Shown here in pieces: positions 1 through 51,602 of a DNA stretch of 51,602 bases. Numbering within the stretch: position 1 is the first letter of the stretch; every line of letters begins with the position of its first letter. Origin of the DNA: Bdellovibrio sp. (GTDB lineage Bacteria > Bdellovibrionota > Bacteriovoracia > Bacteriovoracales > Bacteriovoracaceae). The DNA lies in the NCBI GenBank assembly GCA_020720455.1, contig DYOQ01000001.1:69202-120803 (forward strand), written 5' to 3'. The notes beneath the pieces were generated by a model. It was given only the letters and a program-made list of their open reading frames with translations, ran no database searches and was not told the DNA's origin. Position numbers and translations under genes: made by a program.

Positions 1-610
1 GATAACATGTCGACATAGTTAAACGATCCATTAAGAGCAATATTCATCTTACCAACAGCTTGGGTAGCATCGGTATGAAAAATAATTTTATCATCAGTTA
101 ATTTCACAACTCTTGATATAGATTCAACTGGAAAAACAACTCCAGTTTCATTATTAGCAAGCATTATGGATACAATCGCAGTATCAGGCCTAATCGCATT
201 AATTAGCTCTTTAATATCAAGTCTACCATCTGGTGAAACACTTAAATATGTTACTTCACAACCTTGATCTTCAAGGTATTTACACTGTGAATAGACAGAT
301 GGATGTTCAACTTCTGTCGTTATAATATGTTTTCTGCTACTATTAATTTTAAGCGCGCCTTGAATTGCTAAATTATTACTCTCTGTAGCAGATCCAGTAA
401 AAATAATCTCATCCGCATCCTTTGCTCCTAAAAATTTAGCAATAGCTGCTCGACTCTTATCTAAAACATTTTTTATAAGATTTGCTTCTTGATAGGTGGC
501 CCCCGGATTAAAATATAGTTCTTTAAAATATGGCAACATTGCGTCTACAACTAATGGATGCACTTTAGTTGTTGCATTGTTATCTAAATAAACAATAGTT
601 TTATTCAAAG
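1..610 (-). CDS. nifS: Cysteine desulfurase NifS/IscS family, partial (C-terminal part lies beyond the window)
   Basis: PLP-dependent cysteine desulfurase that supplies sulfur from L-cysteine for Fe-S cluster assembly on NifU. The first 203 codons are visible, starting at a TTG (610-608) preceded by AGGAG five bases upstream. The protein begins MNKTIVYLDNNATTKVHP, the typical class V aminotransferase start. It continues with FTGSATESNNLAI, TEVEHPSV, MLANNETG and the PLP-binding FHTDATQAVGKM. The Schiff-base lysine (SxHKxxGPKG region) and the catalytic cysteine loop lie outside the window. It follows nifU by 7 bases and is probably co-transcribed with it. The family is certain; the nifS rather than iscS name rests on the nifU neighbour. 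No nitrogenase gene is seen, so the pair probably serves general Fe-S assembly. Confidence 0.93.
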
Positions 611-617
611 CCACTCC

Positions 618-1538
618 TTAAATATCTATAACTCTAATCGAAGAAGAAACTCTCTTCTGAAGAGCGGTTTCAATCAATGATTTAACCTCTAGATCGCCAC
701 CTGGGCAACCGCCTCCTGAAGATTGAATATAACAATAAGCTACTCCATTTTTAAATTCAACAAACGTCGCTTTCGCTCGCAAACTTGCGAGTTCTACAGG
801 TAGCTCAGTTTGAAAAAAACTCTCAACTCTCTCCTTTAAATGTTCAATTTCTAGAGGCAAAATCTCTTTCATTTGTTTATTACTCTTAGCTTCCCTCGCT
901 CCATTTACCTCTGCTAAAATATCTTTAATCCCTCCGGCCACCTGCCTACAATTACCACAAGCTCCGCCGGCCTTGGTTGAATCAGTGATTTGCTCAAGCG
1001 TTTTCAGGTCAAGCTCATAAATTTTTGTACGAATAAACTGATCTGTAAGATCATAGCAATCACACAAAATCTCACCACCAACCTCAATCTCTTTTCCAAA
1101 AGCTTCTGCTAAATTTATCCCTCGCTTATTTGCCCAATCTTCAACCGCTATTTGCAAAACTTCTGCCCCCATCACTGAACAGTGTATTTTTTGATCAGGC
1201 ATTCCACCTAAACACTCTACAATCTCTTGCGCTGTGATTTTCAAAGCTTCCAGTGGTGTCGGTTTATGTTGCTCAAGAATTATACAGAGGGCCTCACTTG
1301 AAGCTATTGCCGAAGTACATCCAAACGTTAGATAACTCGCTTTAACAATTCTATCTTTTAATGGATTTTCTATGTTCTTTTCGACATTAAAATAGAAAAC
1401 TATCGCATCACCACAGGATATTGACCCATATTGGCCAACCCCATCTGGATTTTGCATCTCTCCAAAATGCGATGATTCTGTCTGATTGGTTGCGTTTGAA
1501 AATAGTTCTTTGATGCGATCGTTATAATCCCATGCCAT
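618..1538 (-). CDS. nifU: NifU Fe-S cluster assembly scaffold, three-domain form
   Basis: Scaffold on which [Fe-S] clusters are built with sulfur from NifS. There are three domains. The N-terminal IscU-like domain (about 1-130) has the three ligand cysteines C42 (SISCGDA), C74 (TFGCTSA) and C120 (IHCSVMG). The central Bfd-like [2Fe-2S] domain has C159/C161 (ILCDCYDLTD) and C194/C197 (GGACGNCR). The C-terminal Nfu domain spans about 225-306. In that last domain the usual CxxC reads SSGGGCPGG: only C278 is present and the first cysteine position (275) is glycine. The length of 306 residues is normal for NifU. It lies 39 bases after the unknown gene at 1578-2204 and 7 bases before nifS. Full-length NifU without nitrogenase genes is known in bacteria that use the NIF system for housekeeping. 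Confidence 0.95.
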   Translation of the reverse strand: MAWDYNDRIKELFSNATNQTESSHFGEMQNPDGVGQYGSISCGDAIVFYFNVEKNIENPLKDRIVKASYLTFGCTSAIASSEALCIILEQHKPTPLEALKITAQEIVECLGGMPDQKIHCSVMGAEVLQIAVEDWANKRGINLAEAFGKEIEVGGEILCDCYDLTDQFIRTKIYELDLKTLEQITDSTKAGGACGNCRQVAGGIKDILAEVNGAREAKSNKQMKEILPLEIEHLKERVESFFQTELPVELASLRAKATFVEFKNGVAYCYIQSSGGGCPGGDLEVKSLIETALQKRVSSSIRVIDI

Positions 1539-1577
1539 AACACCCTCACAAATGAACAGTTTATGTTACAGTTTTCT

Positions 1578-2204
1578 TTAGAAAGTGAATATCTTTAGTG
1601 GATCGATATGTCCATAACGAGAATATGTAGTTTTATGTTTTTCTAGTTTCAAAAGAAACTCCGTCTCTTTATTAATCTCTTTACTTCGCCTAATTTCGTT
1701 ACATTTTTTTACTAAACTTGCTTTGATTATTTTAGGAAGAATACATCTTCCATTCAATAGATAAGACTCATTCTTATATGTAACAACTCTTCCAATAAAT
1801 ATATCGCCCTCAAGCATTCCGATTGGTTGATGATAAGTAGACAAAACAACTTTCTTTTTATGTAAGAGATCCTTAAGCGTAATCGCTGTTTTTGGTTTCC
1901 CTAGATACTCAAAATAAGAGTAACAAGGTGAAAGTAAAGCCTCTTTGATCTCAGTAGATAAGCTTTGGCCCTTTAACAAAAAATAGTCACGAATCAACGT
2001 TTGAACTCTATTTTGAGGCAAAAAATCTAACAAATACCAGTCATGAAATAGGTTCATTCTTAACTCATAGTCCTCATCATCTTCATTTACCTTACCCGTC
2101 ATTTGGAAGTAACTATCTTTTGCTTTCAAAAGAACTTCCATATGCTTATCGTCTGTAAATGTTAATAGGGCCAATTGTAAAACGTCATCAATTTCAACAC
2201 TCAT
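1578..2204 (-). CDS. Conserved-looking protein of unknown function, 208 aa
   Basis: I do not recognise this protein. It is soluble, with no signal peptide or membrane segment, and is rich in charged residues. The N-terminal half looks helical and contains a distinctive aromatic stretch, YELRMNLFHDWYLLDF, at about residues 46-61. The middle (LLEGDIFIGRVVTYKNESYLL-like region, about 125-150) looks like a small beta barrel. The C-terminus is lysine-rich and helical. Its ATG follows the lepA stop codon with no gap (TAG then ATG), so translation is likely coupled to lepA. It lies between lepA and the Fe-S genes. There are no visible catalytic motifs or metal-binding cysteine clusters. The coding call rests on the long frame, the tight junction and codon use like the neighbours. 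Confidence 0.75.
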   Translation of the reverse strand: MSVEIDDVLQLALLTFTDDKHMEVLLKAKDSYFQMTGKVNEDDEDYELRMNLFHDWYLLDFLPQNRVQTLIRDYFLLKGQSLSTEIKEALLSPCYSYFEYLGKPKTAITLKDLLHKKKVVLSTYHQPIGMLEGDIFIGRVVTYKNESYLLNGRCILPKIIKASLVKKCNEIRRSKEINKETEFLLKLEKHKTTYSRYGHIDPLKIFTF

Positions 2205-4004
2205 CTACTCATCCACCTTGAGTACAGCAAGAAACGCCTCTTGAGGAATTTCTACACTTCCTACCATTTTCATTCGTTTCTTACCCTTCTTTTGTTTCTC
2301 TAACAATTTTCTCTTTCTTGTAATATCTCCACCATAGCATTTGGCCAAAACATTTTTTCTAAGAGCTTTAACAGTCTCTCTTGAAATAATTTTTGCACCA
2401 ATTGCCGCTTGAATTGCTATATCGAACTGCTGACGCCCAATAAGCTTTCTTAGTTTTTGAACAAGCTCTCTCCCTCTAAAATCTGCACTCGAACGGTGAC
2501 AAATGATCGAAAGAGCATCTACAGGATCACCATTTAAAAGAATATCTAATTTGACAAGATTACTAGTACGATAACCAACCAACTCATAATCCATACTAGC
2601 ATAACCTTTGCTTAATCCTTTTAGCTTATCATAAAAATCAAAAACCATCTCACTAAGAGGGAGTTCATAAACAATTTGCACTCTATCTTCTGTAATATAT
2701 TTTATCTCTTTCTGGGTTCCTCTACGCTCTTCACACAACTTGATAATATTACCAATATAATCGTTGGGAACATGAATAGAGATCTCTACATACGGCTCAG
2801 AGATTTGTTCTACCGTACTAATATCTGGAAGCTCTGAAGGGTTGGCAACTTCTAAGCTCTCTCCCGTAGTAGTTTGCACTAAATAGTTACACGATGGGGC
2901 CGTTGAAATAAGATCAAGTTCAAACTCTCTCTCTAAACGCTCCTGAATGATATTCATATGCAACAAACCTAGAAAACCACACCGAAACCCAAAACCAAGC
3001 GCAGTAGAGCTTTCTGGGAAATATGTGAACGAAGAATCGTTTAATGCCAGCTTTTCCAGTGACTCTTTTAAAATGCCAAACTCACTAGAATCTACTGGAA
3101 AGATTCCACAAAAAACCATTGGCTTTGCTTCTTTGAAGCCTGGTAGAGAGACGGCATTTTTATCTTTATCATGAACAACAGTATCACCAATTGAAACATC
3201 TCTGATCGTTTTAATTCCACAAATAACCATTCCAACTTCACCAGCACCTAACTCTTTCACCTCAGTAAAGAATGGGGAGTTAACACCAAGCTTAAGAACT
3301 TCATAACTCTCATCGGTATAGAAAAAACGAATACGATCCTTTAACCTTAAAACTCCATCCACAACTCTAACTAGAACTACAACACCTTGGTACGAATCAA
3401 ACCATGAATCAAATATAAGTGCTGCTAAACTATTTTCCCTTCTCCCTTTTGGAGGAGGGATATAAGTAATAATTTTTTCTAATAAATCATCGACACCAAG
3501 TCCACTCTTGGCCGAAACTTCTGCCGCATTTTTAGTATCGATACCAATAATATCCTCAACCTGTTTTTTTGCCTTATCAACATCGGCATGAGGAAGATCA
3601 ATTTTATTAATTACAGGAATAATTTCTAAATTATTCTCAATTGCCATATAGACGTTGGCCAAAGTTTGGGCCTCTACACCTTGAGATGCATCAACAACTA
3701 GTAGTGCTCCATCACAAGATGCCAGCGATCTACTTACCTCATAAGAAAAATCAACATGGCCAGGAGTATCGATCAAATTAAAGCAGTAAACCTCTCCACT
3801 CTTCGAAACATACGAAAGGCGAACAGTCTGGGCCTTGATCGTGATACCTCTCTCTTTTTCAATGTCCATATTGTCGAGAAACTGTGCTGTCATCTCCCTT
3901 GCAGAAATAGTATGAGTCAGCTCTATCAACCGATCGGCCAAGGTGGACTTCCCATGGTCGATATGAGCAATTATCGAAAAATTACGAATTAATTTTGTAT
4001 CCAT
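2205..4004 (-). CDS. lepA: Elongation factor 4 (LepA), ribosomal back-translocase GTPase
   Basis: Translational GTPase that binds stalled or mistranslocated ribosomes. The GTPase motifs are all present: [14 protein letters not shown] (G1), [11 protein letters not shown] (G2), DTPGHVDFS (G3) and NKIDLPHAD (G4). Domain II and the EF-G-like III and V domains follow. The LepA-specific C-terminal domain contains [18 protein letters not shown], the hallmark that separates LepA from EF-G. At 599 residues it has full family length. The start is ATG at 4004; a purine-rich AGAGGAT lies upstream at a longer than usual distance. It heads a minus-strand run with the 208-aa unknown gene, nifU and nifS. The 105 bases upstream (4005-4109) contain no clear promoter that I can defend. 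Confidence 0.97.
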
Positions 4005-4109
4005 ATAATTGGAATATATCCTCTATAAATATAAAAAAACAGTTTTGTGGATGATAACACAACGAACCACTCAAGAAAACTTCATTTTAGCTCATGCTCT
4101 GCGCAACGA

Positions 4110-5360
4110 CTAAACAAATACCTCTACCGAAAGAACCATTAGGTAATAATCGAGCGAACTATCTTTTCCTCGGATTGGAATAACATTTGCAAAGCCCTCA
4201 AAAATAGGTGGTTCTACAATCACTTCGCTAGAATCAACAATGGCAGCAGCTTCTTGCTCATAATCTTGATCTCCCACTTGCTCTTGTTCTTGCTCTTGCT
4301 CAATTATCTCAATATCACCCTCTTCTACAATGACCTGTCCCTTGGCCGGAATGATAATTTCACTATTTTCAATTTTTGAACGTCTCTTAATTGCAAGCTC
4401 GTAACATTTGATAATCGAAGGTGGAATTGTGTTTTCCGTCATCTCTTTTCCAATGACATCTTCAGAGCTAACTTGCAACAATGAGTAGAGCCTACTATTC
4501 ATATATATTAACTTACCAGTAGCATCAGCAACCAGAACCGGTTTTTTTACAACGTTCGCAAGAGCATCAAATTTTCTATGCTCAAGTGAAATCCTATCGG
4601 CCCTTAACTCTTCAAACAGTTTAAAGTTGACAATCATCTTATTCATCTCTCTTGCAATCTCACCGATCTCATCGTCTTGATTGTAAAAAATAGAGACGTC
4701 AAAATTACAATCTTGCAACTCTCTAATTGCATCTTTAATTTTCTTAAATGGCAGAGCTATCTTACCTGGTATCACAAGCCCTAAAGCGATTGTCCCCAAA
4801 AAACCAATAATCAAAGTAATCATCATGTTACGTTTAGTAGATTTAATAATCTCGATAATTTTTTCATTTCGCTCAGAACTTCTTCTGTTTTGAACGTCTT
4901 GAAACTCTATAAATGTTTCAAGAATTTTATCCGAAAGACTTTCAATAGAATCAATATTGGTTTGATCGCGAACCAAATGGAAACCCTTACCCAGATATAA
5001 CCTAAACCTCTCAACATCAAGAATCATCCGAGATAAAACTTTCTGAATCTCTTTATTTGAATATAACGACTCTAGCATATTCAAATGAGACAAAAGCTCA
5101 TCGCACTCAGAAAGAACTGTTCTAACAATTTCCTCATTGGTTTTATCTGACATTAACTTGCGCTGATGCTTAATTAATGACACGGCGGATATTCTAATCT
5201 GATCGGTAACAAAAGTTACTCGATTAGATTTTGAAACAATCTCATCAATGTCTTGGCTAAGTGAGTTTAGAAAACTAAACACTAAAAAAGAGAGTACCCA
5301 AACCACCACATTAGCTACCACAAAACTTGTTGTAACCCTATTTCTAAGTGATAAGTTCAT
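4110..5360 (-). CDS. Membrane sensor protein with HAMP and PAS-like domains, no output domain
   Basis: A 416-residue two-TM sensor. TM1 is at about 12-32, followed by a helical extracytoplasmic region to about 178. TM2 is at about 178-198 (MMITLIIGFLGTIALGLVI). Then comes a HAMP domain (about 199-252, with PFKKIKDAI and DDEIGEIAREM). A PAS-like segment starts near 265 (VLVADATGKLIYMNSRLYSL). A Glu/Gln-rich low-complexity stretch (about 352-368) precedes the C-terminal end. No histidine kinase, GGDEF, EAL, or methyl-accepting signalling domain follows. The gene starts 3 bases after the trkA stop, so it belongs to the trkH-trkA operon and may sense ions, turgor or membrane state for potassium uptake. 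That role is inference from position. How it passes its signal on is not visible. Confidence 0.8.
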   Translation of the reverse strand: MNLSLRNRVTTSFVVANVVVWVLSFLVFSFLNSLSQDIDEIVSKSNRVTFVTDQIRISAVSLIKHQRKLMSDKTNEEIVRTVLSECDELLSHLNMLESLYSNKEIQKVLSRMILDVERFRLYLGKGFHLVRDQTNIDSIESLSDKILETFIEFQDVQNRRSSERNEKIIEIIKSTKRNMMITLIIGFLGTIALGLVIPGKIALPFKKIKDAIRELQDCNFDVSIFYNQDDEIGEIAREMNKMIVNFKLFEELRADRISLEHRKFDALANVVKKPVLVADATGKLIYMNSRLYSLLQVSSEDVIGKEMTENTIPPSIIKCYELAIKRRSKIENSEIIIPAKGQVIVEEGDIEIIEQEQEQEQVGDQDYEQEAAAIVDSSEVIVEPPIFEGFANVIPIRGKDSSLDYYLMVLSVEVFV

Positions 5361-5363
5361 CTC

Positions 5364-6059
5364 TTAGACCTCCCCTAAATCGGCAAACAGTTTATTAAAA
5401 TTATTTTCACTACCAACCAAAACAACTACATCATCAGCTTCAATTATATCCATCGGCATTGGACAATCATTTATTTCTACTTTAAACGCAGACTTTCCAT
5501 CTTCTGTTATGTAAGGTATTTTTTTCTGTAACGCTACAATGTTTAACGAGTATGTTTGCCTCATTCTACTCTCTACTAGCGTTTTCCCTTCAAATTTTTT
5601 CCCAAGTTTTAGTTCGACGATCGAATAACCTGCCGCAAAATTATATCTTTGCAAAACGTGAGGAGCAATAATTTGTGAAGCTATAATCTCTCCCATATCT
5701 TCCTCTACTTTAATAATTTGGCTAGCACCAATCTCCTTTAAAACGTGCTGGTGTAGTATACTTGTTGCTCTTGCAACAACACGCCCGACTCCAAGCTTTC
5801 GAAGCGTGGCAACCGCCATAATACTATTTTCAACATTGTCTCCAATTGCAACTACAGCGACATCGACATCTGAGATGTTTACAGAACGCAACGCTTTTTC
5901 ATCAGTAACATCCAAACAAACTGCATGTGTAACTCGTTCCTTGATCTTTTCTACAAGATCTTCACTCTTATCGATTGCAATAACATCTGCGCCCTTATCA
6001 AAAAGTGACACTGCTGTTTTTCCTCCAAATGTTCCAAGTCCAATAACTGCAACCATCAT
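5364..6059 (-). CDS. trkA: Potassium uptake regulatory subunit, TrkA/KtrA family (RCK domain)
   Basis: Cytoplasmic gating subunit of a Trk/Ktr potassium channel-transporter. The single RCK_N Rossmann domain (1-about 130) starts with VAVIGLGTFGGKTAVSLF, the nucleotide-binding GxGxxG, followed by an acidic residue at the end of the second strand (VIAIDKSE). The RCK_C (TrkA_C) domain follows to residue 231. One RCK unit and about 230 residues match KtrA-type rather than the tandem E. coli TrkA. The first two codons are both ATG, so the start could be 6059 or 6056. It lies 12 bases after trkH, its membrane partner, and 3 bases before the HAMP/PAS sensor. The symbol trkA is used for the family; ktrA would be equally fair. 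Confidence 0.93.
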   Translation of the reverse strand: MMVAVIGLGTFGGKTAVSLFDKGADVIAIDKSEDLVEKIKERVTHAVCLDVTDEKALRSVNISDVDVAVVAIGDNVENSIMAVATLRKLGVGRVVARATSILHQHVLKEIGASQIIKVEEDMGEIIASQIIAPHVLQRYNFAAGYSIVELKLGKKFEGKTLVESRMRQTYSLNIVALQKKIPYITEDGKSAFKVEINDCPMPMDIIEADDVVVLVGSENNFNKLFADLGEV

Positions 6060-6071
6060 AACCGACTCTCC

Positions 6072-7796
6072 TTATCCAATCATCATTCTGCCCTCTGGAT
6101 ATTCTAATTTTCCAGAAGAATGCTGTTGCTCACCGAGAGCAAGGACTAAAGTCAAAGGTCCAACTCGTCCTGCAAACATCAGAGCAGATAACACAAATTT
6201 TCCCATTATCGAAAGAAATGGCGTTAACCCAAGAGATAATCCAACTGTCCCAAACGCACTAACCGCTTCAAATAAAATAACCAAAAACTTTTCTTCACTT
6301 TCAAAAATCATTAGCAAGAAAATAAAACTACTACAAAGCATAATAGAAATAAGTGTAAGTGCAACGGCCCTAACAACCATCCCACTTGGAATTGTTCTAT
6401 CTAAAATTGTAATAACCTTTTTTCCTTTTAACGTCGCTTTAATCGACTGAATCATAATAGCTAACGTTGTAGTTTTTATACCACCACCAGTTGATCCAGG
6501 ACTTGCGCCAATAAACATAAACAATGTCATCCCATAAAGCGTAAATGCATGAAAATTATTCAGAGGTACAGTATTAAAACCAGCAGTCCTAGTTGTTACT
6601 GATTGGAAAAACGAGATCTGAATCTGTTCCCAAAGCGTGTATCCATCTAATCCATGTAGATACTCGCCGAAGAAAATCATTAATGTTCCGGCCATCGTCA
6701 AAATTGCAGAAGTAATTAAAACAATTTTTGAGTGAAGACTAATTCTTGCGATACTCATTCTATTTACAAGTATACCTCTCACCTCTTTCAAAACGATAAA
6801 ACCAAATCCACCAAGTGTAATCAATATCGCAACAGTCCCATGAATAAACGGATTAGTCGCATAATTTTCTAAGTTATTATCAAACAGCGACAACCCAGCG
6901 TTACAAAAAGCGGAAATACTATGATAAAAACCATAATAAAGAGACTGGCCAAGATCATACCCTTCAAAAGCAAACGCAATTGTTAAAACGATCCCACCCC
7001 ATAACTCGATAAAAAAAGTGTACTTGATAATATCTATAATCAGAAAATATAAATCTTCCATATTAGATATGTCGAGCGTATCTTGCATTATCATCCGATC
7101 TCTCATTCTAATTGATTTCCCAAGCAAAACAGTAACTGATGATGAAAGAGTCATAATACCTAATCCACCAACTTGAATTAACATTAGCAAAACGAGCTGA
7201 CCAAATAGTGTCAAATCTCCAGAAAGTGATATCGTTGTAAGTCCTGTAACACATGTTGCTGATGTCGCCATAAAAAGAGCATCTGGGAATCCGAGCGAAA
7301 CTCCTGTAGTAGAAGCAAATGGTAACATTAACAAAAACGTTCCTGTTAATATCACAACAGCAAAAGAAAATAGAACGATCTGCGCCGACCGAAACTTAAA
7401 CTGTTTTAAAAATTTCGTCGTACTAGTAGAGGAATGATTTGTCATTGAATCAGAATCATATAGCGATAGTATCGACGACAGTAAGTGGGCCGACGTTAAC
7501 CAAAAACAGAACTCAACATCACCGTAAGTAATCAAAAGCGGGATAAACACAACAAATGAAAACGTATAACGTCTAATGAAACTTTCAATACCACAGCAAC
7601 TGCTGTAGTTATTTAAAATGCCAAGCAAAATAACTAGCGGTGAAACGTACGCAAAAATGTTTAATGTCGTATCTAGCTGCTCAAAAGTTACGATATCTGG
7701 AATTTTACCCAAACTCTTTAATGAGTATATAAGGATAAAAATACCATTAATAAACAGCTCAATAATAAATGGTAGTTTTTGTAAAATCGAATACAT
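6072..7796 (-). CDS. trkH: Potassium transporter, TrkH/KtrB family
   Basis: Membrane pore subunit for potassium uptake. It has four M1-P-M2 repeats with recognisable selectivity-filter loops: SATCVTGLTT, SAFCNAGLSL, TTRTAGFNT and SAFGTVGLSLG. The filter glycine is present in each. An N-terminal extension of about 130 residues carries roughly four further hydrophobic segments, giving 574 residues, longer than classic KtrB and longer than E. coli TrkH (about 483). The gene is first in a trkH-trkA-sensor operon and is divergent from mutS. The C-terminus ends in YPEGRMMIG, as in other members of the family where this tail contacts the RCK ring. Start at ATG 7796. Transcription probably starts in the 7797-7890 region, but no convincing minus-strand -35/-10 pair was found there. 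Confidence 0.95.
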   Translation of the reverse strand: MYSILQKLPFIIELFINGIFILIYSLKSLGKIPDIVTFEQLDTTLNIFAYVSPLVILLGILNNYSSCCGIESFIRRYTFSFVVFIPLLITYGDVEFCFWLTSAHLLSSILSLYDSDSMTNHSSTSTTKFLKQFKFRSAQIVLFSFAVVILTGTFLLMLPFASTTGVSLGFPDALFMATSATCVTGLTTISLSGDLTLFGQLVLLMLIQVGGLGIMTLSSSVTVLLGKSIRMRDRMIMQDTLDISNMEDLYFLIIDIIKYTFFIELWGGIVLTIAFAFEGYDLGQSLYYGFYHSISAFCNAGLSLFDNNLENYATNPFIHGTVAILITLGGFGFIVLKEVRGILVNRMSIARISLHSKIVLITSAILTMAGTLMIFFGEYLHGLDGYTLWEQIQISFFQSVTTRTAGFNTVPLNNFHAFTLYGMTLFMFIGASPGSTGGGIKTTTLAIMIQSIKATLKGKKVITILDRTIPSGMVVRAVALTLISIMLCSSFIFLLMIFESEEKFLVILFEAVSAFGTVGLSLGLTPFLSIMGKFVLSALMFAGRVGPLTLVLALGEQQHSSGKLEYPEGRMMIG

Positions 7797-7806
7797 ACGT
7801 TAAAAT
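7779..7806 (+). promoter_or_regulatory. Candidate sigma-70 promoter for mutS
   Basis: TTGTAA (7779-7784) and TAAAAT (7801-7806) are separated by 16 bases on the plus strand, about 85 bases upstream of the preferred mutS ATG. The -35 box lies inside the 5' end of trkH on the other strand. This is based on consensus matching by eye only. Confidence 0.4.
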
Positions 7807-7891
7807 TATCTCTCTAATTCATAATTAAACACATAGGGAAATATAGTACATATCTATTCAATTCAATACCCGCGTGTTACCGTCTGGTAAA

Positions 7892-10405
7892 ATGAAAACA
7901 CTAGAAAAATTAATAACCGACGGAATAAAGCTAACTCCAATGATGGAGCAATTTTACTCAATCAAAAAAAACTATCCTGATATGCTTCTTCTCTTTAGGA
8001 TGGGCGATTTTTATGAACTTTTTTTTGAAGATGCTATAATTGCCTCAAAAGTTTTAAGCATCACTCTTACCCATAGAGGTAAGATTGGCCCTGTTGATAT
8101 TCCAATGGCAGGAATACCTCACCATGCAGCAAACAGTTATATAGACAGAATTACTGCAAAAGGTATGAAGGCAGCGATTTGTGAACAAATTGAAGATCCG
8201 GCCGCTGCAAAAGGTATAGTGAAAAGATCTGTTACTCAAATTGTTAGCCCTGGGATGCCTTATGATCTTGATAAAACTGATTCTAAAGAGAACTACTTCA
8301 TCTCTTCAGGAATTATTGAGTCAACAAATAGTTACTATCTTGTCTCAATAGATTTCACAACCGGTGGTTTTATTGGACACAAGCTTACAACAGAGAAAGA
8401 GTTTATTGAAAAAATTAGACAGATATCTCCAAAAGAGTTTATCTGTTCACTTGGACAGTGGGATAGCGTGCCTAATGTTTTGGCCATATTTAAAGAACGC
8501 AACATCTTAGTGACCAATTTAAGCGAAGAGTATTTCCAAGAAAAATTTACGGCCCCAAACATTGAGCTTGTTTTTCCTCAATACAATAAAGATAAAATAA
8601 TTGCTAGTGAATCAAATATTACTAAACCATTAGGAGCATTGAGCTACTACATCTGCTCGACTAGACCAGTTGATAAACTTGTCCACATACAACCATTTAG
8701 GTTTGAAAGTGAAAAAGGAAAAATGAAAACGACGGCATCAACTCTAATTGGATTAGAGATTATGCCAAAATCAAAAGAGCTATACAAGCAATCACTTCTT
8801 GGTTTTTTTGATAAAACAAAAACCGCTCAAGGGTCCAGACACCTAAAGCTATTTTTTCAAAATCCCTCGACAGATGAAAATGAGATCAATAACCGACTCG
8901 ATATTATCGAAATGCTAATTAACGATCCAGAAGCACTTTCATTTATTCGAGATCAACTGGAACATGTTAGGGACGTTGAAAGAATCATGGCCAAAATATC
9001 GACAAAAAAAGTAACGGCCCAAGATCTTCTCAGCTTATCTCAAACAATAAAAGCGTACGAAGCAATATGTACAACTAACAATCCCAAATTGCGCTATACG
9101 TTTCTTAATGAAAACATAGTTTCGCAACTTCTTCCAATTTCTAAGGTTATTAAAGAGACAATTAACGATGAAATTGGAGCAACACTGGATAACTGTAATC
9201 TCATCAAAAATGGTGCAAATCCCGAAAGAGACCAGTTAGCAAAGTTAGCGTTTAATTTTGAAGATAAATTATTAGAGCTAGAAGAAAAATATAAGCGTGA
9301 AACAGAGATATCAAAGATCAAAGTAAAATATAATAACGTAAATGGATATTTTATCGAGATATCAAAAGGAAACAGTAAAAAAGCACCTGAACATTTTATT
9401 CGCAAACAAACATTAGTAAACGCTGAAAGATATGTCACACCTGAGCTTAATGATCTTGAAAGCGATATTCTTTCTGCAAAACTCAGAGTCCAAAAACTAG
9501 AACGTGAAATTTTTAGTAACATAGTTGAACAAATTTCAGCTACTGCTGAGTTAATTAGACAACTAGGTGATCTTCTTGCGAAGATAGATATCTACCAAAG
9601 TAATGCATGGATTAGCATTCAAGAAAATTTCGTCCGACCTACTATTCTAACAAACAAAAAATTGTTTAACGTTGCGGGAGCATGGCACCCTCTAATAAAA
9701 AATATCATCAAAGATCTATTTGTTACTCACGATATTTATCTTGATGATAAAAGCCATTTCGGATTAATAACTGGTCCCAACATGGCCGGAAAAACTACCG
9801 TCATGAGAGAAGTTGCAATCATTCAAATTTTATCTCAACTCGGATGTTTCGTTCCAGCAAAAACAGCGCAACTTGGAATCTGTGACTATCTTTTTAGCCG
9901 ATTAGGGGCCAGTGATGACATCACTAAAGGTCAATCAACATTCATGGTTGAAATGACAGAGAGTGCTGAGATCCTAAGACACGCGACAGAAAACTCTATG
10001 ATCATCTTAGATGAAATAGGTAGAGGAACTTCGACTTATGACGGTCTTAGCATTGCATGGGCAATAGCTGAAACGCTAGTTACAAAAATTAAACCACTAA
10101 CTCTTTTTGCAACCCATTATCATGAGTTAATCGAAGTAATCAACAATCTACCTGGCGCAAGAAACCTAACTGTTGAAACTGCAATTAGTGGCAACGATGT
10201 CAGTTTTCTTTATCGACTCATAGAAGGAGGCGCGGCCCAAAGCTACGGTATCTATGTAGCAAAGCTCGCAGGTTTTCCTACCAATGTTTTAAAAAGGGCA
10301 GCGACAATTCTTCGTGACTTAGAGTCAAAAGATAGTAATCACAAAATTAAATCTAGTAATGACACAAGCAATTTTCAATTAAATTTTTTTGATACAATCC
10401 AGTAA
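7892..10405 (+). CDS. mutS: DNA mismatch repair protein MutS
   Basis: Mismatch-recognition ATPase that starts repair with MutL. The mismatch-binding domain shows FRMGDFYELF with the F-x-E mismatch wedge. The ATPase domain carries GPNMAGKTTVMRE (Walker A), STFMVEMTESAEIL, MIILDEIGRGTSTYDG (Walker B and signature region) and FATHYHEL. The C-terminal helix-turn-helix is followed by a short tail ending in QLNFFDT, typical of MutS. The length of about 837 residues is normal. The frame is open from a GTG at 7874, six codons upstream. I prefer the ATG at 7892 because it fits the usual spacing before LTPMMEQF, but neither has a good Shine-Dalgarno. MutL is encoded separately at 25770-27413, not next to mutS. 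Confidence 0.97.
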   Translation: MKTLEKLITDGIKLTPMMEQFYSIKKNYPDMLLLFRMGDFYELFFEDAIIASKVLSITLTHRGKIGPVDIPMAGIPHHAANSYIDRITAKGMKAAICEQIEDPAAAKGIVKRSVTQIVSPGMPYDLDKTDSKENYFISSGIIESTNSYYLVSIDFTTGGFIGHKLTTEKEFIEKIRQISPKEFICSLGQWDSVPNVLAIFKERNILVTNLSEEYFQEKFTAPNIELVFPQYNKDKIIASESNITKPLGALSYYICSTRPVDKLVHIQPFRFESEKGKMKTTASTLIGLEIMPKSKELYKQSLLGFFDKTKTAQGSRHLKLFFQNPSTDENEINNRLDIIEMLINDPEALSFIRDQLEHVRDVERIMAKISTKKVTAQDLLSLSQTIKAYEAICTTNNPKLRYTFLNENIVSQLLPISKVIKETINDEIGATLDNCNLIKNGANPERDQLAKLAFNFEDKLLELEEKYKRETEISKIKVKYNNVNGYFIEISKGNSKKAPEHFIRKQTLVNAERYVTPELNDLESDILSAKLRVQKLEREIFSNIVEQISATAELIRQLGDLLAKIDIYQSNAWISIQENFVRPTILTNKKLFNVAGAWHPLIKNIIKDLFVTHDIYLDDKSHFGLITGPNMAGKTTVMREVAIIQILSQLGCFVPAKTAQLGICDYLFSRLGASDDITKGQSTFMVEMTESAEILRHATENSMIILDEIGRGTSTYDGLSIAWAIAETLVTKIKPLTLFATHYHELIEVINNLPGARNLTVETAISGNDVSFLYRLIEGGAAQSYGIYVAKLAGFPTNVLKRAATILRDLESKDSNHKIKSSNDTSNFQLNFFDTIQ

Positions 10406-10414
10406 TTTTTTTTC

Positions 10415-11056
10415 TTAAGACCAAAGGATGAGAAAAATATAGGTTCTTATACATTTAAAAACTTCCTTGCATAAAATAAGAATATTTCTAAATGACAAAT
10501 AATCTGTTCTTAAACCCTCGTAATAAATATCCGCTGCATCTTTTTCAACAAGGATAGTATTAAATATCATCTTAATTCTCATGATATGGTAATCATGTGA
10601 GATGATCATGATTTTTTTTATCTCACGATTTTTTCTTAGATAGTGAATAGTAGAGATCACGTTCTCCACAGTATTTGTTGCATGATAATCAATACTTAAT
10701 CTATCGGCATCAATTACAGCTGCAAGATCTGGTGCTGCATTTTTATTAATGATACTTCTAACTGTGTTGGTTCCATAAACACCAGTAATAAACATTGGCG
10801 TATCTTCATGTTGTTTTAATTTTTCTAACCCAAAAGAAATTCTGCCAGTGTCACCGGTGAAAACAACGATCAGATCTGCACTTCTGTTGAAAAAAAAAGC
10901 TTCCGATTTGTCAGTCTCTTTTTGAGCAACAGATACAAGAATAATAGCAATGAACATGTACAAAACTGCACCCGAAAATAAAAAAGTTGAGACCTTTTGA
11001 AAGCGTCTCAACATTCTCGTTCTTTTGGTTTCAAACATGTATTTCTTTGTAAACAT
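10415..11056 (-). CDS. Membrane-anchored YdcF/SanA/ElyC family protein (DUF218)
   Basis: DUF218 proteins such as SanA and ElyC act in envelope integrity; their chemistry is not settled. After a basic N-terminus there is one transmembrane segment (about 24-45, FLFSGAVLYMFIAIILVSV), so the domain probably faces the periplasm. The family pattern follows: DLIVVFTGDTGRISFGLE, MFITGVYG, a TENV-like ATNTVENVISTIHYL, and KIMIISHDYHIMRI. The C-terminus ends in a second hydrophobic stretch (YIFLILWS). The stop lies 9 bases from the convergent mutS stop, and no clear terminator hairpin separates them. The gene starts 4 bases after ridA, so it is probably in the maeB-ridA operon. Confidence 0.85.
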   Translation of the reverse strand: MFTKKYMFETKRTRMLRRFQKVSTFLFSGAVLYMFIAIILVSVAQKETDKSEAFFFNRSADLIVVFTGDTGRISFGLEKLKQHEDTPMFITGVYGTNTVRSIINKNAAPDLAAVIDADRLSIDYHATNTVENVISTIHYLRKNREIKKIMIISHDYHIMRIKMIFNTILVEKDAADIYYEGLRTDYLSFRNILILCKEVFKCIRTYIFLILWS

Positions 11057-11060
11057 CTTT

Positions 11061-11438
11061 TTATTTCTTTGCTGCGATTACCTCAATTTCAACTCTTGCA
11101 CCCCTTGGAAGAGCTGAAACCTCGACACAGCTTCGAGCAGGATAAGGTTTACTAAAATAGTTCTCATAAGCACTATTGACCATTCCAAAATCTTGAAGAC
11201 TTGTTAAAAAAATCGTAGTTTTTATAACATCAGTTCTCTTAAGACCTTCAGACTCAAGAAGTCCGTCAACATTTTTTAAAACCTGACGAAGTTGCCCTTC
11301 AAACGACTCTTCCATCGACATCGTTTCAGGATTTAATCCGATCTGACCAGAAAAATAACAGAGCCCTCCATAAACAACACCTTGAGAATATGTTCCTACT
11401 GCTGCAGGCGCTAATTTCGTGTCAACTCTTCTCATCAT
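11061..11438 (-). CDS. ridA: RidA family enamine/imine deaminase
   Basis: RidA proteins hydrolyse reactive 2-aminoacrylate and related imines released by PLP enzymes. The 125-residue protein has the family marks VGTYSQGVVYGG, YFSGQIGLNPET and the C-terminal SCVEVSALPRGARVEIEVIA, with the substrate-binding arginine in PARSCVEV. It overlaps or abuts the maeB stop. A GTG at 11444 overlaps the maeB TGA, while in-frame ATGs follow at 11438 and 11435. The GAGGGGG stretch at the maeB 3' end is better placed for one of the two ATGs, and I use 11438. It is translationally close to maeB and to the DUF218 gene. Confidence 0.93.
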   Translation of the reverse strand: MMRRVDTKLAPAAVGTYSQGVVYGGLCYFSGQIGLNPETMSMEESFEGQLRQVLKNVDGLLESEGLKRTDVIKTTIFLTSLQDFGMVNSAYENYFSKPYPARSCVEVSALPRGARVEIEVIAAKK

Positions 11439-11440
11439 GA

Positions 11441-13729
11441 TCACACCCCCTCATCATGTAATATTGCTGTAATAGTACTCATGTTAATAATCTCAGTAAC
11501 AGTCGAAGTTCTCTGAACGATATTTGCTGCTTTTCTCATTGGAGCGATGATTGGTCCAATTGCCGCTGTATCACTCAGTTGCGAAAGCAACTTATAGCTA
11601 ATATTGGCCGAGTTTAGATCTGGGAATATTAAAATATCAGTTTGGCCATCAAGTTCTGTGAAATCAAATAAATGGTCCAGTATCGACTTATTAACAGCAA
11701 CGTCGGCCTGTAATTCACCATCAACAATCATTCCTGGTTCAAGTTTTTTCGTAATACCTACGGCCTCTTTAACCATTGTTGCCTTCGGATGCTTATTTGA
11801 ACCGTAGCTAGAAAAACTTAAGAATGCAACACGCGGTTCTCTTCTCATAATTTTCCTAAAAAGATTTGCTGTAGAAATTGCTATATGGGCAAGATCCTCA
11901 GCGTTTGGCCCTACTTGTGCAGTACAATCACTTAAAAATAAAACTCTATTCTTAAATACCATAATAAAGACACCAGCAGACTTCACATCACCAGCAGTAC
12001 CAAGAGTCTGCATAATAGGAGCAAAACATTCTGGATAAGTTAGCCTTGGCCCACTAATAAAAGCATCCGCCTTACTATGTCTTAACATCATTGAACCGTA
12101 ATAGTTAGACTGGGTCATTAGATGTTTTGCGTATGAACTACTAACTCCACGTCTCGCTCTCTCGGCACCAAACTCTTTTGCAAAATCTTTATAATCTGAC
12201 GCTTGCACAGGATTGATGATCTCCACGCCTTCAAGATTTGGTAATGATAATTTTTTTATTTTGGCAATAATTTCTTCTCGATCACCAAGTAGTACTGGTT
12301 CAATTTTGCCATCATGAACCAATGAACTTACAGCGTGTAAGATTCTAGAGTTTACACCTTCTGCATAAACAACTCTCACCTTTCTACCGAGCCTTGATAC
12401 TTTTGCAGAGAGCGTATCCCTCATCCTTTTCATGAATGAAGCGCTCGTTCCAAGTCTACCCTCTAAGCTCGCTGCGTACTCAGCAAGATCTGGGATCATC
12501 TTACCTGCAACCCCACTATCCATTGCTGCTTTTGCAACAGCAGGGGTTACTCTCGTAAGAACTCTTGTATCAAATGGTTTCGGAATTATATAGTTTCTAC
12601 CAAAAGAGAAATCTTGATTCCCGTATGCCATTTTTACATCTTCAGGAACTTCTTCTTTTGCAAGATCAGCAAGAGCTTTAACGGCCGCAAGCTTCATCTG
12701 GGTATTAATTTTTTTAGCTCTTACATCCAATGCGCCCCTAAATATAAACGGAAAACCTAAAACATTATTTACTTGATTTGGAAAATCTGATCTACCAGTT
12801 GCCATTATTGCATCTTTTCTAACAGAAAAAACTTCGTCAGGGAAAATTTCAGGAGTTGGATTTGCCATCGCAAAAATAATTGGATTGTCTGCCATTGTTG
12901 CAACCATCTCTTTTTTTAGAACACCGGCAGCAGAACAACCAATAAACGCATCTGCTCCTTTCATGGCATCAGCTAACGTGCGACACTTTGTATCTACTGT
13001 AAAATGCTCTTTGTACTTGTTCATTTTTTCTATTCGGCCTTTATAAACAACACCTACTGTATCAGTAAGCATAATGTTCTCTTTTTTAACGCCTAATTCG
13101 ATAAAAAGATATGCACAAGCTATCGATGCAGCTCCAGCTCCACTAAAAACAACATTTACTTCATTTAACTTACGGCCCGTAATCTCAATCGCGTTTACAA
13201 AACCTGCTGCCGCAATAATTGCAGTTCCATGTTGATCATCATGAAAGACTGGAATATCCATCAGTTTAATAAGTTGCTCTTCAATCTCAAAACACTCCGG
13301 TGCTTTAATATCTTCTAGATTGATTCCACCGAAAGTAGGCTCCAGCGCTTTAACAACTTTAACCATACCTTCAACAGTTGACTCGTTAACCTCAATGTCA
13401 AAAACATCAACGTCAGCAAACCTTTTAAAGAGAATCCCCTTTCCTTCCATTACAGGTTTCCCTGCAAGTGCTCCAATATTTCCTAACCCTAAAACAGCAG
13501 TACCATTTGAAACAACCGCTACAAGATTTCCCTTTGACGTATATTTATACGCATTCTCTGGATCTTTTTCTATCTCCAAACAAGGTATCGCAACCCCTGG
13601 AGTGTATGCTAGTGCAAGATCCCTCGATGTTATACAAGGTTTAGTTGAAACAACCTCAATTTTTCCAGATCTTCCCTCTGCGTGGTACCTAAGTGCTTCA
13701 AGATCAAACTGACTCTTCTCCGTGCTCAT
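11441..13729 (-). CDS. maeB: NADP-dependent malic enzyme with C-terminal phosphotransacetylase-like domain
   Basis: Converts malate to pyruvate and CO2 with NADP. The malic enzyme half (1-about 420) has [16 protein letters not shown], the metal/substrate region [16 protein letters not shown], the Rossmann [17 protein letters not shown] and the [14 protein letters not shown] segment. The C-terminal half (about 430-762) is a phosphate acetyl/butyryltransferase-like domain ([35 protein letters not shown]). In MaeB enzymes this domain is regulatory and binds acetyl-CoA rather than catalysing acetyl transfer. At 762 residues the length is exactly as expected. An upstream GAGGTGAG ribosome binding site precedes the ATG at 13729. 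It is first in an operon with ridA and the DUF218 gene. Confidence 0.96.
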
Positions 13730-13855
13730 ATCTCACCTCAAATTAAAAATTAATAATGACTTTAATGGTCTATAAAATGTCACAGATCGTACAAACGGGC
13801 CAGCAAAAGATTGCTTATTTAGATCATGGAAGCATGGAGTCAGCCAGCGTCAATA

Positions 13856-14380
13856 TTAAACTCTTGATGCCCTAAACTTATTTAATGTCTCAACACCAAG
13901 TACTTTATTAAGATTAATTAATGTAACAAGTCTATCTTTAATCTTTCCTATACCAATCAGGTACTCTATTGGGAAATTTGAAGATATGTTAGGATTTTTG
14001 TCCACGTCTTCATCATCAATAACAGAGACAGATTCAACTTTATCAACAAGTGCCGCAATTGGGCCAACAGCACTCTCAAAAATAATCATTGCCATTAGTG
14101 CGCTATCCTTAGGTTCATGCGAAAATCTAATTCGCAAATCGACAACACCAACAATCTCTCCACGAATATTTATTACCCCAAGAAAGTGGTCTATTGTGTT
14201 TGGTAATGGTTTAATTGGTTGAGGCTCTACAACCTCTCTAACACCCATTAACGGAACTCCAAACAGCTCATCACCAACTGTGAACAATAGGTACTTATAC
14301 TTATTCTCATCGTACGACTCATCTTTTGAGTGATTTTTTCTTACGAGATCGTTATCTAGATTACTTCTTGAATCGCTCAC
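13856..14380 (-). CDS. cheW: Chemotaxis coupling protein CheW
   Basis: Scaffold that links receptors to the kinase CheA. After a charged, probably disordered N-terminus (about 1-25), the CheW domain runs from YLLFTVGDELFGVPL to the end. It includes VREVVEPQPIKPLPN, FLGVINIRGEIVGVVDLR and the C-terminal LVTLINLNKVL, all usual CheW signatures. It lies 21 bases downstream of cheA on the minus strand, at the end of the cheRB-cheA-cheW cluster. The 174-residue length is slightly above the typical 150-165 because of the N-terminal tail. No chemoreceptor gene is in the window. Confidence 0.95.
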   Translation of the reverse strand: MSDSRSNLDNDLVRKNHSKDESYDENKYKYLLFTVGDELFGVPLMGVREVVEPQPIKPLPNTIDHFLGVINIRGEIVGVVDLRIRFSHEPKDSALMAMIIFESAVGPIAALVDKVESVSVIDDEDVDKNPNISSNFPIEYLIGIGKIKDRLVTLINLNKVLGVETLNKFRASRV

Positions 14381-14401
14381 AACTCCTCCAAACAGTTCCT
14401 G

Positions 14402-16255
14402 TTATTTATGGCACTCTTCAATATAGCGTCTTGCAATATCTTTTAATGCTATTATCATTCCTGCATCACCATCGGCCATAATTGTTCCACCATTATAACC
14501 AGCAAGATGTGCCAGCTGCTCATTAAGCGGCCTAACAACAATTTGTTGTTGAGCAATAATCGAATCAATCGCAAATGCAATTTTATCCATTCCCAACTCA
14601 AGAATAAGGGCAGGTCTTCCAATCTCACCAGCTGTAACTATTTTCTTTTCTTCATGTATAACCGCTTGCTCTTTTTCAGCACGAGTGCCTCTTTTCTTTT
14701 TAAACACTACTCGCTTTTTAGATTTTGGAAAATAGTTTTCAAGGCTTTCAACTGGGACGATCTTACCTCTAAGATTAAGCATCATATCACCTGATCCGGT
14801 ATTCTCCATTTTAAACTCGTTCAAATCAATTATCTCTGCCAAATCCATTAATGGTACAATGTACTTATTCCCCGACACTTCGACTATCAGTCCATCTATA
14901 ATACTCAAAGTAGTTGGTAGGTTTACGGTAAAAGTACTACCGCTCCCCTCCTCACTCTCTATGGCCAAATGTCCACCCACTTGATTTACTGCTTGCTTCA
15001 CAACATCCATACCAACACCACGGCCAGAAACATCAGTAATCTGTGCCGCGGTTGAAAAGCCCGGATGAAAGATCAATTGGTAAACTTCATTTTGACTCAA
15101 ATGATCTTCAGCTGAGATAATGCCCATCTTTATCGCTTTATCAACAATCTTTTTTCTATGCAAACCTCTACCATCATCTTTTACGATAATTCCAATACCT
15201 GTTGCATCTTGAATACCTAAGATTGTAATATTTGCAAATTCGCTTTTGGTTGTTTGCGCCCGCTCTTCAACTGTCTCTATTCCATGATCCACAGCGTTCC
15301 TAACGATATGAATAAGAGGATCTGTTATCTGTTCTATAACAGTTTTATCAAGCTCGACATCACTACCCTTAATATGAACCTTTACTTTTTTACCTTGGGA
15401 CCTTGCGATATCTCTAATAATTCGCTCTACTCGCTGAAATAAATTTTCAAGAGGCACCATTCGAAGAGAGAGTGCCTGTGTTTGAATTTCAGAATTTATT
15501 TTTTCTGCTAAGTTTATTGCATTACCACAGATATAGGAATCAAGAGTACCTGTAGATTTAGAGTGAGAGATAATTGATTGATGAATTGAAAGTTCACCGA
15601 TTAACTGAATCAACTTATCTATCTTGTTCGCTGCAATTCTAATGGTCTCTGTAGATTTTTTTGATGACTGCGCTTTCTCGTTGTTCTTTTCTTGAACATC
15701 TAAAATTTTACCTATAGCTTCTTTTGCAATCATTCCCTCATCTACCATAATTTCGCCAAGCTTACGTTGCTGAAGTAAAACTGCTCTTGCCACCTGCTCC
15801 TCTGTTACCTCGCCAGACTCTACTGCCACAGTTCCAAAATTTTTCCAATTTACAGTGAACCCTTCAGACTGCTTAGCAACATAGGCTTTAATATCGTCGA
15901 TTGTTTTTAAAACATTATCTGTTTGAGGCTTATACTCAATATCTTTACGTAATCCTTCAATCCATCCAACCATAACAGAATGAGCAGTAAGAAGGAACTC
16001 AACAAGCTTCGGAACAAGGACCACCTCGCCAGACTTCAACAAGTTTATTACGTCTTCAATCTTATGAACAAAATTTCCAAACTCATCCAGCCCAACAGAT
16101 TTAGCAGAACCCTTTATGTTATGAGCACACCGAAAAATTCCATCAAACTTTGGATTATCAATCTCCTTCTCTAGCTTTAAACACTCTTTTTCCCAGCTAC
16201 TAACAATGTCAGCGGCCTCCTCTAGAAAAATCTCCACAATTTCTGGATCAATCAT
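14402..16255 (-). CDS. cheA: Chemotaxis histidine kinase CheA (P1, linker repeat, P3-P4-P5; no P2)
   Basis: Receptor-controlled kinase that phosphorylates response regulators. The P1/Hpt domain (about 1-110) has the phospho-acceptor H45 in CAHNIKGSAKSVGL. In place of P2, residues about 143-190 carry a motif like the type IV pilus ATPase N-domain: VTEEQVARAVLLQQRKLGE followed by IMVDEGMIAKEAIGKIL. Then come P3 dimerisation helices, the P4 ATPase domain (HIVRNAVDHGIE N-box, VKDDGRGL G1, DVSGRGVGMDVV G2, SGSTFTVNLP G3) and the P5 CheW-like domain to residue 617. An ATG at 16255 follows a GGGTG ribosome binding site. It sits between the cheR-REC-cheB fusion (92 bases upstream) and cheW (21 bases downstream). 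No cheY is adjacent. Confidence 0.95.
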   Translation of the reverse strand: MIDPEIVEIFLEEAADIVSSWEKECLKLEKEIDNPKFDGIFRCAHNIKGSAKSVGLDEFGNFVHKIEDVINLLKSGEVVLVPKLVEFLLTAHSVMVGWIEGLRKDIEYKPQTDNVLKTIDDIKAYVAKQSEGFTVNWKNFGTVAVESGEVTEEQVARAVLLQQRKLGEIMVDEGMIAKEAIGKILDVQEKNNEKAQSSKKSTETIRIAANKIDKLIQLIGELSIHQSIISHSKSTGTLDSYICGNAINLAEKINSEIQTQALSLRMVPLENLFQRVERIIRDIARSQGKKVKVHIKGSDVELDKTVIEQITDPLIHIVRNAVDHGIETVEERAQTTKSEFANITILGIQDATGIGIIVKDDGRGLHRKKIVDKAIKMGIISAEDHLSQNEVYQLIFHPGFSTAAQITDVSGRGVGMDVVKQAVNQVGGHLAIESEEGSGSTFTVNLPTTLSIIDGLIVEVSGNKYIVPLMDLAEIIDLNEFKMENTGSGDMMLNLRGKIVPVESLENYFPKSKKRVVFKKKRGTRAEKEQAVIHEEKKIVTAGEIGRPALILELGMDKIAFAIDSIIAQQQIVVRPLNEQLAHLAGYNGGTIMADGDAGMIIALKDIARRYIEECHK

Positions 16256-16330
16256 GAAATCACCCTTTTAAAGTCTTTGAGTTTTCACTCTTAATAATTG
16301 TAACATAACGAATAATTTTATCCACACTAT

Positions 16331-16354
16331 CAAAACACAGCTTCGCATCAAGCT
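16331..16354 (-). terminator. Weak hairpin at the end of cheRB
   Basis: On the minus strand AGCTT and AAGCT can pair across a 6-base loop, beginning in the last cheRB codons and stop, followed by GTGTTTTG. The stem is only 5 bp and the T-run is short, so this may not terminate transcription. Confidence 0.2.
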
Positions 16355-18249
16355 TGCAAACATTTATTTAGCTGATTTCTTATCTCAGATATATTTCCTA
16401 CATAACAATCAGCACCTGTACTTATTGCAGCGCCAGGCATTCCAAAAACTACACACGATGCTTCATCTTGAACAAAGGTCATCGCCCCTTTTTTCTTTAA
16501 CTGAAGTAACCCTGCTGATCCATCTTTTCCCATTCCAGTCAACAAGACTCCAGCTAATCGCACATTTTCTCTAACTGCCGAATCAAATAACACATCAACA
16601 CTCGGACGATGGCCACTTCTTGGTGGCAAGTCTGATACAACCAACTTGTAAGTTCCAGCAACATATTTTACACCAACGTGCGTATTTCCATGTGACATGT
16701 ACAAACAACCTTTTTTAAGAATTGTCCCATTACTATACTCACCTAATGTTAATCCTGACACATCACTTAATCTCATCGCAAAAGGAAGGGCAAAATTGGG
16801 GGATATATGCTGAACAACTAATACAGGAGGGGAATCTTTACGAAAACCGGCCAGCAATTTTGTTAATGCCTCAGTTCCACCAGTACTGGCCCCGACAAGA
16901 ATCAACTCAGGCCTATACAGCTTAAGGTATTTTTTAGAATGTGTTCCTGTAACTTTTGCATCTTTTATTCTTTTGCTCTCTTTAATCAACAACCCAAATC
17001 GTTCAACTACATCTTCTGGTTCCCTCTCGAGTTTTGATTTTTTTATATAGTCTTGAGCTCCATTTTCTAGAGCATCAAGAACATCTTTAGACTCTTCTAC
17101 GTTGGCATCAGTAACTATGATAACTGGAGTTTTCACTCCTAGTAATCTTTGTCTTTTCAACCAAACGTTTCCATTTTCTCCAGGCATATGGATGTCTAAC
17201 GATATTAAAGATACTTTAGTACTTTTTAAAATATCGCTAGCTTCTTGGGCAGTAGATGCTAACAATACGCTGTAGCCTTTTGTTGTAAAAAGTTTACTAA
17301 GAATAGTTCTAATTGTTCTTGAGTCATCAATTACAAGAATCTTATCTTTCGATAAATCTTCAACTTTTTCAACCTGTCCTAGACTTGAGCTGTTAATATT
17401 TAATTTTTTAGAAATAGTTGGTCTTGCTGGTAAAATATCAGCGGAATGGCTTTTATAAGAACTATTCCATGCGACTACCAAATTATATATTTTGGGACTT
17501 ATCAAAGCTTCGCTATGACCTAGTGTTAAAATCCCTGTTTCAGTCAGTAAAGCGCTAAGTCTTCTAACTATCTTTTCAAAATTCTCTGGAGAAAAATAGA
17601 TAAGCACATTACGACAAAAGATGAGATCAAATCTCTCGTTATTACAAAACTCAGCATCAGCAAGGCTTCTAACTTTAAAGTTACATCTCTTCCTAACCTC
17701 TTGAGTAACTGCAAAATATTCAGCCAGTTTTCCTTGGCCCTCTTTAGCAAATTTTCGACACTGCGTTGGAATATCATCAATATAAGTTTTTAAATAGACT
17801 CCATTCTTTCCAACTTTAATACTCTCTGGATCAATATCCAATCCAGTAACTTCATAATCAAACCCAATATTTCTACTTCTGATCCCCTCTAACACCATCG
17901 CCATAGAGTAGACCTCTTCACCTGTTGAACAAGCAATACTTAACGCTCTAAGTTTTCTTCCTTTATATTTGTCTACGTTTGCCTCAAAATGTTCTTTCAT
18001 AAACGTAAAATGTGGTAACTCTCTAAACCAACTAGTCGTATGGATGGTCAGCGACGATACTAACCGAGACAACTCATTACTATTTTTCTGAGCAAACTCT
18101 AAGTAATTCAGAAACGACGTGACACCAAGATTTTTCATTCTTCGTTCAACATTCCTCACGATAATATCTTTACGATACTGGCCCTGTTGACTAACGCCAA
18201 TCAATTTCTCAGCTACCGTAAAAACTATCTCCTTATCAGAGCTATCCAT
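16348..18249 (-). CDS. Chemotaxis fusion protein CheR methyltransferase - receiver - CheB methylesterase
   Basis: One 633-residue protein joins the two opposing receptor-modification enzymes. The CheR part (1-about 275) has TTSWFRELPHF, the SAM site SIACSTGEEVYSMAM and CRNVLIYFSPENF. The receiver domain (about 304-420) begins KILVIDDSRTIRTIL and has phospho-acceptor D352 (ISLDIHMPGENG). The CheB methylesterase domain (about 440-633) has catalytic S455 (GASTGGTEAL), H481 (VVQHISPNF) and D576 (LTGMGKDGSAGL). Their spacing (26 and 121 residues) matches classic CheB. All active-site residues appear present, so both activities may be real. It is transcribed from its own good promoter ahead of cheA-cheW. 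CheB-CheR fusions in the opposite order, with PAS and kinase modules, are known; this CheR-REC-CheB order seems less common. Confidence 0.94.
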   Translation of the reverse strand: MDSSDKEIVFTVAEKLIGVSQQGQYRKDIIVRNVERRMKNLGVTSFLNYLEFAQKNSNELSRLVSSLTIHTTSWFRELPHFTFMKEHFEANVDKYKGRKLRALSIACSTGEEVYSMAMVLEGIRSRNIGFDYEVTGLDIDPESIKVGKNGVYLKTYIDDIPTQCRKFAKEGQGKLAEYFAVTQEVRKRCNFKVRSLADAEFCNNERFDLIFCRNVLIYFSPENFEKIVRRLSALLTETGILTLGHSEALISPKIYNLVVAWNSSYKSHSADILPARPTISKKLNINSSSLGQVEKVEDLSKDKILVIDDSRTIRTILSKLFTTKGYSVLLASTAQEASDILKSTKVSLISLDIHMPGENGNVWLKRQRLLGVKTPVIIVTDANVEESKDVLDALENGAQDYIKKSKLEREPEDVVERFGLLIKESKRIKDAKVTGTHSKKYLKLYRPELILVGASTGGTEALTKLLAGFRKDSPPVLVVQHISPNFALPFAMRLSDVSGLTLGEYSNGTILKKGCLYMSHGNTHVGVKYVAGTYKLVVSDLPPRSGHRPSVDVLFDSAVRENVRLAGVLLTGMGKDGSAGLLQLKKKGAMTFVQDEASCVVFGMPGAAISTGADCYVGNISEIRNQLNKCLQA

Positions 18250-18303
18250 ATCAATCAGTCCTTAGCACGAGGAAGTGCAAACACACAAAACTTGAGTAAT
18301 ACC

Positions 18304-18331
18304 ATTATAATTTTATCCAGATTAAACACAA
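18304..18331 (-). promoter_or_regulatory. Candidate sigma-70 promoter for the cheRB-cheA-cheW cluster
   Basis: On the minus strand TTGTGT (18331-18326) and a perfect TATAAT (18309-18304) are separated by 16 bases, about 55 bases upstream of the cheRB ATG. Confidence 0.5.
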
Positions 18332-18341
18332 CATCAGGCAA

Positions 18342-18361
18342 TTAGGTCTAGTTAGGTCTAG
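18342..18361. repeat. 10-bp perfect tandem repeat between divergent promoters
   Basis: TTAGGTCTAG occurs twice with no spacer, and a further TT follows. It lies midway between the predicted cheRB promoter (18304-18331) and the predicted metH promoter (18388-18416). A spacing of one helical turn places both copies on the same DNA face, as expected for a regulator-binding site. No regulator is identified. Confidence 0.6.
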
Positions 18362-18387
18362 TTGATCATCATTGGTAAAATACTCCA

Positions 18388-18416
18388 TTTACATAGCTAT
18401 CTTTAACTAATATATT
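18388..18416 (+). promoter_or_regulatory. Candidate sigma-70 promoter for metH
   Basis: TTTACA (18388-18393) and TATATT (18411-18416) are separated by 17 bases. A start site near 18423 would give a leader of about 60 bases, too short for a cobalamin or SAM riboswitch of known type; none of their conserved boxes is visible. An AAGGAA ribosome binding site precedes the ATG at 18485. Confidence 0.5.
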
Positions 18417-18484
18417 TTCAAAAACAACTGACAGAGCAAATAGATGATGATCGAAGTCAACTTAACTTCAATCTAAGGAAAAAA

Positions 18485-21400
18485 ATGGATAAGGTTAGAG
18501 TCGAAAGAATAAAAAAATTATCTAACTACATTAACACTAAAATTTTGGTGCTCGATGGCGCGACAGGAACGGCGCTGCAACACCAAAACCTCACAGCAAA
18601 AGATTTCGGGGGAGGCGCATATGAAGGGTGCAATGAACACCTTCTTTTTTCAAAACCTGATGCTGTAACACTTGTCCACAACGGGTACCTTGACGTTGGA
18701 GCAGACATCATTGAAACAAACTCTTTTGGTAGTACGCCAATAGTACTTGGTGAATACAACTTACAACGGAGATGTTACGACCTCAATTTTGCTGCTGCTA
18801 AAATTGCACGAAATTGTGCTGATAAGTTTGGAAAGGAAAGGTTTGTCGCTGGTTCAATTGGGCCAACGACAAAAGCTATTAGTGTAACAGGGGGAATCTC
18901 GTTTGAGACTCTTGTAGATAATTTTTTTCAACAAGCTAAGGGATTATATGATGGCGGGGTAGACTACTTTTTAGTCGAGACTTCACAAGATACAAGAAAT
19001 ATCAAAGCTGCAATAATTGGCATCAATAAGTTTTTTGATCAAATCGGAACAACAATTCCAATTGCAATATCATCCACAATTGAAAGAAGTGGCACAATGT
19101 TAGCGGGCCAAGATGCAAAAGCATTTATCACAAGCTTAAAACATCTAGATCTACTTTATATCGGATTAAACTGCGCAACCGGGCCGGCCGAAATGCGAGA
19201 GCACATAAGAACAATGTCTGAAATGACAGATACTCCAATTGGGTGCGTACCAAATGCTGGTCTACCTGACGAAAACGGCCATTACCTTCAAACACCAGAA
19301 GAGTTCGCAAGAATACTTCACACATTTGTTCAAGATGGATTAGTAAACTTAGTTGGTGGTTGTTGTGGAACAACGTACGCTCACATCGCTGCTCTTGTTA
19401 AAAAAGTTCATGGACTAAAGCCTGCCAGAAAAACAGTTATACCTAATGCTGCTCTGTCTGGAATAGAAAATCTAGACATCACAGATGAGGCCAGGCCAAT
19501 CCTAGTTGGCGAACGAACGAACTCAATAGGATCAAAAAAATTTAGAGATTTAATCGCAGAAGAAAAATTTGACGAAGCAGCTGAGATTGCTAAACTTCAA
19601 GTCCAAAATGGGGCCCAAGTCATTGATGTCTGCCTTGGAAATCCTGACCGAGATGAATTAGCAGATGTAGAAAAATTTTATGAAAAATTAATTCACAAAA
19701 TCAAAGTTCCAATAATGATCGACTCTACCGATCCAAGTGTAATTGAAAAAGCTCTTACATATTCGCAAGGAAAAGCGATTATTAACTCAATCAACCTAGA
19801 AAATGGAGAGGAGCGTTTTCAGAAGATCGCACCTTTAGCAAAACGATATGGAGCTGCTCTTGTCGTTGGTATGATTGATGAAAATCCCACGCAAGGAATG
19901 GCAGTCACCAGAGAGCGCAAACTTGAAATTGCAAAAAGATCGCACGATCTACTTGTGAAAAAATACCACATACCAGAGCATGATATCTACTTTGATCCTC
20001 TTGTTTTTCCTTGCGCCACTGGAGATTCATCATACACTGGAAGTGCAGTGGAAACCATTGAAGGGATACGGTTAATCAAATCTACCTTTCCTAATTGCAA
20101 AAGCGCTATTGGCGTATCTAACGTCTCATTTGGTCTTCCTCAAGCAGGGAGAGAGGCTTTAAACTCAGTCTTCTTATACCACTGTGTAAAAGCTGGTCTT
20201 GACCTTGCGATTGTAAATACAGAAAAAATAAAACGATTTGGGTCTCTACCACAAGAAGAGATAACTCTTTCAGAAAATCTACTTTGGAATAAAGATGAAA
20301 ATGCCATCGTTGCCTTTGCAGATTTTTATCGTAATACAGGTAACAAAAAAATTGAGAATGGTATAAAACTACCTCCGAAAAATGTAATTCAAAATTGCAT
20401 TTTAAATGGAATCAAGATTGGACTTGGAGAAAATTTAAATCTTCTACTACAAAACTCTGCTCCAATCGATATAATAAATGGCCCCTTAATGGAGGCCATG
20501 GCAAAAGTTGGCGTCTTGTTTAATGCGAACAAGCTTATTGTTGCGGAAGTTCTTCAATCAGCAGAAGTTATGAAGGCCGCAATTGATCATCTAAAACCAA
20601 GCATGAAAAAAGATGATTTACTTAGCAAGGCAAAAGTTGTTCTTGCAACAGTTAAAGGTGATGTTCACGATATTGGGAAAAATCTAGTTGATATCATACT
20701 AAGCAACAATGGGTTTGATGTTATCAACATTGGAATAAAGGTCAGCTCTGATCAACTTATAAGAGCAGTAAAAGAACACAGACCTGACCTAATTGGACTC
20801 TCAGGTCTTCTTGTTAAATCAACTCACGAAATGGAACAAACTGCAAAGGATCTCGAAGCAGAAGGAATCACAACGCCACTACTTCTTGGCGGTGCTGCAC
20901 TTACTGAAAAATTTGTTAAAACTAAAATTGGACCAAGTTACCGAAACGGTCTTGCCGTTTACGCAAAAGACGCAATGACAGGTCTATCCCTTGCCAACGA
21001 ACTAATCACCCAAGAAGGAATAAAAAAGTTCAAAGATAACTATCAGAATCCGTTATCTCAAGAATGCAATGATCGTTCAAGCGCATTAACAGATACAACC
21101 CCGATTATTGTATCAACAATCACAAACCCTCCCAAACCTCCATTTTTAGATAGAGTAACGGAGAAAGAATCACCGGATATTCTCTTTAACTATATCAATC
21201 CAAAAATGCTTTTAGGAAAACATCTAGGAATAAAAGGTAGAGAGATAAACGCAATCCTAGAAAATGATCTGGATAAAATCAATACTACTGAAGAAGGAAA
21301 AAAAGCTGTAGAAATTTTTCAAAATGTTAAAAATATTTTCAACAAATATAAAGAGACTCACCTAATTGCAAAATCTACTTTCCAGTTTTTCAATACATAC

Positions 21401-21931
21401 TCAAAAGGTAATGAACTATTTATCATGGACAAAGCTGGCAAGACTTTAACATCGTTTAATTTCGGACAAAACCTTCGCGGTGAAAATCTGGTTAACTATC
21501 TAAACCCTGCCGGAGACTCGTTAGCAATCTTTGTGGTTACTGTTGGAAATAATATTTCGCATGAAGCAGAAAAACTAAAAAAACAAGGTTCATATTTAGA
21601 ATCACACACTCTCTCAGCTTTAGCTCTTGAACTAGCAGAAGCATATGCCGAATATTTACATCAAAAAATACGAACCCTTTGGTCAATTTCAGACTCTCCA
21701 GGAATAAAAATGATAGATCTTTTCCAGGCCAAATATCGCGGAAAAAGATACTCTCTTGGATATCCAAGCTGTCCAAATTTAAATGACCAAGAAAAGATAT
21801 TCGCACTTCTTAATCCAAAAGAGATTGGTGTCACGTTAACGGAAGGAATGATGATGTCACCAGAAGCAAGTATCTCAGCTATATGCTTTCACCATCCAGA
21901 GGCAAAATATTTTTCTGGAGTAAAATTATGA
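18485..21931 (+). CDS. metH: Cobalamin-dependent methionine synthase MetH
   Basis: Transfers a methyl group from methyltetrahydrofolate to homocysteine through cobalamin. The order is four modules. The homocysteine-binding barrel (1-about 330) has zinc ligands C230 (LNCATGP) and C293/C294 (GGCCGTT). The pterin-binding barrel (about 335-600) has LVGERTNSIGSKKF and DSTDPSVIEKAL. The cobalamin-binding region (about 630-870) has the cap helices and GDVHDIGKNLVDIIL, whose histidine (about 727) is the lower axial cobalt ligand, plus GLSGLLVKSTHEM. The C-terminal AdoMet reactivation domain has the RYSLGYPSCPNL motif near the end. At 1148 residues it is close to the 1227 of E. coli. The stop overlaps the nfo start by ATGA. 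Confidence 0.97.
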   Translation: MDKVRVERIKKLSNYINTKILVLDGATGTALQHQNLTAKDFGGGAYEGCNEHLLFSKPDAVTLVHNGYLDVGADIIETNSFGSTPIVLGEYNLQRRCYDLNFAAAKIARNCADKFGKERFVAGSIGPTTKAISVTGGISFETLVDNFFQQAKGLYDGGVDYFLVETSQDTRNIKAAIIGINKFFDQIGTTIPIAISSTIERSGTMLAGQDAKAFITSLKHLDLLYIGLNCATGPAEMREHIRTMSEMTDTPIGCVPNAGLPDENGHYLQTPEEFARILHTFVQDGLVNLVGGCCGTTYAHIAALVKKVHGLKPARKTVIPNAALSGIENLDITDEARPILVGERTNSIGSKKFRDLIAEEKFDEAAEIAKLQVQNGAQVIDVCLGNPDRDELADVEKFYEKLIHKIKVPIMIDSTDPSVIEKALTYSQGKAIINSINLENGEERFQKIAPLAKRYGAALVVGMIDENPTQGMAVTRERKLEIAKRSHDLLVKKYHIPEHDIYFDPLVFPCATGDSSYTGSAVETIEGIRLIKSTFPNCKSAIGVSNVSFGLPQAGREALNSVFLYHCVKAGLDLAIVNTEKIKRFGSLPQEEITLSENLLWNKDENAIVAFADFYRNTGNKKIENGIKLPPKNVIQNCILNGIKIGLGENLNLLLQNSAPIDIINGPLMEAMAKVGVLFNANKLIVAEVLQSAEVMKAAIDHLKPSMKKDDLLSKAKVVLATVKGDVHDIGKNLVDIILSNNGFDVINIGIKVSSDQLIRAVKEHRPDLIGLSGLLVKSTHEMEQTAKDLEAEGITTPLLLGGAALTEKFVKTKIGPSYRNGLAVYAKDAMTGLSLANELITQEGIKKFKDNYQNPLSQECNDRSSALTDTTPIIVSTITNPPKPPFLDRVTEKESPDILFNYINPKMLLGKHLGIKGREINAILENDLDKINTTEEGKKAVEIFQNVKNIFNKYKETHLIAKSTFQFFNTYSKGNELFIMDKAGKTLTSFNFGQNLRGENLVNYLNPAGDSLAIFVVTVGNNISHEAEKLKKQGSYLESHTLSALALELAEAYAEYLHQKIRTLWSISDSPGIKMIDLFQAKYRGKRYSLGYPSCPNLNDQEKIFALLNPKEIGVTLTEGMMMSPEASISAICFHHPEAKYFSGVKL

Positions 21932-22770
21932 AATTTATAGGTGCCCACGTTAGCATTAGTGGTGGAATAGAGTTATCACCAATCAGGGCCGCTGAAATTG
22001 GTGCAACTGCGTTTGCAATATTTACCAAAAACCAAAGGCAATGGGATGCTAGGCCACTTGAAGAAGAGAGTATCCTCGCATTCAAGCAGAATCTAAAAAA
22101 GGTACATATTAAACCTGAACACGTTCTCCCTCATGACGGATACTTAATAAATCTTGGAAATGTTGACAGTACTAAGCGAACAAAATCTCTCGAAGCATTC
22201 ATAGATGAAATTGGCAGGGTTAACAAGCTTGGACTAACTATGCTTAATTTTCATCCAGGTAGTCACCTTGGCGAAACTAGTGAGGAAGAATGTTTATCCA
22301 TTATTGCAGAAAGCATAAATGAAGCTATTTCTAAAACAAGCAATGTAACTTTAGTTATTGAAAACATGGCCGGACAAGGATCAAATTTAGGATATAAGTT
22401 TGAGCATCTTGCGACACTAATTGATAAAGTTAAGAACAAGAAAAGAATCGGCACCTGTATCGATACATGCCATACCCACTCATCTGGCCATGACCTTTCG
22501 ACCGCAAAATCATTTGAAAAAGTTATTAATGAATTTGACAAAATAATTGGTTTAAATTTTTTAAGAGGTGTTCATCTTAATGACTCAAAAACTGAAATGG
22601 GCTCAAGAAAAGATCGTCATGAATCAATTGGTAAAGGCTCCATCGGATTAGACTCATTCAAATGGTTAATGAGTGATCCAAGGTTTAATAATATTCCTCT
22701 TATACTTGAGACTCCAAATGAAGAGATTTGGGCAGATGAAATAGCGATGCTTAAGAAATTCTCAAGATAA
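21928..22770 (+). CDS. nfo: Endonuclease IV (AP endonuclease Nfo)
   Basis: Cleaves DNA 5' to abasic sites in base excision repair, using a three-zinc centre in a TIM barrel. The start at ATG 21928 gives MKFIGAHVSISGGIELSP, the family N-terminus, and is preceded by TGGAG. Metal and active-site motifs are present: NFHPGSHLG, VIENMAGQGSNLG, IGTCIDTCHTHSSGHDL, VHLNDSKTEMGSRKDRHE, IGKGSIG and the C-terminal LILETPNEEIW. The 280-residue length is normal. The ATG overlaps the metH TGA (ATGA), so the two are translationally coupled. The stop lies 2 bases from the convergent flavoenzyme gene. Confidence 0.96.
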   Translation: MKFIGAHVSISGGIELSPIRAAEIGATAFAIFTKNQRQWDARPLEEESILAFKQNLKKVHIKPEHVLPHDGYLINLGNVDSTKRTKSLEAFIDEIGRVNKLGLTMLNFHPGSHLGETSEEECLSIIAESINEAISKTSNVTLVIENMAGQGSNLGYKFEHLATLIDKVKNKKRIGTCIDTCHTHSSGHDLSTAKSFEKVINEFDKIIGLNFLRGVHLNDSKTEMGSRKDRHESIGKGSIGLDSFKWLMSDPRFNNIPLILETPNEEIWADEIAMLKKFSR

Positions 22771-22772
22771 TA

Positions 22773-23861
22773 TCAAGAGAGCAAAAACTTAGCGCCAACT
22801 TCTGCAAGCGCTGGCGCAGCAGTAAATCCTGGTGATTCAATTCCAAGGAACTCAACATACCCAGGAATATTATGAACTGCCAATGTCCCAATCCAAAAAT
22901 CTTTGTATAATTTCCCATTTACCTTTATTTTAGACCTTATTCCACAGTAATCGGCAGAGAGCTTATTCCTATCAACACCTTTAAAGACACTACATATCGG
23001 ATCCATCATCTCATCTAGCAATGATGGATTAAGTGTATAACTGTACTCTAAACACTCCTCTGTATTTGGCCCAAAGCGAACAGTCCCATCTGATTCAAAA
23101 CTCGAGTGAATGCCCAGCCCCTTCAAATCACTCGGAGGGACAGGATATACTAAAACTTTGTTAAACATTTTTTGAACAGTTTTAATATAACTCCCTTTCA
23201 CCCAATAATTTTCCACATCACAAAGACCAAGCATTTTTCTAATTCCAACAGCAAAACCACCGGCAGCATTAACAAAGTTTTTACTAAAAACTTTTCCATG
23301 AGTAGTCTCAATAACAAACCCTTTTCCATTATAAGTAACGCTTAGAACTTCATCATTAAGCATAATGGGGATATCTCTATTGTAGATCGCCCTTCCAAGA
23401 GCTTTCACTGCAAACGATGGATCTAGTATCGCTGAACTTCCAGAGAAAAACGCCTGTTCACAGTTTACAACCTGTCTCAACTCACAAACTTCATCACTAC
23501 TTAAAGAACGTAGCGCTTGAACACCGTTTTTTCTAGCGTTATCCAAAAGAGTATTTAATGGTTTAAGTTCAGAAGAATCAGTGGCCACCAAATATTTTCC
23601 GCATTCAAAAATATCAAACCCGAGATTTTTTCCCCACTCTCTCCATAACAAATTTCCCCTTAAGCAAGTGGTATGTTTTAAACTACTTGTTTCGTAATAT
23701 AGTCCAGCATGAAGGACACCACTATTACGTCCTGAAGCGTGATCTCCTAAATATGGGTTTTGCTCAAAAACTGCAATATCACTATCGGCAAATGAGAGGT
23801 GGTACGCTAAAGCTAAGCCTACCACTCCTCCACCAACTATTGCTGTCTTAATGTCATACAC
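22773..23861 (-). CDS. lhgO: FAD-dependent oxidoreductase, L-2-hydroxyglutarate oxidase (LhgO) type
   Basis: A DAO-superfamily flavoprotein. LhgO oxidises L-2-hydroxyglutarate to 2-oxoglutarate and passes electrons to the membrane quinone pool. The N-terminal FAD-binding motif is IKTAIVGGGVVGLALAYHL followed by VFEQNPYLGDHASGRNSG. The segment NSGVLHAGLYYETSSLK is characteristic of the LhgO branch. VNAAGGFAVGIRKMLG and GIHSSFESDGTVRFGPN follow, and the C-terminus has IESPGFTAAPALAE, the second FAD contact. At 362 residues it is somewhat shorter than E. coli LhgO (about 420). It ends 2 bases from nfo on the other strand, with no terminator visible between them. Confidence 0.85.
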   Translation of the reverse strand: MYDIKTAIVGGGVVGLALAYHLSFADSDIAVFEQNPYLGDHASGRNSGVLHAGLYYETSSLKHTTCLRGNLLWREWGKNLGFDIFECGKYLVATDSSELKPLNTLLDNARKNGVQALRSLSSDEVCELRQVVNCEQAFFSGSSAILDPSFAVKALGRAIYNRDIPIMLNDEVLSVTYNGKGFVIETTHGKVFSKNFVNAAGGFAVGIRKMLGLCDVENYWVKGSYIKTVQKMFNKVLVYPVPPSDLKGLGIHSSFESDGTVRFGPNTEECLEYSYTLNPSLLDEMMDPICSVFKGVDRNKLSADYCGIRSKIKVNGKLYKDFWIGTLAVHNIPGYVEFLGIESPGFTAAPALAEVGAKFLLS

Positions 23862-23906
23862 AGGAGTTGCCCCAAGATAAGTCTTAATAATAATTATAGC
23901 TTAATA

Positions 23907-24404
23907 TTAGATCGAGAGAGAACCCTTTATCAAACTAGAATAGTTACTATTTCCAAAAAATACTAATTGCTGATCAGCTACTTTAGAATTTCGGTTATTT
24001 CTTTTCTCAACGCCATCAATAAACTCTTCGAGTCTTGTCAAAAATGCGTTATAGATTCTAATCTCTCCACTTGTCATAGATACTTTCTTCACACTAAGTC
24101 GCTGCACATCATCGTTACCAAAGGAGTCGAAGTGAGAGACAACTGCACCTGTAAGTAGATCGCTGAACTCTTGGATCACCTGCGCTTTTCCGCTAACCTT
24201 TCTAATCTCATCGAAATTGTCTCCTCTAATTCCAAAAACACCACCCAAATCAGAAATGAAATTTAACTCAAGCATTAAGTTTAATATTCTCTCAACAACA
24301 GAGACATCAAGATCGATATCAATGCTCAACTGATCGAGAGTTTTGTCTGATCTAACTAGTGACTCTAAAATCGCTCTTTCAAAAAGTGTTAATGATCTAT
24401 TCAT
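23907..24404 (-). CDS. Small protein resembling the C-terminal (DUF4423) half of TIGR02147-type regulators
   Basis: A 165-residue protein with no signal peptide. The first 55 residues form a winged-helix-like unit (LTLFERAILESLV, then LDQLSIDIDLDVSVVERIL, LELNFISDLGGVFGI). The remainder (SVKKVSMTSGEIRIYNAF, then LTRLEEFIDGVEKRNN, then DQQLVFFGNSNYSSL) matches my memory of the end of TIGR02147/DUF4423 proteins, where a strand, a regulatory helix and a V-Y-Q-L-x-x-Q-L-F-P motif occur. That match is by eye and tentative. The start at ATG 24404 uses a GGGGGG stretch seven bases upstream; a TTG at 24419 in the same frame would overlap the upstream gene. It lies 4 bases after the 100-aa HTH-like gene, so the two probably work together. 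Confidence 0.6.
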   Translation of the reverse strand: MNRSLTLFERAILESLVRSDKTLDQLSIDIDLDVSVVERILNLMLELNFISDLGGVFGIRGDNFDEIRKVSGKAQVIQEFSDLLTGAVVSHFDSFGNDDVQRLSVKKVSMTSGEIRIYNAFLTRLEEFIDGVEKRNNRNSKVADQQLVFFGNSNYSSLIKGSLSI

Positions 24405-24408
24405 AATA

Positions 24409-24711
24409 CTACCCCCCAACTACGGAACTAACCACTAGTGACCGTTCCAAATCGACAACTATCTTGCTAAGCTTATCCTTTGAAAGCTTGTACAAACACC
24501 TCTCTATCAAATCATCGAGCGATGATATCTCCTTAATTCGCATCATCTCATTCTTAAAAACTTGGTACTCTTTCAAGCTCATCTCGCTTCCATTATAAAG
24601 CCTAAAAATCCTACTCATGTTAATACCTGTATTTTCTGAAATAACTCTTAACGGTGGATTTCCAAGCATTTTAACGTACTCACTTAAAACTTCATTCTGT
24701 AGTTGTGTCAT
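24409..24711 (-). CDS. Small HTH-like protein, possible N-terminal half of a split regulator
   Basis: A 100-residue soluble protein. Residues about 20-45 (PLRVISENTGINMSRIFRL, then YNGSEMSLKEYQ) look like a helix-turn-helix of the kind found in the N-terminal part of TIGR02147 proteins, which are common in Bdellovibrionota and Fibrobacter. A helical C-terminus follows. A clear ribosome binding site (GCGAGGTAAAT) precedes ATG 24711. It is followed 4 bases later by the winged-helix protein that resembles the other half of such regulators. No DNA target can be named. It could instead be a small unrelated DNA-binding protein. Confidence 0.6.
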   Translation of the reverse strand: MTQLQNEVLSEYVKMLGNPPLRVISENTGINMSRIFRLYNGSEMSLKEYQVFKNEMMRIKEISSLDDLIERCLYKLSKDKLSKIVVDLERSLVVSSVVGG

Positions 24712-24798
24712 ATTTACCTCGCTTATGTGACACTACAAAGAATGCAAGGGACATTCCAAACATTGAAAGAGATAACTCATTAAAATATCATTGTGACG

Positions 24799-25770
24799 TT
24801 ATCGTTCAGAGAACAAAAAATTATAAATTTGAGAAACAACATCTGATTCTAAAGAATTATACTGTTGCCTATTCAAAGAGCGGTTAAACCAAGTTCTTTG
24901 AGATTTTGCCAACTGTCTTGTCGCTACAACAATATTATTATAGCAACTATCTTCATCGATTATCTCACTACACTCCTGTAAAAAAGAGACACTCTCTTTA
25001 TAGCCTATAGATTGCAAAGGTTTTTCTCTACCGCTAAATCCACTTTCGAGTAACTGCTCCACCTCTGCAAAAAGACCATTTTCCATCATACTTCTAGTTC
25101 GTTCCTCAATTATCTTTATGTGCTCTGCTTTAGGAACATCTAAATGAATATGTTTCACCTTCCACTCTTGATGAACCGTTTTTAAGTAGTTGTAAGGTTC
25201 GCTCTCATCCATCTTTTGTTTTTGCTCTGAAAACGGAGTTCCATTTGTAAGGAAATGCTCCACAGCTCTTACAATTCTATACTCATCATTTCGATGTAGT
25301 CGCTGATAACTTGGTAAATCATTTTTTTCTAAGATAAGCAAAAGTCCATCTATGCCGTCTCTTCTTAATATATCGGCAACCTCATGTTTAACACTAGCAG
25401 AAGTCGTTAACGACTCATACATCCCTTTAACAAGGGCCCTTAGATAAAAGCCACTTCCACCTACCAGCAAGACTTTTCGACCATTTTGTAAATGATCATT
25501 AACTACTTTGGTCGCGACTGCTTTATATACAGAAACATTAACCGGATTCTTTGCACTCTCAATATTTATAAGATCATGTTTTATGCCACACATCTCTTTC
25601 AAGCTTGGTTTTGCTGTCCCAACATTTAACTCTTTATAAAAAAGCAATGAATCAAAATTAACAACAATACACTCATAACCAGCATCGACTATTCTTTTTG
25701 CAAGAGAGATGGCCACCGAGGTTTTACCTGTTGCAGTTGGCCCAGAAATAATCGCAACATTCCAACACAT
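24799..25770 (-). CDS. miaA: tRNA dimethylallyltransferase MiaA
   Basis: Adds an isopentenyl group to A37 of tRNAs reading codons that begin with U. The P-loop IISGPTATGKTSVAISLA is at about 7-24. The substrate-binding region DSLLFYKELNVGTAKP is a variant of the usual DSMQVYR..DIGTAKP. GIKHDLINIESAKNPVNVSV and LVGGSGFYLRALVKG are typical. Later motifs are YRIVRAVEHFLTNGTPFSE, plus QSIGYKESVSFL and the C-terminal ATRQLAKSQRTWFNR. The 323-residue length fits the family. The ATG shares its first base with the mutL stop (TAATG), so mutL and miaA are co-translated, an order also common elsewhere (mutL-miaA in E. coli). Confidence 0.96.
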   Translation of the reverse strand: MCWNVAIISGPTATGKTSVAISLAKRIVDAGYECIVVNFDSLLFYKELNVGTAKPSLKEMCGIKHDLINIESAKNPVNVSVYKAVATKVVNDHLQNGRKVLLVGGSGFYLRALVKGMYESLTTSASVKHEVADILRRDGIDGLLLILEKNDLPSYQRLHRNDEYRIVRAVEHFLTNGTPFSEQKQKMDESEPYNYLKTVHQEWKVKHIHLDVPKAEHIKIIEERTRSMMENGLFAEVEQLLESGFSGREKPLQSIGYKESVSFLQECSEIIDEDSCYNNIVVATRQLAKSQRTWFNRSLNRQQYNSLESDVVSQIYNFLFSER

Positions 25771-27413
25771 TAGCTATCCTTAAAAATAGTCGCCAAACTA
25801 CTTTCATCTATGACTTTAAACAATTTTGTTTCTGTCCTGATTTTTTTAATTTGATAATCAGTGAAAACAATTGATGAATCAATCTTCATCGAACAAGCTG
25901 CACTATAGAATTCATTTACAGAATCAATTTTTTTATCAATAAAAATTTCAATAAATACATTTAAAAAAACATGATTTCTAAATGGTTCTAACCAGACAGG
26001 AAGAGTTTTTATCGCCGTTTTCTCTTCTAAAACTGCAAAAACCTCAATCCCTAGTCGCTCTAAAAAAATTAATGATTTTCTTAAGTCTTCATATTTAACG
26101 TTTACAACAGAGGCCACGAGGAGGGGTACTACCTGACATTCACCACTGGCCTCATGTCTACCTACTAAAGTACAGAGGAAATCTATTAACATCTCCTTAA
26201 CATCATAAACAAGCACTTCATCATCTATAACGTGTAACCGGTAACGTTTACCAATCTCTACACTTATTTCATGTCTAGGATGTATCTCCTTAGCTTGAAT
26301 AAGATCATTCGTGCCAGCTCCAAGAAGTGAACCCCAGTCCACTTGCTCATCATAATCAGGAATGCTCTGATTAACTCCACTCTTACTTACTACATCGTCA
26401 CGAATCTTTTGTTTATCAACAACTACTTTTGAAATACTACTTACGATTAATGAATATAATATTTGCCCATCTTTAAACTTAACCTCTGTTTTTCTTGGAT
26501 GAATATTAACATCAATCTGTGATGGTGGAACTGTTATCATGAGACAGTATGTTCCTCTAAATCCTGCTGGCCAAACATTTTCCATCCCTTTAGTAACAGC
26601 GTGGTGAATCTGTTTATCTTCAACATATCTTCCGTTAACAAAAATAAACTGAGTTGCATTGCCACTCCCCTTACTTACGTCTACCATCACCTCCGCACTA
26701 AACCGACTATCTCCATACTCTCCAACCACATGAACTAACGTAGAGTTCCCTAAAGACATTTTCCCTTTTCCAAAAACTCTTAAAAATCTCTCACGATAAT
26801 CATTTATCTCTAACGCTTTATAAATTAATCGATCTTTATCATCCCACTTTACAGAAAAAGATATCGTTGGGTTGTTAATTACAAAACTATTGATCAATTT
26901 TACTAGAGAATTTTTCTCAGACCCTTTTGATTTAACAAACTTCATTCTAACTGGCGTATTGAAAAAAATATCTTTTATAAAAATGGTAGTACCATGATCT
27001 GTTCCACCGCAACGAACATGAGTAAGTTCACGGCCTCCATGAATTTCAATTTTTCCACCATCAGATAATTTGTCTTTGGGAATGCTGTGACAACTCATTC
27101 TGCTGATACTCGCAATACTTGCTAAGGCCTCACCCCTAAACCCAAAACTTGAAAGATTATATATATCCTCAAATTTTTTAATTTTACTAGTAGCGTGTCG
27201 ACAAAAAGCATATGGGAGTTCATTAAATGCCATGCCATCTCCATTATCAGCAACGGAAATAAGCTCAATACCATTATCGATAACAGAAATATCTATCTTG
27301 GTTGCTCCAGCATCAATTGAATTTTCTAATAGCTCTTTGATGACAGATGATGGCCGTTCAATGACCTCTCCTGCCTTAATTTGATCGATTAAATGTTCCG
27401 GTAAAAGTTGAAT
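25770..27413 (-). CDS. mutL: DNA mismatch repair protein MutL, probably starting at a non-canonical ATT
   Basis: GHKL ATPase that couples MutS to downstream repair. From ATT 27413 the N-terminus reads (M)QLLPEHLIDQIKAGEVIERP, then KELLENSIDAGA. E27 and N31 align with E. coli E29 and N33, and the ATT with I3 of MPIQVLP. Further ATPase motifs are VADNGDGM, SSFGFRGEALASIAS and the KDIFFNTPVRMKFVK region. No ATG, GTG, TTG or CTG lies in frame between the upstream TAA (27440-27438) and ATG 27233. A start at 27233 would remove essential ATPase residues. AGGAG at 27431-27427 is 13 bases before the ATT. The C-terminal region (DDEVLVYDVKEML, about residue 395) lacks the DQHAxxExxxxE endonuclease motif, and the end lacks the C-P-H-G-R-P motif. 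Length is 547 residues with ATT. An alternative is a sequence error or readthrough. Confidence 0.92.
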   Translation of the reverse strand: MQLLPEHLIDQIKAGEVIERPSSVIKELLENSIDAGATKIDISVIDNGIELISVADNGDGMAFNELPYAFCRHATSKIKKFEDIYNLSSFGFRGEALASIASISRMSCHSIPKDKLSDGGKIEIHGGRELTHVRCGGTDHGTTIFIKDIFFNTPVRMKFVKSKGSEKNSLVKLINSFVINNPTISFSVKWDDKDRLIYKALEINDYRERFLRVFGKGKMSLGNSTLVHVVGEYGDSRFSAEVMVDVSKGSGNATQFIFVNGRYVEDKQIHHAVTKGMENVWPAGFRGTYCLMITVPPSQIDVNIHPRKTEVKFKDGQILYSLIVSSISKVVVDKQKIRDDVVSKSGVNQSIPDYDEQVDWGSLLGAGTNDLIQAKEIHPRHEISVEIGKRYRLHVIDDEVLVYDVKEMLIDFLCTLVGRHEASGECQVVPLLVASVVNVKYEDLRKSLIFLERLGIEVFAVLEEKTAIKTLPVWLEPFRNHVFLNVFIEIFIDKKIDSVNEFYSAACSMKIDSSIVFTDYQIKKIRTETKLFKVIDESSLATIFKDS

Positions 27414-27431
27414 CTTAAAAGGGCGTCTCCT
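27411..27431 (-). promoter_or_regulatory. Ribosome binding site and candidate ATT start codon of mutL
   Basis: On the minus strand GCGAGGAGACG contains AGGAG (27431-27427). The first codon fitting the MutL N-terminus that could initiate is ATT (27413-27411), 13 bases further. The spacing is long for an optimal site. AUU starts are known for infC and pcnB in E. coli, where IF3 discriminates against them. The upstream stop of the FHA-GGDEF gene is 24 bases before the ATT, so reinitiation is also possible. Confidence 0.5.
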
Positions 27432-27437
27432 CGCAAA

Positions 27438-28358
27438 TTATTTACGATAAAATTGAACCTGGTTACGCCCTCCATTTTTGGCCTGATAAACAGCATTATC
27501 CGCTCTTCGAAAAAGATCAGTCCCAGTTAAAACCCCTTGTCGATAATCTGCAATTCCGATTGAAGCAGTTACTGGTAGCTCGTCATTATCATATATAAAC
27601 GGATGCTCCTCAATAAGCTTCCTTATTCGCTCTGCGATCTCATAAGATTTCTTTATATTTGTTTTTGGTAAAAGAATTACAAACTCCTCACCACCATATC
27701 TAGCAAAAATATCTATCGTTCTTATCCCACCACCTCTAATTAAATCTGCAAGCTCCTTTAATACATAGTCTCCTGCATCGTGGCCATAAGTATCGTTTAG
27801 ATGTTTAAAATGATCGAGATCCATTATAATTAAAGAAAGTGGGTCTCCTGTTACCTTAGATTTTTTTACTTCTATATCAAGGTTCTTATTAAAATATCCT
27901 TTATTGTAACATTTTGTATGTGGATCTGTATTGGCATCGTGACTTAACTTATCGTAGGTTAATCTCTCCGGATCACCTTTGGGTAAGTATTTTAGAGCAA
28001 TACTACCAAGCTTAATAATATCTCCTCGACTTAACTCTACCGACCCATCAATTTTTCTGTTATTTAAATACGTCCCATTTCTTGAGCCAGCATCTTCTAG
28101 AACCCATTGCGATCCACTCATCATGACACGCATGTGATATCTAGAAATACCTTGAAACTCTAAAGAGATCTCATTGTCAGGATTTCTTCCAACTGTTACA
28201 GTCCTATTAACTAGATCAAAGAGCGTACCATTTAAATCACCACCAACAACAACTAGGGCCGCCGGTTGATCTGAAGCCGCTGCTTCATCATCAGCTTTTG
28301 AAAGTGCCGCTTTTATGTCCGTTAATACAATTGTTGAATCGTCGCCACTACCTGACAT
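27438..28358 (-). CDS. FHA domain - GGDEF diguanylate cyclase
   Basis: Probable c-di-GMP synthase controlled by phosphopeptide binding. An acidic, Ala-rich N-terminus (1-about 35) precedes the FHA domain (about 40-123), with VTVGRNPDNEISL, ISRYHMRV and GSRNGTYLNNRKI carrying the Arg, Ser/His and Asn phosphothreonine contacts. The GGDEF domain (about 140-306) has TDPHTKCYNKGYF, SLIIMDLDHFKHLND and the active-site RYGGEEF (GGEEF at 222-226). An RxxD inhibitory site RTID (213-216) lies five residues before it, so product inhibition is likely. The threonine-rich N-terminus (STIVLTDIK) could be a phosphorylation target as in other FHA proteins; that is inference. The stop is followed, in the same frame, by mutL. 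There is no transmembrane segment. Confidence 0.93.
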   Translation of the reverse strand: MSGSGDDSTIVLTDIKAALSKADDEAAASDQPAALVVVGGDLNGTLFDLVNRTVTVGRNPDNEISLEFQGISRYHMRVMMSGSQWVLEDAGSRNGTYLNNRKIDGSVELSRGDIIKLGSIALKYLPKGDPERLTYDKLSHDANTDPHTKCYNKGYFNKNLDIEVKKSKVTGDPLSLIIMDLDHFKHLNDTYGHDAGDYVLKELADLIRGGGIRTIDIFARYGGEEFVILLPKTNIKKSYEIAERIRKLIEEHPFIYDNDELPVTASIGIADYRQGVLTGTDLFRRADNAVYQAKNGGRNQVQFYRK

Positions 28359-28439
28359 TACTATAAAACCCTCTTAAAACAAGAACCAATGTTTAATTAT
28401 TATTTACTCATTTACAATTTAATTCAAGTCTGAGCAAAT

Positions 28440-29573
28440 CTACGCAAGCTCTTTTTTTAAACTTCTTGCAATCACTATTCGTTGAATCTGATTGGTTCCC
28501 TCAACTATCTGAAGAACTTTTGCATCTCTCATAAATCTTTCCACTGGATATTCTGCTGTATATCCAACACCACCTAAAATTTGCACCGCATCGGTTGTGG
28601 CCCTCATTGCTGTATCAGTTGCTTTAAGTTTTGCCATTGCGGCCATTTTAGGATCGCTTTTTCCTAAGTCATAAAGAAGCGCAGCTCTTTCGACCAATAA
28701 CCGGCTCGCCTCTAACTCTGTTGCGCAGTCTGCAATCATAAACTGAAGAGCTTGAAAATCATAAATTGGTTGACCGAACTGCTTTCTATCTACTGCATAT
28801 TTGACGGCCTCTTCAATTGCTCTTTCTGTTAAACCAACAGCAAGAGAACCTATCGTAATTCTACCTTTATCAAGTGCGGCCATTGCTATTTTAAACCCAA
28901 TTCCTTCTTGCTGAAGCAAATCATCATCAGAGACAAAGCAGTTTTCAAAAATCAGCTCTCTCGTTGGCGATATTTTCCAACCCATTTTCTTTTCGGCCTT
29001 ACCATAGCTAAAACCTTTCGCTCCATCTCTAACGATAAAGCTGGAGATACCTTTAGCGCCAGCTCCACCAGTTCTTGCCATTACTATGTATGTTTTAGCA
29101 ATACCACCGCTAGTGATAAACATTTTAGAACCGTTTAAAACATATCCCCCATCAACTTTTTTTGCAGTAGTCTGCAAAGAGGCCGCATCTGATCCGGCCC
29201 CAGACTCAGTAAGAGCAAATGCACCGATCTCTTCTCCGCTCGTCATTGCTGGTAGATATTTGTTTTTTTGTTTCTCATTTCCGAACTGATTAATAATCGC
29301 TTGAACCATAGTAGAGACAGAGATTGTAACAGCATAGGAGATTGAAGATTTTGCTATCTCCGTAAGAACTACACAAAGATCTTGATAGGTTAAACTAGCG
29401 CCACCATACTCTTCTGGAAGAGTCATCCCGGTAAACCCAAGCTCACCAAGCTCCTTATAAATTTCCATTCTAAAAATCCCAGATGAATCATCGCTCTCCA
29501 TTAACGGTTCAATTTTATTTAATCTAAAACGTTTAAGTTGTTCACGTATCTCAATCTGTAATTCTGAATGCAT
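28440..29573 (-). CDS. Acyl-CoA dehydrogenase, short/medium-chain type
   Basis: FAD enzyme that introduces the 2,3-double bond into acyl-CoA. The N-terminal helical domain is followed by FALTESGAGSDAASLQTTA and MFITSGGIAKTYIV, which bind FAD. The C-terminal domain has ERAIEEAVKYAVDRKQFG, FQALQFMIADCATELEASR and VQILGGVGYTAEYPVERFMRD. The C-terminal motif LQIVEGTNQIQRIVIAR carries the glutamate in the position of the catalytic base in short- and medium-chain acyl-CoA dehydrogenases (YEGT..IQR). At 377 residues the length is normal. Its ATG immediately follows the stop of the other acyl-CoA dehydrogenase at 29574-30716. The exact substrate (butyryl-, 2-methylbutyryl- or isobutyryl-CoA) cannot be read from the sequence. 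Confidence 0.93.
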   Translation of the reverse strand: MHSELQIEIREQLKRFRLNKIEPLMESDDSSGIFRMEIYKELGELGFTGMTLPEEYGGASLTYQDLCVVLTEIAKSSISYAVTISVSTMVQAIINQFGNEKQKNKYLPAMTSGEEIGAFALTESGAGSDAASLQTTAKKVDGGYVLNGSKMFITSGGIAKTYIVMARTGGAGAKGISSFIVRDGAKGFSYGKAEKKMGWKISPTRELIFENCFVSDDDLLQQEGIGFKIAMAALDKGRITIGSLAVGLTERAIEEAVKYAVDRKQFGQPIYDFQALQFMIADCATELEASRLLVERAALLYDLGKSDPKMAAMAKLKATDTAMRATTDAVQILGGVGYTAEYPVERFMRDAKVLQIVEGTNQIQRIVIARSLKKELA

Positions 29574-30716
29574 CTATCTGCTCGCTTCTTTTAAAATATT
29601 TTTTGCAATAATCATTATCATTACTTCATTTGTTCCTGCACCTATCTCATTAAGCTTGTTATCTCGCAAGTAACGTTCAAGTGGAAACTCTCTACTGTAA
29701 CCGTACCCTCCATGCAACTGAATAGCATCGAGCGCAATTTTGGTCGCCATTTTTGGCAGCGCTAGCTTCACTTGCGCTGCAACTGTAGGCCCTTTATTCC
29801 CAAGATCATAATTTTTTGCAACTGAATAAATAAAATGTCTCATCATCTCAACTTCAGTTGCCATCTCTGCCAACATTTTTTGAATGAGTTGAAAATTTCC
29901 AATAGTTTTCCCAAACTGTTTTCTCTCGTTAGCATATCGCACTGATTGCTCTAAACACGCTTGAGCGATTCCAAGAGATATTCCAGAAATTGTGATTCTT
30001 TCAATCTCAAGATTTTTCATCATGTGATAGGTTGAATCTCCCTCTTTACCAACTAAGCTTGAAATAGGAACTCTTGCGTTATCAAAAATCAGTTCTCCTG
30101 TTGGGGACCCTCTCATTCCCATTTTGTGAATAGCTGTTCCAAAATGAAAACCTGGCATCCCTTTTTCAATAATAAAAGTTGAAAGATCTCGTTTGCCTTC
30201 GCCTGTTCTTGTATAAACGTAAGCGACGTCAGCATACTCAGCATTAGTGATCCACATTTTTGTTCCGTTAATCACATACTCATTGCCAACTTTTTTCGCT
30301 CTTGTCTGAATACCTAAAGCGTCAGAGCCAAACTCTGGCTCACTCATCCCCATACAACCAATATGTTCACCACTTATTAACTTTGGTAAATACTTCTCTT
30401 TTTGTTGCTCACTTGCATTTACTTGGATGTTATTAACAGCGAGCATTGCGTGAGCTAGATAACTAAGAGTGGTTGAAGCACATGCTTTGCCAAACTCTTC
30501 CATAACAATCGTCGAAGCTGTTGCTCCTAAACCTGAGCCTCCATATTTTGGATCAGCAGTGATACCTAGTAGGCCCAGCTCTCCCATTTTTTTAAATGCA
30601 GAAATATTAAAACTCTCATTTTGATCATGTTTGGCAGCATAAGGTGCCAACTCTTTTTCCGAAAAAGACTTACAGACCTCTCTTAACTCTCGCTCTTCAT
30701 CTGAAAAAAACCACAT
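29574..30716 (-). CDS. Acyl-CoA dehydrogenase, isovaleryl-CoA dehydrogenase-like
   Basis: Probably oxidises isovaleryl-CoA or a similar branched acyl-CoA in leucine breakdown. Motifs are MGMSEPEFGSDALGIQT, MWITNAEYADVAYVYTRT, HKMGMRGSPTGELIF and LHGGYGYSREFPLERYLRD. The C-terminal EIGAGTNEV lacks the glutamate used by short- and medium-chain enzymes. Instead NLEIERITISG supplies a glutamate in the position of the catalytic base of isovaleryl-CoA dehydrogenase. The usual arginines after TNEV are replaced (EVMIMIIAK). It is first in a two-gene operon with a good promoter upstream. No methylcrotonyl-CoA carboxylase genes are in the window to confirm the leucine pathway. Confidence 0.88.
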   Translation of the reverse strand: MWFFSDEERELREVCKSFSEKELAPYAAKHDQNESFNISAFKKMGELGLLGITADPKYGGSGLGATASTIVMEEFGKACASTTLSYLAHAMLAVNNIQVNASEQQKEKYLPKLISGEHIGCMGMSEPEFGSDALGIQTRAKKVGNEYVINGTKMWITNAEYADVAYVYTRTGEGKRDLSTFIIEKGMPGFHFGTAIHKMGMRGSPTGELIFDNARVPISSLVGKEGDSTYHMMKNLEIERITISGISLGIAQACLEQSVRYANERKQFGKTIGNFQLIQKMLAEMATEVEMMRHFIYSVAKNYDLGNKGPTVAAQVKLALPKMATKIALDAIQLHGGYGYSREFPLERYLRDNKLNEIGAGTNEVMIMIIAKNILKEASR

Positions 30717-30792
30717 ATTAAATCTCCAAGGACAAATTAACGCTCACGTGTGCAACATGTCATTAGCTAGGTAAAAAAAAATTGAACACAGA

Positions 30793-30821
30793 ATTATAGC
30801 CCAAACTTAAATAGTTGACAA
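30793..30821 (-). promoter_or_regulatory. Candidate sigma-70 promoter for the acyl-CoA dehydrogenase operon
   Basis: On the minus strand TTGTCA (30821-30816) and a perfect TATAAT (30798-30793) are separated by 17 bases, about 77 bases upstream of ATG 30716. Its -35 lies only 10 bases from the -35 of the divergent promoter at 30832-30861. Confidence 0.6.
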
Positions 30822-30831
30822 GACAAGAGGC

Positions 30832-30861
30832 TTTACATCAGACTCAAACTACAGGTATAAT
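30832..30861 (+). promoter_or_regulatory. Candidate sigma-70 promoter for the 30901-34972 gene run
   Basis: TTTACA (30832-30837) and a perfect TATAAT (30856-30861) are separated by 18 bases, giving a predicted start near 30868 and a short leader before the TTG at 30901. It is back-to-back with the promoter of the acyl-CoA dehydrogenases. Confidence 0.6.
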
Positions 30862-30900
30862 TAAGTGCGTTATCTGCATTTTTTTTAGGGAAGAAAGATT

Positions 30901-32646
30901 TTGCAAAAAAAATCCATAACTGCCAAAGATTTTGACATCATATTTCCGGGAGAGAATTGGTTTCTTTACTGGAAAACATCTTCAACACTTTGGGAAGCAA
31001 AGCTTGCTGAGATAGGTCGAGGCAAGCGAATCATTATTCCAATTAACTGGGCGCTTCATCATGCTGAGCTTGGAAAATATGATTTTGCTACAAAAAAACC
31101 TGAAACTGATTTGGCCAAATTAAATAGAGTTGCTATAAAGCTAGGGCACCTCCCTCAGTTTCTTTGTCCATTAACACCTGCTCCATTCATTCAAAATGGA
31201 GGTGTTCCTCATGAAGTTGCTACAACAAAGGCAACTGATCCAAATGGATTAATGTACACCACTGTCGACCCAGAAAATTCTATCTTTCATTTATACTCTT
31301 TTTTTGACCCCAAAGTATATAAATCATTCCAATCATTTGTCTCAGCACTTGCTAAATATTTTGAGGCTGAAAAAATAAGCTCACCTGTTTGGGGTGGTGT
31401 GTATGGATATTTTCAAGATGGGCAATTTTATAGCTATCTTCACGACAGATCCAAACTATTCCACACCTCATTTGCAAGATTTATCTCAATCAAGAAAAAA
31501 AATATACCTATCGATGAAACATTTCCTCGCTCACAAGAAGAGGAGCTTGCACTTATTCATGAATTTACTGCAACCATGCAAGAGCTATATGTAGGCACAT
31601 GTCAAGAGAGCTTATCTAGTAACTGGGAAGGGCCAATCAACGTGGCATTCCTTGGCGCTTCTCCAAACGACACATTTAATAGGGTAACAAGAAGTGATAA
31701 TACCATTGATCATTCACGGACGCTTTTTGATATGGCGACAAGAGATATCATACCATCATCTATTTTGATCTCTGCCTCTCATAAAACAGGTGTATTAAAA
31801 CTTGAGTTAGATGAAATTGTCAGCAACACGCTAATCCCTGCGGCGTTTCACTCATCTGTTTCAGATGATGATAACACTGAATATTCTGGGCCGCTTAAAC
31901 TATTTACACTATTTGATTTTGCTTCAATCCTTGAACCAGGTTCCGATGCCAAACTGACTTGGATAAAAACAGGATTGCTCGAACATTTAAAAAAAGAGTA
32001 CCCGTGGTCATACATTTTAAAAAATAGCTACCAAAACGACTCAAACACAGAAGATTACTCATCTGTGTACTGTTTTTCTGGAAAAGATATCAATGAAAAA
32101 ATATATAAAAACATAATTAAATTTTTAATGAATGGTGGCCGGATCATTCTTGATACTGCAGAACTTGACTCAAATATAAAACGAAAAATAGAATCATTTT
32201 TTATTGAAAACTCCATTAATACTACATCTCTATTTTTTCATTGTGATATTAAACACGCATCGCTTGGCGATGGGAAAATGATTCTTTTTGATGGAGCTGT
32301 TCTTAGCACAAAACAAAGTGACAAAAAGAATGAGTTTTGGACAAAACTAATTACCACTCTATCGGTAATTCACCTTCCAATCAAATACGGCCCAGATATC
32401 TGTTTTTTTTGGCGCAAAAGATTTGATAATACCAATGAACTAAATTACGAAGAGGTAAGGAAACTAAATCTTTATAACCCATCAAGCTATAAACAATATG
32501 TTCAACTTCCAATGATAAATAATTTTGTTTTAATAAAAGCTGGAACACCAAAATACTCATCGTTCACTACAGCTAGAAATGAGATTAATGTTGAGCTGCT
32601 ACCTGGAGGATCAATAGATCTCGACTTTGGGATCTATTCGCCATAA
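30901..32646 (+). CDS. Glycoside hydrolase 35/42-like protein, catalytic acid/base apparently missing
   Basis: A 581-residue protein without a signal peptide. The N-terminal part follows the beta-galactosidase barrel pattern: FPGENWFLYWKTSSTLWEAK, then INWALHHAELGKYDF (about 48-62, compare P-W-N-L-H-E-P-x-x-G-x-F-D-F), DLAKLNRVAIKLGH, and a Pro-rich strand with GGVPHEV. Where GH35 enzymes have the N-E-Y-G acid/base motif, this protein reads SPVWGGVYGYFQDG (GGVYG at 165-169), with no glutamate. The C-terminal region (about 385-480, FLMNGGRIILDTAELD) resembles the glutamine-amidotransferase-like trimerisation domain of GH42. Both comparisons are from memory. The start TTG at 30901 follows AGGGAAGAAAG; the next gene starts 11 bases after the stop. 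It may bind sugar rather than cleave it. Confidence 0.65.
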   Translation: MQKKSITAKDFDIIFPGENWFLYWKTSSTLWEAKLAEIGRGKRIIIPINWALHHAELGKYDFATKKPETDLAKLNRVAIKLGHLPQFLCPLTPAPFIQNGGVPHEVATTKATDPNGLMYTTVDPENSIFHLYSFFDPKVYKSFQSFVSALAKYFEAEKISSPVWGGVYGYFQDGQFYSYLHDRSKLFHTSFARFISIKKKNIPIDETFPRSQEEELALIHEFTATMQELYVGTCQESLSSNWEGPINVAFLGASPNDTFNRVTRSDNTIDHSRTLFDMATRDIIPSSILISASHKTGVLKLELDEIVSNTLIPAAFHSSVSDDDNTEYSGPLKLFTLFDFASILEPGSDAKLTWIKTGLLEHLKKEYPWSYILKNSYQNDSNTEDYSSVYCFSGKDINEKIYKNIIKFLMNGGRIILDTAELDSNIKRKIESFFIENSINTTSLFFHCDIKHASLGDGKMILFDGAVLSTKQSDKKNEFWTKLITTLSVIHLPIKYGPDICFFWRKRFDNTNELNYEEVRKLNLYNPSSYKQYVQLPMINNFVLIKAGTPKYSSFTTARNEINVELLPGGSIDLDFGIYSP

Positions 32647-32657
32647 ATGGAAAAAAA

Positions 32658-33053
32658 ATGGGAATAAATGATAACAATACAATATTTGGAATATATACTT
32701 ACCACAAATTAGCATACTATTTCATTCACCTATTTAACGAAGATGGCCAACTCGACAATGAAACTTTAGATGCGACGTACTCTAATTTTTTTTCAATCTC
32801 TAGGCCATCAAAAATCTACTCACACGGCATTGGCCCGTTTAATAGTATCGGAGATCTCCAAAAATACTCATTCAATCTTTGCCAAACGCTAAAGTCTCAA
32901 GAGATCGTGATTTTATCCGTCGAAAAATATAACCAAGCGGTAGATAATGTCTTTAATTCTGAAAAATTCTTACAGTCACTACTTGAACAAGGTGAAACTA
33001 TTCATAATATTGACATAGGCAAGAACAACATCTGGAATAGAATATTTACTTAA
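32658..33053 (+). CDS. Unknown protein, 131 aa
   Basis: I do not recognise this protein. It has no signal peptide or membrane segment. The N-terminus (TIFGIYTYHKLAYYFIHLF) is aromatic, and the rest alternates short strands and helices (EIVILSVEKYNQAVDNVF). It starts 11 bases after the glycosidase-like gene and ends 26 bases before the secreted phosphatase-fold gene, so it is likely part of the same transcript. No conserved catalytic or metal-binding motif is visible. The ATG at 32658 follows a run of A residues and only a weak purine-rich site. Confidence 0.6.
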   Translation: MGINDNNTIFGIYTYHKLAYYFIHLFNEDGQLDNETLDATYSNFFSISRPSKIYSHGIGPFNSIGDLQKYSFNLCQTLKSQEIVILSVEKYNQAVDNVFNSEKFLQSLLEQGETIHNIDIGKNNIWNRIFT

Positions 33054-33079
33054 ACGGCCAGTCACACTATCATTTAATA

Positions 33080-33925
33080 ATGAAAAAATTTATTATAAAA
33101 AAAACTGCTGTTATTTTATTCTTAATTCTAACAATTCATTTGCCATCATCTATTGCAACAGTTGATGATTCTACCGTCCTAAAAGGTGGCGATATCATCC
33201 ACTTTGGTAAAAGTAGTTCAGATGTTATTGATCCAAGCAGTATTGAAGTTTTGATATGGAATCAGTACAAAGGAAGAATGCCATCTTGGCAAATAGATTT
33301 TAATTTTCTAAAGGCAAATAAGGATTTGCTAATTCTAGAAGAGTCCATGATGACTGGCATGATGGCATCTACTTATGAGAATGATTTAAAATTTGAACAT
33401 GTATTTGCCAATTCTTTTGGTGACACTGGTTTATCAACTGCCGCAACAGTTACGCCAATTCAAGAGAGTGCACTACTTACAAAATCAAAAGAGGTATTAG
33501 TTACAACAAGAAAAGTGACTTTATTTACTTACTACCAACTAAAAAATTGTAATCGACCATTACTCGTTGTTAATATCCATGGCATCAATGCTGTAACCCA
33601 TGCTACAAACAAACAACAGCTAATCGATATTTTCGAAAAGATCAAAGGGTTTGATGGGCCAGCAATTTTCGCTGGAGATTTTAACTCATGGTCTCCAGTC
33701 AGAACGGAGTTTCTGCTTAATATTATGAAAAACTACTTTTTTTCTCCGGTCAAATTTGAGCCAGACGAGAGAATGAGGGTTTTTGATAATGTCGTCGATC
33801 ACATTTTCTTAAGAGGATTTACCGCAGTGAACTCTAAAGCTTGGGGAAATATTTTTGGATCAGATCATAAGGCCTTAACCGCAACGATTGAAATGAGTGA
33901 TCCATCTTGGTGTCACAACGATTAG
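33080..33925 (+). CDS. Secreted endonuclease/exonuclease/phosphatase (EEP) family protein
   Basis: A 281-residue protein with an N-terminal signal peptide (KKFIIKKTAVILFLILTIHL, cleavage near 25-27). The EEP fold motifs are present: IEVLIWNQYKGR (Asn), NKDLLILEESMM (metal-binding Glu), VVNIHGIN, AIFAGDFNSWSP (Asp/Asn), VVDHIFLRG and FGSDHKALTATIEM (catalytic Asp-His). All residues needed for a metal-dependent phosphodiesterase are therefore visible. The family includes DNase I-like nucleases, sphingomyelinases and inositol phosphatases, and the substrate cannot be decided. An extracytoplasmic nuclease or phospholipase would suit a predatory lifestyle, but that is speculation. It lies 3 bases before rlmN. 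Confidence 0.88.
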   Translation: MKKFIIKKTAVILFLILTIHLPSSIATVDDSTVLKGGDIIHFGKSSSDVIDPSSIEVLIWNQYKGRMPSWQIDFNFLKANKDLLILEESMMTGMMASTYENDLKFEHVFANSFGDTGLSTAATVTPIQESALLTKSKEVLVTTRKVTLFTYYQLKNCNRPLLVVNIHGINAVTHATNKQQLIDIFEKIKGFDGPAIFAGDFNSWSPVRTEFLLNIMKNYFFSPVKFEPDERMRVFDNVVDHIFLRGFTAVNSKAWGNIFGSDHKALTATIEMSDPSWCHND

Positions 33926-33928
33926 GCC

Positions 33929-34972
33929 ATGAAGCAACTCTCTATTTTTAGTTTTACCCATCAATCACTTCAAAAATATTTGATTTATAATTCTTATCCA
34001 AAATTTGCTGCTGATCAAATATTTAAATGGATATACAAAGATTTTGAAATTGATCCAAACAACTGGAGCAATATCTCAAAAGCGTTACGATCACACATTA
34101 TCAAATCCATCTCTACAACGCTACCCAAAATTAAAATTGATCTTCTATCTAAGGATGGTACTCGCAAATTTCTTGTCGAGTTTGAAGATAAGAACTGTGT
34201 CGAAACTGTAGCAATACCAGGAAAAGATGACAGATTAACCTTTTGCCTCTCATCCCAAGTAGGATGTTGCATCGGTTGCACATTTTGTAATACCGCAACT
34301 CAAGGATTAACTAGACACCTAGCAACCAGTGAAATAGTTGGCCAATTTATGGCCGTCACTTTATGGCTACAAAATAATGTTGATTCAAACATTAGAGCAA
34401 CAAACATTGTATTTATGGGCCAAGGCGAACCTCTACATAATTTCGAATCAGTAAAAAACGCGACACTAGTTTTTCTTGAAGATAAAGGTTTAATGCTTAG
34501 CCAGAGAAGAGTCACGCTATCCACATCTGGCCTTGTTCCTCAAATTGAAAAACTAAACGAATTTCCACCTGTTAATATTGCAATTTCTCTTCACGCAGCT
34601 CATGATGACATCAGAAGTGAGCTAATGCCAATAAACGAAGTCTACAATTTAAAAAGACTCTTTCAAGCAATAAAAACTATAAAATTAAAAGCACACCGCT
34701 CTATTACTTATGAGTATTTATTAATAAAAGATTTAAATGACCGTCAAATCGATGTAAATGCACTAGTAAAATTATTAGATAAAAAACTATCTAAAATAAA
34801 TCTGATCCCATTTAATGAGTTTCCTGGCTCAAAATTTCAATGTCCAACAGATGAGAGGCTTGAATGGTTCAAAGATCAGTTACTAAATCGGGGATTTCTG
34901 TGCACTGTAAGACTCTCGAAAGGCCAAGACATTATGGCCGCCTGTGGCCAATTAAAATCAAGCTCAACTTAA
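33929..34972 (+). CDS. rlmN: 23S rRNA A2503 / tRNA A37 methyltransferase RlmN
   Basis: Radical SAM enzyme that methylates C2 of A2503 in 23S rRNA and A37 in some tRNAs. The CxxxCxxC cluster motif is GCCIGCTFCNT (C113, C117, C120), preceded by LTFCLSSQV. NIVFMGQGEPLHN, RRVTLSTSGLVPQI, ISLHAAHDDIRSELMPIN and ITYEYLLIKDLND follow. The mechanistic C-terminal cysteine is in GQDIMAACGQL. The length of 347 residues is close to the 384 of E. coli. The ATG is 3 bases after the EEP gene stop and the stop faces the convergent GH19-like gene across 4 bases. This is the last gene of the 30901-34972 run. Confidence 0.96.
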   Translation: MKQLSIFSFTHQSLQKYLIYNSYPKFAADQIFKWIYKDFEIDPNNWSNISKALRSHIIKSISTTLPKIKIDLLSKDGTRKFLVEFEDKNCVETVAIPGKDDRLTFCLSSQVGCCIGCTFCNTATQGLTRHLATSEIVGQFMAVTLWLQNNVDSNIRATNIVFMGQGEPLHNFESVKNATLVFLEDKGLMLSQRRVTLSTSGLVPQIEKLNEFPPVNIAISLHAAHDDIRSELMPINEVYNLKRLFQAIKTIKLKAHRSITYEYLLIKDLNDRQIDVNALVKLLDKKLSKINLIPFNEFPGSKFQCPTDERLEWFKDQLLNRGFLCTVRLSKGQDIMAACGQLKSSST

Positions 34973-34976
34973 CCAT

Positions 34977-36029
34977 CTATTTCACATTCAAGAGTTGTTC
35001 ACAAATTAATCCTTTTCCTGATTTTACTGCAGCATCAATTTTATTTAACATCGAATAATTTTTCAACCTATCATCAGTCCCAGAATCACCGCCAGTTACA
35101 ACAGGTATCGTCTTTACCATTTTAACATTTTCTGAAATCTCTTTTGCTCTAGAACTATTCTTCCAAAACCATCCGGCTGAATCAACTGCGTAGTACCAGT
35201 CGCTCTTTCCGTCAAAAATAATCTCACCTGTTGGATGGCCTATCTTTTCAAAATTATCATAAAATGCCATTCCTTCATTGTTAAACACTGTTTCATCTTT
35301 ACCTTTACGAGGTAGACATGAGTCGTCACTTTTGCTTAAGTGCTGCTCTTTCGCTAAGGCCAAAATTGATACCTGTTTATCCTGAGGATTTACAACGCAT
35401 TCCTTGTTATCTAATTTATAAAAACCTTTTTTTCCGATTTTCACCTGAATATCACTTGGCCGTTTACATCCGGGATGAGCAAGATAGTATGCGTAGGACA
35501 TATAGTTAGAACATCCCGTCAAGTGAAACATTCCTCTCCCTCTTAGAAACTCTTTGTACTTCTTCTCACCATCTCTTTTTTGCTCCATTTTAATAAACGA
35601 ACCCGTCTCTGTTATCATATGTGCGAGCATCATATTCTTATGCCCTTCTAAAATCTCGTGCCTTTTGAACATATCAATAATAAGAGGTGCCACAAGTTCA
35701 ATATTTTCCTTCGATTCATCTAGCCTAGATGAATCGATCTCCATTTTCTTTCTAGCGACACAAGTCAACTTCTCTACTAGAGCGGCCACCTCTAAATCTC
35801 GAGATATGGCAGGGCCAACCTGGACTTCATCTGAACAAGTCGGTGAAAAATTTGGGCCCTGTCCAATTGACTCAATGACTTGAGTAAAAGACGGCACCCC
35901 TTGTTTATAATTAGGATCAACTCTTGGGCCACGATTCTTAGTTCCATCCGCAAATGTGTCCACAATACCTATCCCTACAAAAGTAATAAACAGGAGGAAC
36001 GCTACTATATAAAGTCGACTACTAATCAT
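34977..36029 (-). CDS. Secreted GH19-like hydrolase (chitinase/muramidase type)
   Basis: A 350-residue protein with an N-terminal signal or anchor segment (about 4-22, SRLYIVAFLLFITFVGIGIV). The catalytic region resembles GH19: AHMITETGSFIKMEQ with E141 and E149 in the acidic positions, LRGRGMFHLTGCSNYMSYAY (162-181, compare Y-R-G-R-G-x-x-Q-L-T-G-x-x-N-Y), and VDSAGWFWKNS (about 289-299). Seven to eight cysteines suggest disulfides in the periplasm or outside the cell. GH19 members cleave chitin or peptidoglycan. A cell-wall target, of self or prey, is likely here, but the substrate is not readable. It is preceded 9 bases upstream by the small secreted protein gene and probably shares its transcript. 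The fold assignment is by motif and moderately sure. Confidence 0.75.
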   Translation of the reverse strand: MISSRLYIVAFLLFITFVGIGIVDTFADGTKNRGPRVDPNYKQGVPSFTQVIESIGQGPNFSPTCSDEVQVGPAISRDLEVAALVEKLTCVARKKMEIDSSRLDESKENIELVAPLIIDMFKRHEILEGHKNMMLAHMITETGSFIKMEQKRDGEKKYKEFLRGRGMFHLTGCSNYMSYAYYLAHPGCKRPSDIQVKIGKKGFYKLDNKECVVNPQDKQVSILALAKEQHLSKSDDSCLPRKGKDETVFNNEGMAFYDNFEKIGHPTGEIIFDGKSDWYYAVDSAGWFWKNSSRAKEISENVKMVKTIPVVTGGDSGTDDRLKNYSMLNKIDAAVKSGKGLICEQLLNVK

Positions 36030-36038
36030 AACCGTCCT

Positions 36039-36377
36039 CTAATACTTACCTCTAATGTTCCAATATCTTGGCTCTGGATCTGGCCATGCAGAAGGTCTTG
36101 CCATCGGCAGAGATTTCATCTCTTCATCTTTATTTATTGAAGAAGGATCTCTTTTTACCTCTGCTTTTTTCTCTTCTTCAGATGCCATCAATCTTGTTTT
36201 TTCACTAACACCGTATGTATTATTAGCTGGATCATCACTCTCTTTCTCTTTAACAACACTGACTGTTTTATAGTTTGTGTCGACAATTTTTGGCCCAGGA
36301 TAGTTCCACTTTTCGCTATCTAGAGAAAAAACAGAAGTCGAAAGTAGTAATGATGCTGTAATAAAAATACCTTTCAT
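36039..36377 (-). CDS. Small secreted protein of unknown function
   Basis: A 112-residue protein starting at ATG 36377, directly after a strong GGAGGTGA ribosome binding site; an in-frame upstream extension to 36407 has no such site. The signal peptide is MKGIFITASLLLSTSVFS, with cleavage likely after residue 18. The mature part is highly charged, rich in Glu, Lys, Ser and Pro, and likely disordered, ending in ARPSAWPDPEPRYWNIRGKY. No known domain is recognised. It is the first gene of a pair with the GH19-like hydrolase, so it may be its partner or inhibitor, but this is inference from position only. Confidence 0.7.
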   Translation of the reverse strand: MKGIFITASLLLSTSVFSLDSEKWNYPGPKIVDTNYKTVSVVKEKESDDPANNTYGVSEKTRLMASEEEKKAEVKRDPSSINKDEEMKSLPMARPSAWPDPEPRYWNIRGKY

Positions 36378-36555
36378 AGTCACCTCCATAGTAATGGTTT
36401 TCACCAAAGAACCATCGTCATAAACTTATCGACCTTTAGTCTTAAAGCTTGAGCTTTTTTGTCAATAAACTAAAAAAAACATTATCAACCAGTATTTTAA
36501 AAGCTAATATATTAATTTTATATGCAAATTATATGTAGTAAATGAGGGTGATTCA

Positions 36556-37491
36556 ATGAGCATGAGCAAGGGAACAAAGATTTTTCTGATAGTATTTTTG
36601 GTATTCGGTTTACTTTTCTTTGCAACCGTTGGCGTTGTGATTGTCTCTGTAGGAAACTCTTTTAACGAATCTATAATTGGAGACCGAGCTGACGATGATA
36701 ACGACAGTAGCAAAAATGCAAAGGTTGCGGTTGTTACTGTCTCTGAGATAATACTAACATCAAAACAAATCATCGAACAACTTGTTCAAGCTGAAGAAGA
36801 TAAAAAAATAAAAGCGATCATTATAAGCGTTGACTCTCCTGGAGGATCGGTTGCACCAACTCAAGAGATCTATGAAGAGATCAGAAGAATAGACCAGATT
36901 AAACCTGTGTATGCTAGCATGGGATCAGTTGCGGCAAGCGGGGGGTATTATATAAGTGCTGCTGCAAGAAAAATTTATGCAAACCCAGGAACGCTTACAG
37001 GATCAATTGGAGTAATTATGAACCTAGTGGACATGTCCAAACTTTACGAGTTTGCCAAAATGTCTTTTTACTCTGTGAAAAGTGGAAAATATAAAGACTC
37101 TGGAAGTCCATATCGAAGAATCACTCCTGAAGAAGAAGCATATATGAGCGAAGTTCTTGCAGATGTTCATAGTCAATTTATAAATGACATCAACAAAACA
37201 AGGAAAGAGAGATTAAAAAAAGATCTTCATGAACTTGCCCAAGGTCAAATTTTTTCTGGGGCACAAGCAAAAGAGTATGGACTTGTTGATGAGCTTGGTG
37301 GCCTATGGGGAGCAGCAAGGGCCATCCACAAAGAGCTAAATATATCAGGAAAATGTAGCCTTAAATTTATAAAAAGCAAAAAAAAATCATCGCTTTCATC
37401 TCTTCTAAGTGATGTAGATAGCATGCTAGCACCTCTTAAAATAAACACTATGACTGATAAAACACCAATGTTACTCTACGGGAATAAATGA
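36556..37491 (+). CDS. sppA: Signal peptide peptidase SppA (36K type)
   Basis: Membrane-bound serine protease that degrades cleaved signal peptides. The N-terminal transmembrane segment is IFLIVFLVFGLLFFATVGVV (about 9-28). The protease domain has IISVDSPGGSVAPTQEIYE and catalytic S128 in GSVAASGGYYISAAA. The general-base lysine is K180 in VKSGKYKDSGSPY, 52 residues away, as in Bacillus SppA. QGQIFSGAQAKEYGLVDELGG completes the fold. The 311-residue single-domain form is typical. The start ATG at 36556 follows GAGGGTGA. The last bases overlap the lapB start by ATGA. It opens a long run of envelope genes. Confidence 0.95.
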   Translation: MSMSKGTKIFLIVFLVFGLLFFATVGVVIVSVGNSFNESIIGDRADDDNDSSKNAKVAVVTVSEIILTSKQIIEQLVQAEEDKKIKAIIISVDSPGGSVAPTQEIYEEIRRIDQIKPVYASMGSVAASGGYYISAAARKIYANPGTLTGSIGVIMNLVDMSKLYEFAKMSFYSVKSGKYKDSGSPYRRITPEEEAYMSEVLADVHSQFINDINKTRKERLKKDLHELAQGQIFSGAQAKEYGLVDELGGLWGAARAIHKELNISGKCSLKFIKSKKKSSLSSLLSDVDSMLAPLKINTMTDKTPMLLYGNK

Positions 37492-38720
37492 TGGACAGTA
37501 TTACACTGTGGGCACAAGATCATACGCTGGCAATAATAGCAATTGTACTAACCTTAGTTTTTTTGTACCACTATGTTATCGAAAAAGATTCTGGCATTAA
37601 GCTATCTAAAAAATATCGTAACTCTATTTTTGAGGCACAATCCAAAATATTTTTAAATGCCACACAACACCTCATCGTCGGAAATAAAAATCTAGCGATC
37701 AAAGAGTTTCTTAATGCTGTTGATATAAATAGAGAGACAATTGAAACATACTTTACACTTGGTGGTCTGTTTAGAAGTAATGGTGAGATTGAAAAAGCAA
37801 TAGGGATACACAGATCTCTGATTGCACGAGATAACATTAGCGAATCAACAAGATTAAAGGCACTACATGAATTAGCAATTGATTTTGACAAAGGTGGCTT
37901 TATTGATAAGGCCATCAGTACATACGAAGACGTTTTAAAAATTAATAGAGATCAAACTGAAGTTATTCTCTCTCTTTGCAGAATCCATGAAGATATTGAA
38001 GAGTGGGACAAGGCATACAACTACAGATTAATGTTATCTAAAATTAGTCACGATGATCAATCTGAAACGATTTCACACATTCTTGTTCAAAAAGCGAAGA
38101 ATTATTTAAACAGTGGCAACTTATCTATGTGTAGTGACACACTAGAAGATGCTTTAAGGCACGCCCCTTCAGTCTCTGCGAAAATACTAAAACTCAGGTT
38201 GTATATTTTAAAAACAAATATGGATGATGCTAAAAATCTTCTTCTTGAACTATTAAAAGAACATCCTATGTATGCTACCTTTATTTTTGTATCATTAGAA
38301 GAACCATTTAAGTCATCAGAAGCTATTATCAACGACTATGTTGAAAAATTAGCAATTCTCAAAGAGCATTTCTTGAATATGAATGATACCGAATTCTTAT
38401 CTTCGCCTTCAGTTATTTTATCTAAGGTCAGACTATTAACAAAACACGACAAGTATCAAGATGCATATGAAATTATTAAAGGGTGGCTTAAATCAGATAA
38501 CGACTCAAGCGAAGTCCTTAAAATTGAGTATATCAAAATACTCATTCAACTTGGAAGAACCACAGAAGCAGTAGAAAAGACTAGTGAACTTTTAGATGGC
38601 CTTCACAAATCACTTGCCAGACATTTTTGTAAACAGTGTGGCTATAACTCTGATGATATTTTCTGGCGTTGTCCACAATGTCACAACTGGGAAACAATTC
38701 AATTCAGATGGAAGGTGTAA
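37488..38720 (+). CDS. lapB: Lipopolysaccharide assembly protein LapB (TPR, rubredoxin-like zinc domain)
   Basis: In E. coli LapB (YciM) presents LpxC to the FtsH protease and so sets LPS synthesis. The 410-residue protein has an N-terminal membrane anchor (HTLAIIAIVLTLVFLYHYVI, about 12-31), then TPR repeats through about residue 370, including TYFTLGGLFRSNGEIEKAIG and ALHELAIDFDKGGFIDKAIS. The C-terminus has a rubredoxin-like metal site: FCKQCGYNSDDIFWRCPQC, four cysteines. Those three elements in this order are diagnostic. It overlaps sppA by four bases and is followed 2 bases later by the SH3-like gene. This supports a Gram-negative envelope with LPS. Confidence 0.93.
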   Translation: MMDSITLWAQDHTLAIIAIVLTLVFLYHYVIEKDSGIKLSKKYRNSIFEAQSKIFLNATQHLIVGNKNLAIKEFLNAVDINRETIETYFTLGGLFRSNGEIEKAIGIHRSLIARDNISESTRLKALHELAIDFDKGGFIDKAISTYEDVLKINRDQTEVILSLCRIHEDIEEWDKAYNYRLMLSKISHDDQSETISHILVQKAKNYLNSGNLSMCSDTLEDALRHAPSVSAKILKLRLYILKTNMDDAKNLLLELLKEHPMYATFIFVSLEEPFKSSEAIINDYVEKLAILKEHFLNMNDTEFLSSPSVILSKVRLLTKHDKYQDAYEIIKGWLKSDNDSSEVLKIEYIKILIQLGRTTEAVEKTSELLDGLHKSLARHFCKQCGYNSDDIFWRCPQCHNWETIQFRWKV

Positions 38721-38722
38721 AA

Positions 38723-39139
38723 ATGCCAAAAGTCACTCTTGCCATCACATTTTTGTTACTTATTTCAGTATCAATCACTGCTGCTGATGAAATTATAGAA
38801 TCAAAACAAGCAGAGGCAAAATATCTCCCCGGCATACACTATTACAACCAGATGTACGGTACTGTTCATCTACAAAAGGGGAGCGATGCTGAAACTGTTA
38901 CCACTATTAGCTGTGGCCAACCACTAAGAGTTATTGAATTTGAAAAAGAGTGGGGAAATGTTAAAGTTGGGCCATACACTGGTTTTATCAAGAAAGAGTA
39001 CATTAGCGCAAAAAAAACGCCTTGCTTTCAAGACGATTACCCGAAGTTTTTTAACCTTCTCAATTTAGAGTTATCAGAAATTTACCACTGGGGCCGACTA
39101 TATGATCAATATATAATCGGTAAATCAAGGATCAAGTAA
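38723..39139 (+). CDS. Small periplasmic SH3-like domain protein
   Basis: A 138-residue protein starting at ATG 38723, which directly follows the lapB stop and uses GGAAGGTG as its ribosome binding site. The signal peptide is PKVTLAITFLLLISVSITAA, cleaved near residue 20. The mature part has a bacterial SH3-like pattern: VHLQKGSDAETVTTISCGQP, then LRVIEFEKEWGNVKVGPY, then GFIKKEYI. Two cysteines could form a disulfide. SH3 domains of this type bind peptidoglycan or proteins. The gene is in the run with lapB and the tol genes, and its stop overlaps the next start by one base (TAATG). Confidence 0.8.
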   Translation: MPKVTLAITFLLLISVSITAADEIIESKQAEAKYLPGIHYYNQMYGTVHLQKGSDAETVTTISCGQPLRVIEFEKEWGNVKVGPYTGFIKKEYISAKKTPCFQDDYPKFFNLLNLELSEIYHWGRLYDQYIIGKSRIK

Positions 39140-39981
39140 TGATAAAGTTTGTACTCCTTGTATTTTTTCTAATTAAGCCAATCATCGCAGCTGAAAACAA
39201 GTTTGAAAACATCAAATCTATTTTAAAAAATGACGGATTAGACGCACTTGCTGATCAAAAAAAAACTGAAGAAGAAAAGACAAAAAGTGCCACGCTACAA
39301 AAAACTATTCAACGTTATAATGTACCAGATAAGAATCAAATTTGGAGCTTTATATCCGAATATTGGCTAGTAAGAAATAGTCCCGTTATTCGCTGGGACT
39401 TTGAAAAACCGGACTATGGTATTGATAGTAGTTTTGCAACATTTCTTGAAAAAATCAACATCCCAGAAAAAAAATTTAAAATTCTTCTTGTCAACACAAC
39501 AGCAATAACCCACTTCGCACTACCCTCAAATAAAGATGATCTGCTATTTTTGTTATCAGTTCCATTCATAAAATCCATGGACTTATCTAAGACAGAAATA
39601 TCTTTGCTCCTTTACGAAGACATGCTCCGAGTTCAAAACGACTACTTCACTGAATTTGCAAAAACCAAAGAGCTAGAAGATTTACTTGGCAGCAATTTTC
39701 ATCAAAAAAAGCTTGGTAAATCAATAATAGACGAAGTAATCAAAAAATATGACAAGATAATTTTCGACAAAGGATTTTCTTTCCAGCAACAATTTCAAGT
39801 CACTACAGAGATGGCCAAAATTTTAAAACAAGATCCCGTTTTAATGGCAAGTTACCAAAAACTCCTAGAAAAAATTAGAGATCTAATCCAATCTCAAGAA
39901 GAGTACAAATTATATAGTAAAATTTACCCTTCACCAGAGATGCAACTTAAATGGATACTTCCACCAAAGAAGTTACTATAG
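39139..39981 (+). CDS. Secreted protein of unknown function, possibly a degenerate M48-type fold
   Basis: A 280-residue protein with a signal peptide (IKFVLLVFFLIKPIIAAE, cleavage near 18). A charged helical stretch follows to about residue 60. The middle has an arrangement that resembles M48 metalloproteases: ILLVNTTAITHFALP (compare N-A-F-A-L-P), a helix, then SKTEISLLLYEDMLRVQ at about 150-166, where the HExxH zinc helix would lie. Here the motif reads YEDML, so the zinc ligands are absent. The resemblance is visual and weak. The C-terminal part is helical and lysine-rich. It overlaps the SH3 gene by one base and ends 6 bases before the membrane protein gene. Confidence 0.75.
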   Translation: MIKFVLLVFFLIKPIIAAENKFENIKSILKNDGLDALADQKKTEEEKTKSATLQKTIQRYNVPDKNQIWSFISEYWLVRNSPVIRWDFEKPDYGIDSSFATFLEKINIPEKKFKILLVNTTAITHFALPSNKDDLLFLLSVPFIKSMDLSKTEISLLLYEDMLRVQNDYFTEFAKTKELEDLLGSNFHQKKLGKSIIDEVIKKYDKIIFDKGFSFQQQFQVTTEMAKILKQDPVLMASYQKLLEKIRDLIQSQEEYKLYSKIYPSPEMQLKWILPPKKLL

Positions 39982-39987
39982 AGATAT

Positions 39988-40824
39988 ATGCAACAAGTAA
40001 GCTCTAAAAGCACACGCAACCTTCTTAATCACCTACTGTTCTTTGCAGCTTACTGCTTGATTGTCTGGTTTGTTCACATGTTTGTAGTCTCAATCGCATC
40101 GTTTATCCATTTTTTACTCGAACACGACCTAAGAATTATAGAGGATTGGATTACCGATCAGGGATGGCAGATTATCATCATCTCAAAAGTTCTTGCCTTA
40201 ATTCCCATCTACATCTGGTTTGAATTCAAAAACGATAGCAAAAATTTTTTAATCAGCAAAATGTCATCTGGTATTAATACACCAGATATTGAGGCAGTTG
40301 TCTTAATAATAGCGGCTTTTACATTAACCCTACTTTTTAATGTGATATCTAGTAATAATACTTTTACAGATATAAACTTCTTTAGATTTTCAATATCCTA
40401 TTTAGGAACGGTAGTATTTATTCTTACCGATTTTATAATCATCCACGCATTTAATTTCGTAATGCCAATATCTCAGCGTCATTACATAGTCGGATGTTTG
40501 CTACTCCCGGCCATAACACAAATTGCCACAATCATCATTTTCCCATACTGTACTAATTTCAACGCTTCCATTTATCTCAACCTCTCGATGGTTTTGCTTC
40601 TAACCAAAACCGCAACTGCCAGCTGGGGAAATAGCCTCTTATTCGTTCTTGCTTGCATCGGGCCATTCGCCTCTTTTCTTGGCACAGACATCTTATGGGG
40701 AAATCACTACTCTCTATATAAAATTTCACACGAAAATTTCACTTTAGCGATGGCTGCTTTTTACATAATCGCAATATGTTATTCACATTTAAAAACAACA
40801 ATATATAATAATCAAACAACTTAA
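39988..40824 (+). CDS. Polytopic membrane protein of unknown function
   Basis: A 278-residue protein with about seven or eight hydrophobic segments, for example LLFFAAYCLIVWFVHMFVV, IIIISKVLALIPIYIWF, AVVLIIAAFTLTLLFNVI, YLGTVVFILTDFIIIHAF and CLLLPAITQIATIIIFPYC. No transporter signature or enzymatic motif is recognised. It starts 6 bases after the secreted protein gene and ends 13 bases before tolQ, so it is probably co-transcribed with the tol genes. It could be an accessory membrane component of that system, but nothing in the sequence proves it. Confidence 0.75.
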   Translation: MQQVSSKSTRNLLNHLLFFAAYCLIVWFVHMFVVSIASFIHFLLEHDLRIIEDWITDQGWQIIIISKVLALIPIYIWFEFKNDSKNFLISKMSSGINTPDIEAVVLIIAAFTLTLLFNVISSNNTFTDINFFRFSISYLGTVVFILTDFIIIHAFNFVMPISQRHYIVGCLLLPAITQIATIIIFPYCTNFNASIYLNLSMVLLLTKTATASWGNSLLFVLACIGPFASFLGTDILWGNHYSLYKISHENFTLAMAAFYIIAICYSHLKTTIYNNQTT

Positions 40825-40837
40825 AAGAGGTGATGCT

Positions 40838-41542
40838 GTGGAAGGAAATATTAATATTTTGCAAATTATTACAGATTCAGGCCCTGTAATAAAATTTGTA
40901 CTTTTTTTACTTTTTCTTGCTTCTGTTTATTCATGGTCAATAGTGATCAAAAAAAGAAAAGAGTTTAAAACTATTAATGAGAACAATGCCTTGTTTATCA
41001 ATGTTTTTCAAAACAGCAGCTCTTTCTCAGAAATAAATAGCAATGCCCAAAATATTGGATTTTCCACGTTTAAACTTATTTTTCAACGAGGTAACGACGA
41101 ACTGATGAGTCTTCAACAATCAATGAAAAATTCTAACTACACTTTAACAGATACTAAAGAGCATTATAGTAGTTTTGGAATTGGAGCACTAAGTAGATCT
41201 CTTGATGCTGGAATAAATAGCGCAAACAGTTACATGGATAACAGACTGCCAATTCTTGCAAGTATTGGATCTATCGCTCCCTTTGTTGGGCTATTTGGTA
41301 CCGTATGGGGAATCATAAACTCATTCCGTGGTTTATCTTCTGGAAATGCATCTCTTAGTGCTGTAGCTCCTGGAATTGCTGAAGCGTTAATCGCGACTGC
41401 TATTGGTCTTGCCGCAGCTATCCCGGCCCTATGGTTTTTCAACCATTTTAATACAAAGAAAGAACAGGTTAATGCTGACATGGATAGTTTCAGCAAAGAT
41501 TTTCTTAACAGTGTTGAAAGAACTCTGATTAGTAAAATATAG
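40838..41542 (+). CDS. tolQ: TolQ/ExbB-family inner-membrane motor protein
   Basis: Proton-driven motor subunit of the Tol system for outer-membrane stability and division. Three transmembrane segments are seen: FVLFLLFLASVYSWSIVI near the N-terminus, and a pair from LPILASIGSIAPFVGLFGTV and GIAEALIATAIGLAAAIPAL. The segment APFVGLFGTVWGIINSFRGL is the MotA/TolQ/ExbB signature, with the proton-pathway threonine in FGTVWG. The start is GTG at 40838 after GAGGTGAT. It is 9 bases before tolR. ExbB is the alternative; tolB downstream favours TolQ. Confidence 0.94.
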   Translation: MEGNINILQIITDSGPVIKFVLFLLFLASVYSWSIVIKKRKEFKTINENNALFINVFQNSSSFSEINSNAQNIGFSTFKLIFQRGNDELMSLQQSMKNSNYTLTDTKEHYSSFGIGALSRSLDAGINSANSYMDNRLPILASIGSIAPFVGLFGTVWGIINSFRGLSSGNASLSAVAPGIAEALIATAIGLAAAIPALWFFNHFNTKKEQVNADMDSFSKDFLNSVERTLISKI

Positions 41543-41551
41543 GAGCGGAAA

Positions 41552-41980
41552 ATGGGCGCAAAGATTGGCAAGAAAGGCCCGATTGCAGACATAAACGTAA
41601 CACCTCTTGTTGATGTCATGCTTGTACTCTTAGTTATCTTTATGATAACTGCACCTCTAATGTTTAATGGAATAAAACTTACCCTTCCAAAAACCAAAGA
41701 AGTTAACAGGCTTAATTTAAACGCTCAACAAGTTATTTTATCATTTACAAGGCTTGATGAGTATTATTTAAAAAAAGACAGATACCTGCTACCAGAGCTA
41801 GTTCCTGCCATTCGAAATGAGTTTAAAGAGACAAATACAGATACACTCTACCTACGGGCAGACTATGGAATACGTTACGGAAAAGTTGCAACATTGATGT
41901 CACATTTAAAGCGTGAAGGGATTGAAAATATCGCTCTCATTACCGAGTTAGAGGGAAAGAGTGAGAATGAGAATGAGTAA
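41552..41980 (+). CDS. tolR: TolR/ExbD-family protein
   Basis: Partner of TolQ, with one transmembrane helix and a periplasmic domain. The N-terminus has the family motif [20 protein letters not shown], in which the aspartate of PLVDVMLVL carries protons. The periplasmic domain (about 40-142) ends with [20 protein letters not shown], typical of ExbD/TolR. The 142-residue length is normal. The ATG follows AGGAGCGG. The end overlaps the start of tolA. Confidence 0.95.
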
Positions 41981-42731
41981 CTACTACTCTTTAACAGAGT
42001 CTAATCAGACTGAAAAAAACTATTTCACACTTTCAGTCATTATCCATGCAGGATTTTTCCTTGCTATGTATGGAATGACTCTTACTTTTTCTACTTTTTT
42101 TAACAGCAACAAAGTGGACTTATCCGTAATTGAGACATCAATAAAAGTAGATGTCGTTGCCATGCCAACTATGACGGTTAAAGAGCTTAAGGTCCTAAGT
42201 CAAGATAATGAAGAGTGGAAAAAAATCGAGAAAGAAGATACTAAAATAATCCAAAAAGAAAATTTCTTGAATACATTAAAAAAACTAAGCGATAAGCAAA
42301 TTGCAAAAATTGAAATAAAAAACGAAGATAAAACAAAAAAAAATGTTTCTAAAAAAGATCTCGGCAACCTTAAGGCCCTTATCGCTGAAGGTAATAAAAT
42401 AAGCAAGGGTAGCAACTTAACCGGAACAAAGAATAGTCAAGAAGAAGGAACTCTCATTTCAAATTATGCTGATCAAATCGTGAATCTTGTTAGGCAATTT
42501 TGGGTTCTTCCAAGTTACCTCTCAAACCAAGAATTAAAATGTAGAATTAGAGTGTTTATTAACGATACTGGAGATATTATTAAACTAGTAGTTCATGAAA
42601 GTAGTGGAACCAAAGAGTATGACGAGCAAGCAATTCTTGCTATCAAACAAGCATCTCCGTTTCCTACATCTCCACAAGAGATTAAACATGAGCTTGCAAA
42701 AGGAACGATAATTTTAGGATTTCCACTATAA
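41967..42731 (+). CDS. tolA: TolA-like protein with TonB/TolA C-terminal domain
   Basis: Links the inner-membrane motor to outer-membrane partners. There is one N-terminal transmembrane segment (about 22-45, [17 protein letters not shown]). A lysine- and glutamate-rich helical linker (about 70-165) follows. The C-terminal domain shows [20 protein letters not shown], then [20 protein letters not shown] and [13 protein letters not shown], the TonB_C pattern. The start is uncertain: GTG 41961, ATG 41967 and ATG 41973 are all in frame. GAGGG lies 5 bases before the GTG and 11 before the first ATG. All overlap tolR. The total is about 254 residues, shorter than E. coli TolA because the linker is short. 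Confidence 0.88.
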
Positions 42732-42750
42732 CTATTTTACGAGGTAATTT

Positions 42751-44094
42751 ATGACAACAATTATTAAAAACTTAATTGTATTTTTTTTAGTAGTTGGCCC
42801 ATTATATGCCGACGAAAGCAAAATTGTAGCAGTCGGCGAAGCCAGTTTCAGAAAAGACACAATTGCCATTGGGACTGTCAGTATTCAAGGAGCTACGTCC
42901 TCACAACAACAACAAACATTAAATAAAATTAGAGAAGTCATCTCTAGTGATTTTTCATTTTACAAAAAAGTTTTTGCTATTTCTGACTTAACTCCAAAGT
43001 CACTACTTGGTGGCCCTGACCTTAGTTCACTTAAACGATCAAACATAGATTACTTCGTAGGTTTGACCGGATCGTGCTTAAACACTACTAGCGCTTGTAC
43101 AATAAAAACAACTTTATATAATGTAGCAAAAGAGAGCGAAACTACTTCTTTTGATGTAACTATTTCAAATGTCACTCTCAGATCTAACGCTCACATTATA
43201 AGCGACAAAATTTATAAAGCAATAACAGGGAAACCTTACTCAACTTTCCTCTCTAAAATAGTTTTTATCTCTGATAGAAATGGCACCAGAAACAACGTAG
43301 TAAAGGAGTTATACGTTATGGACTTTGATGGTGAAAACATTGATCAAATCACCAACCACAGAGGTATCGCTATTGCTCCTGCTATTTCAAATGATCACAC
43401 CAAAATCCTATACAGTTTAATAAAAGAAAATAGTTCTATTAAAACAAGAAACATCGATCTCTATTTATATGATACCGTAACGAAGTCGAGTCGATTGCTC
43501 TCTTCAAAACCAGGAATGAACTCTGGAGCAGTATTCTTGCCGGACGGAAAACAAATAGCTCTAACAATTAGTAACTCTGGTAATGCTGAAATCTACATCA
43601 TGAATTTAGATACTGGAAATCTTCGCAAGGTAACAAACCACTACGCTCCAGACGTTGATCCGTCTGTCTCAATTGACGGAAGAACTATGACCTTTCTCTC
43701 GGGAAGACCTGGTAAAGCTGAAGTCTACACTATGGATATCAGCAGCGTTGAAAATGATGTAAAAAGAATTAGCTTCGTTGGTAAATTCAATGCGACCCCT
43801 AGATTTTCACCCGATGGAAAAGAGATTGCATTCTCATCATGGCTTGATGACGGTTTTGATATTTTCAGAATAAACACACCTGGAACACAGCTTGTTAGGC
43901 TTACTAAAAATTTTGGATCAAACGAAGACCCTTCATTTTCTCCAGATGGCCAATTTATTGCGTTCTCATCTCTACGAGTATTTCAGCAAAAGAGAATCTC
44001 TCAAAACATATATGTGATGGACAAAGATGGGGAAATTATTAAACCTCTCACTCAAAATTTTGGTAACTGTATAACAGCAAGATGGTCAAATTAA
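42751..44094 (+). CDS. tolB: Tol-Pal system beta-propeller protein TolB
   Basis: Periplasmic TolB binds Pal and TolA in the Tol system. A signal peptide (TTIIKNLIVFFLVVGPLYA, cleavage near 20) is followed by the alpha/beta N-terminal domain (about 25-160). The six-bladed propeller then shows repeats such as IVFISDRNG, LYVMDFDGENIDQITNHRG, NAEIYIMNLDTGNLRKVTNH, ATPRFSPDGKEIAFSSW and DPSFSPDGQFIAFSSLR. The family length is about 430, and this one is 447. It lies 19 bases after tolA. The usual next gene, pal, is replaced by an HtrA-type protease. Confidence 0.93.
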   Translation: MTTIIKNLIVFFLVVGPLYADESKIVAVGEASFRKDTIAIGTVSIQGATSSQQQQTLNKIREVISSDFSFYKKVFAISDLTPKSLLGGPDLSSLKRSNIDYFVGLTGSCLNTTSACTIKTTLYNVAKESETTSFDVTISNVTLRSNAHIISDKIYKAITGKPYSTFLSKIVFISDRNGTRNNVVKELYVMDFDGENIDQITNHRGIAIAPAISNDHTKILYSLIKENSSIKTRNIDLYLYDTVTKSSRLLSSKPGMNSGAVFLPDGKQIALTISNSGNAEIYIMNLDTGNLRKVTNHYAPDVDPSVSIDGRTMTFLSGRPGKAEVYTMDISSVENDVKRISFVGKFNATPRFSPDGKEIAFSSWLDDGFDIFRINTPGTQLVRLTKNFGSNEDPSFSPDGQFIAFSSLRVFQQKRISQNIYVMDKDGEIIKPLTQNFGNCITARWSN

Positions 44095-44113
44095 ACGCTA
44101 AGGAGAAAAATTC

Positions 44114-45157
44114 ATGACAAGCAAAAAATTCAACAAAGCAAATTTAATTATTGCTGTAACAATTTCATTTATCGGAAATATTTTTTCAGTAAATGCAACT
44201 ACCACAGAAGAAGAGAGCAATATCAAAATTTTTGAAAACAGTGTTGGTTCCGTTGTCCACGTCTCAAACATTGCCATTGCAAACTCAATATGGAGCTTAA
44301 ATCCGATTAAAATTCCAAGAGGAAGTGGTACTGGAATAGTGTGGGACAAAGAAGGCCACATCGTAACCAACTATCACGTGATTGATGGTGGTGATATTTT
44401 TCTAATTTCATTTCATAAAGATAATAAACAGTATCGCGCCAAAATTGCAGGAGCTGCCCCTCAAAAAGATATTGCAATATTAAAACTTGAAGAGTTACCA
44501 CCTAGTTTAAAACCTCTTACTGTTGGTTCGTCAGACAAATTGAGAGTTGGCCAAAAAGCTATTGCTATTGGAAATCCCTTTGGACTCGATCACTCTATGA
44601 GTATGGGAATAATCTCGGCACTTAATAGAAAAATCCCTAGTTTTAGCGGAGAAGAGATTGATGGCATGATTCAAACTGACGCTTCAATTAACCCAGGAAA
44701 TTCAGGTGGCCCACTTCTTGACTCTGATGGATCACTAATTGGAATCAATACAATGATCTTTAGTCAATCTGGCAGTAGTGCCGGAGTTGGGTTTGCTGTT
44801 CCAGTTAACCTTATCAAAAGCATTGTGCCACAACTCGTTGCTCACGGCAGAATCGTTAGACCAAAAATGGAAATGACAATCATGCCAGCATCAGTTGCAG
44901 GAATTGAATCAGGTGTAATTGTTGAATCTATATTAGAAGGTGGAGCTGCAGATAAAGCAGGATTAAAAGGTATAACAAGAAGTAGACAGACCGGCAGAAT
45001 TTTTCTTGGTGACCTCATTACAAAAATTGATGGGAAGCCTGTTGATGTTGAATCAATATATCGAATCTTAGATAATCTTCATCCTGGTGATACTATGAAA
45101 ATTGAATATCTAAGAGACGGCAAAAGCACGGCCACAAGCTTGAAGTTATCAAAATAG
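44114..45157 (+). CDS. HtrA/DegS-type periplasmic serine protease with one PDZ domain
   Basis: A signal peptide or anchor (about 8-30, ANLIIAVTISFIGNIFSV) precedes the trypsin-like domain. The catalytic triad is visible as H88 (VTNYHVIDGG), D119 (QKDIAILKLE) and S197 (NPGNSGGPLLD), with the oxyanion segment before the serine. One PDZ domain follows (about 245-347, VIVESILEGGAADKAGLKG and LGDLITKIDGKPVD). A single PDZ is the DegS-like arrangement. It starts 19 bases after tolB in the same run and overlaps the 3' end of the convergent aminotransferase gene by 9 bases. Quality control of Tol or outer-membrane proteins is a reasonable role by position. Confidence 0.93.
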   Translation: MTSKKFNKANLIIAVTISFIGNIFSVNATTTEEESNIKIFENSVGSVVHVSNIAIANSIWSLNPIKIPRGSGTGIVWDKEGHIVTNYHVIDGGDIFLISFHKDNKQYRAKIAGAAPQKDIAILKLEELPPSLKPLTVGSSDKLRVGQKAIAIGNPFGLDHSMSMGIISALNRKIPSFSGEEIDGMIQTDASINPGNSGGPLLDSDGSLIGINTMIFSQSGSSAGVGFAVPVNLIKSIVPQLVAHGRIVRPKMEMTIMPASVAGIESGVIVESILEGGAADKAGLKGITRSRQTGRIFLGDLITKIDGKPVDVESIYRILDNLHPGDTMKIEYLRDGKSTATSLKLSK

Positions 45158-46813
45158 GTATCTTGTTACATAAAAAAACATAATATCTTCTATCTCACGA
45201 TCAAAACTAGAACGCGATTCTTGTTTGTCACTAAACTTTTCAATAATTTCCCTTGCGCTATTTAAATAACACCTAAAATCATCCCCATGCTTTTTCTGCG
45301 CTAATCTCGAGTTTAGCACAACTGATGCCACTGACACATCTGATTTAAATGAGAAGTGTCTCCACTCACCTGTCTTGAAATTAAAAACATATTCATCAAG
45401 AAATTTATGACAGCAATCTGACAACATTTCTAGCGCTTGACATATATATTCAAACTCATCGAGCGATAATGAATAATGAAAATTCAAACGAACCCAACCA
45501 GGCTTTAGACCAGCGTATTGATACCCATCAATTAAATCAATAAACCGGTTTGATCTCTCTTCATTGATACTAAGAAGTATGTGGCCATAAGGGCCTGCAC
45601 ATGAACAGCCAGCTCTTGTTTGAATACCGAAAAGATCATTTAACAATCTTGTAAAAAGTTTTGGATGAATAAATCTATCACCGTGCTTAATATTGAAAGA
45701 GACAATATTAATTTTTTTCTCAGGATCAGTAACCCCGTAAATAATAAACTTATCATTTTTAGCAAATCGATCAATAAACTTTTTGAAAAAATATTTTTCA
45801 ATTACTTCAATTGCTTCAATCCCAATTTTTTCTTTTAACTGGAAGGCCAGGGCCGTCCTAAACGCTTGTAATATTCCAGGTGTCCCAGGTTTTTCTCTCT
45901 CTTCTATATCATCAACAAATCTCTCTTGAGTATGAGTTACATAGCAAACTGTCCCTCCTGCTGCAATTGTTGGTGGCAATTCTTTCTGATAGATCCGTTC
46001 ATTGAAGATAAGTAGGCCGGCAGCACCTGGCCCTCCAAGAAATTTATGTGGGGAAAGACAAATAGCATCAAAATAGCTATCATCATCTTTATTCATATTA
46101 ATTTCAACATATGGTGCTGATGCAGCGAAATCAAAGCAGGCCAAAGCGTCGTGCCTATGTAAAATTTTTGCCACTTCATAAACAGGAGTTCGTATTCCTG
46201 ATACATTAGATGCAGCAGAAAATGAACCTATCTTCTTTCTATTCTTGTACTTCTCACTCGACACTACGTTTTCTAGAAAAATTAAATCAATCTCACCATT
46301 TTTATCAAGTGGGATCTCTACGACTGTACAAAAATTTTGTCTCCACATAATCTCATTTGAGTGGTGTTCGTAAGGCCCAACAAAAACAACCGGCTTAATT
46401 GAATCAAGTTGCTTACCGTCAATTGAGGCCAAGATATTTTTTCGAGTTGCTGGAGCACAATAGACTCCCAAAATTTTTTGTAAAGTACAGATTGCTCCAG
46501 TAGCTCCATTACCTGCAAATATGATTTTTCCACTATCACCTGCTCTAACAATTTTTTTAATAATCGCTTCTGAATCGTGAAGCAATCTTGTCATTGTCTC
46601 ACCAGTAAAATCGTCCTCTGTATGAGAGTTTGCATAATAGTTTAAAAGATCTCGAACATGATCTTCAATAAAATCTACGGCCCTACCACTTGCCGTATAA
46701 TCTGCGTAGACTAATGGTTTTTCCCCATAAGGTGTTTTAAAAAGCAAATTTCTTCCTATTATTGAACCACGGACGCTTTCCAAACTATTTATCAAAAGAA
46801 CTGGATCACTCAT
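45149..46813 (-). CDS. Class V aminotransferase-fold PLP enzyme of unknown substrate
   Basis: A 554-residue protein with the class V aminotransferase fold, related to cysteine desulfurases and selenocysteine lyases. Motifs are LVYADYTASGRAVDFIE, NSHTEDDFTGETMTRLLHDS, IIFAGNGATGAICTL, FVGPYEHHSNEIMWR, ACFDFAASAPYVEINM and the PLP-lysine site ICLSPHKFLGGPGAAGLL. Later it has AGCSCAGPYGH, a cysteine-containing segment conserved in this branch. An extra C-terminal region of about 100 residues follows. The physiological reaction of this branch is not known to me, and cysteine desulfurase activity should not be assumed. The ATG overlaps the upstream small protein gene by 8 bases, and the 3' end overlaps the convergent htrA-type gene by 9 bases. 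Confidence 0.88.
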   Translation of the reverse strand: MSDPVLLINSLESVRGSIIGRNLLFKTPYGEKPLVYADYTASGRAVDFIEDHVRDLLNYYANSHTEDDFTGETMTRLLHDSEAIIKKIVRAGDSGKIIFAGNGATGAICTLQKILGVYCAPATRKNILASIDGKQLDSIKPVVFVGPYEHHSNEIMWRQNFCTVVEIPLDKNGEIDLIFLENVVSSEKYKNRKKIGSFSAASNVSGIRTPVYEVAKILHRHDALACFDFAASAPYVEINMNKDDDSYFDAICLSPHKFLGGPGAAGLLIFNERIYQKELPPTIAAGGTVCYVTHTQERFVDDIEEREKPGTPGILQAFRTALAFQLKEKIGIEAIEVIEKYFFKKFIDRFAKNDKFIIYGVTDPEKKINIVSFNIKHGDRFIHPKLFTRLLNDLFGIQTRAGCSCAGPYGHILLSINEERSNRFIDLIDGYQYAGLKPGWVRLNFHYSLSLDEFEYICQALEMLSDCCHKFLDEYVFNFKTGEWRHFSFKSDVSVASVVLNSRLAQKKHGDDFRCYLNSAREIIEKFSDKQESRSSFDREIEDIMFFYVTRYLF

Positions 46814-47252
46814 GCTTGTCCCCGCCTCCTTGGCATTTTATAAATTTTTGATAATAGGAATCTCTAATTGCGATATATTTTTTAAATCCAGCATCACCTA
46901 AAAGTTCGGCCATATTTTCAAAATACTCATCTCTTAACTCATTGTACTTATCGACTCCAATTTCATCGAGTCCGATTTTTTCTAATAATAAAGTATTAAT
47001 TTCTGACTGCCACGCCTCCTCTGTATCATCTATGACAAAGTTGTCATTTGCTTGACACCCAGTCGGAGATAACAACTCCCTTGTGGCCAAAGAATCATTG
47101 CTACTAAGTAAACTAATCTCTCTAGGTATCACGCTTTTTGAACTTTGAACAACTGAGACTCTGTCGATTTCGTATTGATTAAGCTTATCACCCGCCAAAT
47201 AAATATTTAAAAAAACACTTAAGAACAACAATGCAGGAACAAATAGTTTCAT
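46806..47252 (-). CDS. Small membrane-anchored or secreted protein of unknown function
   Basis: A 148-residue protein starting at ATG 47252 after AGAGGTGA; a GTG two codons upstream is less likely. The N-terminus KLFVPALLFLSVFLNIYLA is a signal peptide or anchor. The mature part is acidic. It has a helical C-terminal half (WQSEINTLLLEKIGLDEIG, DKYNELRDEYFENMAELLG, YIAIRDSYYQKFIKC) that resembles stress-type periplasmic helical proteins only in composition. Two cysteines are present. It overlaps the aminotransferase start by 8 bases, which suggests translational coupling. I know no function for it. Confidence 0.65.
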   Translation of the reverse strand: MKLFVPALLFLSVFLNIYLAGDKLNQYEIDRVSVVQSSKSVIPREISLLSSNDSLATRELLSPTGCQANDNFVIDDTEEAWQSEINTLLLEKIGLDEIGVDKYNELRDEYFENMAELLGDAGFKKYIAIRDSYYQKFIKCQGGGDKHE

Positions 47253-47333
47253 ATTCACCTCTAACTCTGAGATACGTTATCAACGTAATAATAGATTTGT
47301 AAACCGACGATATTTTAAAAAAACAGTTGCCCA

Positions 47334-47363
47334 TTGACTAAATCTCTATTGTTCAACTAAAAT
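47334..47363 (+). promoter_or_regulatory. Candidate sigma-70 promoter for the lipoprotein-MORN-acyltransferase operon
   Basis: TTGACT (47334-47339) and TAAAAT (47358-47363) are separated by 18 bases, with a predicted start near 47370 and a leader of about 45 bases before ATG 47416. Confidence 0.5.
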
Positions 47364-47415
47364 TTGGGTGCTATATTTCGTACTTATTAACATTATTTCT
47401 GAAAGAGGAATCACT

Positions 47416-48033
47416 ATGAAAGTTAAAAAAATTTTAGTTCTAGTTACTATTGCTCTAGTTTTGGCCAGTGGTTGTACAAAAAAAACTGATCAAGTAAATC
47501 CTGAGGCTCAAGACAATACACAACAATTGAGTGGACAAGAGATGCCAACCGATGCAAACGCTGACCATGCTGGAAACAATCAAGTAGCAAAAGAGAGCAT
47601 TGAAGGAATCGCTAAAGCAGAGAATGGCCATACTATTCAAGATATCTACGCAATGAAAGGTAAAATTGACAACACTGCAATAACAGTAAGAGGTAAGGTT
47701 GTTAAATTTAGCCCAAACATTATGGGGAAAAATTGGGTTCACATTCAAGACGGCACAGGTGACGATAAAAGTTTTGACCTAACTGTTACAACTGCACAAG
47801 AAGTTGCAGTAGGAAGCACTGTTCTCGTAAATGGAACTGTTCAGTATGACAAAGATTTTGGTTCTGGATACAAATACGATGTAATTATTGAAGAAGCAAC
47901 ACTAACAGAAGAAGCTGCTGCTGCTGCTGCTACAACTGAGCAAGCTGCACCAACAACTGGTGAACAAGCTCCTGCTGAAGCTCCTGCAGAAGCTGCTGCT
48001 GAACAAGCGCCAACAGAAAAGGCTGCGGAATAA
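47416..48033 (+). CDS. OB-fold lipoprotein with Ala/Pro/Glu-rich tail
   Basis: A 205-residue protein. The start at ATG 47416 follows AGAGGAAT; a longer frame upstream has no ribosome binding site. The lipoprotein signal is KKILVLVTIALVLASGC, with the lipidated cysteine at about residue 20. A disordered stretch precedes an OB-fold domain (about 75-170): GHTIQDIYAMKGKIDNTAI, VRGKVVKFSPNIMGKNWVHI, DGTGDDKSFDLTVTT, VGSTVLVNGTVQYDKDFGSG. This matches periplasmic OB-fold domains described as nucleotide-binding-like. The tail (about 172-205) is low complexity with repeated APAEA-type units. It may serve envelope or metal handling; the ligand is unknown. It heads an operon with the MORN and acyltransferase genes. 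Confidence 0.85.
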   Translation: MKVKKILVLVTIALVLASGCTKKTDQVNPEAQDNTQQLSGQEMPTDANADHAGNNQVAKESIEGIAKAENGHTIQDIYAMKGKIDNTAITVRGKVVKFSPNIMGKNWVHIQDGTGDDKSFDLTVTTAQEVAVGSTVLVNGTVQYDKDFGSGYKYDVIIEEATLTEEAAAAAATTEQAAPTTGEQAPAEAPAEAAAEQAPTEKAAE

Positions 48034-48039
48034 TCAGTA

Positions 48040-48816
48040 GTGCTGTCACGACATAAGAAGAAAGGGTACGACGGATTCAAATATTTTGTTGGATTTCTTG
48101 AGACCCTTTCTTCTGAAAAAAGAAGAGAGATCGTAGAAGACGCAATTCTTGAAGATCCTGTCTACATGATATGGATTTTGAAGAATATGATTAATATGAA
48201 CTACCTCTCTTCTATGGATAGTAAAAGTATCGAGTCTTTTTTCACAAACTGTCCAAATGTATTAGAAGCTATTGCAAAATCTATCATCTCTCATCCGTTA
48301 AAAGATACCATCATTACTCACTTTGTTCCTGCAAGTTTAAAAAAAGAACTTTTGGACCTTATGGAAATTTTTAAAAATATTCCAAAAGGTTCCCAAGATG
48401 CAGCACAATTTTTCATTCTTGAAAGAGTACGCTCTCTTCAGTCAAAAGGAATCATTGAAGAGTTCAACTGGAAACTTCCGGGCCCAGACATTGCATTTGA
48501 ACCACACAATAAAATTCAAAATGGTCAGTTCGAGCTTAGATATGAAAATGGAACCATCGCCCTATCTGGTCAAATTACACTTACAAAAAGAGAAGGAGCT
48601 TGGTTGCACAATTATAGCAACGGTCAACTCATGGCAGAAGGAGGGTATAAGAAAGGACTCAGAGATGGAGTTTGGACTTTTTATACAACCGATGGAACCT
48701 TAAAATCAAAGGGTAAGTTTCAAGAAGATAGAAAAAATGGAATTTGGCAGGAAAAAAATTATCAAGGAAATATGATTGAAGTAAGTTACAACAAAGGAAA
48801 GGTTGCAAAAGATTGA
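48040..48816 (+). CDS. MORN-repeat protein
   Basis: A 258-residue protein without signal peptide. The helical N-terminal part (about 1-140) is of unknown type. The C-terminal part (about 155-258) consists of MORN_2-type repeats: FELRYENGTIALSGQITLTK, REGAWLHNYSNGQLMAEGGY, KKGLRDGVWTFYTTDGTLKS and KGKFQEDRKNGIWQEKNYQG. Such repeats form beta-hairpin stacks that act in protein or membrane contacts; in bacteria the YwqK-type protein is often called an antitoxin component, but nothing here supports that. The start is GTG at 48040, 6 bases after the lipoprotein stop, with no strong ribosome binding site. Its stop overlaps the TTG start of the acyltransferase. Confidence 0.8.
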   Translation: MLSRHKKKGYDGFKYFVGFLETLSSEKRREIVEDAILEDPVYMIWILKNMINMNYLSSMDSKSIESFFTNCPNVLEAIAKSIISHPLKDTIITHFVPASLKKELLDLMEIFKNIPKGSQDAAQFFILERVRSLQSKGIIEEFNWKLPGPDIAFEPHNKIQNGQFELRYENGTIALSGQITLTKREGAWLHNYSNGQLMAEGGYKKGLRDGVWTFYTTDGTLKSKGKFQEDRKNGIWQEKNYQGNMIEVSYNKGKVAKD

Positions 48817-49460
48817 TCTTTAATATTACTCTCTGGCTAACATATTTGTTTATTAAACTGTTTTCATTAACGTATCGATTTAAACAACTCAATCAACACT
48901 ATGTCGATATAGCTAAAAACTCTCATGAAAAAGGCGGATATTTAATTGCAATTTGGCATCAAAATGCTATTGCTGGAATACTCTCACAAAATAAAAAACC
49001 TCATTCCATTATAGTCAGTAGATCTAAAGATGGTGAGTTCGTTGCTTACACTTGCAAAAAACTTGGCCACATTCCAGTAAGAGGTAGTTCGCATCGAGGC
49101 GGCCATGCAGCTATGCTAGAAATGATATCACTGCTCTCTAACGAAGGAATACCCGGGGCAATTACCGTTGATGGGCCAAAGGGCCCACTAAAATCTATCA
49201 AGCCTGGGATTTTTCAAATTGCAAAACAAACGAACTGTATGATTGTTCCTTACTCCACAACTCCTGCAAAATTTTGGGAGTTTAACAGTTGGGATAAGTT
49301 CAGACTGCCAAAACCATTTACAACAATTATTGTAAGTTATGGCCAACCGTTTAGTATTACGGATGATCTAACCGATGAAAATATTGTTAAGATGCAAAAT
49401 TACCTTGCAAATGAACTTGATAATTGCGAAGAAAAAGCACAACTTTTCCTATCAAAGTAA
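48813..49460 (+). CDS. Lysophospholipid acyltransferase-family protein (DUF374 type)
   Basis: A 215-residue membrane-associated protein. The N-terminal hydrophobic segment (LWLTYLFIKLFSLTYRF) is followed by IAIWHQNAIAGIL, where H matches the HxxxxD-like acyltransferase position. IIVSRSKDGEFVAYTCKKLG, HIPVRGSSHRGGHAAMLEM and ITVDGPKGPLKSIKPGI follow; these are DUF374 family marks. Related enzymes add acyl chains in lipid A or phospholipid synthesis. The start is TTG at 48813, overlapping the MORN gene stop (TTGA). No terminator hairpin is visible in the 63 bases after the stop. Confidence 0.88.
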   Translation: MIFNITLWLTYLFIKLFSLTYRFKQLNQHYVDIAKNSHEKGGYLIAIWHQNAIAGILSQNKKPHSIIVSRSKDGEFVAYTCKKLGHIPVRGSSHRGGHAAMLEMISLLSNEGIPGAITVDGPKGPLKSIKPGIFQIAKQTNCMIVPYSTTPAKFWEFNSWDKFRLPKPFTTIIVSYGQPFSITDDLTDENIVKMQNYLANELDNCEEKAQLFLSK

Positions 49461-49523
49461 TGAGCGAACTATTACCTATACTGCATCCATGTAAAACGCA
49501 ATGATGATCTATCGTAACAACAT

Positions 49524-50285
49524 TTACATCTCCGGTAAAATATCCAACGATAAATCGGGGGGCCTATCTGTCTTAATAAAATTTATAAAATACTCAACGT
49601 TTCCATCTTTTCCTGTAATTGGTGAATTAATAATCCCTGCAAAATAGTATTTTTCACTTTGACACCAGATTAAAAAATCTTTTAACACTTTTTTTCTAAT
49701 CGCTTCATCTTTTACTATACCGTTTTTACCAATATTATCTTTTCCAACTTCAAACTGTGGTTTGTATAAGGCAATAATAAAACCACCCATGCGCACAATC
49801 TCAAAAATTTTTTTCAAAACTAATTTCAAAGATATATACGAAAGATCTACAACAGCACCATCCACCAATTCATAATGCCAATCAATCTCTCGAATATTAG
49901 TTCTCTCAAGGTTTATAACTCTATCATCACCTAGTAACTCTTGATGAAGTTGATCCGTGCCAACATCAATCGCAAAAACTTTTTTTACACCACTATTTAA
50001 CAATACATTTGTGAAGCCACCAGTAGAAGCTCCTACATCTGCCACAACCAAACCTTTCACACTCTGACTAAATGAATCAAGCGCCCCTTCTAATTTATAC
50101 CCCCCCCTACCAACATATTTTTGTTCTTCTGTAACAACTAACCCTTCTGCATCAACCATCTCTCCAGACTTTGTGACAATGTTCGAACGAAAAGTGACAA
50201 CTCCATTTTGAATTAACAATTTTGCTTGGGAACGTGTTTTGGCAAATCCAAGTTCTACGAGAAGTTTATCGGCCCTTTCTTTCAT
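49524..50285 (-). CDS. tlyA: TlyA family rRNA 2'-O-methyltransferase (S4 and FtsJ domains)
   Basis: Methylates the 2'-hydroxyl of cytidines in 16S and, in some species, 23S rRNA. The N-terminal S4 RNA-binding domain (about 1-60) has RADKLLVELGFAKTRSQAK, LIQNGVVTFRSNIVTKSGE. The FtsJ/RrmJ-type methyltransferase domain has YVGRGGYKLEGALDSF, VVADVGASTGGFTNVLLNSG (SAM site), VFAIDVGTDQLH, VVDLSYISLKLVL and FIIALYKPQFEVGKDNIGKNG. The 253-residue length is standard. The ATG overlaps the upstream secreted-protein gene by four bases (ATGA). It is third in a dapF-unknown-tlyA operon. Confidence 0.94.
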   Translation of the reverse strand: MKERADKLLVELGFAKTRSQAKLLIQNGVVTFRSNIVTKSGEMVDAEGLVVTEEQKYVGRGGYKLEGALDSFSQSVKGLVVADVGASTGGFTNVLLNSGVKKVFAIDVGTDQLHQELLGDDRVINLERTNIREIDWHYELVDGAVVDLSYISLKLVLKKIFEIVRMGGFIIALYKPQFEVGKDNIGKNGIVKDEAIRKKVLKDFLIWCQSEKYYFAGIINSPITGKDGNVEYFINFIKTDRPPDLSLDILPEM

Positions 50286-50689
50286 AATGATTCAGGGACA
50301 ACGGTAATCTCGACTATCTGGCGTTCACTACCATTGTAGACAATCTTCATTGGCGCACCGAGATCAACAAGAGCGCCACCATTTTCATCAAAGCTTTTTA
50401 ATAACGTTTCATCTTGATAAATTTTTGCACTTATATTGACCTTTGCGCTAGGGCCATAATCTATCGTATCTAAAACGTAATAAACAGCAAACTCTACTCT
50501 AAGCCCATTTTTCATTATCACTTTTACAACTCTATGGTCATCAGCAATCTCCATAGAATGCAGCTCACTAACTAAAACAAGACCTCTGTCACCACCAATA
50601 GTATCTACAATATCTATATTAAGCCTGATCCTTGCAAATACAGGAGTTGTTAAAAGAAAAAATGTGGCAATAATTATTAACTGTTTCAT
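50282..50689 (-). CDS. Small secreted beta-rich protein of unknown function
   Basis: A 135-residue protein with a signal peptide (KQLIIIATFFLLTTPVFA, cleavage after ARF-A near 19). The mature part is rich in beta-strands: RIRLNIDIVDTIGGDRGLVL, VKVIMKNGLRVEFAVYYVLD and YGPSAKVNISAKIYQDETLL. It has a Val/Ile-rich end and no cysteine. I do not recognise a domain. It overlaps dapF by one base (TAATG) and tlyA by four bases, so it is tightly coupled to both. Confidence 0.7.
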   Translation of the reverse strand: MKQLIIIATFFLLTTPVFARIRLNIDIVDTIGGDRGLVLVSELHSMEIADDHRVVKVIMKNGLRVEFAVYYVLDTIDYGPSAKVNISAKIYQDETLLKSFDENGGALVDLGAPMKIVYNGSERQIVEITVVPESL

Positions 50690-51438
50690 TAATCTAAATT
50701 TCCAAAAAATATTTTATCAGCTTTTCCACAAAGATGAATAGTCTTATCCAAAATTAAAGTAACCTCTCCTCCCTTTAATTTTGCCTTAACCGAACCTGTT
50801 TTACCAAAAATATCTCTTAGAACAACACCTACCGCACTTGCCCCAGAGCCACATGCTAAAGTCTCTCCAACTCCACGCTCATAAGTTCTCATCACAATCT
50901 CATTGTCGCTAACAATTTGAAAAAAATTAATATTAGCATCAAATCTCTCTCTCAAAGGTCTTGCCCAAAAATTAACATCTAAATCTTCTACATCTTCAAC
51001 CATGATCACTATATGAGGGACACCACAAACAACGTAGTGGCCATCAACAAAATCCCCACCCACAACTACTCTCTTAACATCATCATTACAGCTTACCTCA
51101 ACAAGTGGGCCAAGGTTCGAATCGATCCTTCCAATAAATGTCCCACCCTTGGTTTCAATGCTTAAACGTTCTTTGCCAACATGATCTAAGATTGCTCTCA
51201 GGCCATTGCCACACATACTAGCTTCGCTACCATCGCTATTAATAATGGCCATCGAGACATCCGCGACTTTAGAATTTCCAACTAACAATATTCCATCGGC
51301 CCCAATCCCAAACTGCCTATGGCAGAGCTGAACCGATTTTGATGGTGATAAATGTTTAACGAACTGATCGGATTTATGATCACGAACATCGAAGAGGATA
51401 AAATCATTTCCAGTTACAGAGTATTTAATAAATTTCAT
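50689..51438 (-). CDS. dapF: Diaminopimelate epimerase DapF
   Basis: Converts LL- to meso-diaminopimelate for lysine and peptidoglycan. The two catalytic cysteines are C76 (SMCGNGLRA) and C196 (LACGSGASAVGV). Other family marks are MKFIKYSVTGNDFILFD, HRQFGIGADGILLV, NSDGSEASMCGNG and the RTYERGVGETLACG segment. At 249 residues it is a little shorter than E. coli DapF (274), but the active site is complete. Start at ATG 51438. It begins an operon with a small secreted protein and tlyA and is divergent from the tRNA gene downstream in the window. Confidence 0.95.
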   Translation of the reverse strand: MKFIKYSVTGNDFILFDVRDHKSDQFVKHLSPSKSVQLCHRQFGIGADGILLVGNSKVADVSMAIINSDGSEASMCGNGLRAILDHVGKERLSIETKGGTFIGRIDSNLGPLVEVSCNDDVKRVVVGGDFVDGHYVVCGVPHIVIMVEDVEDLDVNFWARPLRERFDANINFFQIVSDNEIVMRTYERGVGETLACGSGASAVGVVLRDIFGKTGSVKAKLKGGEVTLILDKTIHLCGKADKIFFGNLD

Positions 51439-51522
51439 ATTTTAGACACACAGCACACAATGTTTACTATTGCCATTAATCTACCATAAATATATAAATA
51501 TTTCTTCTACAATAGTCATGTT

Positions 51523-51599
51523 GGGACCATAGCTCAGTTGGTTAGAGCTCCCGGCTCATAACCGGGTGGTCCAGTGTTCAAGTCACTGTGGTCCCACCA
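51523..51599 (+). tRNA. tRNA with anticodon CAU (elongator Met or Ile2)
   Basis: A 77-nt cloverleaf can be folded by eye: acceptor stem GGGACCA (51523-51529) with TGGTCCC (51589-51595), D stem GCTC/GAGC, anticodon stem CCCGG/CCGGG with loop CTCATAA (anticodon 51557-51559) and T stem CAGTG/CACTG. CCA is encoded at 51597-51599. A CAU anticodon with this elongator-like sequence can be Met or a lysidine-modified Ile; the sequence alone does not settle it. A TACAAT at 51508-51513 could be its -10 box, but no good -35 was found. Confidence 0.95.
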
Positions 51600-51602
51600 T
51601 TT

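Follow-up and report, generated by a model that had tools for sequence, protein, structure and literature searches.

The mutL gene contained in the 51,602-nucleotide stretch of DNA analyzed here (hereinafter, the window) has an intact body and lacks a canonical start codon ahead of its ATPase motifs. We consider it slightly more likely than not that a small insertion or deletion cost this gene its ordinary start codon, coupled to the end of the preceding gene; the smaller part of that probability is assigned to an artefact of assembly and the larger part to a real change in the genome. Such an indel-shifted start region fits the evidence better than a purpose-built AUU start codon governing the mutation rate. 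If the loss of the start is real, the lineage would make little or no MutL from a gene that is still fresh, and predatory-type bacteria would thus include a natural mutator, or something close to one.

An intact mutL gene without a canonical start codon

The mutL open frame spans 555 codons and a stop codon (25770..27437, minus strand) and, read directly, is intact throughout the body of the gene. Both the GHKL ATPase and the MutL domains are recognizable in the product (Pfam HATPase_c_3, PF13589, and DNA_mis_repair, PF01119), with the conserved positions in place: 59 of the 60 positions that are near-invariant in comparison with 47 full-length MutL proteins of the family are retained, and the only change is from Leu to Ile. 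The relatives of this MutL identified in a scan of GTDB come from Halobacteriovorax marinus and from a member of the Halobacteriovoraceae, which places the source of the window, an uncultured relative of Halobacteriovorax, in the Bacteriovoracales. The window also includes mutS (7874-10405), which, together with the intact body of MutL, implies that mutL has not been useless for long. The ATG of the downstream gene (24799..25770, minus strand), a putative miaA judging from a sequence motif, overlaps the stop codon of mutL (TGATG).

Immediately after the TAA at 27440-27438, the mutL frame reads TTT GCG AGG AGA CGC CCT TTT AAG ATT (27413-27411) CAA CTT TTA CCG. A sequence-only reading of this DNA had reported that there is no ATG, GTG, TTG or CTG in this frame between the TAA and the ATG at 27233, and direct reading of the codons bears this out: the ATG at 27233 is the earliest ATG, GTG or TTG in the frame. 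Because the KELLENS and DNGDG motifs are both encoded 5' of that ATG and would be dropped by a start at 27233, a working MutL must initiate upstream of it, as had been argued. The AGGAG motif described as lying 13 bases before the ATT at 27413 is indeed found there (27431-27427), and the mutL observation proved correct in all details checked. The ATT at 27413 is the sole AUN codon in the mutL frame ahead of the ATPase motif. Two features of the junction had been overlooked, namely, that the TAA at 27440-27438 ends an FHA-GGDEF gene in the same frame as mutL, and that start-like codons (ATA 27441, ATT 27438 and TTG 27436) are present next to this stop in the other two frames. With respect to annotation, a warning is in order: gene callers would start mutL at 27233, yielding a MutL annotated without its ATPase motifs.

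Translational coupling of mutL to the upstream gene

MutL is present in 122 of the 129 genomes of the family, and the 5' ends of the gene were read in 121 relatives. After removal of duplicate loci, the start codon is ATG in 103 of these genes and GTG and/or TTG in 17, and only one, that of the genome denoted G092, has none. The FHA-GGDEF gene is located upstream of mutL throughout the family, and most of the relatives have an ATG in overlap or in direct contact with the FHA-GGDEF stop, followed by a short polar leader that runs into a conserved I-x-L-L-P motif; with few exceptions, 2-15 codons (mode 9) separate the start from the downstream Ile of this motif. The distance from the FHA-GGDEF stop to the mutL start is -4 (18 genes), -1 (24 genes) or 0 (25 genes) in 67 of the 114 measurable cases, typically as TAATG or ATGA junctions, and a Shine-Dalgarno (SD) motif 4-10 bases before the start was detected in a single relative of 120. 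The combination of stop-touching starts with the rarity of SD motifs indicates that translation of mutL in these bacteria is, as a rule, coupled to termination on the FHA-GGDEF gene rather than driven by a strong SD.

In the window, the FHA-GGDEF gene (27438..28358, minus strand), identified by Pfam and by its family-wide position as the upstream neighbor of mutL, ends with the TAA (27438..27440, minus strand) that is in the mutL register. The site of the coupled TAATG of the relatives is occupied by TAATT, and the ATT in it (27436..27438, minus strand) opens a frame with one base too many for mutL (ATT TGC GAG GAG ACG CCC TTT TAA). The ATA at 27441, which overlaps the stop (ATAA), belongs to the same frame, with the same surplus base relative to mutL. 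The TTG one base past the stop (27434..27436, minus strand) is arranged like the in-frame TTG of the relative L112/G115, and its frame is one base too short (TTG CGA GGA GAC GCC CTT TTA AGA). Thus, all three start-like codons at the coupled site are out of the MutL frame by one base.

The composition of the leader points in the same direction. The in-frame leader FARRRPF has a composition score of -6.4, compared with +1.3 for CEETPF, encoded in the TAATT frame, and +0.3 for RGDALL, encoded in the TTG frame; in the relatives, the real leaders score +1.9 on average (sd 2.0, 82% above zero) and the shifted frames -1.6 (17% above zero). For the relatives, the score is computed in-sample, and it draws on 6-7 residues, so this comparison does no more than suggest that the leader was formerly read in another frame and that an indel separates the former start from the AAG-ATT. 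A single indel would be enough if the TTG was the original start, whereas an origin from TAATG requires two changes.

Probable loss of the ordinary start and the alternatives

The chain of events that we favor would begin with a short indel within the leader that disconnected the start from the MutL frame, the original start being either an ATG that was lost as well or a TTG; the change would be either a real, recent mutation or an assembly error. If it is real, MutL would be produced only by inefficient initiation, most likely with fMet at the ATT at 27413, by ribosomes that have just terminated on the GGDEF gene 24 bases upstream, and the lineage would consequently have little MutL or be a mutator. 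Under this scenario, the ATT would not be an evolved regulatory AUU start. Natural mutL mutators that arise by loss of the start or of the frame are a known class, which the mutL of the window would resemble as an otherwise intact gene severed from its start. Within the family, the mutL match of one genome (G131:C143:2899-3914) is divided between a pair of open frames of 197 and 374 amino acids that overlap, a probable frameshift, so that a broken mutL in about one of 100 genomes is the family background. The features that speak against the loss of the start are the intact body of MutL, the presence of mutS, and the AGGAG unique to this genome, which can be read as a gain serving a new start.

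The ATT at 27413 (27411..27413, minus strand) is the best near-cognate codon in the frame and, in the alignment with the 121 relatives, is the Ile codon of the I-x-L-L-P motif. The aligned codon encodes Ile in 120 of the 121 relatives (ATT in 62, ATC in 30, ATA in 28) and Val in the remaining one, and nearly all of the 62 relatives with ATT at this site have an ordinary start codon upstream. The ATT is present because the protein needs Ile there, and its presence therefore tells nothing about initiation. No mutL 5' end in the family begins at the conserved Ile or one codon from it, so that a product initiated at 27413 would lack residues common to all relatives with a readable start. The AGGAG (27427..27431, minus strand) is found at this position of mutL in none of the 121 relatives. 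On the contig that carries the window (C70), 18 of the 19 strong AGGAG-class SDs are located 5-9 bases from the start and one at 12, compared with 13 for the AGGAG and the ATT. The ATT is 24 nt away from the FHA-GGDEF stop; in Escherichia coli, a distance of +14 nt already reduces reinitiation by 40-80% (PMC10666635), and initiation at ATT amounts to about 0.3% of that at ATG by the figure of Hecht et al. 2017 as given in the same paper. The predicted RNA folding of the junction is not unusually stable (z -0.88).

These observations bear on the proposal that the ATT at 27413 is a genuine, selected start at which the initiator tRNA reads AUU, resulting in low, IF3-sensitive synthesis of MutL, a possibility that we consider real but doubtful. 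It is consistent with the lack of any canonical in-frame start before the conserved domain, with the position of this ATT as the sole in-frame AUN codon of a gene with an intact body, and with the occurrence of AGGAG upstream of it in this genome only; there is also the ATA of G092 mutL in place of the ATG of four congeners, the infC gene of the window genome, in which an ATA follows GGGGGTAAGTT and no canonical start is available, and three other genes of the same genome that appear to start with AUA or AUU. The sequence-only reading had taken this ATT, 13 bases after AGGAG, for the start and suggested that it could respond to IF3; a dedicated start under IF3 control is not supported by the 13-base gap, set against the 5-9 bases typical of the contig and the motifs 3-6 bases from the AUA candidates of the same genome, or by the single SD among 120 relatives, and almost every relative encodes Ile at this site in any case. 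Nor is a non-AUG start conserved at this codon: an ordinary start in relatives had been named as a refuting observation, and 120 of the 121, none of them congeneric, have ATG, GTG or TTG upstream, which argues against AUU, whereas the ATA of G092, located elsewhere, keeps a non-AUG start of mutL possible in the family. Precedents exist: Streptomyces sigR has an experimentally tested GTC start repressed by IF3 (PMC5472188), and in Staphylococcus aureus cvfC1 (AUU) and ccpN (AUA) are ordinary genes with such starts, endowed with extended SD motifs and suitable spacing and conserved among relatives (PMC13009471). The AUU reading of mutL resembles the former in proposing that a non-canonical start keeps a dosage-sensitive protein low, and the latter in its start codon; it differs from sigR in resting on one genome, and from the S. 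aureus genes in that the window ATT is neither conserved as a start nor preceded by an SD at a suitable distance. That IF3 controls the mutation rate through the mutL start, as the sequence-only reading suggested, appears improbable, and we give equally little credence to the broader scheme in which mutL of Bacteriovoracales repeatedly acquired non-AUG starts, AUU in the window and AUA in G092, that depend on translation ending at the diguanylate cyclase gene, such that the mismatch repair dose and the mutation rate follow IF3 or the state of the ribosome. If AUU is in fact used, this would be, as far as our literature search showed, the first mismatch repair gene with a non-canonical start.

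The artefactual form of the start-loss explanation, in which an assembly or sequencing error conceals an in-frame canonical start in the true genome, is in itself unlikely. A single extra base between TTG 27436 and the AAG would bring this TTG into frame with an 8-codon leader of the usual length, and the genome is a 2.70 Mb draft in 92 contigs with 100-N joins for which a second assembly of the species was not found; a search for a congener or another assembly showed this genome to be the sole representative of its genus in the collection examined, and recovered only distant Halobacteriovorax-type relatives in the GTDB scan and nothing in viral contigs. The homopolymers involved, TTTT and CCC, are short and easy for short reads, however, and start-less coding frames are rare in the sampled 1.09 Mb, which suggests few indel errors. 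A scan of this sample (798 coding ORFs) under loose settings for coding sequence ahead of the canonical start yielded 11 candidates, of which mutL is the strongest, beyond what chance would give, and which also include prfB, a known frameshift gene, and the same scan of 400 kb of a well-assembled relative, G002, gave 5 weaker ones. The small number of such ORFs makes an indel error unlikely a priori, and so is every other explanation. Recoding seems far less plausible still. Ribosomes could start at ATA 27441 or ATT 27438 and slip by +1 at CCC UUU UAA G, where UUU would re-pair with UUU with UAA in the A site and AGGAG upstream, much as in the prfB of this genome, where 3 bases separate GGAGG from a CTT TGA C site; yet the AGGAG is 6 bases from the UUU, not 3, and this route still requires a non-AUG start, whereas a -1 slip from TTG 27436 would have to use CCUUUUA, a poor heptamer, and nothing alike is seen in the relatives. 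Readthrough of the TAA into an FHA-GGDEF-MutL fusion can be entertained only because the two frames are in register, and is barely credible: TAA is an efficient stop, a readthrough signal was not seen, and none of the relatives examined was seen to have such a fusion. Ordinary starts abound on contig C70, which gives no reason to invoke a changed genetic code.

Non-AUG starts elsewhere in the genome and in the family

The best candidate for a true non-AUG start of mutL in the family is the ATA of G092 (L034, G092:C11, about 599300; L126), a cleaner case than the ATT of the window. Here, GGGCAATAACC takes the place of GCGCAATGACC or close variants in four congeners: the ATG is changed to ATA by one G-to-A substitution that keeps the overlapping stop of the GGDEF gene (TGA to TAA), and no canonical start is found in the 24 open codons upstream. 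As in the window, the canonical start is absent from the same gene in the same family; unlike in the window, where the coupled site is out of frame, the ATA in the ATAA overlap is in frame at the coupled start. Judging from the sequence, G092 thus indicates that members of the family can start mutL with AUA.

The infC gene of the window genome (L131, G000:C80:9804-10310) is devoid of a canonical start, its frame running GGGGGTAAGTT ATA AGA. Across the family (L155-L184), a canonical start is missing from 19 of the 25 parsed infC genes, and in many of them GGAGGT precedes an ATA or ATT, a pattern in line with IF3 autoregulation. The infC starts (AUU or AUA) are of the same AUN class as the putative start of the window mutL and differ from it in two respects that mutL does not share: a normally spaced purine-rich motif and the conservation of the non-AUG start in the family. 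The SD-like motifs of the ATA candidates in the window genome are 3-6 bases from the codon, unlike that of mutL.

We also asked across the genome whether ATA, ATT, ATC and CTG are used as SD-backed starts. A first count hinted at genome-wide use of ATA, and the enrichment disappeared once genes with an SD-backed canonical start were removed; the lack of enrichment of SD-backed ATA and ATT indicates that there is no genome-wide shift of start codons.

Several individual genes of this genome also look as if they start with AUA or AUU. An orphan gene (L139:6150-7196, minus strand), with no relatives in the family and no Pfam match, has a candidate ATA start 6 bases after AGGAG. In a DAHP-synthase gene (L200:6516-7295, plus strand), a canonical start is absent before GGGGGATAT ATA AAC, and the relatives L226 and L229 have only a GTG within the start region. 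A phosphodiesterase-like gene (L204:3036-4304, minus strand) shows coding sequence upstream of its first TTG and a candidate ATA after AAGGGAAAAGTT. A lipoprotein-like TPR gene (L152:10202-11137, minus strand) encodes a signal peptide ahead of any canonical start and could begin either at an ATT after AGGTGTCAC or at an ATA that overlaps the upstream stop. Finally, the segment L197:18053-18110 (plus strand), presumably prfB judging from its motif, contains the +1 frameshift site GGAGGGCCCTTTGAC.
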